Shown here: positions 1 to 64,000 of the stretch, in pieces
Layout: each line of letters opens with the position of its first letter
How positions within the stretch are numbered: position 1 is the first letter of the stretch
Origin: Methanolobus sp.
GTDB taxonomy: Archaea; Halobacteriota; Methanosarcinia; Methanosarcinales; Methanosarcinaceae
NCBI GenBank assembly: GCA_029762595.1
Contig: JARVGJ010000001.1
Location: forward strand, 1 to 64,000
Length of the DNA stretch: 64,000 bases
Reading direction: 5' to 3'
The notes under the pieces: generated by a model
What the model was told of the DNA's origin: nothing
What the model saw: the letters and a program-made list of their open reading frames with translations, nothing else
Databases searched by the model: none
Program-made: the position numbers and the translations under genes

Positions 1-60
1 ATGTAAGGGCAAAAAGGTATTGGAATCAACTAAAAGAGATCAAATTAAAGATATTAGTGC

Positions 61-88
61 ATAACCTTGACAGGTATATCAAGGTTAT
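61..88. other. Perfect 10-bp inverted repeat (hairpin)
   Basis: ATAACCTTGA-caggtata-TCAAGGTTAT. Confidence 0.7.
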
Positions 89-104
89 ACTTGTTGTCAA
101 AATG

Positions 105-122
105 AGGATTTCTACAGAGCCA
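105..122. repeat. Isolated right-terminus fragment of the same element
   Basis: AGGATTTCTACAGAGCCA identical to right end of the 51 kb copy. Confidence 0.5.
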
Positions 123-251
123 GAATACTAGTTATTTATTTGTATCATAACTCCATCTAATAATACAATTATATGCTATTATTTTGATAATATATGCTGG
201 ACATCATATAAATAAGAAGTTACATATGGCTTGCTCTAAAGAGAGGAGAAT

Positions 252-2711
252 ATGACCACTAAAGACAAATCAAATAAAAATCTTAAAGCCAATTTACCCT
301 ATATTATAGGATTGATAATTTCTTTTATAATAGCCTTCTACATCAGAACCATCCCCAAGGCAAGCGTCTTCATCTCCGACACCTTCGTGCGCTTTGGCGG
401 GAACGATCCCTGGTACCATCTCAGGAATGTTGAATCAATCATACACAACTTCCCCAGCATGATATGGTTCGATGCTTATACCCAGTTCCCAAATGGCAGC
501 AACCAGGTATTTGCACCACTCTACGACATGGTCCTTGCCACGATCATCTGGGTCCTGGGGGCAGGTAATCCTGACCAGAACCTGATATACACTGTCAGTG
601 CGTACTACCCTGCAGTTCTGGGTGCACTTGTGGTCATACCAACATATTTTGCTGCAAAATGGATTTTCAGCCGGGAAGTGGGCTTACTGGCATCACTCCT
701 TATTGCAGTATCATGCGGCCAGTTCCTGTCCAGGTCAATGATAGGGTTCAATGATCATCACATAGCGGAAACCTTACTGAGCACTGTTACAGCCATGTTC
801 CTGATAATGGCAATAAAAAAAGCAGATCTGGAGAGGTTTTCCTTTAATGATATTCGCAACAAAAGCTTTGATAAGATAAAACCGGCAATACCATATCTGA
901 TCCTCACTGGCATTTCACTGGGTGCCTATTCCCTGGCATGGAAAGGAGCACTTTTTTTCAGTTTCATAATTGGTGTCTATATAACGATCCAGCATATCAT
1001 CAACCATATGCATGGAAAAACCACTGAACATCTGGCGATCAGTGGCATCATAGTATTCCTCATTGCCCTGGTTATGATACTCATGACACCATACCTGGGA
1101 GGAACAAAATCATTATACATAAAAGGACTTCTTGCAGGTATCATTGCCTTCCCACTACTCACAGCAATATCTATTGAGATCAATAGAAGAGGGCTGAAGA
1201 GACACTATTATCCAGTATCCATATCAATCCTATTTATTGGTGGCATTGGTGCAGCAAGATTGTTCTCAGAATCAGCCTATTCCCTCGTGACAAGTGTGTT
1301 CAGCTACTTCATGCGCACAGGCGGCGGCCTAACGGTAGCAGAAGCCTCCCCTCTCCTCTACATGGGCGGCCAGTTCTCCCTCCAGCCTCTCTGGTATAAC
1401 TTCGGCACACTTGGGTATATATCGTTCATTGCACTGGCAATACTTACCTACCGGGCATTCACACAGAAGAACACATCGGAGAACACTTTCCTGCTGGTAT
1501 GGTCCCTGATGATCATCTGGGCTATGTTGCAGCAGAACCGTTTTGCATATTACTATTCCGTAAATGCTGCCATTCTCAGTGCCTGGGTGGGCATTAAGGC
1601 GCTTGAACTTTCAGGATGGAAAGAACTGCTGTCCAATGTAAGGTCAAAGAAGTTCAATGCGAAGCATGTTAAGCTGATGCACATCCTTTCAGCGGCATTT
1701 GTCATACTTATCCTTATATATCCCGGTTACAGTCTCGCAATGCAGCAGAATCAGGGCACAGGCGGACCCAATGGTTACTGGATAGAGGCAACCATGTGGC
1801 TTAGGCACAATACCCCGGACCCTGGACTTGATTACTATGAGAACTACCAAAGACCTGCTGCCGGTGAGAGATACCAGTATCCTGATACAGCATATGGTGT
1901 TATGTCCTGGTGGGACTACGGGCACTGGATACAGGTCATAGGGCATCGCATACCTAATGCCAATCCCTTCCAGCAGGGGATAGGTGGCCGTACCAATAGC
2001 CTTGAAGAAGAGAACAGACCGGGCGCATCCACATTCTTCACAGCCCAATCAGAAGAAGAGGCAACTGCGGTCCTTGAAGCAGTCCATCCTGATCCGGACA
2101 GGGCAGGCGCACGTTATGTGGTATCCGACGTTGAGATGGCCACAGGCAAGTTCTACGCCATGTCCGCCTGGACACTTGACACCGAGGGTTATTACGTGCA
2201 GGCTCAAACCGATACAGGATACGTGACCGTTCCCGGGCAGCGCTACTTCAATTCAATGGAAGCAAGGCTTCATATATTCGACGGAAACGGCCTCAAGCAA
2301 TACCGCATGGTATATGAATCACCAGCTGCCAACACCCAGGAACCCGCATATAAGAATGTATATAACGTTCTTTTCGGAGGGAACCTTCCTGAGACAAATA
2401 CCGGATATGTGAAGATCTTCGAATACGTCAACGGTGCAAGCATAACAGGAACAGCACCCGAAGGTGAGACAGTTACAATAAGCAACAGCATAATGACAAA
2501 CCAGATGAGGACATTCACATATACCCAGTCCGCCACATCTGACGGGACCTACACCTTCATAGTCCCATATTCCACAGAAGGACCCATTGAAGGCCAGACG
2601 CAGTTTGCTGCAATGCCAGCCGGACCTTACGTGCTAAGTTACGGCAATGTTACACAGCAGGTCCGTGTCAGTGAAACGGATGTCCTGAACGGGAACACGA
2701 TAGAAGTGTAA
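252..2711 (+). CDS. aglB: Oligosaccharyltransferase AglB (STT3 family), archaeal N-glycosylation
   Basis: Multi-TM N-terminus, conserved WWDYG motif (MSWWDYGHW), large soluble C-terminal domain. Confidence 0.93.
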   Translation: MTTKDKSNKNLKANLPYIIGLIISFIIAFYIRTIPKASVFISDTFVRFGGNDPWYHLRNVESIIHNFPSMIWFDAYTQFPNGSNQVFAPLYDMVLATIIWVLGAGNPDQNLIYTVSAYYPAVLGALVVIPTYFAAKWIFSREVGLLASLLIAVSCGQFLSRSMIGFNDHHIAETLLSTVTAMFLIMAIKKADLERFSFNDIRNKSFDKIKPAIPYLILTGISLGAYSLAWKGALFFSFIIGVYITIQHIINHMHGKTTEHLAISGIIVFLIALVMILMTPYLGGTKSLYIKGLLAGIIAFPLLTAISIEINRRGLKRHYYPVSISILFIGGIGAARLFSESAYSLVTSVFSYFMRTGGGLTVAEASPLLYMGGQFSLQPLWYNFGTLGYISFIALAILTYRAFTQKNTSENTFLLVWSLMIIWAMLQQNRFAYYYSVNAAILSAWVGIKALELSGWKELLSNVRSKKFNAKHVKLMHILSAAFVILILIYPGYSLAMQQNQGTGGPNGYWIEATMWLRHNTPDPGLDYYENYQRPAAGERYQYPDTAYGVMSWWDYGHWIQVIGHRIPNANPFQQGIGGRTNSLEEENRPGASTFFTAQSEEEATAVLEAVHPDPDRAGARYVVSDVEMATGKFYAMSAWTLDTEGYYVQAQTDTGYVTVPGQRYFNSMEARLHIFDGNGLKQYRMVYESPAANTQEPAYKNVYNVLFGGNLPETNTGYVKIFEYVNGASITGTAPEGETVTISNSIMTNQMRTFTYTQSATSDGTYTFIVPYSTEGPIEGQTQFAAMPAGPYVLSYGNVTQQVRVSETDVLNGNTIEV

Positions 2712-2911
2712 GGGCTTCTATCTCTTTTTATTTTTGAATTGCATAATCCCTGAAATTGTTTCTCAGAAATAGTTCAAGAGTACATTATCTATTGTGATAA
2801 CCAAACAATCTATTGTATTCATCATAATCATTTTTCAATATCTGATTTGTTTTTAATAGATTCGATTATAGAAATTTCTATTTTGGATTAGGATGCCTTT
2901 TGGTGCAAAAA

Positions 2912-3003
2912 TTGGCTCTGTCGAAAAACTATCATCAATAATTTGTGAACCGCAGATATTTTCATCTCTTGTGTATTAATAAAGAAAGGATCTCTACAGA
3001 GGC
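2912..3003. repeat. Shorter copy of the same MITE-like element
   Basis: TTGGCTCTGTCGAAA...TGTGAACCGCAGATAT...TATTAATAAAGAAAGGATCTCTACAGAG, collinear with 51276-51440. Confidence 0.6.
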
Positions 3004-3122
3004 GGATTTCACAAGCATGCAATCAAAAAGCTGTCACGCTGCCATGAATGAGATCAACGGTTAACAATTTCCCCGACATCTACAAATAACATCATGCCGA
3101 AGCTAGCTTAAAAGGTGATATA

Positions 3123-3611
3123 TTGGACAATATTATCAAGGGAAGAGTATGGAAATTTGGCAGCGATATCGATACCGATGTTATCATTCCCGGAAAATAC
3201 CTGCGCACAACGGATATGCAGGTCTTTGCAGACCATGTACTGGAAGGAATAGATCCGGATTTCCCAAAGAAGGTGAAAAAAGGAGACGTTATTGTTGCAG
3301 ATGACAACTTCGGTTGCGGCTCGTCCAGAGAACAGGCCGCACTGGCGCTGAAATATGCAGGTGTTGCATGTGTGGTGGCAAGGTCTTTTGGCAGGATATT
3401 CTTCAGGAACGCCATCAATGTAGGCTTGCCGCTTATGGAAGCGGATGTGCAATGCAACGAAGGGGATGAGGTGGAGATCGACCTGCTTCAGGGAACTGTC
3501 AAAGTAAGTGATAATGTATTCCAGGGAAACAAACTCCCGGATTTCCTGCTGGAGATACTGACCGATGGCGGACTTGTCGCCCACCGGAAAGCAAAGAAGA
3601 GAACAGAATAA
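3123..3611 (+). CDS. leuD: 3-isopropylmalate dehydratase / homoaconitase-type small subunit
   Basis: [21 protein letters not shown] and [16 protein letters not shown] motifs; next to a leuB-like gene; TTG start. Confidence 0.9.
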
Positions 3612-3624
3612 GGATACCCATCAC

Positions 3625-4494
3625 ATGAGCATGATATTTCCCCTTGAATACAAGCATGTCGGATACAGCAGGGAACTTGATGATCGTGATGACAGGCGTA
3701 TATATTTCCTCACAAAGTACCTGATAGTGGAACATTGCGATAAAAGCTACTCCCTGTACAGGGCAGTACATCAGGGAAACGACTTACTAAGGGACGTTAC
3801 ATCCCTGGAGGAGCTTGCCTCGGGTGAGGAGATCACCCGCTACCACAGGGAACTGAACATCAAGGACAGAAGAGATCTCATAGAAACGGCATCCTTGCTC
3901 TGCAAGGAAAAGATAAACACGGTCATATTCACAGGTATTGACAAACACCTGACCTTTGTGCATAAACCTGATCTTTCAGCCATCCTGGACATAGAGATAG
4001 TGGACGTGGTGCCTCCCGGACCATCCTGGCTTGCCAGTGTTGTGCACAGGCTGGAGAAGAGCGGCATATTCGGGGACCTGACTGTCAGGTTCACAGAAAA
4101 ACTGACAGACCTGAGGAAGTTCCAGGGAGAGAATACGGTATTCCCATGTTCTTCCTCAGGACTGGAGGGGAAATGTCTTGACTGTGATGTGGTAGAAGAG
4201 GACGGTGCACTGCTTGTGGGATGTGAGATATCAAGGAGCCTTTTTGAATCCAGGTTTCCCGGACTTGAGTATTCCTTTGTGAACATATGCCCTTTCACGT
4301 CCGACATATTCAGGCCTGAAAAACCATTCATCACAAGATGCTGCCGCTCGGAAAAATCCGGCATCGTTACAATAAATGGTATCCGGGGAGTTGTGGTCCA
4401 TTGGGGAGCATCGGAATTTGACGTGGCAAAAGCTATATGGGACCTTGTTGCCGATATAAATGAAAGGACAAAGATAAAAGAGGAGTTATCATGA
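3625..4494 (+). CDS. Conserved hypothetical protein between leuD- and leuB-like genes
   Basis: ORF overlaps the next start (ATGA); ATG at 3625 preferred over the longer 3565 start, which overlaps leuD. Confidence 0.7.
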   Translation: MSMIFPLEYKHVGYSRELDDRDDRRIYFLTKYLIVEHCDKSYSLYRAVHQGNDLLRDVTSLEELASGEEITRYHRELNIKDRRDLIETASLLCKEKINTVIFTGIDKHLTFVHKPDLSAILDIEIVDVVPPGPSWLASVVHRLEKSGIFGDLTVRFTEKLTDLRKFQGENTVFPCSSSGLEGKCLDCDVVEEDGALLVGCEISRSLFESRFPGLEYSFVNICPFTSDIFRPEKPFITRCCRSEKSGIVTINGIRGVVVHWGASEFDVAKAIWDLVADINERTKIKEELS

Positions 4495-5489
4495 AACTTG
4501 CAGTTGTTGAAGGTGACGGGATTGGAAAAGAAGTAATACCAGCGACAATAGAGGTCCTTGACTCCCTGGGACTTGATATCGAGAAGATACCAGTTGAGCT
4601 TGGTTATGGAAAATGGGAACGCACTGGTTCTGCAATAACAGACGAAGATATATCCGTAATGAAGAGTTGCGACTGTGTTCTCTTTGGTGCCGTGACCACA
4701 CCACCTGATCCGAATTATAAAAGTGTGCTTCTCACCATCCGCAAAGAACTGGATATGTACGCAAACATCCGTCCCATACACCCCTTACCCCCTGTCAAGG
4801 GGATCCATGAGCGCAATGATTTCAACTTCATAATTGTCAGGGAGAATACAGAAGGATTGTATTCGGGTATAGAGGATATAGGAAGCGATGTTTCAACCAC
4901 CACAAGGGTCATCACAAGAAAAGGTTCCAAACGGATCGCCGATTATGCCTGCAAACTTGCAAAGAACAGAATGAACAAACTGACAATAGTCCACAAATCC
5001 AATGTTATCAAATCCGACAAACTCTTCCTTGACGTGTGCCGGCAGGCCGCAACAGATGAAGGGATTTTGTACATGGACGAACTTGTTGACTCCTTTGCAT
5101 ATAAGCTTATAAGCTCACCCTGGAACTACGATGTAATAGTCACCACAAACCTCTTCGGGGATATACTGAGCGATATGTCAGGAGCACTTGTGGGTGGCCT
5201 TGGCCTTTTGCCCAGCGCAAACATCGGTGACAGGTATGCTTTCTTTGAACCGGTACACGGAAGCGCACCGGATATAGCAGGCAGGAACATAGCCAATCCT
5301 ATTGCCGCCATACTCAGCCTCAAAATGCTCCTTGAGTGGCATGGGAACATAGCAGAAGCTGCAATCGTGGAAGAAGCACTGGATACTGCACTCAATATGG
5401 GAGTCTGTACCCCGGACCTTGGCGGCAGGAACACGACATCAGAAGTAGGTAATCTCATTGCAAAGTATATAAGCACAAGAATGGAGTGA
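4491..5489 (+). CDS. leuB: 3-isopropylmalate / isohomocitrate dehydrogenase family
   Basis: VEGDGIGKEVIPAT, RENTEGLYSGIE, NLFGDILSDMSGALVGGLGLLPSANIG, EPVHGSAPDIAG motifs. Confidence 0.92.
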   Translation: MKLAVVEGDGIGKEVIPATIEVLDSLGLDIEKIPVELGYGKWERTGSAITDEDISVMKSCDCVLFGAVTTPPDPNYKSVLLTIRKELDMYANIRPIHPLPPVKGIHERNDFNFIIVRENTEGLYSGIEDIGSDVSTTTRVITRKGSKRIADYACKLAKNRMNKLTIVHKSNVIKSDKLFLDVCRQAATDEGILYMDELVDSFAYKLISSPWNYDVIVTTNLFGDILSDMSGALVGGLGLLPSANIGDRYAFFEPVHGSAPDIAGRNIANPIAAILSLKMLLEWHGNIAEAAIVEEALDTALNMGVCTPDLGGRNTTSEVGNLIAKYISTRME

Positions 5490-5558
5490 AGAATACATTA
5501 GCATATCATTTTTCACTCATATAATTTTTGAAATGAATTTATCCTCACACCACGCACA

Positions 5559-7223
5559 CTAATTAAGACCCAGCAATGAAGATACTGCTGCCATGGTGAC
5601 AACTGCACTGGCTCCGGATATCCACACCATGATCACAAAGTCGATGGTGGAACTCAACATATGCCCCCCGTCCACTATCCGGATCAGGATGGCAGACATC
5701 AGGGAATGGCCTATCATGATTGCCAGGACCATATTTGCCAGGGTATCCATACTCCCTACATTAGTATAGATCACCATGCCCATGGACATACCCGGAGGCA
5801 TCTCCACGGCCGTAAACATATCCTGCATAAGTCCTACCACACCAAGAGAAATATACATGGTAAAACCGATACCGCCTGTCAACCCGTACAGGACACCTAC
5901 AAGACTGCCAGCTGACTGGGACCTTTTTTTCCTTAGGGTCACTATCCTGTGAAAATTAGTTGCTATTATATCGCCTATTACCTCAGGCTGGCCACCAAGA
6001 TTTGTTGCCTGTACGAACATACCTGAAAAACGCTGGATGAGATTGCTGCCGGTATTGGCCGAAAAATATTCCCAGGAACTGAACTTGTTGATCCTGGTAA
6101 CAAGCATCTTATAGAGATTGTTCACATCCCTTGTAAGGGGACCGAAATCATGTGCCCTGAGAGCCTTGAGGGCATCATCTATAACACCACCTCTTGCGCC
6201 GGCAGAACTTCCAAGTGAGCGTATGAATGCAGGAAAGTTCTCATCCTTTCTTCTGATACTTTTCTCTATCTTCCTTGATACATGACCAGTGTAAACAAGA
6301 GGAGTGAGCACCATAGCCACTGCAATTGAGGTTTCAATTTCACCATAAAGGCTCACTGCAATAAAAACAATGATGCACCCTGCTATAGAAATAGGTATTG
6401 AACGATAGAGTTTCAGTTTGTTCTCAGTGATATTCCTAGAACGGCTCCATACGGGGTCTTTTGGGATCTTGCTCTTTGTGAACATTACCATGACAACGTC
6501 CGTTACAAGGAAGATGAGCACGACAACACCCATAAGCAACTCTGCATTCATACCGGTTATAACAGGCATTATCACTGCAAATGAAGCCATGAAAATCAAA
6601 GACATTACAAGGGATACGAATAATTCTTTGATGATCTCCACAACATACAAAGCACCATAATACATTGATTCATACTCGTTCATTACAACGTTCTGCTCGG
6701 CAAAAAGGAATGCCTTCACATCTTCCCCGGACTGCAATGCATGGGCAAACCTGTCAAGGAAGTCCTCAAATATTATAGAGGGAGTCCTTTTGGAAATAAA
6801 ACGACATCCATCTGCCAGACTTAGATGCCAGACAGTAACAAGGTCATATATCTTCCTTGTTTCCTCAGCAAGCTCCTGATAGTCATCGTTCTCTGAAACG
6901 ATACGCACTATATCAAGCCTGGGAGTCTCAGCAGTGGCTATAGATCCCATCTGGGTGATATAGTAGTGCATATTGTTATCTATCCTGGAAGCCTTTGCGT
7001 CAAGAATGGACAGAGGATAGGAAAATGCAAAAATGATACATACAACAGGTATCAATGCCGGTATGTATCTGGTAGTTCCTGTGAAAAGTGTGGGAAAGAC
7101 AAGCAAAAGAGTGGCCGAAAAGATGAAACCAAATGCTATTATGGGTAAGGCAAACTTTTTCAGATAAGCAGTCGGTTCCATGCCGATATTCTTGAATGCC
7201 TTCTCATAGCTCATGAAACCCAC
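5559..7223 (-). CDS. arlJ: Archaellum assembly membrane protein ArlJ (FlaJ)
   Basis: Multi-TM T2SF/GspF-like protein directly downstream of arlI. Confidence 0.92.
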   Translation of the reverse strand: MGFMSYEKAFKNIGMEPTAYLKKFALPIIAFGFIFSATLLLVFPTLFTGTTRYIPALIPVVCIIFAFSYPLSILDAKASRIDNNMHYYITQMGSIATAETPRLDIVRIVSENDDYQELAEETRKIYDLVTVWHLSLADGCRFISKRTPSIIFEDFLDRFAHALQSGEDVKAFLFAEQNVVMNEYESMYYGALYVVEIIKELFVSLVMSLIFMASFAVIMPVITGMNAELLMGVVVLIFLVTDVVMVMFTKSKIPKDPVWSRSRNITENKLKLYRSIPISIAGCIIVFIAVSLYGEIETSIAVAMVLTPLVYTGHVSRKIEKSIRRKDENFPAFIRSLGSSAGARGGVIDDALKALRAHDFGPLTRDVNNLYKMLVTRINKFSSWEYFSANTGSNLIQRFSGMFVQATNLGGQPEVIGDIIATNFHRIVTLRKKRSQSAGSLVGVLYGLTGGIGFTMYISLGVVGLMQDMFTAVEMPPGMSMGMVIYTNVGSMDTLANMVLAIMIGHSLMSAILIRIVDGGHMLSSTIDFVIMVWISGASAVVTMAAVSSLLGLN

Positions 7224-7224
7224 C

Positions 7225-8883
7225 TTAGATCATAAAAGGAAGACCGTCTACACCGTGTTTATAGAAATTGACTATGATCTCAAGAACATCATAGTAATCT
7301 TCGATACCTCTTGAGCGCATCTCTTCCAGTATCTTAGCCCTGAGGAACAGATCCTGATATATCATCCTCTTATCCTCATAACCAAGTTTTGTAGCTATCT
7401 TGTCCTCGAGAATATAGCTGTTGTTCAGGCCACGGAACTTATGTCGGTCCGTATCAGGTTCCCACTGGAAAACAGCCCTTGTGGCAACACCGCCGATCTC
7501 TTCATAATAACCTTCTATCTCTTCGATCGCAAGGGCACGCCTGAGGAACTTGCCCTTACGATAGACAGCAGACAGTATCATTGCAATGTTAAGATTGTCG
7601 ATGAAGGTTACGGGTACATTGATAGGGTCAGCTGTAAGACGCTGGATCATCTTTGAAACGGCAGAAGCGTGGAATGTTGCAAGTACCGGGTGACCCGTCT
7701 GCATACCCTGGAAAGCTACATTACCTTCGGCTCCTCTTATCTCACCAACTATAATGTAGTTTGGTCTTGAACGCAAAGCGGCCTTTAGCAGGGCAAAGGT
7801 GTCGACCCTTGACTCAGGAGGACCTTCCTCACGGGTGATCAGTTGCTGCCACACTGGCTGTGGCGGCTGGACCTCAGCCGTATCCTCTGCAGAGAAGACT
7901 TTTGCTTTTGGATTAACAAAAGCAAGGCACGCATTTAGCATTGTGGTCTTGCCGCTGGCTGTCTCGCCACTGAAGAAGATGCTCATCCCATTCTCAAGAC
8001 ACATCCACATATAAGCAGCCATTTCCGGGCTCAGTGCACCCCAGTTGATAAGCTGGATGATGCTCACCGGCACCTCACTGAATTTACGCATGGTGAAACT
8101 GCTTCCCCTCTTGCTCACATCTATACTGTAAATGATGTTGATACGGGAACCATCCGGAAGTGCACCGTCGGCTATTGGCCTGGCATCACTGACCGGACGG
8201 CCTATACGTTCACTCATACTGCGAAGCCAGTTATCAAGTCCCTGCTCATCCCCAAAAGTGAGATCTGTTTTAATGGTGTCGAATATCTTGTGAACAATAA
8301 AGATATTATCCACGCCTATGCTGCTGATATCTTCAAGATAAGGGTCCCTGATGATAGGCTCTATAGGCCCGGAACCGATGATATCCCTCTCTACGTGATA
8401 TAGGATCTTGTTGTATTCTTCCTGGGTCAGAGGGACTTTTTTCTGTACAGGCATCAGTTTCTGGAGAATATTGAATTTATTACTTTCACCCTCTTCAACC
8501 CTGCCGCCTGCTCCTATATCGATAGAGGAGTTCAGTAACTTGGTAATAAGCTCCTTCAGCTCAGCTTCTGATTCAGGGACGGGTTCACTTGCTGATTTTT
8601 CAAGAATTATGTCCAGGATCGTATGGTATTTCTTTTTCTCAGAATCGTTGAGTTCAGGTTCGATACCATAATACTTTACCTCTCCAAGCTCAGGAGTGCC
8701 GTAGAGATGGATGAACACAGGATCCCCCACAGGCAGGATGATATTCACATTTTCCCTGTCCAGATCCTTTGAAAGACTAACCATAAAAGTAGGTTCAGCA
8801 GCTCCAGCCTCCTGCATGAACCGCTTTACATATATGCCAAGATGTGGATTTCTTTGTATAGCTTTTTGAAATTCCGGATCCAT
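7225..8883 (-). CDS. arlI: Archaellum motor ATPase ArlI (FlaI)
   Basis: Walker A FSGETASGKTTMLNACL, SRPNYIIVGEIRGAEG, secretion-ATPase architecture. Confidence 0.95.
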   Translation of the reverse strand: MDPEFQKAIQRNPHLGIYVKRFMQEAGAAEPTFMVSLSKDLDRENVNIILPVGDPVFIHLYGTPELGEVKYYGIEPELNDSEKKKYHTILDIILEKSASEPVPESEAELKELITKLLNSSIDIGAGGRVEEGESNKFNILQKLMPVQKKVPLTQEEYNKILYHVERDIIGSGPIEPIIRDPYLEDISSIGVDNIFIVHKIFDTIKTDLTFGDEQGLDNWLRSMSERIGRPVSDARPIADGALPDGSRINIIYSIDVSKRGSSFTMRKFSEVPVSIIQLINWGALSPEMAAYMWMCLENGMSIFFSGETASGKTTMLNACLAFVNPKAKVFSAEDTAEVQPPQPVWQQLITREEGPPESRVDTFALLKAALRSRPNYIIVGEIRGAEGNVAFQGMQTGHPVLATFHASAVSKMIQRLTADPINVPVTFIDNLNIAMILSAVYRKGKFLRRALAIEEIEGYYEEIGGVATRAVFQWEPDTDRHKFRGLNNSYILEDKIATKLGYEDKRMIYQDLFLRAKILEEMRSRGIEDYYDVLEIIVNFYKHGVDGLPFMI

Positions 8884-8901
8884 ATAAGCACTCCTTCAAT
8901 C

Positions 8902-9597
8902 TCAGGATACAGACGCTATCTCCACAACAAGACCTACCTTTGGTTCTATCCTGAAACCTATCATTTGCCCGACTGGACCTTTTGCACCTGTGAACTTATT
9001 TACAAGAATGGTTCGTTTGACCTCACTTCCAAGAGGTTTTGATTTGAGCGTTATATAAACGTCACAAGAAGAGCGGAACATGGATGCAATATCCTCACTT
9101 AACTGGTTAGGCTCGATGGTCAGTATGATAACTTTGCCCATACCATTAAGTTTCTTGAAAAAGGATATCAGATCAAGGCTTTTTTCTGTGTTGGCACTGT
9201 ATTTGATCAATGAGGAGAGTGTATCGATAATTATAATGTTCTTTTCAAAAAGCTCTTCTGCTGCCATTAGCCTTTCAATGAAGTCAAAACGGGATTTTGC
9301 AGCCTGTACAAGCGGGATAACAGGAATGTAGAGCAACAGACCATTCAGAAGGTATGGAGCTATCGGATAATCCAGCGAGTACATCTGGTTAATGAAACCT
9401 TTTGTTGTCATCTGTGTGGAAATGAAGGTAACACTGACATCATTCTCATTCAACCCGAAAGAAAGCCGCTGTGTAATGGAACTCTTACCGCCGCCACTTC
9501 CTCCTTCTATTACCACAAGTGAACCTGCAGGGAATCCGCCTCCCAATTTTGAATTCAGGTCGTCCCTTGGTATCTCAAATGAATTGATCTTTGCCAT
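8902..9597 (-). CDS. arlH: Archaellum KaiC-like ATPase ArlH (FlaH)
   Basis: Walker A IEGGSGGGKSSI, IIIDTLSSL, operon position. Confidence 0.93.
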   Translation of the reverse strand: MAKINSFEIPRDDLNSKLGGGFPAGSLVVIEGGSGGGKSSITQRLSFGLNENDVSVTFISTQMTTKGFINQMYSLDYPIAPYLLNGLLLYIPVIPLVQAAKSRFDFIERLMAAEELFEKNIIIIDTLSSLIKYSANTEKSLDLISFFKKLNGMGKVIILTIEPNQLSEDIASMFRSSCDVYITLKSKPLGSEVKRTILVNKFTGAKGPVGQMIGFRIEPKVGLVVEIASVS

Positions 9598-9606
9598 TTT
9601 TACCTC

Positions 9607-10113
9607 TTATGTTTTAAAGCTCATAGCACCGGATTTACCATTTTCTGCTGCAACAAGGATCCTGTGATCCCCCGGCTCAAGAGGTGCAGGTACAGTAACG
9701 ACATCCAGAGTAAGGATATCTCCCGGCCTCCATACAACATCACCATCTACAAGGCTGACATCCACATTCTCAGGAGCTATAAGTATGCCGTCAACCAAAA
9801 CCGTAACATATTCAGGCACCAGTTCTGTTTTACCGGTGTTCTTTACATAGAAAGTATATGTTTTGCTCAGCTCATTGTAAGGAATTATTTCCGGATCGTT
9901 GACAACTGTGAGGTCTGTCCTCATCTGCTCCGAAAGCAGTTTACTGCTTGTACCTGAAGAGGCCATCATAGACTGTACATCTGCTGATACCAGGGCAACT
10001 ACGCTTATTGCCAGGATGATAGCCGCTATGAAAAAGATCATATGTGTGACAGCTGTCTCAGCTCTATTGTCCTCAAGTGATCTGTGTTGGTCTATAATTG
10101 GCATGTCCATCAT
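9607..10113 (-). CDS. arlG: Archaellum stator-type protein ArlG (FlaG)
   Basis: Single N-terminal TM, beta-rich archaellin-like fold; between arlF and arlH. Confidence 0.8.
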   Translation of the reverse strand: MMDMPIIDQHRSLEDNRAETAVTHMIFFIAAIILAISVVALVSADVQSMMASSGTSSKLLSEQMRTDLTVVNDPEIIPYNELSKTYTFYVKNTGKTELVPEYVTVLVDGILIAPENVDVSLVDGDVVWRPGDILTLDVVTVPAPLEPGDHRILVAAENGKSGAMSFKT

Positions 10114-10189
10114 GTTTTTGTGTAAATCCGGAGTTAATTGAATTAAAAGTATAATATATAATTAATGGTATATAAAGTTACTATTCTGC

Positions 10190-10621
10190 TCATACCATAT
10201 ATGACCCATATGCAGAAACACCATTCTCTGTTACAACCTTAACACGATGGATTCCAGAACCTGACAGACCTGCCACAGTAAGATTTCGTGTTTCAGATGG
10301 TGTCCATGTAGCTGCAACATCGTCATATGTGTAACTTTCCAGACTTCCATCCACAATGACATTCAATCTGTCAAAACGAAGCGATTCGCTACCTGTATTT
10401 GTTAAGCTCACTGTCAGGTTGTAAGTACCCCCAAAACCGTCTGGAATGTAATCAACTATTGCTATATCGGTCTGCAACTTTGAGAATTGCATCCGGTATT
10501 GCTCAGCAGATGCATCATCCATCAGATCATTGGAAGTGCTCATCATCGTATAAGAATAGGTCCCCATGAGTACTGCAGATATGAAAAATATTATCGCAAC
10601 TACAGACAGTTCAAATCCCAT
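10190..10621 (-). CDS. arlF: Archaellum protein ArlF (FlaF)
   Basis: Single N-terminal TM, beta-rich; overlaps end of arlCE. Confidence 0.8.
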   Translation of the reverse strand: MGFELSVVAIIFFISAVLMGTYSYTMMSTSNDLMDDASAEQYRMQFSKLQTDIAIVDYIPDGFGGTYNLTVSLTNTGSESLRFDRLNVIVDGSLESYTYDDVAATWTPSETRNLTVAGLSGSGIHRVKVVTENGVSAYGSYMV

Positions 10622-11930
10622 AAAGTTCCTCCAGACCGTGTTTGACCTTTGCCATTTCCCTGTCTATTGAACTTAGCATGTTCCTGTCTATCTTACGTCC
10701 GGATAATCTTTCTATGAAAAGCAGGGATTTGGTATGATCCTCAGGAAGAAGCCGCCAGGTGGGCTTCTCTACATAATAATCAATACCTCTTGCATAGGCC
10801 ATTATCTCAGACCTTACATCCTCACTTATCCATCCTATGTCCACATAGTAATCAAGTGCATCCATGAGGTTGTTTCTTCCCACGCGCTCCATAAGGAACT
10901 CTATCCAGTTTAGCAAGACAACAACACTTGTAGGATCAGCTTTTATGCATTCAAGCCTTACCATTGGCACAGATGTTTTTCGGGGGATCTCTTCAATATC
11001 GCCAACATCTGCCGGGTCATCATCACCAGAAAGTTTTCTTTCAGACCTGACAGTATTGTTGGCCATTACAGGCCTTTGTTCCAGAACATCAAGACGGGTG
11101 GTGATGTTGGCAGTAGTTTCTGCAAGATCTACTATGTTCTGGTCAAGTGTGTCGGTCCTGGAGAACAAATCCTCGGCCCGGGAAGATAATTGCTCTATGC
11201 CTTCATGCATCATCACCATGGCATCTGCAAAGGCATCCATCTTGGATTCAATGTTCTGCATTCGTGATTCAGCCTCAGATGATATGCCCTGTGGCATACT
11301 CAGTTTCTGAGATGCTGAATCAAGTTCATTTTTCAGGAGAATAAGCATATCACCAATTTCAGTAAGCCTCTTCTCCGTTTTTTCAAATCTTTCGATTGTG
11401 GCACGACTTGCAACATCATCCCCTACAAAAGGATTGACCTGGTTGGATACAATCTCGTATAAAGACAATAATTCAAGAACACTCTGGTCAATCTTATCAA
11501 CGGTCTTTCTGATCTCTTCATTCTCCCTCTGGACCATATTTAGAGTTACATCAGCTTTTGAAAGCTTGGTCTCGACATCCTTGATCTTTTTCCGGTTCTC
11601 TTCCACCATTTCATTGTTTGCTGATGATTGCTGAGATGCATGTTGAGGAGAGCCTGCAGGAGCCATGCCAGGAGGGAAAGACGGGCCAGCGGATGAACCC
11701 GAAGCACCCTGGAAACCAGGTTTTGAGTTAGAAGGCCCGCCTGGCGGAATCGGCGGCAATCCTTCCGACAGACCCGGTATTGAACCTAGGCCAGGAGTGT
11801 CCTGAAGAAAGGGGGGAACATCCGAATCGAAAGGAGAAGCTTTCCCCTTTTTTTTGTCCCTTCTTGAGATAACAGAGGTCATCTTTTTTATTTTATCGCT
11901 AAGTCCAGCCATGGTTCCACTGACAATCAT
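10611..11930 (-). CDS. arlCE: Archaellum cytoplasmic protein ArlC/E fusion (FlaC/D/E)
   Basis: Proline-rich N-terminus, coiled coil, C-terminal FlaE-like domain; first gene of the operon. Confidence 0.85.
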   Translation of the reverse strand: MIVSGTMAGLSDKIKKMTSVISRRDKKKGKASPFDSDVPPFLQDTPGLGSIPGLSEGLPPIPPGGPSNSKPGFQGASGSSAGPSFPPGMAPAGSPQHASQQSSANNEMVEENRKKIKDVETKLSKADVTLNMVQRENEEIRKTVDKIDQSVLELLSLYEIVSNQVNPFVGDDVASRATIERFEKTEKRLTEIGDMLILLKNELDSASQKLSMPQGISSEAESRMQNIESKMDAFADAMVMMHEGIEQLSSRAEDLFSRTDTLDQNIVDLAETTANITTRLDVLEQRPVMANNTVRSERKLSGDDDPADVGDIEEIPRKTSVPMVRLECIKADPTSVVVLLNWIEFLMERVGRNNLMDALDYYVDIGWISEDVRSEIMAYARGIDYYVEKPTWRLLPEDHTKSLLFIERLSGRKIDRNMLSSIDREMAKVKHGLEELYGI

Positions 11931-12034
11931 TTATATAAAGAGGCAGAAACATCTATACTGCTTAGAATATACCCTTAATAATATATATAAATTTTGAATA
12001 AAATACCATATCAGGTAGTCCCTGATTTATCCAG

Positions 12035-13114
12035 ATGGATTTAAATCATTTACAACACATTGTTTACCTGATATTTTTGACACGCAAGAAAATACTAAAG
12101 ACAGAAATCATATCCGATGAAGATGGATTCAGATTTGCAACACCACAGCCTGTTGCAGAGTACAGGGCAAAGAGGCTTCAATGCCAGGTCATCGCCGACA
12201 TAAGTTGCGGTATTGGCGGGCAGGCACTATACTTTGCAAAATACTGTGACCTGGTATACGCAGTAGAAATAGACCATAAAAAAATAACCTATGCAAAAAA
12301 GAATGCAAAGATAATGGGTGTTGATAACATAGAGTTCATCAACGCAGATGCACTCTCACCGGAAACCATCTCAGAATTGCCTGCACTTGACGTTGTATTC
12401 TCTGATCCGGCACGACCACCTGCAGAAAAAGAGAGGAATATCGACAACCTGAGACCTGCGATACCTGCGGTCATTGAAGCGTATGCTGAGAAAAGCTCAA
12501 ATTTTGCATTTGAAGCGCCACCTCAACTGAGCCCTGAAAAAATACCTTTCCAATGTGAAAAAGAGTATATGTCCCTGGAAGGTAAATTGAACCGCTTAAA
12601 CCTTTATTTTGGGGAACTTCAAAAGGCGGAGATTTCAGCAGTTTCACTTCCAGGTGCCCATGTGATCAGGAAGGAAAAGCGGACCTTACAGGCACACAGA
12701 ACTGACATGCCCGGAGGTTTTGCCTATGAGCCACAAGAATGTGTAACAAAAGCAGGGCTTCTTGATCAGCTGGTTTGTATATTAAAAGAGCAGAAAGTAA
12801 AAGGACAAATAGCTGATGTAAATGTTTTTGAAATTGATGAGAAAAGAGTACTTGTAAGCTCAGATATACCACTTGAATGCAAGTTGTTCAAGAACAATTA
12901 CAGAGTACTAAAGTTCATGGATTTTAACATGAGAGAAGTGAACTCATATCTGAAGAACAATTCATTTGGAAAAGTGGTAATCAGAACTTCAGTTGAACCT
13001 GAAAGCTACTGGGATGTCCGTAATGCTCTGGAAAAAGGACTTTCAGGGGAAAGAAAAGCACACCTGTTCCAAAAGGATAATTATGCAGTCCTATGTGAAT
13101 TGCAGGATCATTGA
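12035..13114 (+). CDS. Class I SAM-dependent methyltransferase, THUMP-like C-terminal domain
   Basis: IADISCGIGGQALYFAKYCDLVYAVEID (motif I) and FSDPARPP motif. Confidence 0.75.
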   Translation: MDLNHLQHIVYLIFLTRKKILKTEIISDEDGFRFATPQPVAEYRAKRLQCQVIADISCGIGGQALYFAKYCDLVYAVEIDHKKITYAKKNAKIMGVDNIEFINADALSPETISELPALDVVFSDPARPPAEKERNIDNLRPAIPAVIEAYAEKSSNFAFEAPPQLSPEKIPFQCEKEYMSLEGKLNRLNLYFGELQKAEISAVSLPGAHVIRKEKRTLQAHRTDMPGGFAYEPQECVTKAGLLDQLVCILKEQKVKGQIADVNVFEIDEKRVLVSSDIPLECKLFKNNYRVLKFMDFNMREVNSYLKNNSFGKVVIRTSVEPESYWDVRNALEKGLSGERKAHLFQKDNYAVLCELQDH

Positions 13115-13488
13115 AATTCCATTTCAAGCAATTCCCTTGTTCTTTTTATGAGTTCCTTCCTGCTAAAGGGCTTGGTTATATAGTCATCTGCTTTCAACAC
13201 ATGCAAACCAAGCATTTTGTCAAACTCCTGGCTTTTCACAGTAAGCATGGCCACTGGCAAACGTGGTTGTTTTTCTTTGATCTTATGAAAGGTTTCCCAG
13301 CCGTTCATATCAGGCATCATGATATCAAGCAGAACAGCATCCGGTTTTTCTTTCTCGATAGATTCAAGGCATTCGAACCCACTTTTGGCCCCGATGACAT
13401 CTATGCTCTCTGATTCCAATATAAGCTTTACAAGGTCGATGGTATCCGGCTCATCATCCACGACCATAACTTTGGGACACATGATCAT
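13108..13488 (-). CDS. Response regulator receiver (CheY-like)
   Basis: VMVVDDEPDTIDLVKLIL, VLLDIMMPDMNGWE, KADDYITKPF. Confidence 0.9.
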   Translation of the reverse strand: MIMCPKVMVVDDEPDTIDLVKLILESESIDVIGAKSGFECLESIEKEKPDAVLLDIMMPDMNGWETFHKIKEKQPRLPVAMLTVKSQEFDKMLGLHVLKADDYITKPFSRKELIKRTRELLEMEFQ

Positions 13489-13551
13489 TACAGCTCCTGA
13501 AAAGGATTATATGATATTATACCATCTACATTATACATCAAAAATATATAA

Positions 13552-14610
13552 TTATTCCTCTTCAATCCAGCCAAGACGTCTCATGACCATTTTGATCCTT
13601 GCCTTGACCTCCCTCTTATCAAAAGGCTTGGAAATGTAATCATCAATGCCAAGTTCCATTCCCTTTACCTTGTCTTCAACAGCGGTCTTGGCAGAGATCA
13701 TTATAACGGGGATGTCACTTGCTGATTTGCTCTTTTTGAGATGTTCCACAACCTCATAGCCATCCATGTCAGGCATCATGATATCAAGTAGTATGAGATC
13801 AGGAAGCTCCCTGAGAGTGAGTTCAATGGCTTGCTCACCGTTATGAGCTACCAGGAAATCGTATGGTTCACTTATAAGAGAAAGCTTTAACAATTCTGGT
13901 ATATCCGGTTCATCATCAACGATAAGTATTTTCAGCCTATCCCGTTTGGCCTTCTTCTGCATCTGTTCAAACTCTATGGAACCATCCTCTACAGAATACC
14001 TGAAATCAAAATCCTTCATACCTATTTCCGTATGGATCTCACCTAGATTGGTGATCTCGATGACCACATCAAAGAAAGATGTAATAAGAACTTCTGCCTC
14101 CTGGGGCAGGATGTTGCGGGAAAGCATTGAAAGGATGCTGCCGTTGTTTTCAGCAACCTTTTTTTCAATGAATTTTATGAAATTCTCAACTACCTGCATA
14201 TTGTCGCTTGCCAGCACGTTCATATTATCGATGATGAGTACGGAACGCGAATTATTCTGAAAGATGTTCGATATATGCGAAGCCATCTTTGTATAGTCTG
14301 CAACAGAACTACAATAAAAGGTATCAGGATGATGTTGCTTACCTGGTGCATCAATATCAATGAAACGCATCTGTGAGGAATCAATATCAAAACCGAAGTC
14401 TTCAAAGCGGGTAAGTACCTTGTCCCTTGAAGAACTCAGGCATAACCACACAATGGTCCTGGCACTCTCTTCCTTTTGTATATTGGAGATGTAAAAATAT
14501 ACCAACCGCTCAATAAAACTGTCAACTGGAGCAAGGAACAATGCATTCTTGCTTGACAGTTCGGTCCTGAGAGTAGAAAGGATTTCCTGTGTTTGAATAT
14601 TCATTGACAA
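13552..14610 (-). CDS. Degenerate KaiC/ArlH-like domain fused to C-terminal response regulator receiver
   Basis: C-terminal REC motifs (ILIVDDEPDIPEL, ILLDIMMPDMDGYE, ISKPF); N-terminus has Walker B-like SVLIIDNMN but no recognisable Walker A. Confidence 0.75.
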   Translation of the reverse strand: MSMNIQTQEILSTLRTELSSKNALFLAPVDSFIERLVYFYISNIQKEESARTIVWLCLSSSRDKVLTRFEDFGFDIDSSQMRFIDIDAPGKQHHPDTFYCSSVADYTKMASHISNIFQNNSRSVLIIDNMNVLASDNMQVVENFIKFIEKKVAENNGSILSMLSRNILPQEAEVLITSFFDVVIEITNLGEIHTEIGMKDFDFRYSVEDGSIEFEQMQKKAKRDRLKILIVDDEPDIPELLKLSLISEPYDFLVAHNGEQAIELTLRELPDLILLDIMMPDMDGYEVVEHLKKSKSASDIPVIMISAKTAVEDKVKGMELGIDDYISKPFDKREVKARIKMVMRRLGWIEEE

Positions 14611-14698
14611 GTACCTTTTAATTTAGTTTAGCAACGGTTATTAGTTTTATTTTCTTATTAATGTTTGGGAAGAAAATGTACTTGCGGCATGAAAACAT

Positions 14699-16039
14699 TC
14701 ACTTCAGAGGAATGAGGCGCACCTTAGGATAACCGGAAATGAACTCCATCTGAACTGCAAAAACTCCGGTCCTGGGTACGATGCCATACATCACAAGAGT
14801 CTTGTCAACGTTCTCAAACTTCCAGTGGGTTGTGGCCATGTGGGCAACAGACTCATTGATTCTCTGCCCGTGTTTTGCAACGGCCAGAACGACATTTTCC
14901 GTTGTCTTTGTAATGGATGCCATCTGCCCGATTATAGAGCCTATGTTCTCCCAGCCATAGTTGTATTCCATGCTGTCAAGGCCTATATAATCAAGGATTG
15001 GAGAACCGTAACGAGCCATCAGTTCATTCTTGGCCTTGTGGAATAAATCCATGTCTTTGTAAATGTTCCCTGAGAAAGGTTCGATGTATGTCGGTATCCG
15101 CCCTTTTAGATCACGTATCTCAAAACCCACGAATTGCCCATGGAAGTGACTGTCGCCCGTAAAAGGATATATCATGCGTTTTTCAGTCTCGACGCTTGTA
15201 CCTTCTGTGGGCATGCTAAGAAGTCCTCGGCCCATATTCAGATGATTGATGAAAGCGGGCAAAAGCAAACTGTAAAAAGAGTCACCTACCCCACTTGTTA
15301 TTTCAAAGAGATTAAAGCTTCCTTTCTGGTAGCCGCCTCCAAGCACCTCATCAAAATCAGAGATACCGGTTGATATTTTGCTTTCAGCAGGGTCCACTAA
15401 AGGCGATGGTACCTGGGTTTGGTCCGGATATGAGACCTTGAAAGGTTCGAAACTATTGAAAACACCACCTTCAAGGGTGAAAGTATACCTTGATTGGGAA
15501 AGTTCCACTCCGCGCATCTTCAGCAGGTTTATCTTCCTGACATCACGCTCTGAAATATCAGCTATGTCAAGAAATACAACACCGTCTACAAGGTAATCGA
15601 GAGATGTCACATCTGTCTGCTCTGTGATCATTATTATATCCGCATTTACCTTTCTTGAAAAATCGAAGAGCAGGCGCTCAAGTTCGAACTTATTGTCCTC
15701 CCAGTCTGCAGACCTTGTAGTGGCAATACTTAAAGAGTCTATGGAATCCACAACTATTACGGGTTTTGTATCACTTGATTCCCATATAACTTTTATGCGG
15801 GATGCAAGCATCCTGAGGAAATCCTCATTATTATTGAAATCCCCTTCTATCCACGGATATTTACCATAACTGGACGATTTATCTATACGTGGCGAGATAT
15901 AGACACAATTACCCTCCGGGCATAATTCCTCAAGTATTCCAAAGACAAAAGTAGTCTTCCCAGTCCCTGGTTTTCCTTTTACGAGAAAGGATTTACCAAA
16001 CTGGGATGAGAAGAATTCCTTAACCTCATTTGGTATCAT
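14699..16039 (-). CDS. KaiC/GvpD-like P-loop ATPase with two ATPase-like halves
   Basis: N-terminal Walker A VKGKPGTGKTTF, VIVVDSIDSL; C-terminal half begins FDEVLGGGYQKGSFNLFEITSGVGDS (altered Walker A). Confidence 0.75.
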   Translation of the reverse strand: MIPNEVKEFFSSQFGKSFLVKGKPGTGKTTFVFGILEELCPEGNCVYISPRIDKSSSYGKYPWIEGDFNNNEDFLRMLASRIKVIWESSDTKPVIVVDSIDSLSIATTRSADWEDNKFELERLLFDFSRKVNADIIMITEQTDVTSLDYLVDGVVFLDIADISERDVRKINLLKMRGVELSQSRYTFTLEGGVFNSFEPFKVSYPDQTQVPSPLVDPAESKISTGISDFDEVLGGGYQKGSFNLFEITSGVGDSFYSLLLPAFINHLNMGRGLLSMPTEGTSVETEKRMIYPFTGDSHFHGQFVGFEIRDLKGRIPTYIEPFSGNIYKDMDLFHKAKNELMARYGSPILDYIGLDSMEYNYGWENIGSIIGQMASITKTTENVVLAVAKHGQRINESVAHMATTHWKFENVDKTLVMYGIVPRTGVFAVQMEFISGYPKVRLIPLK

Positions 16040-16061
16040 TTCAATTCATCCGGTATACAAT

Positions 16062-18836
16062 TCATTTCCTTATCTGTTCTTCAAGCAGATTCCGGCCACT
16101 TTCAAGCGCTTCTGTGACCTTGCCACAATCGACACCACCGCCACGGGCCATTGCAGGTTTACCACCGCCACCGCCCCCCACTACCTCTGACATTCTCCTG
16201 ACGAGTTTTCCTGCGTCAGCACCGGCTTTCAATGCATCCTCTCCTGCAGCACCAACTATCTTGACTCCCGATGAATCACTTGCCAGAAGCACTACCATGT
16301 CCCTGTTAGTTGTCAGTTCCCCGGCTATCTTCACGAGCTCATCAATGTCTGCATGTGCAATGACAGCAGCCACCAGCCTCAGGTCACCTATGCTTATAGC
16401 TTCGTTTGCCATCTGGGTGACATGAACATGTGCCAGATCTTCCTTGAGCCTCTGGTTCTCTTTCTTGAATTCCTTCCACTCACAGAAGAAACGCTCGATT
16501 GTGGATGGAAGATGTTCCGGTCTTACGCGCAGTGCATCTGCAGACTGGTTGAGGTAAGACTCCATTTCCTGTGTGGCCCTGACCGCTGCAAGACCTGCGG
16601 CATATTCTATGCGCTCCACACCATCCTGGATACGTTCTGTCTTTAATATCTTAATAGGACCGACAAGCCCGGTACTGACACAGTGAGTGCCTCCGCAAGC
16701 CTCTATATCATCGGCCACTTTCAGTACACGTATTGTCTTTCCGGGAGGAACACCACCCTGGTACAGACCAAAACCGTATTTCTTCTCGGCCTCTATCCTG
16801 TCCATCCATTCTGCAGTAACACGCTGGTTATCCATGACAGTGCGATTGGCTATGAGCTCTATTTGGTTAAGCTCTTCCTGCGTTATACGTTTGTAGTGAG
16901 ATATATCAAGACGTGCCTTGTCAACGAATTTCTGGGCACCTGCCTGCCAGACATGGTCACCAAGTACCTTACGTGCGGCATCATTGACGATATGCGTTGC
17001 TGTATGGTGGCACGCATGTGACATACGGCGCTGTTCATTCACGCTTCCCTGCACCATGTCACCCTTGCGTACGTGAAGACCATCCTCCACATCTTCTATG
17101 ATGTGCACGACCACTCCTTCTGATGCCTGTACGTCTATCACATTGAGGACAATATCCTCGACCGCAAGAGTACCATGATCAGCGGGTTGTCCGCCGCCTT
17201 CCGGGTAGAAGAGAGTGCTGTCAAGCACGATGTGATTGTCAAAGATATCAAGGATAACCGCCTCAAAATTCATCCGTGTGGGCTCATCATAGAACAGCTT
17301 CTTGGTCCTGGGTAATTTGGAAACCCTTTCTGCGTAAGGGAAGACCTTGACCTCCTTCTCCTCTGCCTTGCTGTGCCCTTCAGCAACAAGTGAATAGAAA
17401 TTATCAGGAAGATCTACATCCACACCAACCTCGGATGCTGCCTCTTTTGAGATCTCAGGAGGGATGCCGTGACTATCATACATTTCCACCAGTGTTGTAA
17501 GAGGTATCTTCTCACCAGCTTCCTTATAGTGCCTGGCAGATTTTTGAATCATACGCCTTCCACGATCCAGAGTGTCTGCAAACTTGCGCTCTTCATGATA
17601 GAGTATATCCTCGATAACGTCAAGCTTCTCCTGAAATTCCGGATACTCAGGAAGGTTCTGTACGTGCATTTTCACGATATCCGACAGAGGGATAGTTATA
17701 CCCATGTCCTTCATCATCCTCAGGGTACGGCGAAGTACCAGCCTTGCAAGGTAGCCTGCCTTGACATTGGACGGAATGACACCATCGGCAAGCATGAAGG
17801 TAAGGCAGCGCGTGTGATCGGTTATTGCATACACGGTCTCAACAGGTTCCATGATTGCAGATAGTTTCTCAACTGTTGTCCCTATACTGGAAGCAACCTG
17901 TTTCCTGAGCTCGAAAAGATTTGCCTTTTCACTTACGTCCATAAGACCCGCAAGGCGGGCATTCTGCGAAAGTATATTTGCATATTCTGTGTTGTTAAGC
18001 TCGTGCTCGATGCCTGCAAGGTCCATCAGTTCGTTCACGATATTCGGGAAAACCGCATCATATATCGTAGGTGAGCCTTTTGATGCCCACACAAACCTTT
18101 CCAGTCCGTAGCCGGTATCCACGATATAATTATCCATCTTACGGTAGTTATTGCCCTTGATCACAATGTCGCCATCTTTTGACTGCTGCAGGTCCATGAA
18201 AACAAGGGTAGCAACTTCAAGACCACCAATCAGTGCCTCAACACATGGTCCCGCATTCCCACCGCCTGCCCATGGTTCCTCCTTATAGGTAACGGCCATG
18301 GGATCCACACCCAGGGAATTGAAAAGTTCATCACACAGGCCGACTGTGTGGTCCTTCCAGTAGATCTCCTCACCTTTCTTATTAAAAGCGTGATGGGCCA
18401 TCATTTCAAAAGTGGTCAGATGACGGCCACTCCTTCCAACTGCATCAAGGTCAGAAAGACGTATGCATGGCTGGGAAATAGTTAATGGATTGGCTGGTGG
18501 CGGCACCTGCCCGGAAGTTACAAAAGGCTGAAAATCAGCTATAGAGGCGATTGTCAGATAGATATCATCCCTCCATCTTGCAATTACCGGATATCTTTCA
18601 AGTCTGGTATGATCCCTCTCTTCAAAGAAACGGAGATAATATTCCCTCATTTCTGCAAGATCGAACTTTTTCTTAAAAACCGGTTCACCAATAAAAGAGT
18701 AGGGATCGCATGGTGCATCCCCGCATGTAGCTCTTTCAGTATCCCGGGTCCAGAAATGTTTTCCACATTTGGAACACTGTTTACGAACGAATCCATTCTC
18801 TGAGAAAAAATCAAGCTGATACTCGTCTTCAAGCAT
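16062..18836 (-). CDS. alaS: Alanyl-tRNA synthetase
   Basis: FEMMAHHAFNKKGEEIYWK, HTATHIVNDAARKVLG, ACGGTHC, GGGGGGKPAMARGGG. Confidence 0.97.
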   Translation of the reverse strand: MLEDEYQLDFFSENGFVRKQCSKCGKHFWTRDTERATCGDAPCDPYSFIGEPVFKKKFDLAEMREYYLRFFEERDHTRLERYPVIARWRDDIYLTIASIADFQPFVTSGQVPPPANPLTISQPCIRLSDLDAVGRSGRHLTTFEMMAHHAFNKKGEEIYWKDHTVGLCDELFNSLGVDPMAVTYKEEPWAGGGNAGPCVEALIGGLEVATLVFMDLQQSKDGDIVIKGNNYRKMDNYIVDTGYGLERFVWASKGSPTIYDAVFPNIVNELMDLAGIEHELNNTEYANILSQNARLAGLMDVSEKANLFELRKQVASSIGTTVEKLSAIMEPVETVYAITDHTRCLTFMLADGVIPSNVKAGYLARLVLRRTLRMMKDMGITIPLSDIVKMHVQNLPEYPEFQEKLDVIEDILYHEERKFADTLDRGRRMIQKSARHYKEAGEKIPLTTLVEMYDSHGIPPEISKEAASEVGVDVDLPDNFYSLVAEGHSKAEEKEVKVFPYAERVSKLPRTKKLFYDEPTRMNFEAVILDIFDNHIVLDSTLFYPEGGGQPADHGTLAVEDIVLNVIDVQASEGVVVHIIEDVEDGLHVRKGDMVQGSVNEQRRMSHACHHTATHIVNDAARKVLGDHVWQAGAQKFVDKARLDISHYKRITQEELNQIELIANRTVMDNQRVTAEWMDRIEAEKKYGFGLYQGGVPPGKTIRVLKVADDIEACGGTHCVSTGLVGPIKILKTERIQDGVERIEYAAGLAAVRATQEMESYLNQSADALRVRPEHLPSTIERFFCEWKEFKKENQRLKEDLAHVHVTQMANEAISIGDLRLVAAVIAHADIDELVKIAGELTTNRDMVVLLASDSSGVKIVGAAGEDALKAGADAGKLVRRMSEVVGGGGGGKPAMARGGGVDCGKVTEALESGRNLLEEQIRK

Positions 18837-19191
18837 AATTATTCCAACGATGAGTTTAGTTTATATGAATATAGTCAATGGGTTTTAGTATATCTGGTCA
18901 ATCAGTCATAGTACATCAAGGCAATTTATTCTTCCAACTATCGTCCCAATGATTAAAAACGTTTCTTATCAAACCACACCAAGCATTATTCCAAAAGTCA
19001 GACACAGTATACAATAAACAATATAAATATACATACAGAATAAATCCTACTGATATGTATTAGTCCAAAAATTACAAAGAGAATACATATTTTTTATGAA
19101 CATAAGCTAATCTATTCTTGTACATCATGAAAATAATGGATACATTACACTTAAGTGCATGGTCATGAAAAGCAGATATAGGTGATGACCG

Positions 19192-19464
19192 ATGGAATCA
19201 ATGCGTTATATGTCATTAGTATTCAGAGGGCTTGTGGAAGAATATAACAACACTGGAGTCAGACCATCCGTCTTTATGGACGGAGGTGGAAGCCTGCAGG
19301 TATATCTTTGCGATCCCATAATTGATGAAATGGATGAGGAATATGGAATCGATGTGGAAAGTGAATATGATGTTAATGGCGGACAGTTCACGCAGAACTT
19401 CTTTGCAAACAGATTAAGCCCGACGGAAATCATCAAGCACAATCTCATCAACGAAGAGATATAA
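19192..19464 (+). CDS. Hypothetical protein
   Basis: Intact 90-aa ORF in an otherwise non-coding gap; no family recognised. Confidence 0.5.
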   Translation: MESMRYMSLVFRGLVEEYNNTGVRPSVFMDGGGSLQVYLCDPIIDEMDEEYGIDVESEYDVNGGQFTQNFFANRLSPTEIIKHNLINEEI

Positions 19465-19580
19465 AACAATAAGCCCGATAATAACTTTTCAATCAAGTAG
19501 AGTAGGGTGCCTGAATAAAGGAACATTGCACGGGAAAGAGGGAACAGGCACCTACGCCACAAACTACAAGGTGGAAAACA

Positions 19581-20000
19581 ATGGACTATAAAAAACTTCT
19601 GAAGGTACTCAAGAACTCAAAACAAGTCTATAGGGAAGACTATATCAAGAAGATATTCAGAAGCTCTCATTATGACATTGGTTTATTTGAGGAACAGCTC
19701 AATGAGTTTAACGAAACTCTCAAAGGCAGGGATTCAGAAATTGCAAAATCATACATGGACAGGACAATACTTGCGCAGGTAATAGACGATGCATCGATAC
19801 TGCTGGAGATAGTAAAGGACAGCTCATGCCTTTCCAGTGAACAGAATGAAGTAATCGTGGAAATGATATTCAAGCTCGATGAAATGAGTGATGAGATAGA
19901 GGTTTTGGAAGAAGTGAAAACCCTTGCAGATATGAGCGAGCAGGGAAACAATCGCGGCAAATCATTACATAGCAAAGACAAGGTCTACGCAAACGTCTGA
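19581..20000 (+). CDS. Hypothetical protein (alpha-helical, charged)
   Basis: 139-aa ORF upstream of surE; no family recognised. Confidence 0.55.
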   Translation: MDYKKLLKVLKNSKQVYREDYIKKIFRSSHYDIGLFEEQLNEFNETLKGRDSEIAKSYMDRTILAQVIDDASILLEIVKDSSCLSSEQNEVIVEMIFKLDEMSDEIEVLEEVKTLADMSEQGNNRGKSLHSKDKVYANV

Positions 20001-20072
20001 ACACACATCCCACCTTTAACAAGCATTATTCTACCCATTAGTTTTAAGGCATGAGCTTACAATGATGTAGAC

Positions 20073-20861
20073 ATGTCAAAAAAGATATTGGTCACAAACG
20101 ATGATGGTGTTTATTCTACAGGCATACATGCAGCTTATAATAGTGTCAAAGACCTAGGAGAAGTCACCATCTCCGCCCCAATGACGCAACAGAGTGGTGT
20201 TGGACGTTCTATTTCTATCTTTGAGCCACTAAGGATAACCAGAACAACAGTCAATGGAATGGAAGTCAATGCTGTTGCCGGAACCCCTACAGATTCAGTC
20301 ATCCTTGGCATATTCTCGATAATGGGACAGATGCCAGACCTTATCCTTTCAGGTTTTAATATCGGAGAGAACATCAGCACAGATACCATAACCACATCCG
20401 GAACCATCGGTGCCGCACTTGAGGGTGCAAGTTACGGAATTCCTGCAATCGCTGCTTCCATACAGGTTATGGAAGAGGGAAACAAATTTGATGATAACAG
20501 AGAGTTCAAACATGATTACAATGTGGCCATAAAGGTTGTCAACAGGATAGCAAAGAACGTGCTAAAGTACGGCCTGCCTGAAAAAGTAGACCTGCTTAAT
20601 GTCAACATCCCTCATCATGTGGATAATGAGCCTGTGATAGAGATCACAAGGCTTGCAAGGAAGTTCTTCAAGACGGATGTCGAAGAGCGACATGATCCAA
20701 GAGGAAGACCATATTACTGGATAGCAGGAGAACTTGTAGCAGACGAGGAAAAAGGAACTGACGTTCATGCCATAATGCACAACGGAAATGTCTCTGTCAC
20801 CCCAATATCCCTGGATGCAACATCCCCGATAGACTTTTCAGAAATAGAACACCTGCTGTAG
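20073..20861 (+). CDS. surE: 5'/3'-nucleotidase SurE
   Basis: ILVTNDDGVYSTGI, PMTQQSGVGRSIS, LILSGFNIGEN, TSGTIGAALEG. Confidence 0.96.
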   Translation: MSKKILVTNDDGVYSTGIHAAYNSVKDLGEVTISAPMTQQSGVGRSISIFEPLRITRTTVNGMEVNAVAGTPTDSVILGIFSIMGQMPDLILSGFNIGENISTDTITTSGTIGAALEGASYGIPAIAASIQVMEEGNKFDDNREFKHDYNVAIKVVNRIAKNVLKYGLPEKVDLLNVNIPHHVDNEPVIEITRLARKFFKTDVEERHDPRGRPYYWIAGELVADEEKGTDVHAIMHNGNVSVTPISLDATSPIDFSEIEHLL

Positions 20862-20918
20862 GCAGGTTTCTTTGAAAGATGATCTCTGCAATTTAAACGA
20901 AGAATTGCGGAAAAATTA

Positions 20919-21068
20919 TCATTGTTTAACTTTTATGAAGATCTCCTTGCAATCCCTGTCCACACCATGCAGGGTTGTCGCTGCACCAATTACTGTGCTG
21001 CCAAGAATTGCCTGGACGAAGTGATTTATCTCTATGTTCTTTCCGTCAACTGTTAATTCAACTTCCAT
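20919..21068 (-). CDS. Small conserved-looking protein, 49 aa (not in supplied ORF track)
   Basis: Reverse-strand reading MEVELTVDGKNIEINHFVQAILGSTVIGAATTLHGVDRDCKEIFIKVKQ*; just downstream of moaA. Confidence 0.65.
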   Translation of the reverse strand: MEVELTVDGKNIEINHFVQAILGSTVIGAATTLHGVDRDCKEIFIKVKQ

Positions 21069-21070
21069 TT

Positions 21071-21997
21071 TTATTGCTCCTTCAGACTTCTGCAGAAAGG
21101 TACACGCCGGCTGGCTGCCAGCCTGAAAAGATCAGGCAGCTCTTCTTTGGATGCTTTTGAAACATCTACAAGATCATCATTGACAAGCAGACATGGTTTT
21201 AACCTGCCATCTGCTGTGACCCTTAGCCTGTTGCAGTTAGCACAGAATTCCGTGTTATCCACAGGCCTTACAAATTCGACTTCCGCACCATTTATGATAT
21301 ATTTTTTTCTCTTGTGCAGCTCCCGTACAGAAACATCGGATGAGACTGCCAGCAGGGACCTTTCCACTTCATTGGCATCGATCCTGTAACCGGGAATGTT
21401 CCTGAAATCCATAAGTTCTATCAGTTGCAGTATAACAGCTCCCCTGTAACTTCTGGTAAAATCAAGCATTTCTTCGATCTCATTATCATTGAGATCCTTC
21501 AACAGTACCATATTCAGTTTCACTGGAGTCAGTCCTGCATCCACTGCCTCGTGAATGCCATCAAGTACCCTGTCAAATGTGCCTCTTGTACAGTTGGTGA
21601 TCATATGATATTTTTCAGGATCCAGGGTATCAAGGCTTATATTGACCCGGTCAAGACCGGCATCCTTCAGGGAAGCTGCCCTGTCCCTTAAAAGGGTCGC
21701 ATTGGTTGTCAGGGATATATCCCTCATATCAGGCAGACGGGCCAGTGCCTCCTCAAGATCTTTTCTGAGCAAAGGCTCCCCTCCTGAGAGCTTCAAACGG
21801 TCCATACCGAATTGGGAAGCAACCTCTACAATATTTACAATGGTATCCACTGGCATCTCGCGGCTATGGCCAATATGGCCCTCGTTGTGACAGTAGATGC
21901 AATTGAGATTGCAACGGTCTGTAATGGACATTCTCAGACTCCTTAAAGTACGGCCGTAGGAATCTGAGAGGACTTGCCCTGTTCCTGCAGAAGACAT
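21071..21997 (-). CDS. moaA: GTP 3',8-cyclase MoaA
   Basis: Radical SAM CNLNCIYCHNEG, KLSGGEPLLR, second cluster CANCNRLRVTADGRLKPCL. Confidence 0.95.
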   Translation of the reverse strand: MSSAGTGQVLSDSYGRTLRSLRMSITDRCNLNCIYCHNEGHIGHSREMPVDTIVNIVEVASQFGMDRLKLSGGEPLLRKDLEEALARLPDMRDISLTTNATLLRDRAASLKDAGLDRVNISLDTLDPEKYHMITNCTRGTFDRVLDGIHEAVDAGLTPVKLNMVLLKDLNDNEIEEMLDFTRSYRGAVILQLIELMDFRNIPGYRIDANEVERSLLAVSSDVSVRELHKRKKYIINGAEVEFVRPVDNTEFCANCNRLRVTADGRLKPCLLVNDDLVDVSKASKEELPDLFRLAASRRVPFCRSLKEQ

Positions 21998-22087
21998 AGT
22001 ATCCTAGATATACGTTATTTATTTAACTATTTTGAATGCTTTGCGTGGAGAATAATACATATATAGAAACTGTACACAATTAACTCC

Positions 22088-23407
22088 ATGACAAAAGCGG
22101 TGTTACTTGCAGGTACCAACAGCGGAGTTGGAAAAACTACGGTTTCAATGGGCATTATGGCAGCCCTGAAAAGACGGGAAATGAAAGTCCAGCCATTCAA
22201 GGTCGGGCCTGATTACATCGACCCCACATACCATACGGCCATCTGCGGCAAGCCCTCAAGGAACCTGGATACGTTCATGATGCAGGTTGAAGGTGTGAGA
22301 AAGACCTTTTCCAGGTATTCTGAAAATGCAGACATCAATATCGTTGAAGGAGTGATGGGGCTTTTTGACGGCATGGATTCCACAGAAATAGCAAGTTCTG
22401 CGCATGTTGCAAAATCACTTGATATACCCGTAATACTGATAGTGAACGTCCATGGAATGTCAAGAAGTGCAGCGGCCATTGTGAAAGGGTTTGCTGAATA
22501 TGACAGGGATGTGAAAATTGCCGGAGTGATACTTAACAAGGTTGGAAGCCCCAGACATGCAAAGATGATAATAGACTCCATCCCCGACATACCCGTTGTA
22601 GGCACCCTTCCGCGCAACCAGGATGTTACAGTGCCTTCACGCCACCTGGGACTTTATATGGCCCATGAACAGGATTTTGATTCACAGAAACTTGCTGCCT
22701 TCATTGAAGAGAATATCGATCTTGATGCCATAATATCCATTGCCAGCAGTGCTCCGGATACTGAAAAGAACCCAGCGGAAAAAGAATGTGATGCTGATGT
22801 GAAAATTGGTGTTGCCTATGACAGTGCCTTCTGTTTCTATTACCAGGACATGTTCGACGCATTCAGAAGAGCAGGTGCAGAGCCGGTGTTCTTCAGTCCG
22901 ATAAAGGGAGAACTGCCCGAGGTTGATGGCCTGTACTTTGGAGGAGGTTATCCGGAACTGCACATCAGCGAGCTGGAAGCTTCAAAAACCACAAAACAAC
23001 TAAAAGACCTGTCAGCCGAAGGTATACCCATATATGGTGAATGCGGAGGATTACAATACCTATCCACATCATATGAGATAGAAGGAACAGTTTACAGGAT
23101 GGCTGATGTGCTTCCTGCACAGACCGTCATGACAAAGAAACTCCAGGCCCTGGGATATACAGAAGGGCAGGCAAACGGGGATTTCATCAAAGGGACAATA
23201 CGGGGACATGAGTTCCATTATTCTGTGACATACTGCGACAACGATGCAAAGCTTGCCTATGAAATGAAACGGGGCAAAGGTATAATCGACGGAAAGGACG
23301 GACTCTTTGAGCACAATTCCATTGCAAGTTACACCCACGCCCATCCCGCTTCGTTCCCCGTGAAAGATTTTGTAGAGAAATGCAGAGAATATAAACAACA
23401 AAAGTAA
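22088..23407 (+). CDS. cfbB: Cobyrinate / Ni-sirohydrochlorin a,c-diamide synthase
   Basis: GTNSGVGKTTVSMGIMAAL, KVGPDYIDPTYH, GECGGLQYL amidotransferase; CbiA versus CfbB not decidable from sequence alone. Confidence 0.88.
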   Translation: MTKAVLLAGTNSGVGKTTVSMGIMAALKRREMKVQPFKVGPDYIDPTYHTAICGKPSRNLDTFMMQVEGVRKTFSRYSENADINIVEGVMGLFDGMDSTEIASSAHVAKSLDIPVILIVNVHGMSRSAAAIVKGFAEYDRDVKIAGVILNKVGSPRHAKMIIDSIPDIPVVGTLPRNQDVTVPSRHLGLYMAHEQDFDSQKLAAFIEENIDLDAIISIASSAPDTEKNPAEKECDADVKIGVAYDSAFCFYYQDMFDAFRRAGAEPVFFSPIKGELPEVDGLYFGGGYPELHISELEASKTTKQLKDLSAEGIPIYGECGGLQYLSTSYEIEGTVYRMADVLPAQTVMTKKLQALGYTEGQANGDFIKGTIRGHEFHYSVTYCDNDAKLAYEMKRGKGIIDGKDGLFEHNSIASYTHAHPASFPVKDFVEKCREYKQQK

Positions 23408-23481
23408 CAAAAATTAACGGATCTGAAATATCATGCAAATTCGACAAATATTTATATGAAAGCGACCAACATCCAAACATA

Positions 23482-23501
23482 CATTGCAAATATATGCAAT
23501 G
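23482..23501. promoter_or_regulatory. Palindrome upstream of the PEF-CTERM gene TATA box
   Basis: CATTGCA-aatata-TGCAATG; TATA-like ctttataaat follows at about 23511. Confidence 0.4.
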
Positions 23502-23545
23502 AGTATATAGCTTTATAAATAATAATCTTAGGATAAATACAGATA

Positions 23546-24124
23546 ATGGTGGTACGAATGAAGAAGATACTATTAGTAATAACACTTGCAGTATTGCTGC
23601 TTTCAATGGCACATACAGCAAGCGCAGTTGTGGCTATGACAGAATTCGATGATGGATGTTACTGTGTAAAACTTGCAGGAGATTACGGAATACCTGAATA
23701 TCAACATCCCTCAAGTCCAGAACCGATGATGGAAATACCCACAACATATCATATAGAAGTAGATGCAAAGGTATGTAAATCAGGAGAAGATGTTACAGTA
23801 ACTGTCCTTAACAGCAACCCCGGCGTTACAATCAGCGAACTGAATATACTCAGTCTCTATAAGGAAGAGATCACACTCAATGCAAGTGGCACATGTGCAA
23901 TGGGACACTCATTCGAAGGTGAGATGACACTCATAGGTGATGGGGAAAACTATTACACTACCAATGCAATGGGAACTGTTGACGGCCAGGTACCCGTTAT
24001 TGGTTCATTTACTGCAACTATTGGACAATGCACTCCAGAAGAGATCCCGGAATTTCCAACCATAGCCCTCCCGGTAATAGCCATCCTTGGACTTGCATTC
24101 ATAATGCAGCGCAGGAAGGACTGA
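23546..24124 (+). CDS. Secreted/surface protein with PEF-CTERM sorting signal
   Basis: Signal peptide MKKILLVITLAVLLLSMAHTASA; C-terminus IPEFPTIALPVIAILGLAFIMQRRKD (PEF + TM + basic tail). Confidence 0.8.
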   Translation: MVVRMKKILLVITLAVLLLSMAHTASAVVAMTEFDDGCYCVKLAGDYGIPEYQHPSSPEPMMEIPTTYHIEVDAKVCKSGEDVTVTVLNSNPGVTISELNILSLYKEEITLNASGTCAMGHSFEGEMTLIGDGENYYTTNAMGTVDGQVPVIGSFTATIGQCTPEEIPEFPTIALPVIAILGLAFIMQRRKD

Positions 24125-24170
24125 ATATAAGGAATGAAATACGGAGCTGATGCTCCGATTAGTGTTTTTA

Positions 24171-25259
24171 TCAGTGGCCGGACCGATTCTCGATCTGGCT
24201 TTCATCTGATATCTTTGTTTTTGGCTGTTGTTCCTGATTTTGGGAATCCCTGTTTTTGAACCACATCTTACGGCTGTAGTAGTTCAGGGGATGGCTTATC
24301 TTTTTACAGGTCTCATCCGCAGCGTAGCAATTACCGTATGTCTGCATTGTCGCACACGAAGGAGGCTTATAATGAGTGCCTGAAGAGCCGGCAATGTGCT
24401 CTACCTGGTACCTGGCCTTTTCCACATCAAAATCAGGAGATGTGGCAAAGAGGTTAATAATATCATCCACGGTCATTCCAATGGTCAGCAGGAAAGCGGT
24501 CATTGCAAAACGCATCGAATGAGCCAGGTTCACCCCGGCCTGCGTATTTGCAATGGCATATGTGATACACGGAGGGAAAAGATCAGTTTCCACAGATTCG
24601 AATTCAGACTCACCAAAAGCACTTTTTCTCTCTTCAAGTGCTTCACGGATCTCACTCAGGTATGGCTCACAAGCCATGTTAAGTTCATCAGGTACCGGCA
24701 TGGGGAGGTTTTGCTCAACACGACTCTTTATCAGTTCCTGCAAAAGACGGGCAAACTCTTCCTTTGAAACATTTACATTGCCATGATCCAGTTTGCGATT
24801 GACGAGTTTCCATTCAATGGCCTTCAGAGAGCTTGCCATGCGTATATATGAACTGAAGTGCAGCTTAAATCCGTTTGCACCTTCATCGGGAAAAACCCCG
24901 AAATCCGAAGCGAACTCCTTAAGAAAAGCAAAGTCCCGTATCTTTAAGAGCTTATAGGAAGCAACCGCTTCTGCAAGGCAGAACCTGCGGGTAAGGAAAG
25001 CATCATCGACACATGAAACGAGTATCCTGGAAAATGGATAGGAAAACAGTTCCAGCATTATCCTCTGTTCATCAGAGCAGGAAATTCCTGGCTTTATAAG
25101 TTCACCGGAGATAGCCTGCAGAACCCTCTCTTTACCACGGATACGAGCTGAATCCATGGCCCTTGACGTAGCCAGACGCTCAAGGGATATTCCGAGGTCC
25201 CTCACATATGAAGATGCCCCGGAAATATAAGGATATAGTGCAAAGTCCCTTTCATCCAT
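24171..25259 (-). CDS. priL: DNA primase large subunit PriL
   Basis: C-terminal Fe-S cysteines, PPSCATMQTYGNC; adjacent to pcn. Confidence 0.9.
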   Translation of the reverse strand: MDERDFALYPYISGASSYVRDLGISLERLATSRAMDSARIRGKERVLQAISGELIKPGISCSDEQRIMLELFSYPFSRILVSCVDDAFLTRRFCLAEAVASYKLLKIRDFAFLKEFASDFGVFPDEGANGFKLHFSSYIRMASSLKAIEWKLVNRKLDHGNVNVSKEEFARLLQELIKSRVEQNLPMPVPDELNMACEPYLSEIREALEERKSAFGESEFESVETDLFPPCITYAIANTQAGVNLAHSMRFAMTAFLLTIGMTVDDIINLFATSPDFDVEKARYQVEHIAGSSGTHYKPPSCATMQTYGNCYAADETCKKISHPLNYYSRKMWFKNRDSQNQEQQPKTKISDESQIENRSGH

Positions 25260-25262
25260 AGA

Positions 25263-26000
25263 TCAGTCAGATTCGATCCTTGGGGCCAGGAGATAACCTA
25301 TCTTTCCTTCACCATTTGCAATGGAGAAGCTTATCTTGACCGGAAAGTCCTTTCCAATTTCCACTGTGACCTCATTGGAACGGGATGCAGGTTTGACAAT
25401 GTCGGACAGGTAATCAAGCGAAAAAAGTGATCGAGCTTCGCCTGACCTGAGGTCGATGAGATTGTCGCGGCCCATATCAAGACGAACACGGTCGGTATCA
25501 CCTTCTGCTTCCATATAGAACGTATCACCATCGATACCAAGAAGCATGTGGTCACTTATCTTCTCAGCAGCCTTAACTGCCCTTTGCAGGTCTTTCCCAT
25601 TAAGGACGACCTCTGCAGGAAGTTCAAGTTGTGGTATCCTTGGCTCTGCCCTGATCGTAGAGGGGTCAAGCAATGCAAGGGTATAAGAGAGACCACCAAG
25701 TTGCAATGACATTTTCTGGGACATCTCATCAAGTTCCATGACAACCTTCTCATCCTTGCCCGCAACGCCAAAAATGTCATTGATCTTTGAGAGGTCCATA
25801 CCTATCTCACAATCATCAGCATTGAACTGGTCAAAAGCACCAGAGCTAAGCTCAAAACTGACCATGGCCACATTTGCAGGGTCCACAGCCCGGACAGTTA
25901 TTCCTTCAGGAGAGATCTTAAATCTTGCCTCATCAACAAGAACTGAAAGAGTTTCAATTGCAGTTTTTAGAATATCTGCATCAATTGTTGCCTTGAACAT
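25263..26000 (-). CDS. pcn: DNA polymerase sliding clamp (PCNA)
   Basis: Archaeal PCNA sequence: FKISPEGITVRAVDPANVAMVSFEL, C-terminal IGYLLAPRIESD. Confidence 0.96.
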   Translation of the reverse strand: MFKATIDADILKTAIETLSVLVDEARFKISPEGITVRAVDPANVAMVSFELSSGAFDQFNADDCEIGMDLSKINDIFGVAGKDEKVVMELDEMSQKMSLQLGGLSYTLALLDPSTIRAEPRIPQLELPAEVVLNGKDLQRAVKAAEKISDHMLLGIDGDTFYMEAEGDTDRVRLDMGRDNLIDLRSGEARSLFSLDYLSDIVKPASRSNEVTVEIGKDFPVKISFSIANGEGKIGYLLAPRIESD

Positions 26001-26117
26001 CTTGATTCGCCACCATAATTTGAATTTCTAGGTCATTATACCTTACAAGTAATATAAGTTTTCTTTTAACTATATCTGAAACAGACCCAAAACAGGATAT
26101 TATCAGATAATTGTCGT

Positions 26118-26432
26118 TCAGTCGTACTCACGCCATGTACATCCGCATTTGGTACATTTGAAAAAACGTGTCTCTGACTCATCCGCAGACCTGAGCTGGC
26201 GCAGCCACCAATATGCAATGTTATTACCGCACTCTTCGCACCTGGCAGAAGTTGTCGGAAGACCTTGGTCCACATTACCTTCAAGTACGGTAACGTCCCT
26301 CTTTTCCCTTGATGATACAGATAGCAATGCATCTGAATCGGCCTGCTTCCCTTTTACATAGCCACATTTCCTGCACTTCAAAGAACCATCTGAAGGGAAC
26401 ATCATGCTTTTACATTCCGGACAAAATTCCAT
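26118..26432 (-). CDS. tfs: Transcription factor S (TFIIS/RPB9-like)
   Basis: MEFCPECKSMMFPSDGSLKCRKCG and CEECGNNIAYWWLRQLRSADESETRFFKCTKCGCTWREYD. Confidence 0.95.
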   Translation of the reverse strand: MEFCPECKSMMFPSDGSLKCRKCGYVKGKQADSDALLSVSSREKRDVTVLEGNVDQGLPTTSARCEECGNNIAYWWLRQLRSADESETRFFKCTKCGCTWREYD

Positions 26433-26835
26433 AAATATCGCCTCTCGCATTCTCTATAATCCTGTTATGATCAAAAGCCATCTCCGGCATTTCCTGAAGG
26501 TCGAACAAACACACCTCTTCAGCATCCGTAGCAGCCTTTGGGACACCTGTCCCCATGGCCAGATATACTATACTCACTGTATGCCCCCGGGGGTCACGCG
26601 AAGGTTCAGAATATACCCCAAGTAACTTAACTATTTCTATTATAAGCCCTGTTTCTTCAAGAACCTCACGGGAAACAGCTTCTTCCACAGTTTCCCCAAG
26701 CTCTACAAAACCTCCGGGAAGGGCAAACTTCCCCTGGAAAGGAGGGTTTTTTCGCTGGATAAGAACTATTTTTCTATTTAAGATGATTACGGCATCAACT
26801 GTAAGTTTGGGGGTAATAGAGGCCATGGGAAACAA
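26410..26835 (-). CDS. NUDIX hydrolase (ADP-ribose pyrophosphatase type)
   Basis: Nudix box GGFVELGETVEEAVSREVLEETGL. Confidence 0.93.
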   Translation of the reverse strand: MFPMASITPKLTVDAVIILNRKIVLIQRKNPPFQGKFALPGGFVELGETVEEAVSREVLEETGLIIEIVKLLGVYSEPSRDPRGHTVSIVYLAMGTGVPKAATDAEEVCLFDLQEMPEMAFDHNRIIENARGDIYGILSGM

Positions 26836-26892
26836 AAACTTAATAGACTACATCAAATATATAGGAGCCATACCTATTAAAGATGTGCTTAA

Positions 26893-27714
26893 ATGATCGA
26901 GAATATCCTGTGGGTCGCAGTGGCATTTATGCTTCTGGGATCGATAATACCTAAAAGAGTAAGAGCCCGCAGATTGCTTTCTGCAACTGGATGGTTGTTT
27001 TTTTCCGTGCACTGGTTCTACCAGCCAGCACACTACATCGAGATAGGTGACCGTTTCAATGTGGCCCTTGTCATCCTTGTAGGAATAGTATGCCTGATAA
27101 TAGCGCATACCATGATCAAAGAATACAAAGGCATCGATGAAAAGGCCCCGGAACCGGACATAACTTCAATGGCTACTGTTGCAACAGCACTGGGGTCACT
27201 GTTCTATTTCCCCTTTGCCCAGATGGAGGTCCTGAACATAGGGATCATATCGCTGGTGACTGATAATGTATTCTGGATGATGGGGGCTTTAGGGATACCA
27301 GCTGAAATGACCGCATGGAATAAGATTGCACTTAACGGATATCAGGTAGAGATCATACTCGCCTGCACAGCAATTGAAAGCATAGCACTGTTCATAGGAC
27401 TTATTGTATCTGTTAATGCACCATTCAGAAGACAGGCTATGGCATTTCTGGCCTCAGTGCCTGTAATATACATATTGAATATAATAAGGGACGTATTTGT
27501 GATCGTAGCTTACGGGTACCAATGGTTTGGACCGAACAGCTTTGATATTGCCCACCATACCATCGCAAAGATCGGATCGGGAATTGCCCTATTAGTAATT
27601 GCATACATAGTCATGCGTATTTTACCTGAGTTAACAGATCTGATCGAAGGAATCTGGCTGTTGATTACCGGATTTGTTCAAAAAATATTCTATAAAGTAG
27701 TAGGAAATCAGTAA
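26893..27714 (+). CDS. artA: Archaeosortase A
   Basis: Multi-TM; ILACTAIESIALFIGL (catalytic Cys), RRQAMAFLASVPVIYILNIIRDVFVI; followed by lipid synthesis genes as is typical. Confidence 0.9.
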   Translation: MIENILWVAVAFMLLGSIIPKRVRARRLLSATGWLFFSVHWFYQPAHYIEIGDRFNVALVILVGIVCLIIAHTMIKEYKGIDEKAPEPDITSMATVATALGSLFYFPFAQMEVLNIGIISLVTDNVFWMMGALGIPAEMTAWNKIALNGYQVEIILACTAIESIALFIGLIVSVNAPFRRQAMAFLASVPVIYILNIIRDVFVIVAYGYQWFGPNSFDIAHHTIAKIGSGIALLVIAYIVMRILPELTDLIEGIWLLITGFVQKIFYKVVGNQ

Positions 27715-28332
27715 ATGCTTGCAAAAGGTTCTTTTCCATGGATCATCACGTCCATCATTGTAAGTTTGGCCAGTTGGATCTCATACCTGCTTTACAATCT
27801 CCCGTACATGAAAAACATCGCACTGCTATCTTTATGTGTAACTGTATTTTTCCTTTTCTTTTTCAGGGATCCTGAAAGAGAAATTAGAGAGCATGATGAA
27901 CATATGCTTTCACCTGCTGATGGGAAGATCGTAGACATAAGGGACAGGAAGATCTGCATATTCATGAATTTCCAGAACGTGCATGTCAACAGGGCACCCA
28001 TCAACGGAAAGGTTCATATGATAGAGCATAAGAAAGGTGGCTATATCCCTGCTTTCTGTAAGGACTCGCACCGCAATGAAAGAAGCCACACCGTAATAGA
28101 TACCGAACACGGGCCAGTTGAAGTGATACAGATAGCAGGAACCGTGACCCGAAGGATCATCTCCTATGTAAAGGAAGGAGATCATATGAGGCAGGGTCAA
28201 CGTTTTGGAATGATCAGGTTCGGATCACGAGTTGATGTGACAATACCTGAGAATTTCGACATCCTTGTAAAAAAGAGACAAAGAGTGTTTGCCGGTGAAA
28301 CTGTAATTGCCAAAATCAAACAAAGGAAGTGA
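27715..28332 (+). CDS. asd: Archaetidylserine decarboxylase (phosphatidylserine decarboxylase family)
   Basis: FFFRDPEREI, NVHVNRAPINGKV, C-terminal FGSRVD processing site. Confidence 0.92.
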   Translation: MLAKGSFPWIITSIIVSLASWISYLLYNLPYMKNIALLSLCVTVFFLFFFRDPEREIREHDEHMLSPADGKIVDIRDRKICIFMNFQNVHVNRAPINGKVHMIEHKKGGYIPAFCKDSHRNERSHTVIDTEHGPVEVIQIAGTVTRRIISYVKEGDHMRQGQRFGMIRFGSRVDVTIPENFDILVKKRQRVFAGETVIAKIKQRK

Positions 28333-29027
28333 ACCTGATATTCCGTGCCTTGAAACTGCCCGACTATGTAACCCTCCTCAATGCTCTTTTCGGCGTAGTG
28401 GCTATTATTTTAGTAATGGATGGTTTTACATATATGGCACCATTGCTGATACTTGTTGCCGCAGTTGCGGATGGGCTTGACGGACAGATTGCCAGAAGGT
28501 TCTCATCCAGCGAGATAGGAGGAAACCTTGACTCCCTTGCTGATGTCATATCCTTTGGAGTTGCGCCTGTGATAATCACCTATTCCTATTCCGGGGAAAA
28601 ATATATGCTTCTACCTGCACTGGCCTTTTATTTCATCTGCGGGATACTCAGACTTGCAAGGTTCAACACGATGCACCTGGGATTTAATTCGTTTAGCGGG
28701 CTGCCAATTACTGCAGGCGGTATTGCCATATCAGCATACCTGCTTATGGGAGAAAGTTTTTTCAACGAATACATAATGGCAATCATAGCCCTAATTCTTG
28801 GAATGCTCATGATCAGTAATATACCATATCTCAAAGCCAGGGAAAAGAAAATACTCCTGCCACTGACAATGGTCTTTGCAATGACTATCATTTCATATGC
28901 TGTGGACATAAGGTATACCCATCTGATGGCTTTTTTGCTGTCCGGGCTTATGGCCATATATCTTGTATCCCCCATCATCAAAAAAACAGAAGAGGGAAAG
29001 AATGCAGCAAAGCGTAGCAATAACTAA
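28329..29027 (+). CDS. pssA: Archaetidylserine synthase (CDP-alcohol phosphatidyltransferase)
   Basis: GTG start overlapping asd stop; DGLDGQIARRFSSSEIGGNLDSLADVISFG motif. Confidence 0.92.
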   Translation: MNLIFRALKLPDYVTLLNALFGVVAIILVMDGFTYMAPLLILVAAVADGLDGQIARRFSSSEIGGNLDSLADVISFGVAPVIITYSYSGEKYMLLPALAFYFICGILRLARFNTMHLGFNSFSGLPITAGGIAISAYLLMGESFFNEYIMAIIALILGMLMISNIPYLKAREKKILLPLTMVFAMTIISYAVDIRYTHLMAFLLSGLMAIYLVSPIIKKTEEGKNAAKRSNN

Positions 29028-29361
29028 CAGAGATAATGTACTGTTTGAGGCAGGAATAAAACTAGGTGCACTCTACCACCAGTTTACAGGATCACCGGTT
29101 AACCTGAAAACAGTGGATAGCCTTGAAAAAGCAATCCAGGAGAGTATTTCTGTCCAGCCTTGTGTTGAAGAGATCAAAGTCACTATCAACAGGGATATGA
29201 TACGCTCAAGAATCAACAGTGAATATGGCTATTGTGAACTGGAAGGTTGTATGCTTGACGTAAGGATCACTGCCCGGTTCAAAAACGTAAAAGCGGATGT
29301 CACCATGGCCTTTGACAGTATACTTGACTATCCGCTTATGAAAATAGAAAAGATCTATTGA
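29002..29361 (+). CDS. mptD: Archaeal dihydroneopterin aldolase family MptD
   Basis: [19 protein letters not shown] signature; ATG at 29002 preferred. Confidence 0.85.
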
Positions 29362-30461
29362 GATCTGAAACTCTTTGCTTCCTCAAATATTGCAACTACC
29401 TTTTCATTCTGCTGCTGTGTACCCACTGTTACACGGAGCAGGGAATCACCTGCATTCTTAAATGATCTGCAGTCCCTGATGATGATACCTTTGCGGAGGA
29501 AGTACTCAGCTACATCCCTAGCGAGCAAGGGTGCAACGTCCACAAGCACGAAGTTGGCCTGTGAATCGTGGACCTTGAAGGGAATCATATCTGTCAGGTA
29601 CTTACGACCTTCCCGTGCTGATGAAATACTCTTTTTAAGATGCACTTTATCGGAAAGTGCGGCAATCCCCGCAACCACTGCAGGAAAACTTACATTGAAA
29701 GGAGTTGCAATCTTCATATATTGTAGCTTTAGCCATGCAGGCATGAGTCCGTAACCCATTCTAAGTCCTGCAAGGCCAAAGGCCTTTGAGAAGGTCCTTC
29801 CAATAATGATATTATCATATTCTGTCACAAGGTGTGAAAGGTTGCGGTCCGCAAACTCAACGTAGGCCTCATCAACGAACACAATCCCTTTTGTGAACTC
29901 CAGTATATCACGTACATCCGCTTCATCCAGCACCTTGCCTGTAGGATTGTTCGGTGAACAGAGAAAAACCACTTTTGTGTTCTCCGAGATAGCATCTTTT
30001 ATTGCAGAGACATCAAATACAAGCTCTTCTCCTGGCAGGACATGGACAGCCTTTGCACCATTTGCCCGGGCTGCGATCTCATAATATGAGAACGTAGGAG
30101 TTGGGAGCACAACCTCATCACCAGGTGATATAAGAAGACGCATGAGATTATCCAGCAGTCCATCCATGCCAGGACCAGAGGCACATATGTTCGCCACAGG
30201 AAGTCCCGTATATGCAGATATTGCTTCCACCAGTTCTGAAGCATCAGCTGAAGGATATATGTTGACCCTTGATGAAGCAGATAACATGGCCTCGACTGCC
30301 ATGGGTGACGGGCCCAGCACATTCTCATTGGAACCTAGTTTGATTACCCCGGAAGGATCCAGACCATATCTGCTGGCTATTTCATCAATAGACCGCCCGG
30401 GAACATATTCTTCAATGGAGTTAACTACTTCCTTTATAAGCTCAGGCCTGCTCAAGTACAC
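29355..30461 (-). CDS. hisC: Histidinol-phosphate aminotransferase
   Basis: [42 protein letters not shown]. Confidence 0.95.
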
Positions 30462-31617
30462 TCACCACCTTATCAACCTGCTCTTTAGTGATGTTCAGAG
30501 GAGGAGCGATACGAAGAATGTTCTCAGATGTGCAGTTGAGAAGAACTCCATTCTTACGCCCGTGCTCTACAAGTTCTGCACATTTACGATCGAACTGTAC
30601 ACCTATCATAAGACCTTTTCCACGAACCTCAATAAGGCCTTCTGTGGAAAGCCTCCTCAGTTCTTTACAGAAATATTCCCCCATATCCTTTGAACGCCTG
30701 ACCAGATCCTCCTCACGTATGACACCAATTGAGGCAAGTGCGGCAGCACAGGCAAGGGGATTACCGCCAAAGGTTGCTGCATGTTCACCACGGCCAAAAG
30801 AGATACCTTCCCTTGCAGCAATCGCACCCATAGGGAAACCCCCGCCAATTGCTTTGGCCATTGTCATGATGTCAGGTTCAACGCCAAAGTGCTCTTTACA
30901 GAACCATGCACCCGTCCTTCCAAAACCTGTCTGAACCTCATCAAAGATAAGAAGAGCACCATTCTCATCGCAGATCTTACGGACTTCTTTGAGGTAACCA
31001 TCTGAAGGAACGTTTATACCGCCCTCACCCTGAATAGGTTCAACTATCACTGCTGCTGTGTTAGGAGTAATGGCATCGGATATCGCCTGGGCATCATTGA
31101 AGGGAACGAACTTTCCTTCCTGCACAAGTGGTTTGAAAGGCGAGCGGTACATATCCTTGTAAGTAAGGCTCAGCGCACCCATGGTACGCCCGTGAAAAGA
31201 ATGTTCAACTGCCAGGAAATCGGTCTTTTTGGTTGTTACCCTTGCAAGTTTCATGGCTGCTTCCACTGCCTCAGTACCTGAATTACAGAAAAACACACGA
31301 TCCATACCCGTGATATTAACCAGTTCCCGGGCCAGCTCTGCCTGTGGTTCAGTATAGTACAGATTTGAAACATGTATCAATTCCTCTGCCTGTTTCTTAA
31401 TGGCATCTACCAGACGCTCATGGCAGTGTCCTATATTATTCACTGCGATACCGGCAACACAATCTATATACTCCCGGCCTTCCACATCGTAGACCAGAGA
31501 ACCTTTTCCACTTTTTATGACAATTGGCTGGCGGCCGTAAGTCTGCATTACATATTTGGAATCTTTATCGAATATTGATTGTGAATGCAATGATGATGAG
31601 ACATAATCCTGTTGCAA
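30442..31617 (-). CDS. argD: Acetylornithine aminotransferase
   Basis: [48 protein letters not shown]. Confidence 0.95.
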
Positions 31618-31724
31618 ATTAACACCTATTCATTATAATATTGGAACCTGTTTTAAATCTGACTATCGATACAAACCAAAATAAAGAAAAAAGGACCTTA
31701 ACCTCAAGTGACAAACAGAAAATA

Positions 31725-32066
31725 TTAGAGGATACGTTTATTGGGAACTCTTATCGCCACATAGAGATTATATAGGAAAACAAGGACTGTAAGCTGGAAA
31801 ATCATCATCATGATGCCTTGCAGTGGATCATTCTGAATACTTCCCGGAATAGAGTTCACAGAAATGAAGGCCTCAAAAAGGTAAAGTACGAATCCAAATG
31901 TAAGGAATATGAAATACTTTTTGAGATTCTTGAACGCTACATAAATACGTGAACGAATTACATCTGCATCTATTTTAATAAGTAGATTGACTGTAAACAA
32001 TGACAAAATAACTATGCATAGACGAAATGCAAAATCGATGAAATTGAAAATTTCAATTGAATTCAT
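31725..32066 (-). CDS. Small multi-TM membrane protein
   Basis: Hydrophobic ORF; start at ATG 32066 preferred over 32102 because GAGGGG (32073-32078) sits 6 nt upstream. Confidence 0.6.
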   Translation of the reverse strand: MNSIEIFNFIDFAFRLCIVILSLFTVNLLIKIDADVIRSRIYVAFKNLKKYFIFLTFGFVLYLFEAFISVNSIPGSIQNDPLQGIMMMIFQLTVLVFLYNLYVAIRVPNKRIL

Positions 32067-32105
32067 AACCATCCCCTCATTATTGTGTATCACCCTGCTC
32101 ATGTA

Positions 32106-32936
32106 TCAAATATCCAGGTCCATCATCTCACTATCACTTAAAGGATCATCCCCTTCACGCTCAAATATGATACCTCCCGGTGCACGCATCACACCATCCA
32201 CACGGGCTGCTTCATGTATCGTTATCGATTGGGCATTTACCTCTCCAAGGACATGGGTCCCCGCAGCAATATAGACATTACCCCTGGAAATGATGTTTCC
32301 ATGGATGATATTGTCATTTCCCAATTTTACATCCTGTATAGTACGAATGCTCCCATAAAGAGTGGTACCTGTTGCGATTTCCAGGGAAGTGGCGCGTATA
32401 TTGCCAACAAGCCTGCATTTGTGCCCTATGATAGCATTTGATGGCACTTTTATAGAATCCATGGATATCTTTGAACCGTTTGGTATGATCAGAGAATTAA
32501 AACCTATGGACTCCGCATCATCCTCAAACAACTCTTCCAATGCCTTTTCAACTGCTTCATCTTTCCCAAGCCTTAAAAGCTCGCTAATATACAGGAACAG
32601 ATAAACTATGACAGGAACCGGATTCCTTACAACGATCCATCCTTTGGCCTCAAAGCCTCCGTTGATCTTTACATCATTGCCAATATCAAGATCTCCCTTT
32701 ACCACTAATTTACCATCAATGGTAACGAATTCACCGATGTAGGCATTCTTATCTGTTTTTACATTCCCGCCTACCTGTGACCAGATATCTATCCTTGTAT
32801 CACCTGTGGAAGTAAGGTCCCCTGAAATGATGACCCTCTCCCCCAGTATTGTAGAATGTGCGATGATACCATATCTGATCTCAGAGTGATTGCCGGCAAT
32901 GACATCCCCATCTACGACGATTGTATGTTCTTCCAT
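32106..32936 (-). CDS. Bactofilin-like / polymer-forming beta-helix protein
   Basis: Repeating short beta-helix turns (VVDGDVIAGN, ISGDLTSTGDTRI, VKGDLDIGNDVKI) interrupted by a hydrophobic insert. Confidence 0.75.
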   Translation of the reverse strand: MEEHTIVVDGDVIAGNHSEIRYGIIAHSTILGERVIISGDLTSTGDTRIDIWSQVGGNVKTDKNAYIGEFVTIDGKLVVKGDLDIGNDVKINGGFEAKGWIVVRNPVPVIVYLFLYISELLRLGKDEAVEKALEELFEDDAESIGFNSLIIPNGSKISMDSIKVPSNAIIGHKCRLVGNIRATSLEIATGTTLYGSIRTIQDVKLGNDNIIHGNIISRGNVYIAAGTHVLGEVNAQSITIHEAARVDGVMRAPGGIIFEREGDDPLSDSEMMDLDI

Positions 32937-33080
32937 CCTTGTATTGTCTGGAATTACAAAGGTCTTAAAAATCTCCTCTTCTATGCTTTCACTCTCCAGG
33001 CAGGGATTAACTGTATCAAAGGCATTACTATGACTTTATTTTCATCGTATTTAATAGATATAGATTTATAAATACTTATT

Positions 33081-33554
33081 CTAGGATTGCTCTATCCCAC
33101 GCCTGACATCAACAGCCGGGCCGCGATCCATATGAATGGCTTCTTGTGGAGATAACAATAACTGACCGGTAGCAAGGACCACATCTGAGTTATCAACTAT
33201 TATAACTTCATCACCCGCTCTCAATCCAGGATCCATATCCAGCACGTGTTTGGCAAAAGCAGTCTTGCCTTTGGATACAAATGGTACTGCATCCTCACAG
33301 ATGACCACTCTTGATGCTGGCCTTTCAAGCATATCATGCAGGGCAATAGCACCATCGATACTGAGAGTTAGCATGCCGTCCTTTGCACGGACAGTTGCAA
33401 TATGCTTCCCATTGTACTGGATCTGCCTCACACGCCTGGTTTTAGATAACTGGAAAGTAACACCATCCGGAAAAAGAACTTCACCACAGCCTTTCCCGAA
33501 TTGGATATCAGCCATTACCCTTACTTTTATGAGATTTTTATCCGCATTGCTCAT
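33081..33554 (-). CDS. PUA-domain protein (archaeosine transglycosylase-like RNA-binding domain)
   Basis: Terminal PUA domain VPFVSKGKTAFAKHVLDMDPGLRAGDEVIIVDNSDVVLATGQLLLS. Confidence 0.85.
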   Translation of the reverse strand: MSNADKNLIKVRVMADIQFGKGCGEVLFPDGVTFQLSKTRRVRQIQYNGKHIATVRAKDGMLTLSIDGAIALHDMLERPASRVVICEDAVPFVSKGKTAFAKHVLDMDPGLRAGDEVIIVDNSDVVLATGQLLLSPQEAIHMDRGPAVDVRRGIEQS

Positions 33555-33690
33555 AGATGCTAAATAAAACAGAAGTCTTAAATTGATAGCGGTTACTCAG
33601 GAGATAGTTAAGCTCTTATTTTAGAGAGAACTACTATCCATATATAAAGAATGCCGAACAAATTTATATATAATAATGACTAATTATAAG

Positions 33691-33830
33691 TTGAGGAAAC
33701 GGGAAAACTGCTTGCAACCTTTATTCAAAGGTATAATGACTGTAACCAAGCAAAACCATTCATCCCCTCAAACATTTCCCGTTTCCTCGTTGCTCAAATA
33801 GAGGCAGCATTTCTTTCTTTGTTTTTTTTG
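33691..33830 (+). ncRNA. Candidate structured small RNA
   Basis: TATA-like aatttatata (33661-33670) about 26 nt upstream; 14-bp perfect stem GAGGAAACGGGAAA (33693-33706)/TTTCCCGTTTCCTC (33775-33788); nested TGCTTG/CAAGCA and ACCTTT-attc-AAAGGT; T-tract 33811-33829. Confidence 0.6.
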
Positions 33831-33992
33831 CATTTAACTATAATTTAACATTATTTAGTATATTAGATGAATGTGAAATCAACACATTGACAGCATTTTT
33901 AATAACGTTATGTTAGCTTGGTTTTAAGAATGTACTGTATACAGCAGGAAAATACATAGGCTGCAAAAAGAGAACGGGATCATGAAGATGAT

Positions 33993-35459
33993 CTAACCTT
34001 TTACAACCCCCATGGGAAGGACACGTGCAACTTTTGTTGCAATACCAAGATTGTGCACCACATCAACAACATCGCTACTGGATTTGTAAACTTCCGGGGC
34101 TTCCTCTGCTATAAGAGAAGGTTGAGTTGCCTTTACAATTATGCCCTGTGACTTTAATTTCTTCTGTATCTCTTCACCACGTAGCTCATGTTTTGCACTC
34201 TTGCGGCTCATCACCCTCCCTGCACCATGGCAGGCACTTCCGAATGTGAGCTCCATTGCTGCAGGGCTGCCTTTGAGAACATATGATGCAGTACCCATGC
34301 TTCCAGGGATGATCACGGGCTGCCCTATAGCACGATAATCTTCAGGAACCTCCGGATGTCCTGCAGGAAATGCCCTTGTTGCTCCTTTCCTGTGAACATA
34401 CACTTCCCTCTCATTCCCGTCTATGATATGTTTCTCAAGCTTTGCAACGTTGTGGGCAACATCATATACAAGATCAAGTCCAAGTTCACCATGTTCAGCC
34501 TGGAAGAAATTATCAAAGACCTCGCGAGCCCAGTGCATTATCACCTGCCTGTTGACCCAGGCATAGTTTGCCGCACAGACCATGGCCTTGAAGTAGTCCT
34601 GTGCCTCTTCAGACTCAGCAGGGGCGCATGCCAGCTGCTTATCAGGCAGATCTATCCTATATTTCTTGGATGCCTGGGAAAGCACCTGCAGATGATCTGT
34701 GCATATCTGATGACCAGCGCCACGGGAACCACAGTGTATCATAAAGGTAACCTGGCCTTCCTTAAGGCCAAAGACCCTTGCAGCATCCTCATCATACACC
34801 TTGTCCACATATTGTACCTCCAGGAAATGATTACCACTTCCCAGGGTTCCAATCTGGGGCCTGCCTCTTTTACGAGCCTTTACACTGACACTGGAAGGGT
34901 TGGCCCCAGGCATGGTCCCATTGCTCTCGCAGTGACTGATATCTGCCTCAACACCATAACCATTATCCACTGCCCAGCGTACACCATGAATAAAAATATC
35001 GTCCAGTTCTTTATCATTGACCCTGATACGGCTCTTTGAACCTACACCAGAAGGTATGGCATCAAACAATGCATCCAGTAGTTCGGCCAATTTTGGACGG
35101 ACATCAGCTTCGCTCAGATCGGAGCGTATCATGCGGACTCCGCAATTAATATCAAAACCAACACCACCCGGACTAATAACCCCTGTGTGTTTATCGAAGG
35201 CAGCAACTCCACCTATAGGAAAACCGTAGCCCAGATGTGCATCCGGCATAGCCATTGAATATTTCTGTATTCCTGGAAGCGAAGCTACGTTTGCAACCTG
35301 GTCAATGGTCTCGGCTTCAAGAATGTCAAGAAGGGGCTTAGATACGAATATCCTCCCGGGTACATTCATCCCGGGCTTGAAGTTACCGGGCACCTCCCAC
35401 GTATAATCATTCACCTTAGTAAGAATATCAGATACCAAACTTGCATTTTCATGTGACAT
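33993..35459 (-). CDS. rtcB: tRNA-splicing ligase RtcB
   Basis: GVGFDINCGVRMIRSDL, TLGSGNHFLEVQYV, MIHCGSRGAGHQ, SACHGAGRVMSRKSA; no intein. Confidence 0.97.
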   Translation of the reverse strand: MSHENASLVSDILTKVNDYTWEVPGNFKPGMNVPGRIFVSKPLLDILEAETIDQVANVASLPGIQKYSMAMPDAHLGYGFPIGGVAAFDKHTGVISPGGVGFDINCGVRMIRSDLSEADVRPKLAELLDALFDAIPSGVGSKSRIRVNDKELDDIFIHGVRWAVDNGYGVEADISHCESNGTMPGANPSSVSVKARKRGRPQIGTLGSGNHFLEVQYVDKVYDEDAARVFGLKEGQVTFMIHCGSRGAGHQICTDHLQVLSQASKKYRIDLPDKQLACAPAESEEAQDYFKAMVCAANYAWVNRQVIMHWAREVFDNFFQAEHGELGLDLVYDVAHNVAKLEKHIIDGNEREVYVHRKGATRAFPAGHPEVPEDYRAIGQPVIIPGSMGTASYVLKGSPAAMELTFGSACHGAGRVMSRKSAKHELRGEEIQKKLKSQGIIVKATQPSLIAEEAPEVYKSSSDVVDVVHNLGIATKVARVLPMGVVKG

Positions 35460-35552
35460 AATTGATCCCTCTTGTCAAACATCTATAATCAAAACTATAT
35501 GCTCTAAACGTATGAATTTGTTGATGATCGGAAATTAGCATGATTGGAAATT

Positions 35553-35996
35553 TCAAGTGTCCACTGTAGCCTGTAACATCCAGCCACCATCTACATTTTC
35601 TATTTTCATGTCGTTGTACGTGGCCGCCTTGACCTCAGTATCGAATACGTGAACAGACAGGTCAATTGCCTCACCAAACAGGGTTGCCTGCAAAGAACAT
35701 TCATCATCACCAACAATTAGTTCATTGACCCTGACACGTCCAAAGACCATCTCCTCCACCTCAAAAACGAAAAGTATCTCCGAAAGCCAGTCAAATAGAA
35801 GACTTTCCGTATCAGGAGAACTCAGTTCAACTTCAATAGAAGATATGGTGTTCACTGACCCCGTATCGACCATAACATTGAGCATGGCAAGAGCTGCATT
35901 CTCAAAAGCTTCTGCCAGGCTTTTTCCGTAAGCCCGGAATTTAGCATCCGCCGTGTGATCCAGATACTCGAAGTCCTTGATGGGAACAGATGACAT
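35553..35996 (-). CDS. Archease
   Basis: FEYLDHTADAKFRAYGKSLAEAFENAALAML; adjacent to rtcB. Confidence 0.93.
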   Translation of the reverse strand: MSSVPIKDFEYLDHTADAKFRAYGKSLAEAFENAALAMLNVMVDTGSVNTISSIEVELSSPDTESLLFDWLSEILFVFEVEEMVFGRVRVNELIVGDDECSLQATLFGEAIDLSVHVFDTEVKAATYNDMKIENVDGGWMLQATVDT

Positions 35997-36167
35997 GAAC
36001 CTTAATTGGCGTTGGTATAGTTAAATGGTTCTCTTTGATGTTGCAGGATAGCTCAGCTATTTCACCATTTATATCGGGCAAATATGCCAGAAGGCAATCA
36101 AAGCTGATATGGATTGCTTTTTAATCTGTTTTTTATCACAACATACAATACCAAAAGGGAAAAACAG

Positions 36168-36794
36168 TCACTTAAGGTTTTTCCATATGTGCATTATACG
36201 CTGGAAAGCCGTTATGTGGCTGCCTATGCCTATAACAATGATCATCCACCCCAGGACGGAAAAACCATATACATCACCCTGATAAACAAAATAGATTGCA
36301 GAGGAGGCCATAATGAGTACCAGTCTGTCTGCCCTCCCGATGATACCGCCATAATACCTTCCAAGCTTAAGTGCCTGTGCCTGTGTGCCAAGATAACTTG
36401 TAAGGAGTACTCCTACTATGGTAATGACACCTATTCGCCAGTCCACGTAACCTCCAAAGAAGATGCCGCAAATGATGAATACATCCGAGTAACGGTCTAT
36501 TACATGGTCAAGAAAGTCACCCCTGGCACTGGCCACATTCAGATATCGGGCCATAAGACCGTCCATTGCATCAAGCAGTGAGTTGAGCGCAACCAGTAAA
36601 CCGGCTGCCAGTACAAGCAAAGGGTCAAAGGATGAGTAGTAATAAACCAGACCCGCAAATAACGCAAACATCAGAGATAGCATTGATATGAGATTTGGAG
36701 ATAGACCTGAATCTGCCAAAAGTCTTGCAAGTGGTTCCAGTACCTTTGATGCCATGGGCCTTAAAGCATTGAATGTCATGAATATTGTATCCAA
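36168..36794 (-). CDS. CDP-alcohol phosphatidyltransferase (archaetidylinositol phosphate synthase-like)
   Basis: LDAMDGLMARYLNVASARGDFLDHVIDRYSD motif. Confidence 0.88.
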   Translation of the reverse strand: MDTIFMTFNALRPMASKVLEPLARLLADSGLSPNLISMLSLMFALFAGLVYYYSSFDPLLVLAAGLLVALNSLLDAMDGLMARYLNVASARGDFLDHVIDRYSDVFIICGIFFGGYVDWRIGVITIVGVLLTSYLGTQAQALKLGRYYGGIIGRADRLVLIMASSAIYFVYQGDVYGFSVLGWMIIVIGIGSHITAFQRIMHIWKNLK

Positions 36795-36890
36795 TGAGTA
36801 TTTTTATGATTTAACGTTTTCCAGAGATGGGCATATGCTTATAACAACCTTCATATTCCCTTCCCGAATCATTAACACGAATTATCCTGT

Positions 36891-37514
36891 TTACTTTTTC
36901 TTTGCAAGGTCGTACAGGTATTTTACCCTGCAGGAGTGCTCTACCTGTGTGGTTATCACATATGCCTCATCAAGGATCTTGCCTATGGCAAATGTACCGT
37001 GGCTGTAGATGATAGCTGCCTTATGGGATGCAAGGACTGATGCGAGGTTTTGGGCTAGTTCTTCCGAGCCTATGCCACCTCTGACAACCGGAACATCACC
37101 CAGGAAATATTGCCCTTCGCTATCCACAGGGGTGATACTGTCACCTTCTGCCAGCAGGGATGATGTCACCGCAAAAGGACAGTGAGCATGAACTATTGCA
37201 AGTGCTGGTGTGCTCTTATATATCTCTCTGTGAACAATGGCCTCAGATGATGCTATCATATCAAGGGCGCACGTTCCTTCAATGCTGACCTCAACGACCA
37301 TGTCCTCGCTTAGCTCATCAAGGGCGCACCCGCTCCTTGTAATGAGCATGCTGCCACCAGCTCTGACACTGATATTCCCGAAATGAGATTCAACGAGCCC
37401 GCCTTCAACAAGCTTTTTTCCGATCCTTGATATTTCACGCCACATAAGACTTCTCCGGCCAATACTACCATAAAATTTATCTGCTATTATGTTATGTAAG
37501 GGAATACTTTCCAT
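36891..37514 (-). CDS. Class II aldolase (fuculose-phosphate aldolase type)
   Basis: GNISVRAGGSMLITRSG, IVHREIYKSTPALAIVHAHCPFAV. Confidence 0.87.
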   Translation of the reverse strand: MESIPLHNIIADKFYGSIGRRSLMWREISRIGKKLVEGGLVESHFGNISVRAGGSMLITRSGCALDELSEDMVVEVSIEGTCALDMIASSEAIVHREIYKSTPALAIVHAHCPFAVTSSLLAEGDSITPVDSEGQYFLGDVPVVRGGIGSEELAQNLASVLASHKAAIIYSHGTFAIGKILDEAYVITTQVEHSCRVKYLYDLAKKK

Positions 37515-37542
37515 AAATAGATGTGGAATATGCCATCATTAT

Positions 37543-37616
37543 GCCTCGATGGCTCAGCCCGGCAGAGCGAGTGATTTGTAATCACTAGGTCGCGTGTTCA
37601 AATCACGCTCGAGGCT
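37543..37616 (+). tRNA. tRNA-Thr (UGU)
   Basis: Acceptor GCCTCGA/TCGAGGC, D-arm, anticodon stem AGTGA-TTTGTAA-TCACT, T-arm GCGTG-TTCAAAT-CACGC. Confidence 0.95.
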
Positions 37617-37733
37617 TCATATTTTCTTATTGAGATACTTTGTTAGAAGCTCTTAGTGTAAACTATTTTACATATCCGGATTTTCAAAACCGTGAAATAA
37701 TAAGAATGCCAATTGAGTTGCAGGTGCATATCA

Positions 37734-37916
37734 TTGGATGCTAAAGAGATAATTCTGGTAATTGTAGTCATTTTAGCTGCTTTCGCCCTGACAAAAGCTA
37801 TCCTTAATCTTGTAGGAGCCTTTTTCCATCTGGCATTCAGCTTTGTTTATCTTCTAATTGTGTTTACAGTAGTTGTTCTGGGAATTATGGCTGTGGTGAA
37901 GATAATCTTTAAGTAG
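37734..37916 (+). CDS. Small hydrophobic membrane protein
   Basis: LDAKEIILVIVVILAAFALTKAILNL..., two TM stretches; TTG 37734 or ATG 37713 start. Confidence 0.45.
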   Translation: MDAKEIILVIVVILAAFALTKAILNLVGAFFHLAFSFVYLLIVFTVVVLGIMAVVKIIFK

Positions 37917-37948
37917 GCACATCCAATGAAAAAGATTGGTTCTCTTCA

Positions 37949-38222
37949 TCATCTTGTGGGTAAGTTAATATCTCTTTTAATCCAATTTCCGCTCGATGGA
38001 AAACAAAGACCTTTAACACGAGGTTGAATTTCCTCCTGGAGCTTCATCACATTTCTCAACTCATGGCTTATTTCCCGAATTGACGGACACTTCGCAATAT
38101 AAAGGATCTTACAAAGGATCCTGCACTGATCTCATAGCAGGACTTGTTCACTTTGCATAAACCTTCTGACCACCTGTTCTGGAAGTGAACACTTTGCTGA
38201 CCTCCTATCAGCTTTGATTGCA
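37949..38222 (-). pseudogene. Decayed protein-coding remnant
   Basis: Reverse frame IKADRRSAKCSLPEQVVRRFMQSEQVLL*DQCRILCKILYIAKCPSIREISHELRNVMKLQEEIQPRVKGLCFPSSGNWIKRDINLPTR* with one internal stop and no good start. Confidence 0.35.
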
Positions 38223-38271
38223 GCAGAAAACAAAAGTTAAAAGAACAGCAAGAACAGCAAATAATAATCCC

Positions 38272-38511
38272 TTATTTGAACTGATGCTTCTGCATCTCAC
38301 GTTTTGCGATCATATTGGAGCCGAAAGTGTATATGAGGATTATAACACCCAGCCAGATAAAATGACTTCCTGTTTCAGGCCTATCTAAGTATTTAAGGGC
38401 CAGTCCAATAGCGAAGATAAACAAATTTACCATCCCTATCTTCTTATTCCTTCTCACAGTCTCCTCATATATCTGTTTGTGCACAAGGTACTCTTTTTTT
38501 TCATCCTTCAC
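38272..38511 (-). CDS. Small 2-TM membrane protein
   Basis: Intact 79-aa ORF with two hydrophobic helices. Confidence 0.6.
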   Translation of the reverse strand: MKDEKKEYLVHKQIYEETVRRNKKIGMVNLFIFAIGLALKYLDRPETGSHFIWLGVIILIYTFGSNMIAKREMQKHQFK

Positions 38512-38782
38512 ATTTTCACATCCGCAAATACGTAGTTAATAGAACCGACATGTCTAAAACCTTTTTGGCAAAATGGAACCCCGAATTTAATAATTTTGCG
38601 CTTTTCCAACCTTTTTCAACTAATCAACTTACTGCTAAACTTAAACAGAATACTCTGCACAAGATATGAAATGAAAATATAAACCTACAACATATAGATA
38701 TGTGTGTATACAAATGATAATTGATTGAAAATTTACAAGTAACAACAAACAGCTTTATATTAACTCGAACTCACCTAGAATC

Positions 38783-38986
38783 ATGAATCCGGGAAGTTCC
38801 AGAAAGGACATCAAAATCGGACTTTGTGTAGGAATAGTCCTGAAAAATGATCAGAAAAACGGCAAAATAACCAGAGGTGTGGTAAAAAGAATATTGACCA
38901 ATTCCTCATCCCATCCACACGGTATAAAAGTACAACTGGAAGATGGCAGCGTCGGAAGAGTAAAGGAAATCCACCATAAAGCTTGA
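38783..38986 (+). CDS. YwbE family protein (DUF2196)
   Basis: GLCVGIVLKNDQKNGKITRGVVKRILTNSSSHPHGIKVQLEDGSVGRVKEI. Confidence 0.9.
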   Translation: MNPGSSRKDIKIGLCVGIVLKNDQKNGKITRGVVKRILTNSSSHPHGIKVQLEDGSVGRVKEIHHKA

Positions 38987-38998
38987 ACGGTTTCAGGT

Positions 38999-39187
38999 TC
39001 AATCGTTTTTTGTATAACATGCAAAACTTTTTTTGCAGCTGGTGCATTTTGAACTTGACTTATACGTTGCCCCGAAATCAACCGGTTTCCCGGAGCTGAC
39101 AGAAACACATACGATGCTCTGCCCCAGAGGTATTGTTGCAAGAACATGAGTTCCACACCCAGGGCATAACACATTTTCGATCTTCAT
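38999..39187 (-). CDS. Small zinc-ribbon protein
   Basis: CPGCG ... CTSCKKSF cysteine pairs. Confidence 0.6.
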   Translation of the reverse strand: MKIENVLCPGCGTHVLATIPLGQSIVCVSVSSGKPVDFGATYKSSSKCTSCKKSFACYTKND

Positions 39188-39332
39188 AATAACTCCTCTT
39201 TAGCTTAGCCAAGCTAAGTTACTTTTTTGAAAAACAATAAGAAAAAACGAATCAGACAGATATGGATCAAATCAAATTGACCGCATGTATCTGTCTTTTG
39301 TTGAAATATTCCAGAATTATATCGAAATATAA

Positions 39333-39530
39333 TTAGTATCTGGCTGGTCTGTGCTTCTGGAAACATTCCCTGCAATATACAGGTCTGTCACCGGATGGCT
39401 GGAAAGGTACTTCTGTCTCCTGTTTGCAATCGGAACAAGTTGCTTTATGCATCTCTCTCGGACCGCTGTTAGACCTGAAGCCACCGCCGCCGCCGCCTCT
39501 ACTGTTTCCGCCTCTGTTATTAAATCCCAT
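39333..39530 (-). CDS. CxxC-x17-CxxC zinc-ribbon protein with Gly/Arg-rich N-terminus
   Basis: GGNSRGGGGGGFRSN followed by ATCSDCKQETEVPFQPSGDRPVYCRECFQKHR. Confidence 0.85.
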   Translation of the reverse strand: MGFNNRGGNSRGGGGGGFRSNSGPREMHKATCSDCKQETEVPFQPSGDRPVYCRECFQKHRPARY

Positions 39531-39548
39531 ATTTTTATCTCCTGTAAT

Positions 39549-39626
39549 TTATCTAGTTCGCTCAGCAGAACCGAGATCGAGAATTATCGCACGATTAGTT
39601 TTACCGGATATTACCAGATCGCTCAT
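39549..39626 (-). CDS. Putative 25-aa upstream ORF in leader of the CxxC protein gene
   Basis: Reading MSDLVISGKTNRAIILDLGSAERTR*; lies between TATA (tttataaa, 39691) and the 39530 start. Confidence 0.3.
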   Translation of the reverse strand: MSDLVISGKTNRAIILDLGSAERTR

Positions 39627-39808
39627 TACGATACGACTAACTCCACTGTCAAGCAATTATCAAAAGAAGCACGCAAAAATAGAGCAACCCTTTATAAATC
39701 GTTGAGCAATCGAACTAGTACGTAATACTACCACATGGCATATAAAGTCACTGCTATCACACAGACAAGTAAGGTGAGACATCCACTTGGTTTTTAAAAT
39801 TGCCTTCC

Positions 39809-40720
39809 TTATCCGACAACTTCAAGCAGATTCATTATCCCGTGACAATTACATGTTGTTGCGATGAAGAAGAACCTGTCCTCAGCTGAATGTTTATCGC
39901 GCTTTTCATTCACTGCTTTAACATACCCCATAATAGACAGCATATGTTCTTTGAAGTCTTCACCTTTTATTCCTCCGATGCCCGGTTTCATCTGACAGCT
40001 TTCAAAAACAAAGCCACGGTGAGAAAACAGCAATTTCCTTACATCAGCGGTTATTGTTTCAGGTTTTTCCCTTTTGAAAGAATAGCAGTAATTCTCAGGA
40101 CCCATGCAGTTATCCGGGCATATCTCACCCTTCCGTGCATACGAGAGCATTATAACCCCATCAGAAGCAGAACTGAACACCACAAGATCCCTGGGAATCC
40201 CTGAAAGGATAGTGCTGAAATATGTATTCAGTCCTGCATCTTGTTCATCAATATGAGAAGAAAGGATCAGCGGTTTTGAAGCTATCGTGTCCAGCATATC
40301 GATTGCCATATTCACAACAGCGTGCGTTGGAACAGCAGGGATGATAAATTCCGGGATACCCGCATCCAGGATCTCAGTTATATCACGGACATCCATGCAA
40401 TGGAAATATACTTCCTCAGGACTGTATCCGGATTCCCTGTAATCACTGATAAGCCCCAAAAGCCTTTCCCTTCCAACCACTGCCGAAATACCTGATGCTT
40501 CTGCCTTCTCATCAATATCGATTATTACCACAAAAGGGAAAGACCTCTCTTTTGCATACCTGGCAAAATCAGTTCCTATCTTCCCACCGCCAAGTACGAG
40601 ATAATAACCTCCTATTATCGGCAGTGCGCCAAAAGCAGCCATTCTCCGGCCAATGAGGGAAAGTTGATCATCGTCCACAATACTAGAAGGAAACATCAAC
40701 ATATATAGATGTATTTCCAA
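39809..40720 (-). CDS. Conserved hypothetical protein with Rossmann-like domain
   Basis: IIGGYYLVLGGGKIGTDFARYAKERSFPFVVIIDIDEKA; conserved-looking Cys-rich C-terminal region. Confidence 0.6.
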   Translation of the reverse strand: MEIHLYMLMFPSSIVDDDQLSLIGRRMAAFGALPIIGGYYLVLGGGKIGTDFARYAKERSFPFVVIIDIDEKAEASGISAVVGRERLLGLISDYRESGYSPEEVYFHCMDVRDITEILDAGIPEFIIPAVPTHAVVNMAIDMLDTIASKPLILSSHIDEQDAGLNTYFSTILSGIPRDLVVFSSASDGVIMLSYARKGEICPDNCMGPENYCYSFKREKPETITADVRKLLFSHRGFVFESCQMKPGIGGIKGEDFKEHMLSIMGYVKAVNEKRDKHSAEDRFFFIATTCNCHGIMNLLEVVG

Positions 40721-40841
40721 TGGCTATGGGGGAGCATAAATAAATTAAAAAGTAAAGTAGTATCCACCATGATAACAGGCACACCATGATAACAGGCATT
40801 CATGTAATGAACACCTGCTTCTGTCATCCCTCACCTGAATA

Positions 40842-41330
40842 TCACTTCACACGATTGCCATATATGTTCTGCAGATGACCTTTTGGATCAAAATCTGTTG
40901 TTAACTTCAACTTCCCGGAATCTGATTGTATTGTGACATGCCAACTATCAGATGAAAAATTATCTTCGTCATGAGTGGTCTTTTTCTTTACCTTTATGGA
41001 GCTTATGCCTGCATTGGGAATAGCGAAATTTGCCGGGCTCTCTGCAAGCACGGCCTGTGCACTCATCCCAGCATACCTTTCAGCATACCTGAAAGAACCT
41101 TTTATCTGCGCACCCCATTTTCCAAAGAAACCTTTGCCTTCTGCTTTTGCCTTTTCACGGGATTCCAGGACAACCTGCTTCATCACATCATTTGTTACCT
41201 TTGCAAATATTGTAGTATCCGGGGTTGCAACAAGTGTGAAAGTATCAGACAACAGACCTAACATTTTACTCTTACTCATACTGGGAACAATACCAATTAT
41301 TTCATCTTCCATAGAAAACCTCCTCAACAC
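40842..41330 (-). CDS. Hypothetical protein
   Basis: Intact 162-aa ORF. Confidence 0.6.
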   Translation of the reverse strand: MLRRFSMEDEIIGIVPSMSKSKMLGLLSDTFTLVATPDTTIFAKVTNDVMKQVVLESREKAKAEGKGFFGKWGAQIKGSFRYAERYAGMSAQAVLAESPANFAIPNAGISSIKVKKKTTHDEDNFSSDSWHVTIQSDSGKLKLTTDFDPKGHLQNIYGNRVK

Positions 41331-41535
41331 CCAATTGGTGTTATAACACCTGCAACTTAGCAGTCACAAATGAGTGTAAATAAAAATACATAGATAAATA
41401 TATAAAGATTGTTGTCTGCTTTTTTCAACACCATGTCCGGAAATATCCAAAAACAGATAATGCAAAACATTATTATCTTTAACTTGTTAGCAGGATAATG
41501 CTTATCAGAATGAACATAAATCGTGTGATGATCAG

Positions 41536-42351
41536 ATGTACGATCCAACAACTAGAAAAGAGGACAGCAGTGACTCACTTATACAAATGGAGAATATAGT
41601 TGTCCGCAAAAAAGATAAAGTGATCCTCGATTCTATATCTTTTAACATAAAAAGGGGAGAAAACGTAGCAATAATCGGACCCAATGGCTCTGGCAAGTCA
41701 TCCATCATCAGGACCATAACGGGTGACTACAGACCCATTGCAGGAACCGAGAAGATGATATTCAGGATACTTGGAAAGGAACGCTGGAACCTGGCTGACC
41801 TTAATGTCCTGCTGGGAATTGTTTCAGGGGACCTCCAATTAGAGTATACAAGGGACATAACCGTCATCGAAGTGATACTCTCGGGTTTTTTCAGCAGTAT
41901 AGGGATACACCCCAACCTTCGTATCAGGCCTTATATGCTTAAGAGAACTGCAGAGATAATCAGGTTCCTGGAGATAGAACACCTTGCAGACAGGAACATA
42001 TCGGAGATCTCAACAGGCGAAGCAAGAAGAGCACTTATCGGCAGGGCACTGGTACATGACCCCATGATACTCGTACTTGATGAACCCAGCAACAGCCTTG
42101 ACATGAAAAGCAAACGGAAGTTCAGGGAAACCGTAAGCAAAATAACCAGATCCGGAAAGAGCATAGTCCTTGTGACCCACGACCTTGAAGATATCGTCCC
42201 TGAAATAAACCGTGCGGTCCTTCTGAAGGATGGCAGGATATTTGCTGATGGGGATATTGAGGATATACTTACTGCCGGGAAACTAACGGAGTTATTTGGC
42301 ATTCCGGTAGAGGTTGGCAAGGACAAGGGATATTATCATGCTTGGTGCTGA
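41536..42351 (+). CDS. ABC transporter ATP-binding protein
   Basis: Walker A IIGPNGSGKSS, signature ISTGEARR, Walker B MILVLDEPSNSLD. Confidence 0.9.
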   Translation: MYDPTTRKEDSSDSLIQMENIVVRKKDKVILDSISFNIKRGENVAIIGPNGSGKSSIIRTITGDYRPIAGTEKMIFRILGKERWNLADLNVLLGIVSGDLQLEYTRDITVIEVILSGFFSSIGIHPNLRIRPYMLKRTAEIIRFLEIEHLADRNISEISTGEARRALIGRALVHDPMILVLDEPSNSLDMKSKRKFRETVSKITRSGKSIVLVTHDLEDIVPEINRAVLLKDGRIFADGDIEDILTAGKLTELFGIPVEVGKDKGYYHAWC

Positions 42352-42560
42352 ATGAATTTTCTTTACTAAGTTTCAGGTTAGAATCTTATGCAAAAAATAC
42401 AATTCATAAAAGCAATACCAACACATATGAAATATTATCAGGCTTCCACATATATTCACAAATTATAATAACTTGTATTTCATTGCTTATTATTACTTGA
42501 AATATATTTACTTTATTTAGTAGAGTAAAAAACTAAACCATGCATTTTGGATGCGAACTT

Positions 42561-42848
42561 ATGAATGAAAATAAAGATCTTAATCCAGGAACCGTAATGT
42601 TAATTGAGATTGTGGGGGCAGTGTTTTGTCTGCTGGGATCGGGCTGGATATACTCCGGTAAAGGAGTAATTGGAATTATATTACTTATTAGTTATTGGAT
42701 ATTATTATTTGTGGAAGTCTTTATTATTATTCCTCTGGTAGGAGTGATAACTCTGGGATTTGGACTTGTTTTTTATTTTTTAATCCCTATACAAAATATA
42801 ATCGTTGGTGCAATTTCAGGTTTAATTGTGAAGGGGAATATGGAGTAA
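42561..42848 (+). CDS. Small membrane protein
   Basis: MNENKDLNPGTVMLIEIVGAVFCLLGSGW..., three TM stretches. Confidence 0.6.
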   Translation: MNENKDLNPGTVMLIEIVGAVFCLLGSGWIYSGKGVIGIILLISYWILLFVEVFIIIPLVGVITLGFGLVFYFLIPIQNIIVGAISGLIVKGNME

Positions 42849-43029
42849 ATACTTATTCTAAAAAACGGAAGTTTTAAGGTTTATACCCTTACATCCGCAA
42901 ACGAAAAAATAAAAAGGCTGCACATCTCTTTTAGTATATGCATTCAAATATAATTGGCTCATATGCTAGTCCTAAAACGAGATACTCACTAAAAATCGCA
43001 AATATTACAACTTTTACACGGATGATACC

Positions 43030-44289
43030 ATGAGGGAATTTATCGACCAGCTCAGGAAGAACGGGAAGCTTACAGAGATCACAGAGCCTGTTTCAAAGGT
43101 GTTCGAGGCACCGCGCATTGCAAAAAGGACACCTGGACCGGTGATGTTCCATGACATTGACGGGAACAGGGCCATCATGAACGTGCTCGGTTCAAGGGAT
43201 GAACTTGCAACAATGTTTGGTGTGGACAAGGATAAGATAATCAGGAGACTCTCAGAGGTATCGCCTGATGGCGAGGTGGTGGTTGTTGAGGACTCTCCCA
43301 CAATGGAGGTTATCGAGCATGATGTGGACCTTACAAAACTGCCGATAATGACCCATTTTGAGAAGGATGCAGGACCTTACATCACAGCTGGGATTGTTGT
43401 TACGGAATATGAAGGCGTGATGAACGCAGCCATCCACAGATTACTGGTAGTGGACAGGACACGGCTTGCAGCACGGCTTGTGGCACCAAGGCACAGCTAC
43501 GTCATGCACAGGAAAGCATCGGAAAAAGGAGAGAAGCTACCCATTGCTATTGTGATCGGAGCAGAACCTGCAATTACTTTCGCATCGACCACACGTGTGC
43601 CCGCCGGAAAGGAATTCAATTATGCGGCTGCCCTTAAGGGAAAAACGGTAGAGCTATTTGAATGTTCAAATGGTATCAAAGTGCCCCATGCAGAGATAGT
43701 GCTTGAGGGTTATATCGATCCAAAGGAAAGGGTTGATGAGGGTCCCTTCGTAGATATCACAGGTACTTATGACCTGGTTAGGAAGGAACCGGTCATACAC
43801 ATAACCAGAATACTGCATCGCAAGGATCCCATATACCACGGGATATTGCCTGCAGGCCCTGAGCACCTCCTCATGATGGGAGTGCCTTACGAGCCACGGA
43901 TATTCAACGCTGTGAGCGAGGTCACCACGGTAAAGAATGTGGTACTCACAGAAGGCGGATGCTGTTACCTGCATGCTGTGGTGCAGATTGAGAAGCAGAC
44001 CGAAGGCGACGGGAAGAACGCCATCATGGCAGCTTTTGCAGCCCATACAAGCCTGAAACATGTGGTCGTTGTGGATGAGGATATAGATATCTTTGACCTG
44101 CATGATGTGGAATTTGCGATTGCCACCAGGGTTAAAGGTGACATGGATATCATGATAATACCAAATGTAAGGGGAAGCTCACTTGATCCCAGGGGATTAT
44201 CGGACGGAACCACTACAAAAGTGGGTATCGATGCAACAAAGGTTCTGAAAGAGGCTCAGAACTTCGAACGTGCAAAGATGCCTGAGTGA
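43030..44289 (+). CDS. UbiD-family decarboxylase, probable anhydromevalonate phosphate decarboxylase
   Basis: UbiD family motifs (VLGSRDELATMFG, NVRGSSLDPRG); followed by AcnX genes. Confidence 0.85.
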   Translation: MREFIDQLRKNGKLTEITEPVSKVFEAPRIAKRTPGPVMFHDIDGNRAIMNVLGSRDELATMFGVDKDKIIRRLSEVSPDGEVVVVEDSPTMEVIEHDVDLTKLPIMTHFEKDAGPYITAGIVVTEYEGVMNAAIHRLLVVDRTRLAARLVAPRHSYVMHRKASEKGEKLPIAIVIGAEPAITFASTTRVPAGKEFNYAAALKGKTVELFECSNGIKVPHAEIVLEGYIDPKERVDEGPFVDITGTYDLVRKEPVIHITRILHRKDPIYHGILPAGPEHLLMMGVPYEPRIFNAVSEVTTVKNVVLTEGGCCYLHAVVQIEKQTEGDGKNAIMAAFAAHTSLKHVVVVDEDIDIFDLHDVEFAIATRVKGDMDIMIIPNVRGSSLDPRGLSDGTTTKVGIDATKVLKEAQNFERAKMPE

Positions 44290-44332
44290 ATCTAAGTAAA
44301 TAAAAAAGATAAATAAGAGCGGCGGGAAAAAG

Positions 44333-45517
44333 ATGTACCTTACACCTGAAGAAGAAAATACACTTGATGGTGAATATGGCAGGAGCCTGCAGAAAGCCAT
44401 AGAGATACTTGTTGCACTTGGTGATATCTACGGTGCTGACAGGCTCATACCCGTGAAAAGTGCGCAGATCGCCGGTGTTTCCTATAAGACCATAGGCGAT
44501 GCTGGACTGGAATGGATCAGCGACCTTGAAGGGGAGGTCAGGATACCTTCTGTGCTAAATCCTGCCGGCATGGACATCGCAAGATGGGATGAGATGGGGA
44601 TTGACCCCTTTTTTGCCAAGAAGCAACAGGAGATCATAGAAGCTTATGCCAGGCTTGGTATCCAGACCAAATGTACATGCACTCCATACTATCTGGAAGG
44701 ATTTGACGTCAGAATGGATGACCATATCGCCTGGAGCGAGTCCTCTGCCGTGTCTTATGCCAACTCTGTCATCGGTGCCAGGACTAATCGTGAGGGTGGG
44801 CCCTCAGCACTGGCTGCGGCACTGGTAGGAAAAACCGCGAATTACGGATACCACCTTGACCATATGAGAGAGCCTGTCATCGCCGTAGAGATAGACTGCC
44901 ATCTGGAAGGGGCGGATTACGGTGCCTTGGGATACATTGCAGGGAAGGATATTGGAAGCCGGGTAGCCATATTCCACATGAAGGACATACCTTCCAAAGA
45001 TGAGATGAAATCCCTTGGTGCTGCAATGGCTGCCTCGGGTGCTGTTGCCCTTTATCATATCGAAGGTGTGACACCTGAAGCTGTCAGGAACAAATTTACA
45101 AGACCTGAAGAGACTATAACAGTTGAAAGAAAGCAGATAGACGATGTCTATGAGGCCAATAAGGAGATAGATTCTACAGAGATCATAACGGTAGGCTGTC
45201 CTCACTGTTCACCCAAAGAGCTGCAAGAGATCGCAGAGCTTGTAGATGGAAAAAAGCTCAGGAAGGAGATGTGGGTATGTACTGCAAGGGAAGTTGCTCA
45301 GAGGCATCCGGATCTTGTACGGAAGATCGAGAAAAGCGGGGCAAAGATCGTGTGTGACACCTGTATGGTGGTATCACCTGCAGCCAACAGGTATTCTTCC
45401 ATGACCGTTAATTCGGGAAAAGCGCTTGCATATGTTCCGAGCATGTGTAAGGTAGCAGCCAGGTATGCAACTATAGCAGACTGCATAAAAGAGGCAGGTG
45501 TTCTGGATGAGAATTAA
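44333..45517 (+). CDS. Aconitase X large subunit (phosphomevalonate dehydratase large subunit)
   Basis: DUF521/AcnX-type: [56 protein letters not shown]. Confidence 0.92.
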
Positions 45518-45908
45518 TTGCAGGACAATATCCAGAGGTGTTGCAGAGGGAGAAGTGCTTCTTACCCATGACGCAATATCATTCCTTGGCAATGTAGATC
45601 CTGAGACTGGAATTGTTGTGGAGCCTCAGCATGAGCTTTACGGACAGTCCATAGGCGGGAGGATCCTTGTTTTCCCACATGGGAAAGGGTCAACAGTAGG
45701 TTCTTATGTCATCTACCAGCTTTTCAAGAACAATGTAGCTCCTGCTGCAATGATAAATCTGGAATCAGAACCCATTGTAGCTGTAGGAGCGATAATATCA
45801 GGCATCCCGCTTGTTGACAGGCTTGAGAAGGACCCCTTCGGATTGCTGAAGAATGGAGACAGGGTTGTTGTAAACAGTACAGATGCCTTTGTCATGATCA
45901 AGAAATGA
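45508..45908 (+). CDS. Aconitase X small subunit (DUF126, phosphomevalonate dehydratase small subunit)
   Basis: [36 protein letters not shown]; overlaps upstream gene. Confidence 0.92.
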
Positions 45909-47029
45909 ATAGATACCAATCCATGGATGTCTGCTTTCGCTGGAACAGGAAGAACACTTACAGCCTTGCAGCACTGGTACCCCTTGTGCCCGGGGCTTTG
46001 AGGGTCAAGGAACCACATGAAGGAATAATGATATACAGCTTCGCTACCCTGCAGGCTGACCAGGTTTACAGGGAAGTGAAGAAGGCAGAGACAGACACAG
46101 TTTTCATAGCAGGTGGCCCCCATCCCACGGGTGCTCCGGATGAGACACTTGAACATTTTGACTATGCAGTCATAGGTGAGGGAGAAGAGACCTTACCTGA
46201 ACTTATAGGGACTATCATTGCAGGAAAGGATGTTTCCGGTGTGAGAGGCATCGCCTATAGGGATAAGAACGGAAAAACTGTCATGACAGAAAAAAGAGGG
46301 TTTGTTGATCTTGACAAATATCCCTGTTTTGACCCGGATGTGGTGATGGCACCTCTGGAGATAAGCCGGGGCTGCCCTTTCAGGTGCAAATACTGCCAGA
46401 CACCGCGCATCTTCGGGAATAGGATGAGGCACAGAAGTCTGGATTCCATCATGATGTTTGTGAAATATTATAAAGACCTGAGATTTACGTCATCCAATGC
46501 ACTGGCCTACGGCAGCGACGGGATACACCCAAGACTTGATAAGGTTGAAAAACTGCTTTCAAGCATTCATGAACAAGGGAGCAGGAACATCTTCTTTGGC
46601 ACATTCCCATCGGAGATCAGGCCGGAATTCGTTACTGATGAATCACTTCAACTTATCACAAAATACTGCACCAATGCAAAAGTGAGCCTCGGTGCACAGT
46701 CAGGGAGTGACCGTATCCTCAGAGAGATACACAGGGGGCACACGGTCGATGATGTTGTGCGAAGCCTTGAACTCACTTTTAGTCACGGCATCACACCAGT
46801 AGTTGATTTTATGGTGGGTTTCCCTGATGAGACCGAAGAGGAACAGGACATGAGCCTGGAGCTTATCAGATGGATATGCAAAAAAGGTGGTCATGTGCAT
46901 TCACATTACCTGACACCTCTGCCGGGGACGCCCTATGCAGGCATCACTCCCTCACCCGTCAGTGAACGCTACAGGAAAATGATGGGCAGGATGGCACTTA
47001 AGGGTAAGGTTACGGGATCATGGGAGTGA
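45905..47029 (+). CDS. B12-binding domain radical SAM protein
   Basis: N-terminal cobalamin-binding-like domain, radical [20 protein letters not shown] overlap with AcnX small subunit gene. Confidence 0.87.
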
Positions 47030-47042
47030 AAAGCCCGCATCA

Positions 47043-48209
47043 TCAATCCAGACCATCATAGGTCCTTTTGAAAATATAAGCTGATAAGGCCACGAGAAAA
47101 GCAAAGCCACACGAAGTTGCAAAGACCATCTGCATACCACTGTACAACAGCACCACAGCAAGTACAAGCGGGGCTGCGGTCTGTCCGGCGTATTTCATGA
47201 TATTGAACACGGATACGATGCCCCCCATCATCCCAGGAGGAGCTACCTGAGTTGCAAGGGTGTTAAGCTGGGGTTGCACCATTCCAAAACCTGCCCCGAA
47301 TATGAATATCAGTCCGAGTACCTGCCAGAGAGAATCCGCAAGTATCAGGCCACCAAGTGCAATCCCTGTTATAGCAAATCCTGCCATGAGAAGCTTTGGT
47401 TTGCCATATTTTGCAGAGAATGACCTGGCCCGGGAAGCAATCATTGCCATTGCCATCCCTTGAAGGCCAAGGGCAAGACCTGCATCTGCTGCAGTGAAAC
47501 CAAAATTGTCCTTGAGGATGAAAGGGACATAGATGACCATGGTGTAAAGCAGGAAGAATATAGCAAAGCTTAACATAATGGTGTAAAGGACACGGAACTC
47601 AGCAAGAACTGCAATAACCGAGCTTCCCACTTTAGTCCTGTTCTGTAGAGGATTGGTTTCAGGCAGGACGAACAATACGACAATGGCAAGAGGTATGGAA
47701 AGACCATAGAAGAGGAACGGGACATTCCATCCGTAAGTAGCAAGGAAACCACCGATCAGCGGAGCAGATACGGCACCAACACCGGTTGTCATGCTCATCT
47801 TCCCCATGGCACTGACCCTCTCAAGGCCAGAGTATAGTTCCCCTATCATTGTCATAGCTATTGGCAGCATTCCTGCAATACCCATACCCTGGATGAACCT
47901 CAAAGCCAGCAGAGTATTCATATCAGTAGAGAAATAACAGGCCACACCTGCCATACCGTTTATAAGGAGGCAGGGTACTAGTATGCTTTTACGTCCCACA
48001 CGATCTGCAATAAAGCTCACCAATATCATAGAGAGAGCTGTTGAGAAAGTATAGATTCCGAGGATCAGCCCTACGGCCTCTCTTGAGGTATTCAGAGGCT
48101 CCACCATGAAAGGAAGCACCGGGCCAAGCAGGGCTCCGGCCGACATTGCAAAGAATGCCACCAGGCAGATCAGGGAAAGAACGGCTTTTCCTTTCATTTT
48201 ACCAGACAC
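47043..48209 (-). CDS. MFS transporter
   Basis: 12-TM pattern, DRVGRKSILVPCLL motif. Confidence 0.9.
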   Translation of the reverse strand: MSGKMKGKAVLSLICLVAFFAMSAGALLGPVLPFMVEPLNTSREAVGLILGIYTFSTALSMILVSFIADRVGRKSILVPCLLINGMAGVACYFSTDMNTLLALRFIQGMGIAGMLPIAMTMIGELYSGLERVSAMGKMSMTTGVGAVSAPLIGGFLATYGWNVPFLFYGLSIPLAIVVLFVLPETNPLQNRTKVGSSVIAVLAEFRVLYTIMLSFAIFFLLYTMVIYVPFILKDNFGFTAADAGLALGLQGMAMAMIASRARSFSAKYGKPKLLMAGFAITGIALGGLILADSLWQVLGLIFIFGAGFGMVQPQLNTLATQVAPPGMMGGIVSVFNIMKYAGQTAAPLVLAVVLLYSGMQMVFATSCGFAFLVALSAYIFKRTYDGLD

Positions 48210-48292
48210 ACACTTTCAAATGGTTCCTGTTCAAAATTAATGAGGAATAAAATAACCGGAATGAATTTTGAAACTATCCATGTTTGCAGAAC

Positions 48293-48955
48293 TTACTTAC
48301 GGACCCGGTGTTCTGTGAATTCCCCATTAAGGTATACGAATACTGTTATCTGTTCACCTTTGTTGAACTTTCTCATTTCCCTGTCATATACACCCTGTAC
48401 ATGTTTCAGACCGTTCTTTTGGAAATGGGTTTCTGCCATTTTGAGGAAATCCTTAACCTGCGTGAGATAGCTCACTTCATAGGACTTGATCTGCATGGCT
48501 ATTTTCTCTGCCTCTTCATCATCTATTTCTGCATGATAACAACCATGGAGGTCCAGACCGGCTATCTGGCGCCAGGCGATATTTCCTTCCTCATCCGGCT
48601 CCCGGTGCAACATGAAGGGATAAAGCCTGCATATCATAGGACGCTGCTGGTATATGGCACATCTTTTATCCCGAAGGAAAATGCAGGACCCGTCATCCTT
48701 TGCCCTGAGCGCATAACCTGATACGTAAAAGCGCCCATGTTGGTCGCAAAGTTCATAATATGGCGCAGGCGCCATACAATGACTGTCAGATCCCATTAAT
48801 CTGACCGCATCGGCGTTTAGCAGGAAGACGTGGTCATTGAACTGTCGGGTGCAGCACTGCGCACAGAAGTCACATTCAAATCCAATTTCCATTATAATGG
48901 ATATCAGATCCCCTATAGGATAGTCCTGCACGCCTTTAAGCTCCATGTCTGTCAA
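48293..48955 (-). CDS. YkgJ-family cysteine cluster protein
   Basis: FECDFCAQCCTRQF ... CIFLRDKRCAIYQQRPMICRLYPF. Confidence 0.87.
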   Translation of the reverse strand: MTDMELKGVQDYPIGDLISIIMEIGFECDFCAQCCTRQFNDHVFLLNADAVRLMGSDSHCMAPAPYYELCDQHGRFYVSGYALRAKDDGSCIFLRDKRCAIYQQRPMICRLYPFMLHREPDEEGNIAWRQIAGLDLHGCYHAEIDDEEAEKIAMQIKSYEVSYLTQVKDFLKMAETHFQKNGLKHVQGVYDREMRKFNKGEQITVFVYLNGEFTEHRVRK

Positions 48956-49172
48956 ATGAAGCTGTTTTTCTATTATCGGAATAAACTAGATCAACTCCTG
49001 TTTGATGGATTGCATATTCGTTTTATTAAAAAGCAATTTTGGTCCCTTTTCCCGCAAAGTTTAATAATGAGCACTACCTCTAGAAGTAAACTCAAGGACT
49101 GGAACCACATATCCAGGTTAAACTTAAGGTTTATGACAAATTACAAATAATCAATATTCAAGAGGATCAATT

Positions 49173-49346
49173 ATGGGTAAAACAGGCAGCATTGAATGGG
49201 TAAAAATTAAAGGACGCAAAGGAAGGACAATTAAAGTAGAGAAGTGCAAGGCATTAAAGGCACATCCCGGACCTGCACAGCGCTACAGTTCATCAGGTGC
49301 AAAGAGAAGGTTCCTTCGCAGGTCACCAAAAGCACTTGTTAAGTGA
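49173..49346 (+). CDS. Small basic conserved archaeal protein, 57 aa (DUF5350-like; not in ORF track)
   Basis: Reading [59 protein letters not shown]-like GAGGA upstream. Confidence 0.85.
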
Positions 49347-49530
49347 GTTTCCTCGCTTTTCATATTATACTTTTTTATTCATTTTTTCATACTGACCTAA
49401 TCCAGTAGTTTACTTTTTATTCATGTGGAATGACCTGCATCCGATACGCTTATATAGAACTACAAACATTAAAAAACGACTTGAAAACAAATGTCATTTT
49501 AATTTCATACACACAGGAGGATAGACAATT

Positions 49531-51174
49531 ATGGCAGGACAGATGGCGGGACAGCCAATTTTCATATTAAGAGAAGGAAGCCAGAGAACCAGAGGCAGAG
49601 AAGCACAGAGCAACAACATCATGGCTGCAAAGGCAGTAGCTGAAGCTGTAAGGACAACACTTGGCCCCAAAGGAATGGACAAGATGCTTGTAGACAGTCT
49701 CGGAGATGTGGTCATCACAAACGATGGTGCTACCATCCTTAAAGAGATGGACATCGAGCACCCTGCAGCAAAGATGATCGTGGAAGTTTCCAAGACCCAG
49801 GATGATGAGGTTGGTGACGGAACAACCACCGCTGCTGTAATTGCCGGTGAACTGCTAAAAAAGGCAGAAGAGCTTATCGAGCAGGATGTACACCCAACCA
49901 TAATTGCATCCGGTTACAGGATGGCTTCAGAAAAAGCTGGTGAGATCATAAAAACACTCGCTAGAAAAGTCACAAGAGAAAACAGGGACATACTTATCAA
50001 CATCTCCGGAACCGCAATGACCGGAAAGGGTGCCGAAGCAACAAAGGAAGTTCTTGCAAACATCACGGTTGATGCCATTACAAGCATTGTTGATGAAGAC
50101 AACAAGGTTGATATGGAAAACATCAAGATCGAGAAGAAGGTCGGTGCACGTATTGAGGAATCCGAACTCATCAAAGGCATGATCATTGATAAAGAACGTG
50201 TCCACACCAACATGCCAAAGAAGGTCCACAATGCAAAGATCGCACTGCTGAACACGGCAATAGAGCTCAAAGATACAGAAGTTGATGCTGAGATATCCAT
50301 TACATCACCTGAGCAGCTTCAGTCATTCCTTGACCAGGAAGAGAAGATGATCAAAGAACTCGTGGAAAAGGTCGTCAACAGTGGTGCAAATGTCGTATTC
50401 TGCCAGAAGGGAATCGATGATATGGCACAGCACTATCTTGCAAAGGCAGGAGTGTTTGCAATCAGGCGTGTCAAGAAGAGCGACATGCAGAAACTTGCAA
50501 GGGCAACCGGTGGAAAGCTTATCACAAACGTCGATGAGATCACAGACTCAGACCTTGGCAATGCAGACATTGTTGAAGAGAAGAAGATTGGCGGCGATCC
50601 GATGACCTTCGTGACAGGTTGTGTGAATCCAAAGGCAGTCTCCATCCTCCTCCGTGGCGGTACAGAGCACGTAATAGACAACATTGAGAGGGCACTTAAT
50701 GACTCACTCCGTGTGGTCGGTGTAGCTATCGAGGATGAGAAGCTCGTAGCTGGTGGCGGATCCCCTGAAGTGGAGGTTGCACTGAGACTTCAGGAATACG
50801 CAGCAACCCTCAGCGGAAGGGAACAGCTTGCAGTCAAAGCATTTGCAGAAGCCCTTGAAGTAATCCCAAGGACACTTGCAGAGAATGCAGGTCTTGACCC
50901 CATAGACATGCTAATGGAACTGCGTGCACACCACGAGAAGGGCATGAAGACAGCAGGTCTTAATGTCTACGAAGGAAAGGTTATCGACATGTGGGAAGCA
51001 GGCGTAGTAGAGCCACTCAGGGTAAAGACCCAGGCAATCAACGCAGCTGCTGAGTCCGCAGTCATGATCCTCAGGATCGATGACATCATCGCATCCAAGC
51101 AGGGACCAGCCGGACCTTCTGCAGAAGATATGATGCCCGGAATGCCCCCAGGAATGGGCGGCATGGATATGTAA
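49531..51174 (+). CDS. thsA: Thermosome subunit (group II chaperonin)
   Basis: [42 protein letters not shown]-terminal GGM-rich tail. Confidence 0.97.
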
Positions 51175-51275
51175 ATATCCTTTAAACAAGAAATATAGAC
51201 TAAACTCATTTGCGCAGGTTCACCAGAATTCTGCGCAAAACTGCTTTTTTAATGCACTTTTAATCTTTCAAAATA

Positions 51276-51440
51276 TTGGTTCTGTAGAAAACCTATTATC
51301 AATGATTTGTGAACCGCAGATATACTCACCTCTTACAGAGTTGAGTGCCTGCTAAACATCCGTTTAGCAGGTCACGCTGATGAACGCAGATATTTTTCAT
51401 CTGTGGTTTATTAATAAAGAAAGGATTTCTACAGAGCCAA
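51276..51440. repeat. MITE-like intergenic element with terminal inverted repeats
   Basis: TTGGTTCTGTAGAAA at left, TTTCTACAGAGCCAA at right (one mismatch); internal sequence shared with 2912-3003. Confidence 0.65.
51348..51371. terminator. Perfect 10-bp hairpin downstream of thermosome gene
   Basis: CCTGCTAAAC-atcc-GTTTAGCAGG, inside the MITE-like element. Confidence 0.4.
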
Positions 51441-51444
51441 AATA

Positions 51445-52557
51445 TTACTCAAGACACTTGAGTATATCCTTGCGGTCATGAACAGGTTCTATGTAGCGGG
51501 TTCTCCCACGCATGCCCTTACCGGAGAAATCTGCATCTATCAGCCTTGAAACATGCATTTTCTCAATTAATTCATAGAACCGCGTATAGCCAAGACCTGT
51601 TATCTCATGGAATGTCTTGTAGAGCTCACCTGCCTGGAGACTGCTATCCTTTGCTATCAGGCCAAGCAGTGTTTTCTCATGATCGGAAAGTGACCTGATA
51701 TTGCGGCACAGATGAAGTAGTCTGGAAGCCTCATAAGCCTTGTCGACATCTTCAACCAAGATTGTTCTGCTGGCCCGCCTCTCAGCATTCAGCCCTGAAC
51801 GCTTCAGCAGGTCAATACCTATCCTCAGGTCCCCTGTTCGGTCAACGTAATAAACAACCCTGTCCAGCGCCTCGGCGGATACAACATCCTGAAAAAAGGC
51901 ATGTTTTACACGGTTAGCAATAATGTCTGAGATCTCATTGATCTCATATCTTGGAAAAGCAATCTCTTCCGGCAAAAAAACCGAGCCTACCCGGGGATCA
52001 AAACTGTATGGAATGCCCACATCACTGATGATGGCAATTACAGATATACGCGCTCCGGGATACTGCTCATGAGCCCTTAAAAGGGAATACATGACCTCAT
52101 CTGCATGCCCTTCAGGGAAAAGGTAATTGATATCATCCAGAGCCACCACAAGTGTCTTGTTCGAGTCAAGCAGGTATTTTATCACCTTCTCAAAAAGTCT
52201 CCTGAATGCCACACCGGATGTAGGAGGACTTATATGAACAAGCTGCTCATATATCCTTGAAACAACTGCAAACCTTGTGGACTCCATCTGGCAGTTAACC
52301 TTGACAAAGACCACATTGTCAGTGTGTTCTTTGACCTCATTAAAGACCTTTATAACAGCAGTGGTCTTTCCCGTCCCGGGCGGACCTTTTACAAGGCAGT
52401 TGACAGGCCGCATACCCCTCATGGCAGGTTTAAGGCTGAAGCGCAAAGACTGCATATGGGAGTCCCTGTGTGCAAAATATTCCGGAAGGTAATCGAATTC
52501 GAGTACCTCCCCGTTACTGAAAATTGTCTCATCCCACAGAAGCATGTCCTTTTCCAC
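51445..52557 (-). CDS. cdc6: Orc1/Cdc6-type replication initiator
   Basis: VKGPPGTGKTTAVIKVF, LVVALDDINYLF, C-terminal winged helix TGLGYTRFYELIEKMHVSRLIDADFSGKGMRGRTRYI. Confidence 0.92.
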   Translation of the reverse strand: MEKDMLLWDETIFSNGEVLEFDYLPEYFAHRDSHMQSLRFSLKPAMRGMRPVNCLVKGPPGTGKTTAVIKVFNEVKEHTDNVVFVKVNCQMESTRFAVVSRIYEQLVHISPPTSGVAFRRLFEKVIKYLLDSNKTLVVALDDINYLFPEGHADEVMYSLLRAHEQYPGARISVIAIISDVGIPYSFDPRVGSVFLPEEIAFPRYEINEISDIIANRVKHAFFQDVVSAEALDRVVYYVDRTGDLRIGIDLLKRSGLNAERRASRTILVEDVDKAYEASRLLHLCRNIRSLSDHEKTLLGLIAKDSSLQAGELYKTFHEITGLGYTRFYELIEKMHVSRLIDADFSGKGMRGRTRYIEPVHDRKDILKCLE

Positions 52558-52741
52558 TAAAATTCCCCTTTTGCAAATTTTGCTTTTAAATTTATGCCAG
52601 TACTTATTGTGATATATATGCGTATGTATTGCAAACTGATGATTTCTAAGACCGGCAGCTTTGTATGACTAATGTATGACTAATATAATTATTTGCGCAT
52701 AATAACTTTTTGCTTTTGTTGCAAGCATAGATCAAATATCC

Positions 52742-53932
52742 TTACAAAACCAATGAAACTATATCAGAAACTGTCCTTATAAGGGCTTCCACCTCTTCTT
52801 CGGTGTTATACAGGGCAAACGAAGCCCTCACAGTACCTTTGACACCAAGATGATCAACGCTTGGCATTGCACAATGATAACCACTTCTGACACATATATT
52901 ACGCGTCTGATCAAGGATCATAGCCACATCATGCGCATTCATCCCAACCACATTAAAAGAAACGACGCCGGCACGGTTCTGTGGACCATAGACTTCAACA
53001 CCATGGATTTCAGATAGAAGCAGGGCTGTTTTCCTGGCCAGGGAAAGTTCATGTTTTTCAATATTATGAACTCCGATGTCCTTTACATATTCCACCGCAC
53101 GCCCAAGGCCGATCACACCCGGAATATTGGGGGTACCAGCTTCAAATTTTGCAGGAGATGGCTCCATCCTGAAACTGTCAGGAGTTACAGAGCTTACCAT
53201 CCCCCCACCAAGTAACAGAGGCTCAATTGAATCTGGTTCTTTTATGTAGAGCAAACCTGTCCCTTGTGGCCCAAGCAGGCCTTTGTGGCCGGGACATACA
53301 AAAAAATCCGGGTCGCAGACTTTTATATCTATTGGCATATTGCCGGCTGACTGGGAGCCATCGACCAATACTTTCACACCTTCCATACGCGCAAGGCTGA
53401 TTATTTTACCGATGTCCTGTATGGAACCAAATACGTTGGAAACATGATTTACTGCTATGAGTTGTGTCCTGTCATTGATGGAAGAACGTATATCTTCAGG
53501 ATCTATAATTCCATCTTTGCCAGGTTTAATAACGGTAAGTTCAACTCCTGATTCCTTTAAACGCATCCATGGGAGCAGATTGGAGTGATGCTCAACAAGC
53601 GTAACAATAACGTGACCACCCTGTTTCCATGGGAATCCCCTTGATACCACATTGATACCTTCTGTGGCATTCTTAGTAAAAACCGTCTTTTCGACATCCA
53701 TGTTAAAAAAAGAAGCCAGCTCATCCCTGGCATCTTCATAATGATCAGTGGTTTCCCTTGCAAGCCTGTGAGCTCCTCTTCCATGATTTGCTGCATATTT
53801 ATAGAAATAGTCAAGCATTGCAGACACTGCCTGTACAGGCGTTTGTGTCGTGGCTGCATTATCAAGATAGATCACATTCTTTAATAAAGGAAAATCTTCT
53901 CTGACAGTCAGAACATCATACATAAAAGCCAC
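52742..53932 (-). CDS. sufS: Cysteine desulfurase, SufS/CsdA type
   Basis: IYLDNAATTQTP, HGRGAHRLA, VDGSQSAGNMPID, CPGHKGLLGPQGTG, VRSGYHCAMP. Confidence 0.92.
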   Translation of the reverse strand: MAFMYDVLTVREDFPLLKNVIYLDNAATTQTPVQAVSAMLDYFYKYAANHGRGAHRLARETTDHYEDARDELASFFNMDVEKTVFTKNATEGINVVSRGFPWKQGGHVIVTLVEHHSNLLPWMRLKESGVELTVIKPGKDGIIDPEDIRSSINDRTQLIAVNHVSNVFGSIQDIGKIISLARMEGVKVLVDGSQSAGNMPIDIKVCDPDFFVCPGHKGLLGPQGTGLLYIKEPDSIEPLLLGGGMVSSVTPDSFRMEPSPAKFEAGTPNIPGVIGLGRAVEYVKDIGVHNIEKHELSLARKTALLLSEIHGVEVYGPQNRAGVVSFNVVGMNAHDVAMILDQTRNICVRSGYHCAMPSVDHLGVKGTVRASFALYNTEEEVEALIRTVSDIVSLVL

Positions 53933-53963
53933 TATGCAGAGAATGTAAAAATAGTTTTGCAGG

Positions 53964-54107
53964 CTATTTTGCCTGCACGCCGCCTACCATGAAACGATAA
54001 AGTTCCATTTCCTCGGCGTTAAGCTTATCTGCTGACACCCCACAAACAACCTCGTGGCAGCCCTTGTAGACATCAGCCCTGTTTATGTTATTCTTCGAGT
54101 CTCTCAT
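53964..54107 (-). CDS. Uncharacterised 47-aa protein upstream of sufS (not in ORF track)
   Basis: Reading MRDSKNNINRADVYKGCHEVVCGVSADKLNAEEMELYRFMVGGVQAK*; strong SD (ggaggt) upstream. Confidence 0.7.
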   Translation of the reverse strand: MRDSKNNINRADVYKGCHEVVCGVSADKLNAEEMELYRFMVGGVQAK

Positions 54108-54300
54108 ATTTTACCTCCTGTCTCTCATTTAGTGTAGATATTCATTAGAAGCCGTACAGATAATAATATATACATAATAAGAATATTTATTATACAATTG
54201 CTTACTAAACATAACAGTTAGCCATTATGTTATAAATAATTTTGCCAGGGTCAGCTGTAATCAAAAAAAGTATAGATGAGAATATAACTATTAAAGCCCA

Positions 54301-54822
54301 TCATACATTGGAGAATATATAGTCAATATTTTTCCTTCTCTCGTGGCAGTTGATGCAGCCAGGAACCTTTCCTTCGGCCTGTACATCCCCATCAGGAGAA
54401 TAGGAAGCCCAGAACCAATCGTTATGATCTGGATCAAAGCCCTCTGCCTTATACATAAGATAGACCCCTATAAGTTCCCTGTCGGAATTGAATCCTTCTT
54501 TAACCACCATTGTTTCATATGGCATTACCTGCCCCCCCGATTCTGCCAGAGACAATGCATCATCTGAAACATATATAGTGATATAATCCCCATGAACACC
54601 GCTACCCTGAGCATGGGAAACCTGACCGGGCCATATGCTCCAATCATTATAACTGTCATTTATAGTAAATATTGAGAAAATCGCACCAGCATCCGGAATC
54701 GGCACCTGTGAGTCAATTCCATCTTCATTACCCTCAGAAACACTATCGTTTTCCTGATCGGCGCAGCCTGATATACCAATAATGCATATCAGGATTAAAA
54801 GCATGATTATTTTGATTTCCAT
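54301..54822 (-). CDS. Lipoprotein with cytochrome P460-like heme domain
   Basis: Lipobox IIGISGC; C-terminal GCINCHERRKNIDY (CxxCH) typical of P460 family. Confidence 0.8.
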   Translation of the reverse strand: MEIKIIMLLILICIIGISGCADQENDSVSEGNEDGIDSQVPIPDAGAIFSIFTINDSYNDWSIWPGQVSHAQGSGVHGDYITIYVSDDALSLAESGGQVMPYETMVVKEGFNSDRELIGVYLMYKAEGFDPDHNDWFWASYSPDGDVQAEGKVPGCINCHERRKNIDYIFSNV

Positions 54823-54931
54823 ATTGTAACCCCATAAATAGACTTACGCCACAGTATATAATCATTACTTAGACAATCAGTGCATTCCTTGTCGCAAGAG
54901 ATATAAAATATGCAGGAGACTTTCGCTAATA

Positions 54932-56209
54932 ATGCCGAAAATAGACATAGACAGGACACTCATGTTCCTGGAAGGGACTCAAAGGGTTCTTGATGAAAAG
55001 AGTACCCTTGCCAGAACAAAAGATAATCTTAAGAAGATAGGAGTTACCAGAATAGCGAATATAACTGATCTTGACAGAGTGGGCATACCTGTATTCTCCA
55101 CAATCAGACCCAGTGCAGCAGACGGCGCAATTTCGGTATATTCGGGAAAAGGTAACAATGAGGACCAGGCAAGGATATCTGCAATGATGGAAGGTTTTGA
55201 ACGCTGCCTGGCAGAAAGAAGGGGAGCTAACAAAGACATAAATGAAGATATAAGGACACTGCATGTTATCGAAAGCTATGAGGCAATAAAGAAAAATTGT
55301 AGCACTATTGACCCCGAATCCCTTCTTTTAGCTGAAAGTTACAGTCCTCAAGCATTAATTGAATGGATAAGCGGTTGGGACCTCTGTAGAAAAGAAGAGA
55401 TAATGATCCCTGCAAATGCAGTTTACCATCCTTATGATGCACCAGGCAGGACATTGAAACTCTTCAGAAGCAACACTAACGGGCTTGCATCCGGAAACAC
55501 CATCGAGGAAGCAATCTTTCATGGTTTGCTGGAAGTGATAGAAAGGGATGCACTAAGCATTGCAGAGTTCAACCGTAACCCGGGGAAGGAAATAATACTA
55601 ACAGAAGATGATGGAGAGAACTATGAACTCCTTTGCAGGTTCACAGACAATGAGATCGATGTCAGGTTGTGGGCATTGCCGCATGATACAGCCATCACAA
55701 CAGTTGTAGCGGTCACCGATGATATAAGACTCAGGGATGCCGCACTTCTTGTGATGGGAGCAGGAACACACCTTAAACCAGAAATAGCAGTTCGTAGGGC
55801 TCTTACCGAAGCAGCCCAATCCCGGGTCGTACAGATACACGGTGCCCGTGAGGACACCGAGCGTGAGAAGTTTGTGAGGGAGATAGGTTACGAAAGGATA
55901 AAGCGCATTAACAAATACTGGTACGATGAAAGTGAACGCATAAGCATGCAGGAACTTAATGACCTTTCAAGGAACTCACCTGCAGAAAGCATCGACACAG
56001 TACTACAACAGTTGAAAAAGATAGATGCCTCTGCTGCTGTTGCAGATCTCTCGCGGGAAAATTTGCCCGTGCCTGTGGTAAGGGTGGTCATACCAACATT
56101 TGAAATGTATACGCTTGACAGAGAGCGTATCGGCATGAGAGCAAAATCAGGAAAAAGAAAAAAAATGTCAGCACAGGAAAGACCATGGCGGACCGGACGC
56201 AGAAAATAA
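54932..56209 (+). CDS. ycaO: YcaO-domain cyclodehydratase, McrA thioglycine formation
   Basis: FSTIRPSAADGAISVYSGKGNNEDQARISAMMEGFERCLAE, NGLASGNTIEEAIFHGLLEVIERDA; adjacent tfuA. Confidence 0.93.
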   Translation: MPKIDIDRTLMFLEGTQRVLDEKSTLARTKDNLKKIGVTRIANITDLDRVGIPVFSTIRPSAADGAISVYSGKGNNEDQARISAMMEGFERCLAERRGANKDINEDIRTLHVIESYEAIKKNCSTIDPESLLLAESYSPQALIEWISGWDLCRKEEIMIPANAVYHPYDAPGRTLKLFRSNTNGLASGNTIEEAIFHGLLEVIERDALSIAEFNRNPGKEIILTEDDGENYELLCRFTDNEIDVRLWALPHDTAITTVVAVTDDIRLRDAALLVMGAGTHLKPEIAVRRALTEAAQSRVVQIHGAREDTEREKFVREIGYERIKRINKYWYDESERISMQELNDLSRNSPAESIDTVLQQLKKIDASAAVADLSRENLPVPVVRVVIPTFEMYTLDRERIGMRAKSGKRKKMSAQERPWRTGRRK

Positions 56210-56886
56210 AAGAAGATAATGAAAAAAATACCTGTAACAATATCCTTGTGTTCGCAGGCACAAGCATAAGCCATGAGGAAGCTTTTGAGGTGCTTGATGC
56301 AACATACCTGCCACCAATATCCAGAGGTGACCTTGACAAGGCCATAAGGCGGGGATACAAACTGATAGGTATCATCGACGGGATATTTTTCAGTCAGGCT
56401 GCAGTGGCTCACAAGGAAATAATAAAGGCAATGCAGGAGGGAGCTACTGTCGTTGGTGGCTGCAGCATGGGAGCTTTGAGGGCTTCTGAACTGGATACCC
56501 ATGGCATGATAGGAGTGGGTAAAATATATGAGTGGTATAGGGACGGCATTATTGAAGATGATGATGAGGTGGCAGTTACAACGAATCCTGATACCTTTAA
56601 GCCTGTATCCAGCCCCATGGTCAATATCAGAGAAACCCTGAAATCAGCTTTAGACTCAGATATTATCAGTGATACTGAATTCAAGCATTTAATTGAAATC
56701 GCCAAGAACACACACTATACTGACAGAAGTTATATGGGAATCACAAAGGAAGCTTACAGAGGAGGTATCATTTGCCAGGAAAGCTCAAAAGCTCTTCTTG
56801 ACTTCTGTATTGATCATGAATGTGATGTAAAAAGAGAAGATGCGCTCATGGTCCTGGAAAAAATAAAAATGATAAGCAGAGGATGA
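56185..56886 (+). CDS. tfuA: TfuA-related McrA-glycine thioamidation protein
   Basis: ILVFAGTSISHEEA, YLPPISRGDLDKA, GGCSMGALRASELDTHGMIGVG; overlaps ycaO. Confidence 0.93.
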   Translation: MADRTQKIKEDNEKNTCNNILVFAGTSISHEEAFEVLDATYLPPISRGDLDKAIRRGYKLIGIIDGIFFSQAAVAHKEIIKAMQEGATVVGGCSMGALRASELDTHGMIGVGKIYEWYRDGIIEDDDEVAVTTNPDTFKPVSSPMVNIRETLKSALDSDIISDTEFKHLIEIAKNTHYTDRSYMGITKEAYRGGIICQESSKALLDFCIDHECDVKREDALMVLEKIKMISRG

Positions 56887-57753
56887 TCAACCCTCTATTT
56901 TTGGCTTCAGACCGTCATACACAAAATGCAGGATGTACACAGTTGACATGACAAGGATTATTGTTGCACCGGATGGCGCATCGAACAGATAGGACAGTGC
57001 TAATCCGCTTATGCTGAAAAAAATACCGAAGATCGTTGCAAGATACATCATCTTCCCAAGGTTATTGGTGTAGTGCCTGCTTAGGGATGCAGGCATGGTG
57101 AGAAGTGCGATTATAAGGATGATTCCGACAACCTTGATCAGCAGGACAATAGTAAGCGCAATCAGACAAAGTAAAAGCAAGTAGAGGCGCTCTACCGATA
57201 AACCTGCAACAGTGGTGAACTCCTCATCAAAACAAAGTGCCATGAATTGTTTATAGAATGCATAAACGATAAAGATGATAACGATATCCAGCACCAGCAT
57301 CAGGTAGATATCCGACATGGGAACGGTCAGGATATTACCAAAGAGATAGGTCATCAGGTCAGGAGCATACCCCGGGGTCCAGTAGATAAGAATGATACCA
57401 ATTGCCATTCCCAGGGACCACAGTATGCCTATGGCCGTATCTTCAGCCACCTTTGATCTTTTACTTACAAGACCCATAACAATAGCAGAAAAAATACTGA
57501 AAGGGATCAGCCCGTATAAGGGATTGAGCCCAAGGTAATATCCAAGACCAATGCCTCCAAAAGATGCATGAGAGATACCACCGCTTATGAAAACAATTCT
57601 TTTTACAACCACATAGACACCGATGATACCACATGCCACACTTGCCAGAATAGCAGCGAGAATAGCATTTCGCATAAAATCATACTGAAGTATTTCAAAC
57701 ATATGATCCACCTCAATGCTCCTTAAGGACCCTGTGCGGTATGCCATGTGCAA
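56887..57753 (-). CDS. znuB: Metal ABC transporter permease (ZnuB/MntB-type)
   Basis: Multi-TM ABC-3 family: [21 protein letters not shown]. Confidence 0.92.
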
Positions 57754-58483
57754 TCAGTTCTACCGGACACTGATAAGACACTTCCAGGTCATGGGGACTC
57801 AATTCTTTAGAATCGTGATAGTGGAACTGACGGTTCAGACATCCGATCTTATCGACATATACCGAAATAGCACTGATGTCGTGGGTCACCATTATGATGG
57901 CGATCTCGGATTTGAGCCGATTAAGAAGTTCATAGAACTCTTTCTGCATCTTTGAATCTATACCTGTGGAAGGTTCATCCAGTATCAGCAATTTCGGTTT
58001 AGTAACAAGAGACCTGGCAATGAAAACCCTTTGTTTCTGACCACCGGACAGCTCACCGATCTGCCTTTTCTTAAAATCAAGCATTCCGACAGTTTCGAGT
58101 GCTTCGTGTGCAGCCTTGCGGTCTTCTTCATTATATCTCTGAAGAGGTCTTTTGTGAGCCAGCCGGCCCATTAGCACAACATCCCATACAGTAATCGGGA
58201 AATCCAGATTAGAGGAGTGGTACTGAGGAACATATCCCACATAGCTCCTCATATTCCGGGGTTTGCCTCCCAGGAGTTTCACAGAACCCCGGTCAGGCCT
58301 GATCAATCCAAGGATGACTTTCAAAAGAGTGCTCTTGCCCCCTCCGTTAGGCCCTATGATAGCAAGAAAATCCTTGTCTTTAACTGTCAGGTTTACGGAC
58401 TCCAGAACCCTGACACCATCATAGCTTACCCATACATCCTTAAGATCGATCACGTTTTCCATTTCAAGCAAGTCCTTTTTCAA
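57713..58483 (-). CDS. znuC: Metal ABC transporter ATP-binding protein (ZnuC-type)
   Basis: [46 protein letters not shown]. Confidence 0.93.
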
Positions 58484-59435
58484 ATGCTTCTGCTACTTTT
58501 GCAAGGTTACCTATATAATCCTTTGCCAGAGGGTCGATCTCCACGACCTCGCCCCCGATCTCATTTGCAATGGCAGATGCACTGACAGTACTGAAACCAG
58601 TTTGAACAAAGACCACCTTGATACCTTTTTCTTTTGCCAGATCGATAACATTCTTCATGTCGCTGACACTTGGTTCTTTGCCTTCGATCTCAACAGGGAC
58701 CTGTATCAGTCCGTAATGATTTGCGAAATAGCCCCATGCAGGATGATAGACCATAAAGCTGCTGCCTTCCTTACCTGAAAGTGTGGTCCTTATCTCTGCA
58801 TCAAGAGCATCAAGTTCGGCAAGATATGCATTCTTGTTCTCAAGATAAGTCGCTTCATTCTCAGGGTCAAGTGCTACAAGTCCATTGTAGATGTTCTCCA
58901 CCATCACTTTCACATTGTCAGGCGATGTCCAGATATGAGGATCAAGCCCCGTGTGGTCGTGGTCATGGTCATCAACTGCCTCATGTTCGTGGTCATGGTC
59001 ATCAACTGCCTCATGTTCGTGGTCATGGTCATCTTCATCCCCATGTGAGTGGGGTTCCATTCCCACTAATTTGATACCGGCAGAGCAGTCCACAATCATC
59101 ATATCCGGATTCAGGCCTGCTATCTTACCCATCAAGGCATCTTCGACAGTTATTCCCGAACCTACCATCGCATACATTTGTGCTTTGCTAAGGCTTGTGA
59201 GCTGACTCGGAGTGGGTTCATAGGAGTGGGGACTTGCTCCGGGAGGGACCATGACGATCACTTCCACATTATCCCCTGCTATTTTTTCCACAAACTCGAC
59301 CTGTGGAAGTATACTGACAGCAACTACCATGCTATCAGAAGCAGTTCCAGAGATATTCTGTTCGTCCGCGCAACCTGCGGTCAGAATGATGCATATCAAA
59401 AGAAGCATCGTTAAAGCCAGTAAAGTTTTCTTCAT
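58464..59435 (-). CDS. znuA: Metal ABC transporter substrate-binding lipoprotein with His-rich loop (ZnuA-type)
   Basis: Lipobox ILTAGC; PGASPHSYEPTPSQ; loop HGDEDDHDHEHEAVDDHDHEHEAVDDHDHDHTG. Confidence 0.94.
   Translation of the reverse strand: MKKTLLALTMLLLICIILTAGCADEQNISGTASDSMVVAVSILPQVEFVEKIAGDNVEVIVMVPPGASPHSYEPTPSQLTSLSKAQMYAMVGSGITVEDALMGKIAGLNPDMMIVDCSAGIKLVGMEPHSHGDEDDHDHEHEAVDDHDHEHEAVDDHDHDHTGLDPHIWTSPDNVKVMVENIYNGLVALDPENEATYLENKNAYLAELDALDAEIRTTLSGKEGSSFMVYHPAWGYFANHYGLIQVPVEIEGKEPSVSDMKNVIDLAKEKGIKVVFVQTGFSTVSASAIANEIGGEVVEIDPLAKDYIGNLAKVAEAFEKGLA
58958..59033. repeat. 30-bp in-frame tandem repeat (2.5 copies) encoding the His-rich loop
   Basis: cgtggtcatggtcatcaactgcctcatgtt at 58958-58987 and 58988-59017, partial third copy. 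Confidence 0.95.
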
Positions 59436-59505
59436 ATCATTACTCCATTATTTTTGTAGTTCATTGTTCACCAATCTAATCAATTTTTGTACCATAACCA
59501 ATTTA

Positions 59506-59521
59506 TTTGTATATATACCAA
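59506..59521. promoter_or_regulatory. Near-perfect palindrome in the znuA promoter region, probable metal-regulator operator
   Basis: TTTGTATATATACCAA, 14 of 16 positions symmetric, overlapping a TATA-like core. Confidence 0.4.
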
Positions 59522-59569
59522 CAAAGAATAGAATTAACCCCACATAAGATCGCATAGCAGGAGAGAGGA

Positions 59570-59992
59570 TCAGCGAGAAACGCACGAAATATGTTTAATC
59601 TTCCCACACACACTCACAGTCGGATGGCCCATAGCCCCACATATAGTATCGATGGCATTTTTTGAGACAAATGCCTCAAACCTTGACACCTCAGAGCATG
59701 CATCCTCCGCAGAGAGACCATAATGACTAAGCATCAGACTCAGGATGTTATGCCTGTTTACGAAAAACTCAGCATAAGCCCTTCCTTTTTCAGTAAGGCG
59801 CACTCCCCTGTAAGGGACATGGTCCACATACCCGGAGCCAGAAAGGTCATTTATAGTCTTTGTAGATGTAGAAGGGTCAACATTCAGTTCCGTGGATATA
59901 TCTGTAGTCCTGACAAGATCCCCTTTTTTAAAAAGGAACTTCAGATATTCGACTTTTTTTGGAGATAGCTCTAATCCTGTGATTTCCTGCAT
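59570..59992 (-). CDS. DtxR/MntR-family metal-dependent transcriptional regulator
   Basis: N-terminal wHTH, LVRTTDISTELNVDPSTSTKTINDLSGSGYVDHVPYRGVRLTEKGRAYA. Confidence 0.85.
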   Translation of the reverse strand: MQEITGLELSPKKVEYLKFLFKKGDLVRTTDISTELNVDPSTSTKTINDLSGSGYVDHVPYRGVRLTEKGRAYAEFFVNRHNILSLMLSHYGLSAEDACSEVSRFEAFVSKNAIDTICGAMGHPTVSVCGKIKHISCVSR

Positions 59993-60194
59993 GTTAACAG
60001 TTAATAAAGAAGAAGTATATATGTTTTTTGAAGTGTACTCAAATTAACACATGGTTTTTGGAGTCATATCAAAGAATGATGTTTCAATTTACATCGTTTC
60101 ATCAAAAAAAGTGGTTCAAAAGAGAAAACATGGTTTTATTGCTCACATGAAAGATATATAGGATATATAATTATGATTTCAAAAGGGGTTCGAA

Positions 60195-61604
60195 ATGTTA
60201 ATAGAACAGATATTCACAGAAAAAATAGCGCATAGTTCCTACATACTTGCAGGAGAACGGACATGTGCTGTCATCGATCCAAGAAGAGATACAAATATCT
60301 ATATAGAAATTGCAAGAGAGCTCGGAGTTAAGATCACACATGTCCTTGAAACCCACTTACATGCCGACTTTATATCAGGCCACATGAACCTGGCACAAAG
60401 GACAGATGCTTATATATATGCCCCGAAGTCTGCAAATTGTGATTTTGAACATATACCCCTGAAAGAAGGAGACTCTTTTTTCATAGAGAACATCAAACTG
60501 GAGATAGTCGAGACACCCGGACACACACCCGAGCATATATCCTACATAGTTACAGACATATCCAGAGGAGAAGAACCGCTGGCACTTTTCTGCGGAGATA
60601 CCATATTTGTAGGTGATGTCGGCAGACCGGACCTCTTCCCCGGAAAAGCTGAAGAACTTGCCTCTAAATTATACGACACCCTGCATGATAAGCTTCTGGC
60701 ATTGCCTGATTTCTGCGAGATATACCCTGCCCATGGAGCAGGATCCCTATGTGGCAGGGCCATGGCTTCCAAAAGAAGCAGCACCATAGGTTATGAAAAG
60801 AGATACAACTATGCACTCAACATTGAAAAAAAGGAAAGTTTTATAGACTCCCTGACAAACAACATGCCTGAGGCACCTGATCATTTCAGCAGGTGCACAG
60901 ACATTAATCGCAAAGGACCTGGAGAACTAAAAGACCTGCATCGTCCGCAAGCCCTGGATAACACAAGATTCAGGGAGAGGATTAAAGATTCCATTATCCT
61001 TGATGTGCGCAGCTTCGAATCCTTTGGCGGACAGCACATACCTCATGCCTTTAACATCGACATCAATTCCAATTTCCCAACCTATGCGGGGTGGTTACTA
61101 CCTCCTGAAAAAGATATAATACTGGTTTCTGAAAACTATCCACAGGCTTTTGAAGCATTCACACAACTGCACCGTGTAGGGATGGACAGGATTGCAGGCT
61201 ACCTTGAAAACGGAATGTACGGATGGGTAACAGCCGGATTTCCCGCAGGGCATGTCCCACAGGTATCTTCCCCGGAATTGCATGACAGAATAAACAAAGG
61301 AGAAGGAACGACAATAATTGATGTCAGAGCACTCTCTGAGTTTGAGGGTTTCCACATAGAAGGTGCGGTCAACATACCTGTGAATGAACTCAGGGAGCGT
61401 TATACTGAACTGGAGCCGGATGCAGAGAATATACTAATATGCGGTTCCGGACATCGGTCAAGTATGGGCTGCAGCATCCTTTTGCAAAAAGGTTTCAATA
61501 ACATACAAAACGCAGCAGGCGGGATGGCCGGATATGCAGCTGCAGGATACGGACCGGAATGTCCAAGATGCGTACTTCCATGGGCACCTTTCAAAAACAA
61601 GTAG
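60195..61604 (+). CDS. MBL-fold hydrolase with two rhodanese domains (persulfide dioxygenase-like)
   Basis: ETHLHADFISGH, FCGDTIFVGDVGRPDLF, YPAHGAGSLCG; second rhodanese ILICGSGHRSSMG with Cys. Confidence 0.9.
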   Translation: MLIEQIFTEKIAHSSYILAGERTCAVIDPRRDTNIYIEIARELGVKITHVLETHLHADFISGHMNLAQRTDAYIYAPKSANCDFEHIPLKEGDSFFIENIKLEIVETPGHTPEHISYIVTDISRGEEPLALFCGDTIFVGDVGRPDLFPGKAEELASKLYDTLHDKLLALPDFCEIYPAHGAGSLCGRAMASKRSSTIGYEKRYNYALNIEKKESFIDSLTNNMPEAPDHFSRCTDINRKGPGELKDLHRPQALDNTRFRERIKDSIILDVRSFESFGGQHIPHAFNIDINSNFPTYAGWLLPPEKDIILVSENYPQAFEAFTQLHRVGMDRIAGYLENGMYGWVTAGFPAGHVPQVSSPELHDRINKGEGTTIIDVRALSEFEGFHIEGAVNIPVNELRERYTELEPDAENILICGSGHRSSMGCSILLQKGFNNIQNAAGGMAGYAAAGYGPECPRCVLPWAPFKNK

Positions 61605-61664
61605 CTTGGCCAGGAAAAGAAGATATAGCAGCCTCAACGTTAGCGGATGTGGATTACCACAGGC

Positions 61665-61877
61665 TCAACTGAATGGCATACCCCTGAATGTAAAGATCTC
61701 CCTGACCATATAGATGAAATCTGTTATCTCATCCAAAGATATCAATAACAGTAGCAGAATCAAAAGTGCTATGATCAATTCCGAATAATCCGGAAGTGAC
61801 TGCACAATATGAGCAAAGGAGCCCATGCTTTCATTTGCAGAGTGGACCATCAAATCACCCGGATATAACTCTGCCAT
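61665..61877 (-). CDS. Small membrane protein
   Basis: 70-aa ORF with a hydrophobic segment LIIALLILLLLLISL. Confidence 0.5.
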   Translation of the reverse strand: MAELYPGDLMVHSANESMGSFAHIVQSLPDYSELIIALLILLLLLISLDEITDFIYMVREIFTFRGMPFS

Positions 61878-61983
61878 GATATAATAAAAACATACCGATT
61901 AATGATGAGGATTTTTTAATATAATAAAACAGCAAACCCAGATAAGAAGTGAAAGTCGGATATACATTATAAAGAGAAAAAGG

Positions 61984-62856
61984 TCAGTGCATCCCCTGCA
62001 TCTGCGAGATGACCTCTGACCACAGGGACCTGATTCTGTCTGAAAATTCATTTCCGCAATACTCCACAACAGCTTTCGAATTCATCATGGCATCAAGAGG
62101 AGAAATGTCATAAGGAAGCAATCCTACAACACTGACACCCCTGCTCTGACAATGAGCCATCATATCACAGGACATCTCTTCATTGATATCGTACTTGTTG
62201 ATGCATACAAGCGCGGGTATCCTGAAGTGCTCCACTAATAAGAGGACCCTTTCAAGATCGTGTAGTCCGGAAACAGTGGGTTCGGTGACGATCAGAACAA
62301 GGTCTGTCCCTGTTATTGCAGCGATTACAGCACATCCAGTCCCAGGAGGACCATCGATGATAATCAGATCCCTGTCATCCTCAGATGCAAGCTCATGTGC
62401 CCTTCTCTTCACATTAGACACAAGTTTTCCACTGGCCTCCTCACCGGCACTCAGCTTTGCATGCACCATCGGCCCAAAACGGGTATTTGAACAATAATAT
62501 TCACCTGCTTTTTTATCAGCCATGATGATTGCATTTTCAGGACAAACATATTTGCATACGGCACAGCCTTCACATTTGTATACATCGATATGCATATACT
62601 TATCTATTGCATCGAACCTGCAGAAGTTAGTACATTCACCACAAGCGGTACAAAGATCTTTATTGATAGTGGCAACCTTCAGACCATAAAAACCATATGT
62701 TTCAAAGGTTTTGGGATCCAGAATTAGATGAAGGTCTGCAGCATCAACATCACAATCAGCAATGACCGCATTTTCGGCAAGTGCAGCAAAAGAAGACGTG
62801 ATGGTAGTCTTACCGGTGCCACCTTTACCACTTATGACAGCAAGCTGTTTTACCAT
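61984..62856 (-). CDS. MinD-superfamily P-loop ATPase with inserted ferredoxin domain
   Basis: ISGKGGTGKTTITSSFA; CTACGECTNFC and CEGCAVCKYVCP. Confidence 0.93.
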   Translation of the reverse strand: MVKQLAVISGKGGTGKTTITSSFAALAENAVIADCDVDAADLHLILDPKTFETYGFYGLKVATINKDLCTACGECTNFCRFDAIDKYMHIDVYKCEGCAVCKYVCPENAIIMADKKAGEYYCSNTRFGPMVHAKLSAGEEASGKLVSNVKRRAHELASEDDRDLIIIDGPPGTGCAVIAAITGTDLVLIVTEPTVSGLHDLERVLLLVEHFRIPALVCINKYDINEEMSCDMMAHCQSRGVSVVGLLPYDISPLDAMMNSKAVVEYCGNEFSDRIRSLWSEVISQMQGMH

Positions 62857-63725
62857 CAGACACCTCCCCTGTAAGAGACGGACTTAGATATGTGCTTGTA
62901 AAGCTCCCGGAAATTCTCTTTCCAGATTGGCATCGCTTCAACAAAAGGAATGCCTTTTGAGTAAAGGACAGCTATATCCCTGTCAAAAGGTATCCTCATC
63001 AGGACAGGTATACTTTCTGTCCTGCAATAATCCTCTATCCGCCCATCTCCCAGGCCATTGCGATTTATAACGACACCAAATGGAATATTCATCTGCCTTA
63101 CAACTTCCACTGCAAGGACAAGATCATTCAAACCAAATGGAGTAGGTTCAGTCACAAGCACACAATAATCCATCCCTGCAACAGAAGCTATGACGGAACA
63201 AGCAGTCCCCGGAGGAGAGTCAATTATTGCAACTGTGCTTTCATCAATATGTGCTTGTAACTGCCTGATAACCGGTGAAGCCATAGGTTCACCGATATCA
63301 AGAGTACCCTGAAAAAGTTCAATGCTGCAATTCTCATTGGTGCCTTTTTCAATAAGCCCTATGGAACGTCTTTTTTCTATTATCGCTTTTTCAGGACATA
63401 TAAGAGTACAACCACCACAGCCGTGACAGAGTTTGGGAAAGAGCCTGATACTGCGGGGAAGTTTAGCTATCGCATTGTATTGACATAGATCTGCACATCT
63501 GCCACAAAGAGTACACTTCCCAGAATCCAGTTCCGGGACCATTATCTCAACGTCTTCCTGTTTTTCAAGGTCATACCCAAGAAAGAGATTGCAATTGGGT
63601 TCTTCCACATCACAATCAAGGATCTGTGCACTGCCAAGGGCAATGGCAAGATTTACGGCTACTGTCGTTTTTCCTGTACCGCCTTTGCCGCTTGCGACAG
63701 CTATTTTCATATTGAATACACCCAA
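62856..63725 (-). CDS. MinD-superfamily P-loop ATPase with inserted ferredoxin domain (paralog)
   Basis: ASGKGGTGKTTVAVNLA; CTLCGRCADLC and CHGCGGCTLICP. Confidence 0.93.
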   Translation of the reverse strand: MGVFNMKIAVASGKGGTGKTTVAVNLAIALGSAQILDCDVEEPNCNLFLGYDLEKQEDVEIMVPELDSGKCTLCGRCADLCQYNAIAKLPRSIRLFPKLCHGCGGCTLICPEKAIIEKRRSIGLIEKGTNENCSIELFQGTLDIGEPMASPVIRQLQAHIDESTVAIIDSPPGTACSVIASVAGMDYCVLVTEPTPFGLNDLVLAVEVVRQMNIPFGVVINRNGLGDGRIEDYCRTESIPVLMRIPFDRDIAVLYSKGIPFVEAMPIWKENFRELYKHISKSVSYRGGV

Positions 63726-63733
63726 AAGAACAT

Positions 63734-64000
63734 TTATTGGCAGTTACCATGATCATGTCCATGACCGTGATCATGTCCATGTCCACTGCATGAATTGTCC
63801 CTTGTTGCCTTTGAAAGCTTGCATTCTTCCCAGGCAGCGATTGCATCCTGGATAGTTCCAGTGGCACCTACAAAGACATCTATACCATACTGTTCGAACA
63901 TGGCAACTGCCTTAACTCCAAGACCGCCGCAAAGCATAATATCCACGCCTTCCTTTGCCATGATCTCCGGAGGCAGACCTGTGCCACCGTTGTGTTCACT
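63734..64000 (-). CDS. NifX/NafY-like dinitrogenase iron-molybdenum cofactor-binding family protein (truncated by window edge)
   Basis: Reverse frame stays open to the edge: SEHNGGTGLPPEIMAKEGVDIMLCGGLGVKAVAMFEQYGIDVFVGATGTIQDAIAAW; His-rich tail GHGHDHGHGHDHGNCQ. Confidence 0.88.
   Translation of the reverse strand, partial: SEHNGGTGLPPEIMAKEGVDIMLCGGLGVKAVAMFEQYGIDVFVGATGTIQDAIAAWEECKLSKATRDNSCSGHGHDHGHGHDHGNCQ

Follow-up and report, generated by a model that had tools for sequence, protein, structure and literature searches.

Within the 64,000-nt stretch of Methanolobus DNA analysed here (the window), positions 33693-33829 of the plus strand are, as judged from sequence, a genuine and previously unannotated RNA gene, whose product we interpret, with a probability of roughly 0.75, as a trans-acting antisense small RNA (sRNA) controlling the translation of the mRNA for a winged-helix protein. 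Comparison among genomes supports the RNA gene itself, its structure, its complementarity to the leader of this mRNA and the co-occurrence of the two genes. The features of the locus are as follows:

33081-33554, minus strand: gene for a TGT_C2-PUA protein (Pfam PF14810, PF01472), the divergent neighbour
33654-33676, plus strand: promoter, with BRE CCGAAC (33654-33659) and TATA element TTTATATA (33663-33670), near-invariant in all Methanolobus homologues
33693-33829, plus strand: predicted sRNA, from the fold and covariance model R1, with its start at about 33693 from the TATA spacing and its end within the T-rich run 33811-33829
33693-33706, plus strand: 5′ arm of the closing stem, GAGGAAACGGGAAA, from pairing and covariation in 40 homologues
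33709-33714, plus strand: 5′ arm of the inner stem, TGCTTG, nearly invariant
33747-33752, plus strand: 3′ arm of the inner stem, CAAGCA, overlapping the target-pairing segment in part (columns 59-63 invariant in 40 sequences)
33751-33770, plus strand: target-pairing segment CAAAACCATTCATCCCCTCA, with near-invariant columns, mostly unpaired in the model and complementary to the leader sites of the winged-helix gene
33775-33788, plus strand: 3′ arm of the closing stem, TTTCCCGTTTCCTC, on the same basis as the 5′ arm
33993-35459, minus strand: rtcB, the convergent neighbour (Pfam PF01139, E = 8e-183)

The sRNA gene and its promoter

The earlier note had described a free-standing structured sRNA in this gap, and direct reading of the sequence found its TATA-like promoter, perfect 14-bp stem, T-rich end and inner pairings (TGCTTG/CAAGCA and ACCTTT-attc-AAAGGT at 33717-33732) where it had placed them. 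The promoter follows the consensus CRAACAnATTTATATATAATAATGAC in the Methanolobus homologues, is still recognisable in other genera and keeps a fixed distance from the stem, whereas the opposite flank of the stem carries no conserved counterpart in the homologue alignment; the gene is presumably transcribed. This fixed-distance promoter, the covarying closing stem, the lack of an Rfam match and the lack of a following plus-strand gene together support the proposal of a free-standing sRNA. The earlier note had not recognised the RNA as RNase P, SRP RNA, H/ACA or a riboswitch, and none of 4227 Rfam families matches it at the gathering score, nor did relaxed thresholds give a credible weaker match; the target leaders and the related copies in the ANME-2 cluster likewise have no Rfam match. 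Since no plus-strand gene lies downstream and rtcB is convergent, the RNA does not sit, as a riboswitch would, in the leader of a gene that it controls.

The region 33685-33835 folds with − 35.9 kcal/mol (z = − 3.4), and none of 200 shuffled sequences folds as well. A protein-coding role was rejected, as the open reading frames across the sRNA are unconserved, with lengths and frames shifted by indels between homologues, and so was a small minus-strand frame starting at ATGAATGG, which indels break in other genera.

Distribution and synteny

Searches by blastn found the sequence at 86-93% identity in all 26 of the other same-genus genomes searched; because relatives conserve it, the feature is not due to chance. 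A covariance model of the kind suggested in the earlier note, R1, was built on a 40-sequence alignment and scores E = 4.8e-20 on 33693-33788. It detects exactly one copy in each of 66 of the 113 Methanosarcinaceae genomes, belonging to eight genera that include Methanolobus, Methanococcoides, Methanohalophilus, Methanomethylovorans, Methanosalsum and an ANME-3 MAG, and finds no copy in the other six genera of this set. The PUA-protein gene adjoins the sRNA at 66 of 70 loci and rtcB at 67 of 70, with contig ends accounting for two of the three loci that lack the rtcB neighbour. In the genomes taken to be Methanosarcina, the PUA-protein gene is flanked by neither rtcB nor the sRNA.

Structure and covariation

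The two arms of the closing stem are 100% complementary and form the sole inverted repeat of at least 12 nt in the gap, and the arm has no second occurrence in the window at up to two mismatches. Only part of the 14-bp stem is shared with relatives: its outer 11 pairs are kept and covary (94.8% paired across 40 homologues), but the innermost 3 bp are absent elsewhere. Five pairs show changes on both sides (A-U to G-C and G-C to A-U), which are the compensatory changes that the earlier note had named as support, and the covariation score is 0.126, compared with 0.094 ± 0.006 for shuffles. The ACCTTT/AAAGGT hairpin turned out to be species-specific rather than shared, with relatives reading CTGTATTCAAAGGTATAG instead, and the small 3′ hairpin is only partially retained within Methanolobus. 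The inner stem provides weak evidence, because it is nearly invariant; in one Methanohalophilus lineage (L106) its TGCTTG arm is mostly lost, whereas CAAGCA is retained.

The near-invariant part of the RNA is not a hairpin but the 20-nt unpaired segment CAAAACCAUUCAUCCCCUCA (33751-33770). The longest invariant stretch, CCAUUCAUCCCCUCA, is preceded by CAAAA and is predicted to be single-stranded, and the predicted unpaired probability of the target-pairing core within the sRNA is 0.79-1.0. One Methanosalsum genome carries a second copy of the core (L070:2446-2516, minus strand), enclosed by another long inverted repeat, CTGATAACTTCAC/GTGAAGTTATCAG; R1 scores this copy at E = 0.044.

Complementarity to the leader of the winged-helix gene

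The leader of a gene for a winged-helix protein contains one or, in most species, two hairpins whose GAGG loops are exposed (UCUGAGGGGAUGAAUGG), and the conserved segment is complementary to them; that is, an accessible and conserved part of the sRNA faces an mRNA encoded at another locus. In the genome of the window, the two sites lie at G000:C10:18940-18955 and 18975-18990, starting at − 72 (site 1) and − 37 (site 2) from the start codon, and wherever another species has site 2, its start falls between − 34 and − 40. When 61 genomes were searched for the core (pattern CCATTCATCCCCTCAA, 0-1 mismatches), most Methanolobus genomes had, besides the sRNA gene itself, a second recurrent match, CCATTCATCCCCTCAG, which lies upstream of the same gene in the extracted leaders, where the mRNA carries the complement of the core. 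Allowing up to two mismatches in 16 leaves only four matching places in the genome of the window: the sRNA gene, both leader sites and a single further one. As a control, the equally conserved neighbouring sequence ACTGTAACCAAGCAA was searched in the same way and gave, apart from the sRNA gene, only a few scattered one-mismatch places and no recurrent second place; therefore, the leader match is not a by-product of searching with a conserved sequence.

The sRNA can pair with 97.5% of the 915 positions that make up 61 distinct leader sites (877 Watson–Crick, 15 G-U and 23 mismatches). The predicted sRNA–leader duplex has an energy of − 30.9 kcal/mol, compared with − 15.8 ± 2.7 kcal/mol for 1000 shuffled leaders, the best of which reached − 25.9 kcal/mol, and the best-site duplexes of other genera range from − 31 to − 38 kcal/mol. 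Site 1 reaches about 20 contiguous pairs in Methanococcoides, Methanosalsum and a probable Methanohalobium, and most Methanolobus have one mismatched position in it (G to A). The GAGG loop is mostly exposed in 24 folded leaders. An upstream open reading frame starting from the ATG of site 2 was rejected, as its frame relative to the start codon varies by species. In a probable Methanohalobium genome (L069, near 2533), a long A/T-flanked hairpin just 3′ of an open frame also has CTGAGGGGATGAATGG in its loop and is possibly a 3′-UTR sponge or an additional target.

The proposed target gene and its co-occurrence with the sRNA

The target protein has about 240-330 residues, with a short conserved N-terminus (MKVRLEIIDDDG), a Q/P-rich linker and a C-terminal winged helix that matches Penicillinase_R (PF03965, E = 6.6e-5); a PDB search returned no relatives, and NCBIfam gave no confident name. 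At the two loci read, it lies divergently beside an AAA gene, which we take to be proteasome-activating-nucleotidase-like (L065:3047-4282 in Methanolobus, L067:442-1689 in Methanococcoides). The gene occurs in 66 of the 113 family genomes, namely in the eight genera of the sRNA plus g23, and in 175 of 240 genomes of the class. Five genera lack both sRNA and target gene, and Methanosarcina appears to lack both partners. The co-occurrence by genus has a Fisher P of 0.003, but it could reflect a single shared loss. The two g23 genomes (G061 and G062, each about 75% complete) contain the target gene and both leader sites, with no sRNA found in either.

Proposed mechanism

In the proposed mechanism, the long stem would clamp the sRNA and display its unpaired segment, which would first touch the exposed GAGG loops on the leader hairpins of a single mRNA (one hairpin or, usually, two) and then invade the 3′ arm of each hairpin, so that 15-20 bp form at every site. 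Measured from the start codon, these duplexes would lie about 22-37 and 57-73 nt upstream, and the bound sRNA would most likely impede ribosome loading and repress the regulator-like protein. What happens in the cell, namely transcription, pairing and the direction of any effect, is our inference. Folding of the leaders gave no consistent change in accessibility of the Shine–Dalgarno (SD) sequence (mean 0.59 free and 0.57 bound), and a switch by SD sequestration upon site occupation was rejected on this ground. Because there is no such switch, the sign of the effect is not predicted by the folding, and repression, if any, would therefore be steric or act via decay. Given pairing, we lean toward repression, activation being less likely.

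The ANME-2 cluster and alternative explanations

A related module is found in the ANME-2 cluster (f3), where R1 detects it at E = 0.0009 and 0.004, and where the closing stem is exchanged as a whole, UGGAAUUCGGG/UCCGAAUUCCC replacing GAGGAAACGGG/CCCGUUUCCUC. The core CCATCCATCCCCTCA here faces the leader site TGAGGGGATGGATGG, a matched change in both partners, and swapping partners between ANME-2 and the others weakens the duplexes by about 3-4 kcal/mol relative to the cognate pairs. This module is not free-standing beside rtcB; it sits as if part of the leaders of two riboflavin genes (L146:6481-6581, L077 at about 2436-2520, L263 and L285). Between the end of one copy and a RibD_C-domain gene for a RibD-like reductase lie 24-30 nt (more in one or two genomes), and the other copy ends 37-40 nt before the lumazine synthase gene (ribH). 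We put forward, only tentatively, a two-part RNA control spanning at least two archaeal families, in which an anti-GAGGGG module, carried by the sRNA in Methanosarcinaceae and by the RibD-like and lumazine synthase leaders in ANME-2, would pair with the SD-like GAGG-loop hairpins of the regulator leader, the partners changing together. If true, this would amount in ANME-2 to direct mRNA-to-mRNA control joining flavin synthesis to the regulator.

The target-gene leaders of families f2 and f4 (L302-L316) also keep a GAGGGG-loop hairpin with wholly different arms. In 12 f4 genomes searched for a 20-nt complement of the leader, seven gave the leader itself alone, and one place with three mismatches was found besides; a covarying sRNA complementary to the f4 leader was thus rejected, as no long complement was found. 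Because no matching sRNA was found there (f4 being the family searched), these hairpins may have another partner. The invariant loop with variable arms, together with the missing f4 complement, would suit hairpins that primarily bind an RNA-binding protein, perhaps an autoregulatory one, which the sRNA displaces or by which it is displaced. We consider this explanation rather unlikely: alone, it leaves unexplained why the sRNA should carry a conserved complement of 15-20 nt, and it is compatible with sRNA–leader pairing rather than exclusive of it.

The motif common to the regulator's own leader, the sRNA gene and the ANME-2 ribH and RibD-like leaders might instead be an operator that the winged-helix protein binds on DNA, making these genes a single regulon rather than pairing partners; the winged helix (PF03965) fits such a role, and the coordinated ANME-2 change fits it too. 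However, the symmetric arms vary by lineage (CCAT/ATGG, ACATC/GATGT, GCCACA/TGTGGC) whereas the GAGGGG loop, which is asymmetric, stays constant, the opposite of what a dimer operator would show, and because GAGGGG is kept while the arms of the f2 and f4 hairpins differ, the signature is that of an RNA hairpin loop. The sites also lie well within transcribed regions, and in the sRNA copy the left arm is missing and the RNA stem covaries. An operator is thus improbable.

A still smaller chance attaches to a role tied to the neighbouring genes, the RNA ligase gene rtcB or the PUA-protein gene, with the RNA for instance as a substrate, a circular RNA or an RNP scaffold; strict synteny in eight genera and the long end-to-end stem would suit this, but the ANME-2 homologues adjoin riboflavin genes instead of rtcB, and the complementarity to the leader is left without a reason; the arrangement around the PUA-protein gene in the presumed Methanosarcina genomes weighs neither way. 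That the active product is a minus-strand sponge bearing GAGGGGAUGAAUGG, as the mRNA leader does, is barely credible, for although the stem is strand-symmetric, the conserved promoter lies on the plus strand at the right distance and the other flank is variable.

Comparison with known systems

To our knowledge, targets are known for few intergenic sRNAs of archaea. For the sRNA–leader pair preferred here, sequence comparison alone yields an sRNA, a candidate target, docking sites and predicted compensatory mutations, in cultured Methanolobus, Methanococcoides, Methanomethylovorans and Methanohalophilus as well as in uncultured methane oxidisers. The evolution of an archaeal sRNA–mRNA pair thereby becomes directly testable, including an sRNA becoming, or arising from, an mRNA leader.

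A dRNA-seq study of Methanolobus psychrophilus reported 195 intergenic sRNA start sites, and its main text does not mention rtcB (PMC5378194). Because the species belongs to the same genus, the present RNA may be among these 195 sRNAs. Archaeal H/ACA, C/D, SRP and RNase P RNAs are likewise structured noncoding RNAs, whereas the present RNA matches no Rfam family.

The closest parallels come from Methanosarcina mazei. The 191-nt sRNA162 masks a ribosome binding site (RBS) inside a bicistronic mRNA and is, like the present RNA, an intergenic methanoarchaeal sRNA with a single-stranded segment that pairs with the mRNA for a regulator (PMC3510493), although here the pairing is predicted and the target is regulator-like. 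Its structure differs, however, and searches of the presumed Methanosarcina genomes did not recover the present RNA. The structured sRNA154 and sRNA41 pair through unpaired regions with mRNAs, masking RBSs or stabilising transcripts, and have several targets in nitrogen or ACDS metabolism (PMC5867862). While sRNA154 is conserved within Methanosarcina (PMC5867862), the present family occurs in eight other genera. From its sequence, the present sRNA would act like these pairing sRNAs but, as far as tested, is none of them, and it is set apart by the usually two docking hairpins in one leader, by its wider distribution and by a module that switches between sRNA and leader. The sRNA and the leader it would pair with are candidates for one of the most widely conserved RNA–RNA control pairs in archaea.
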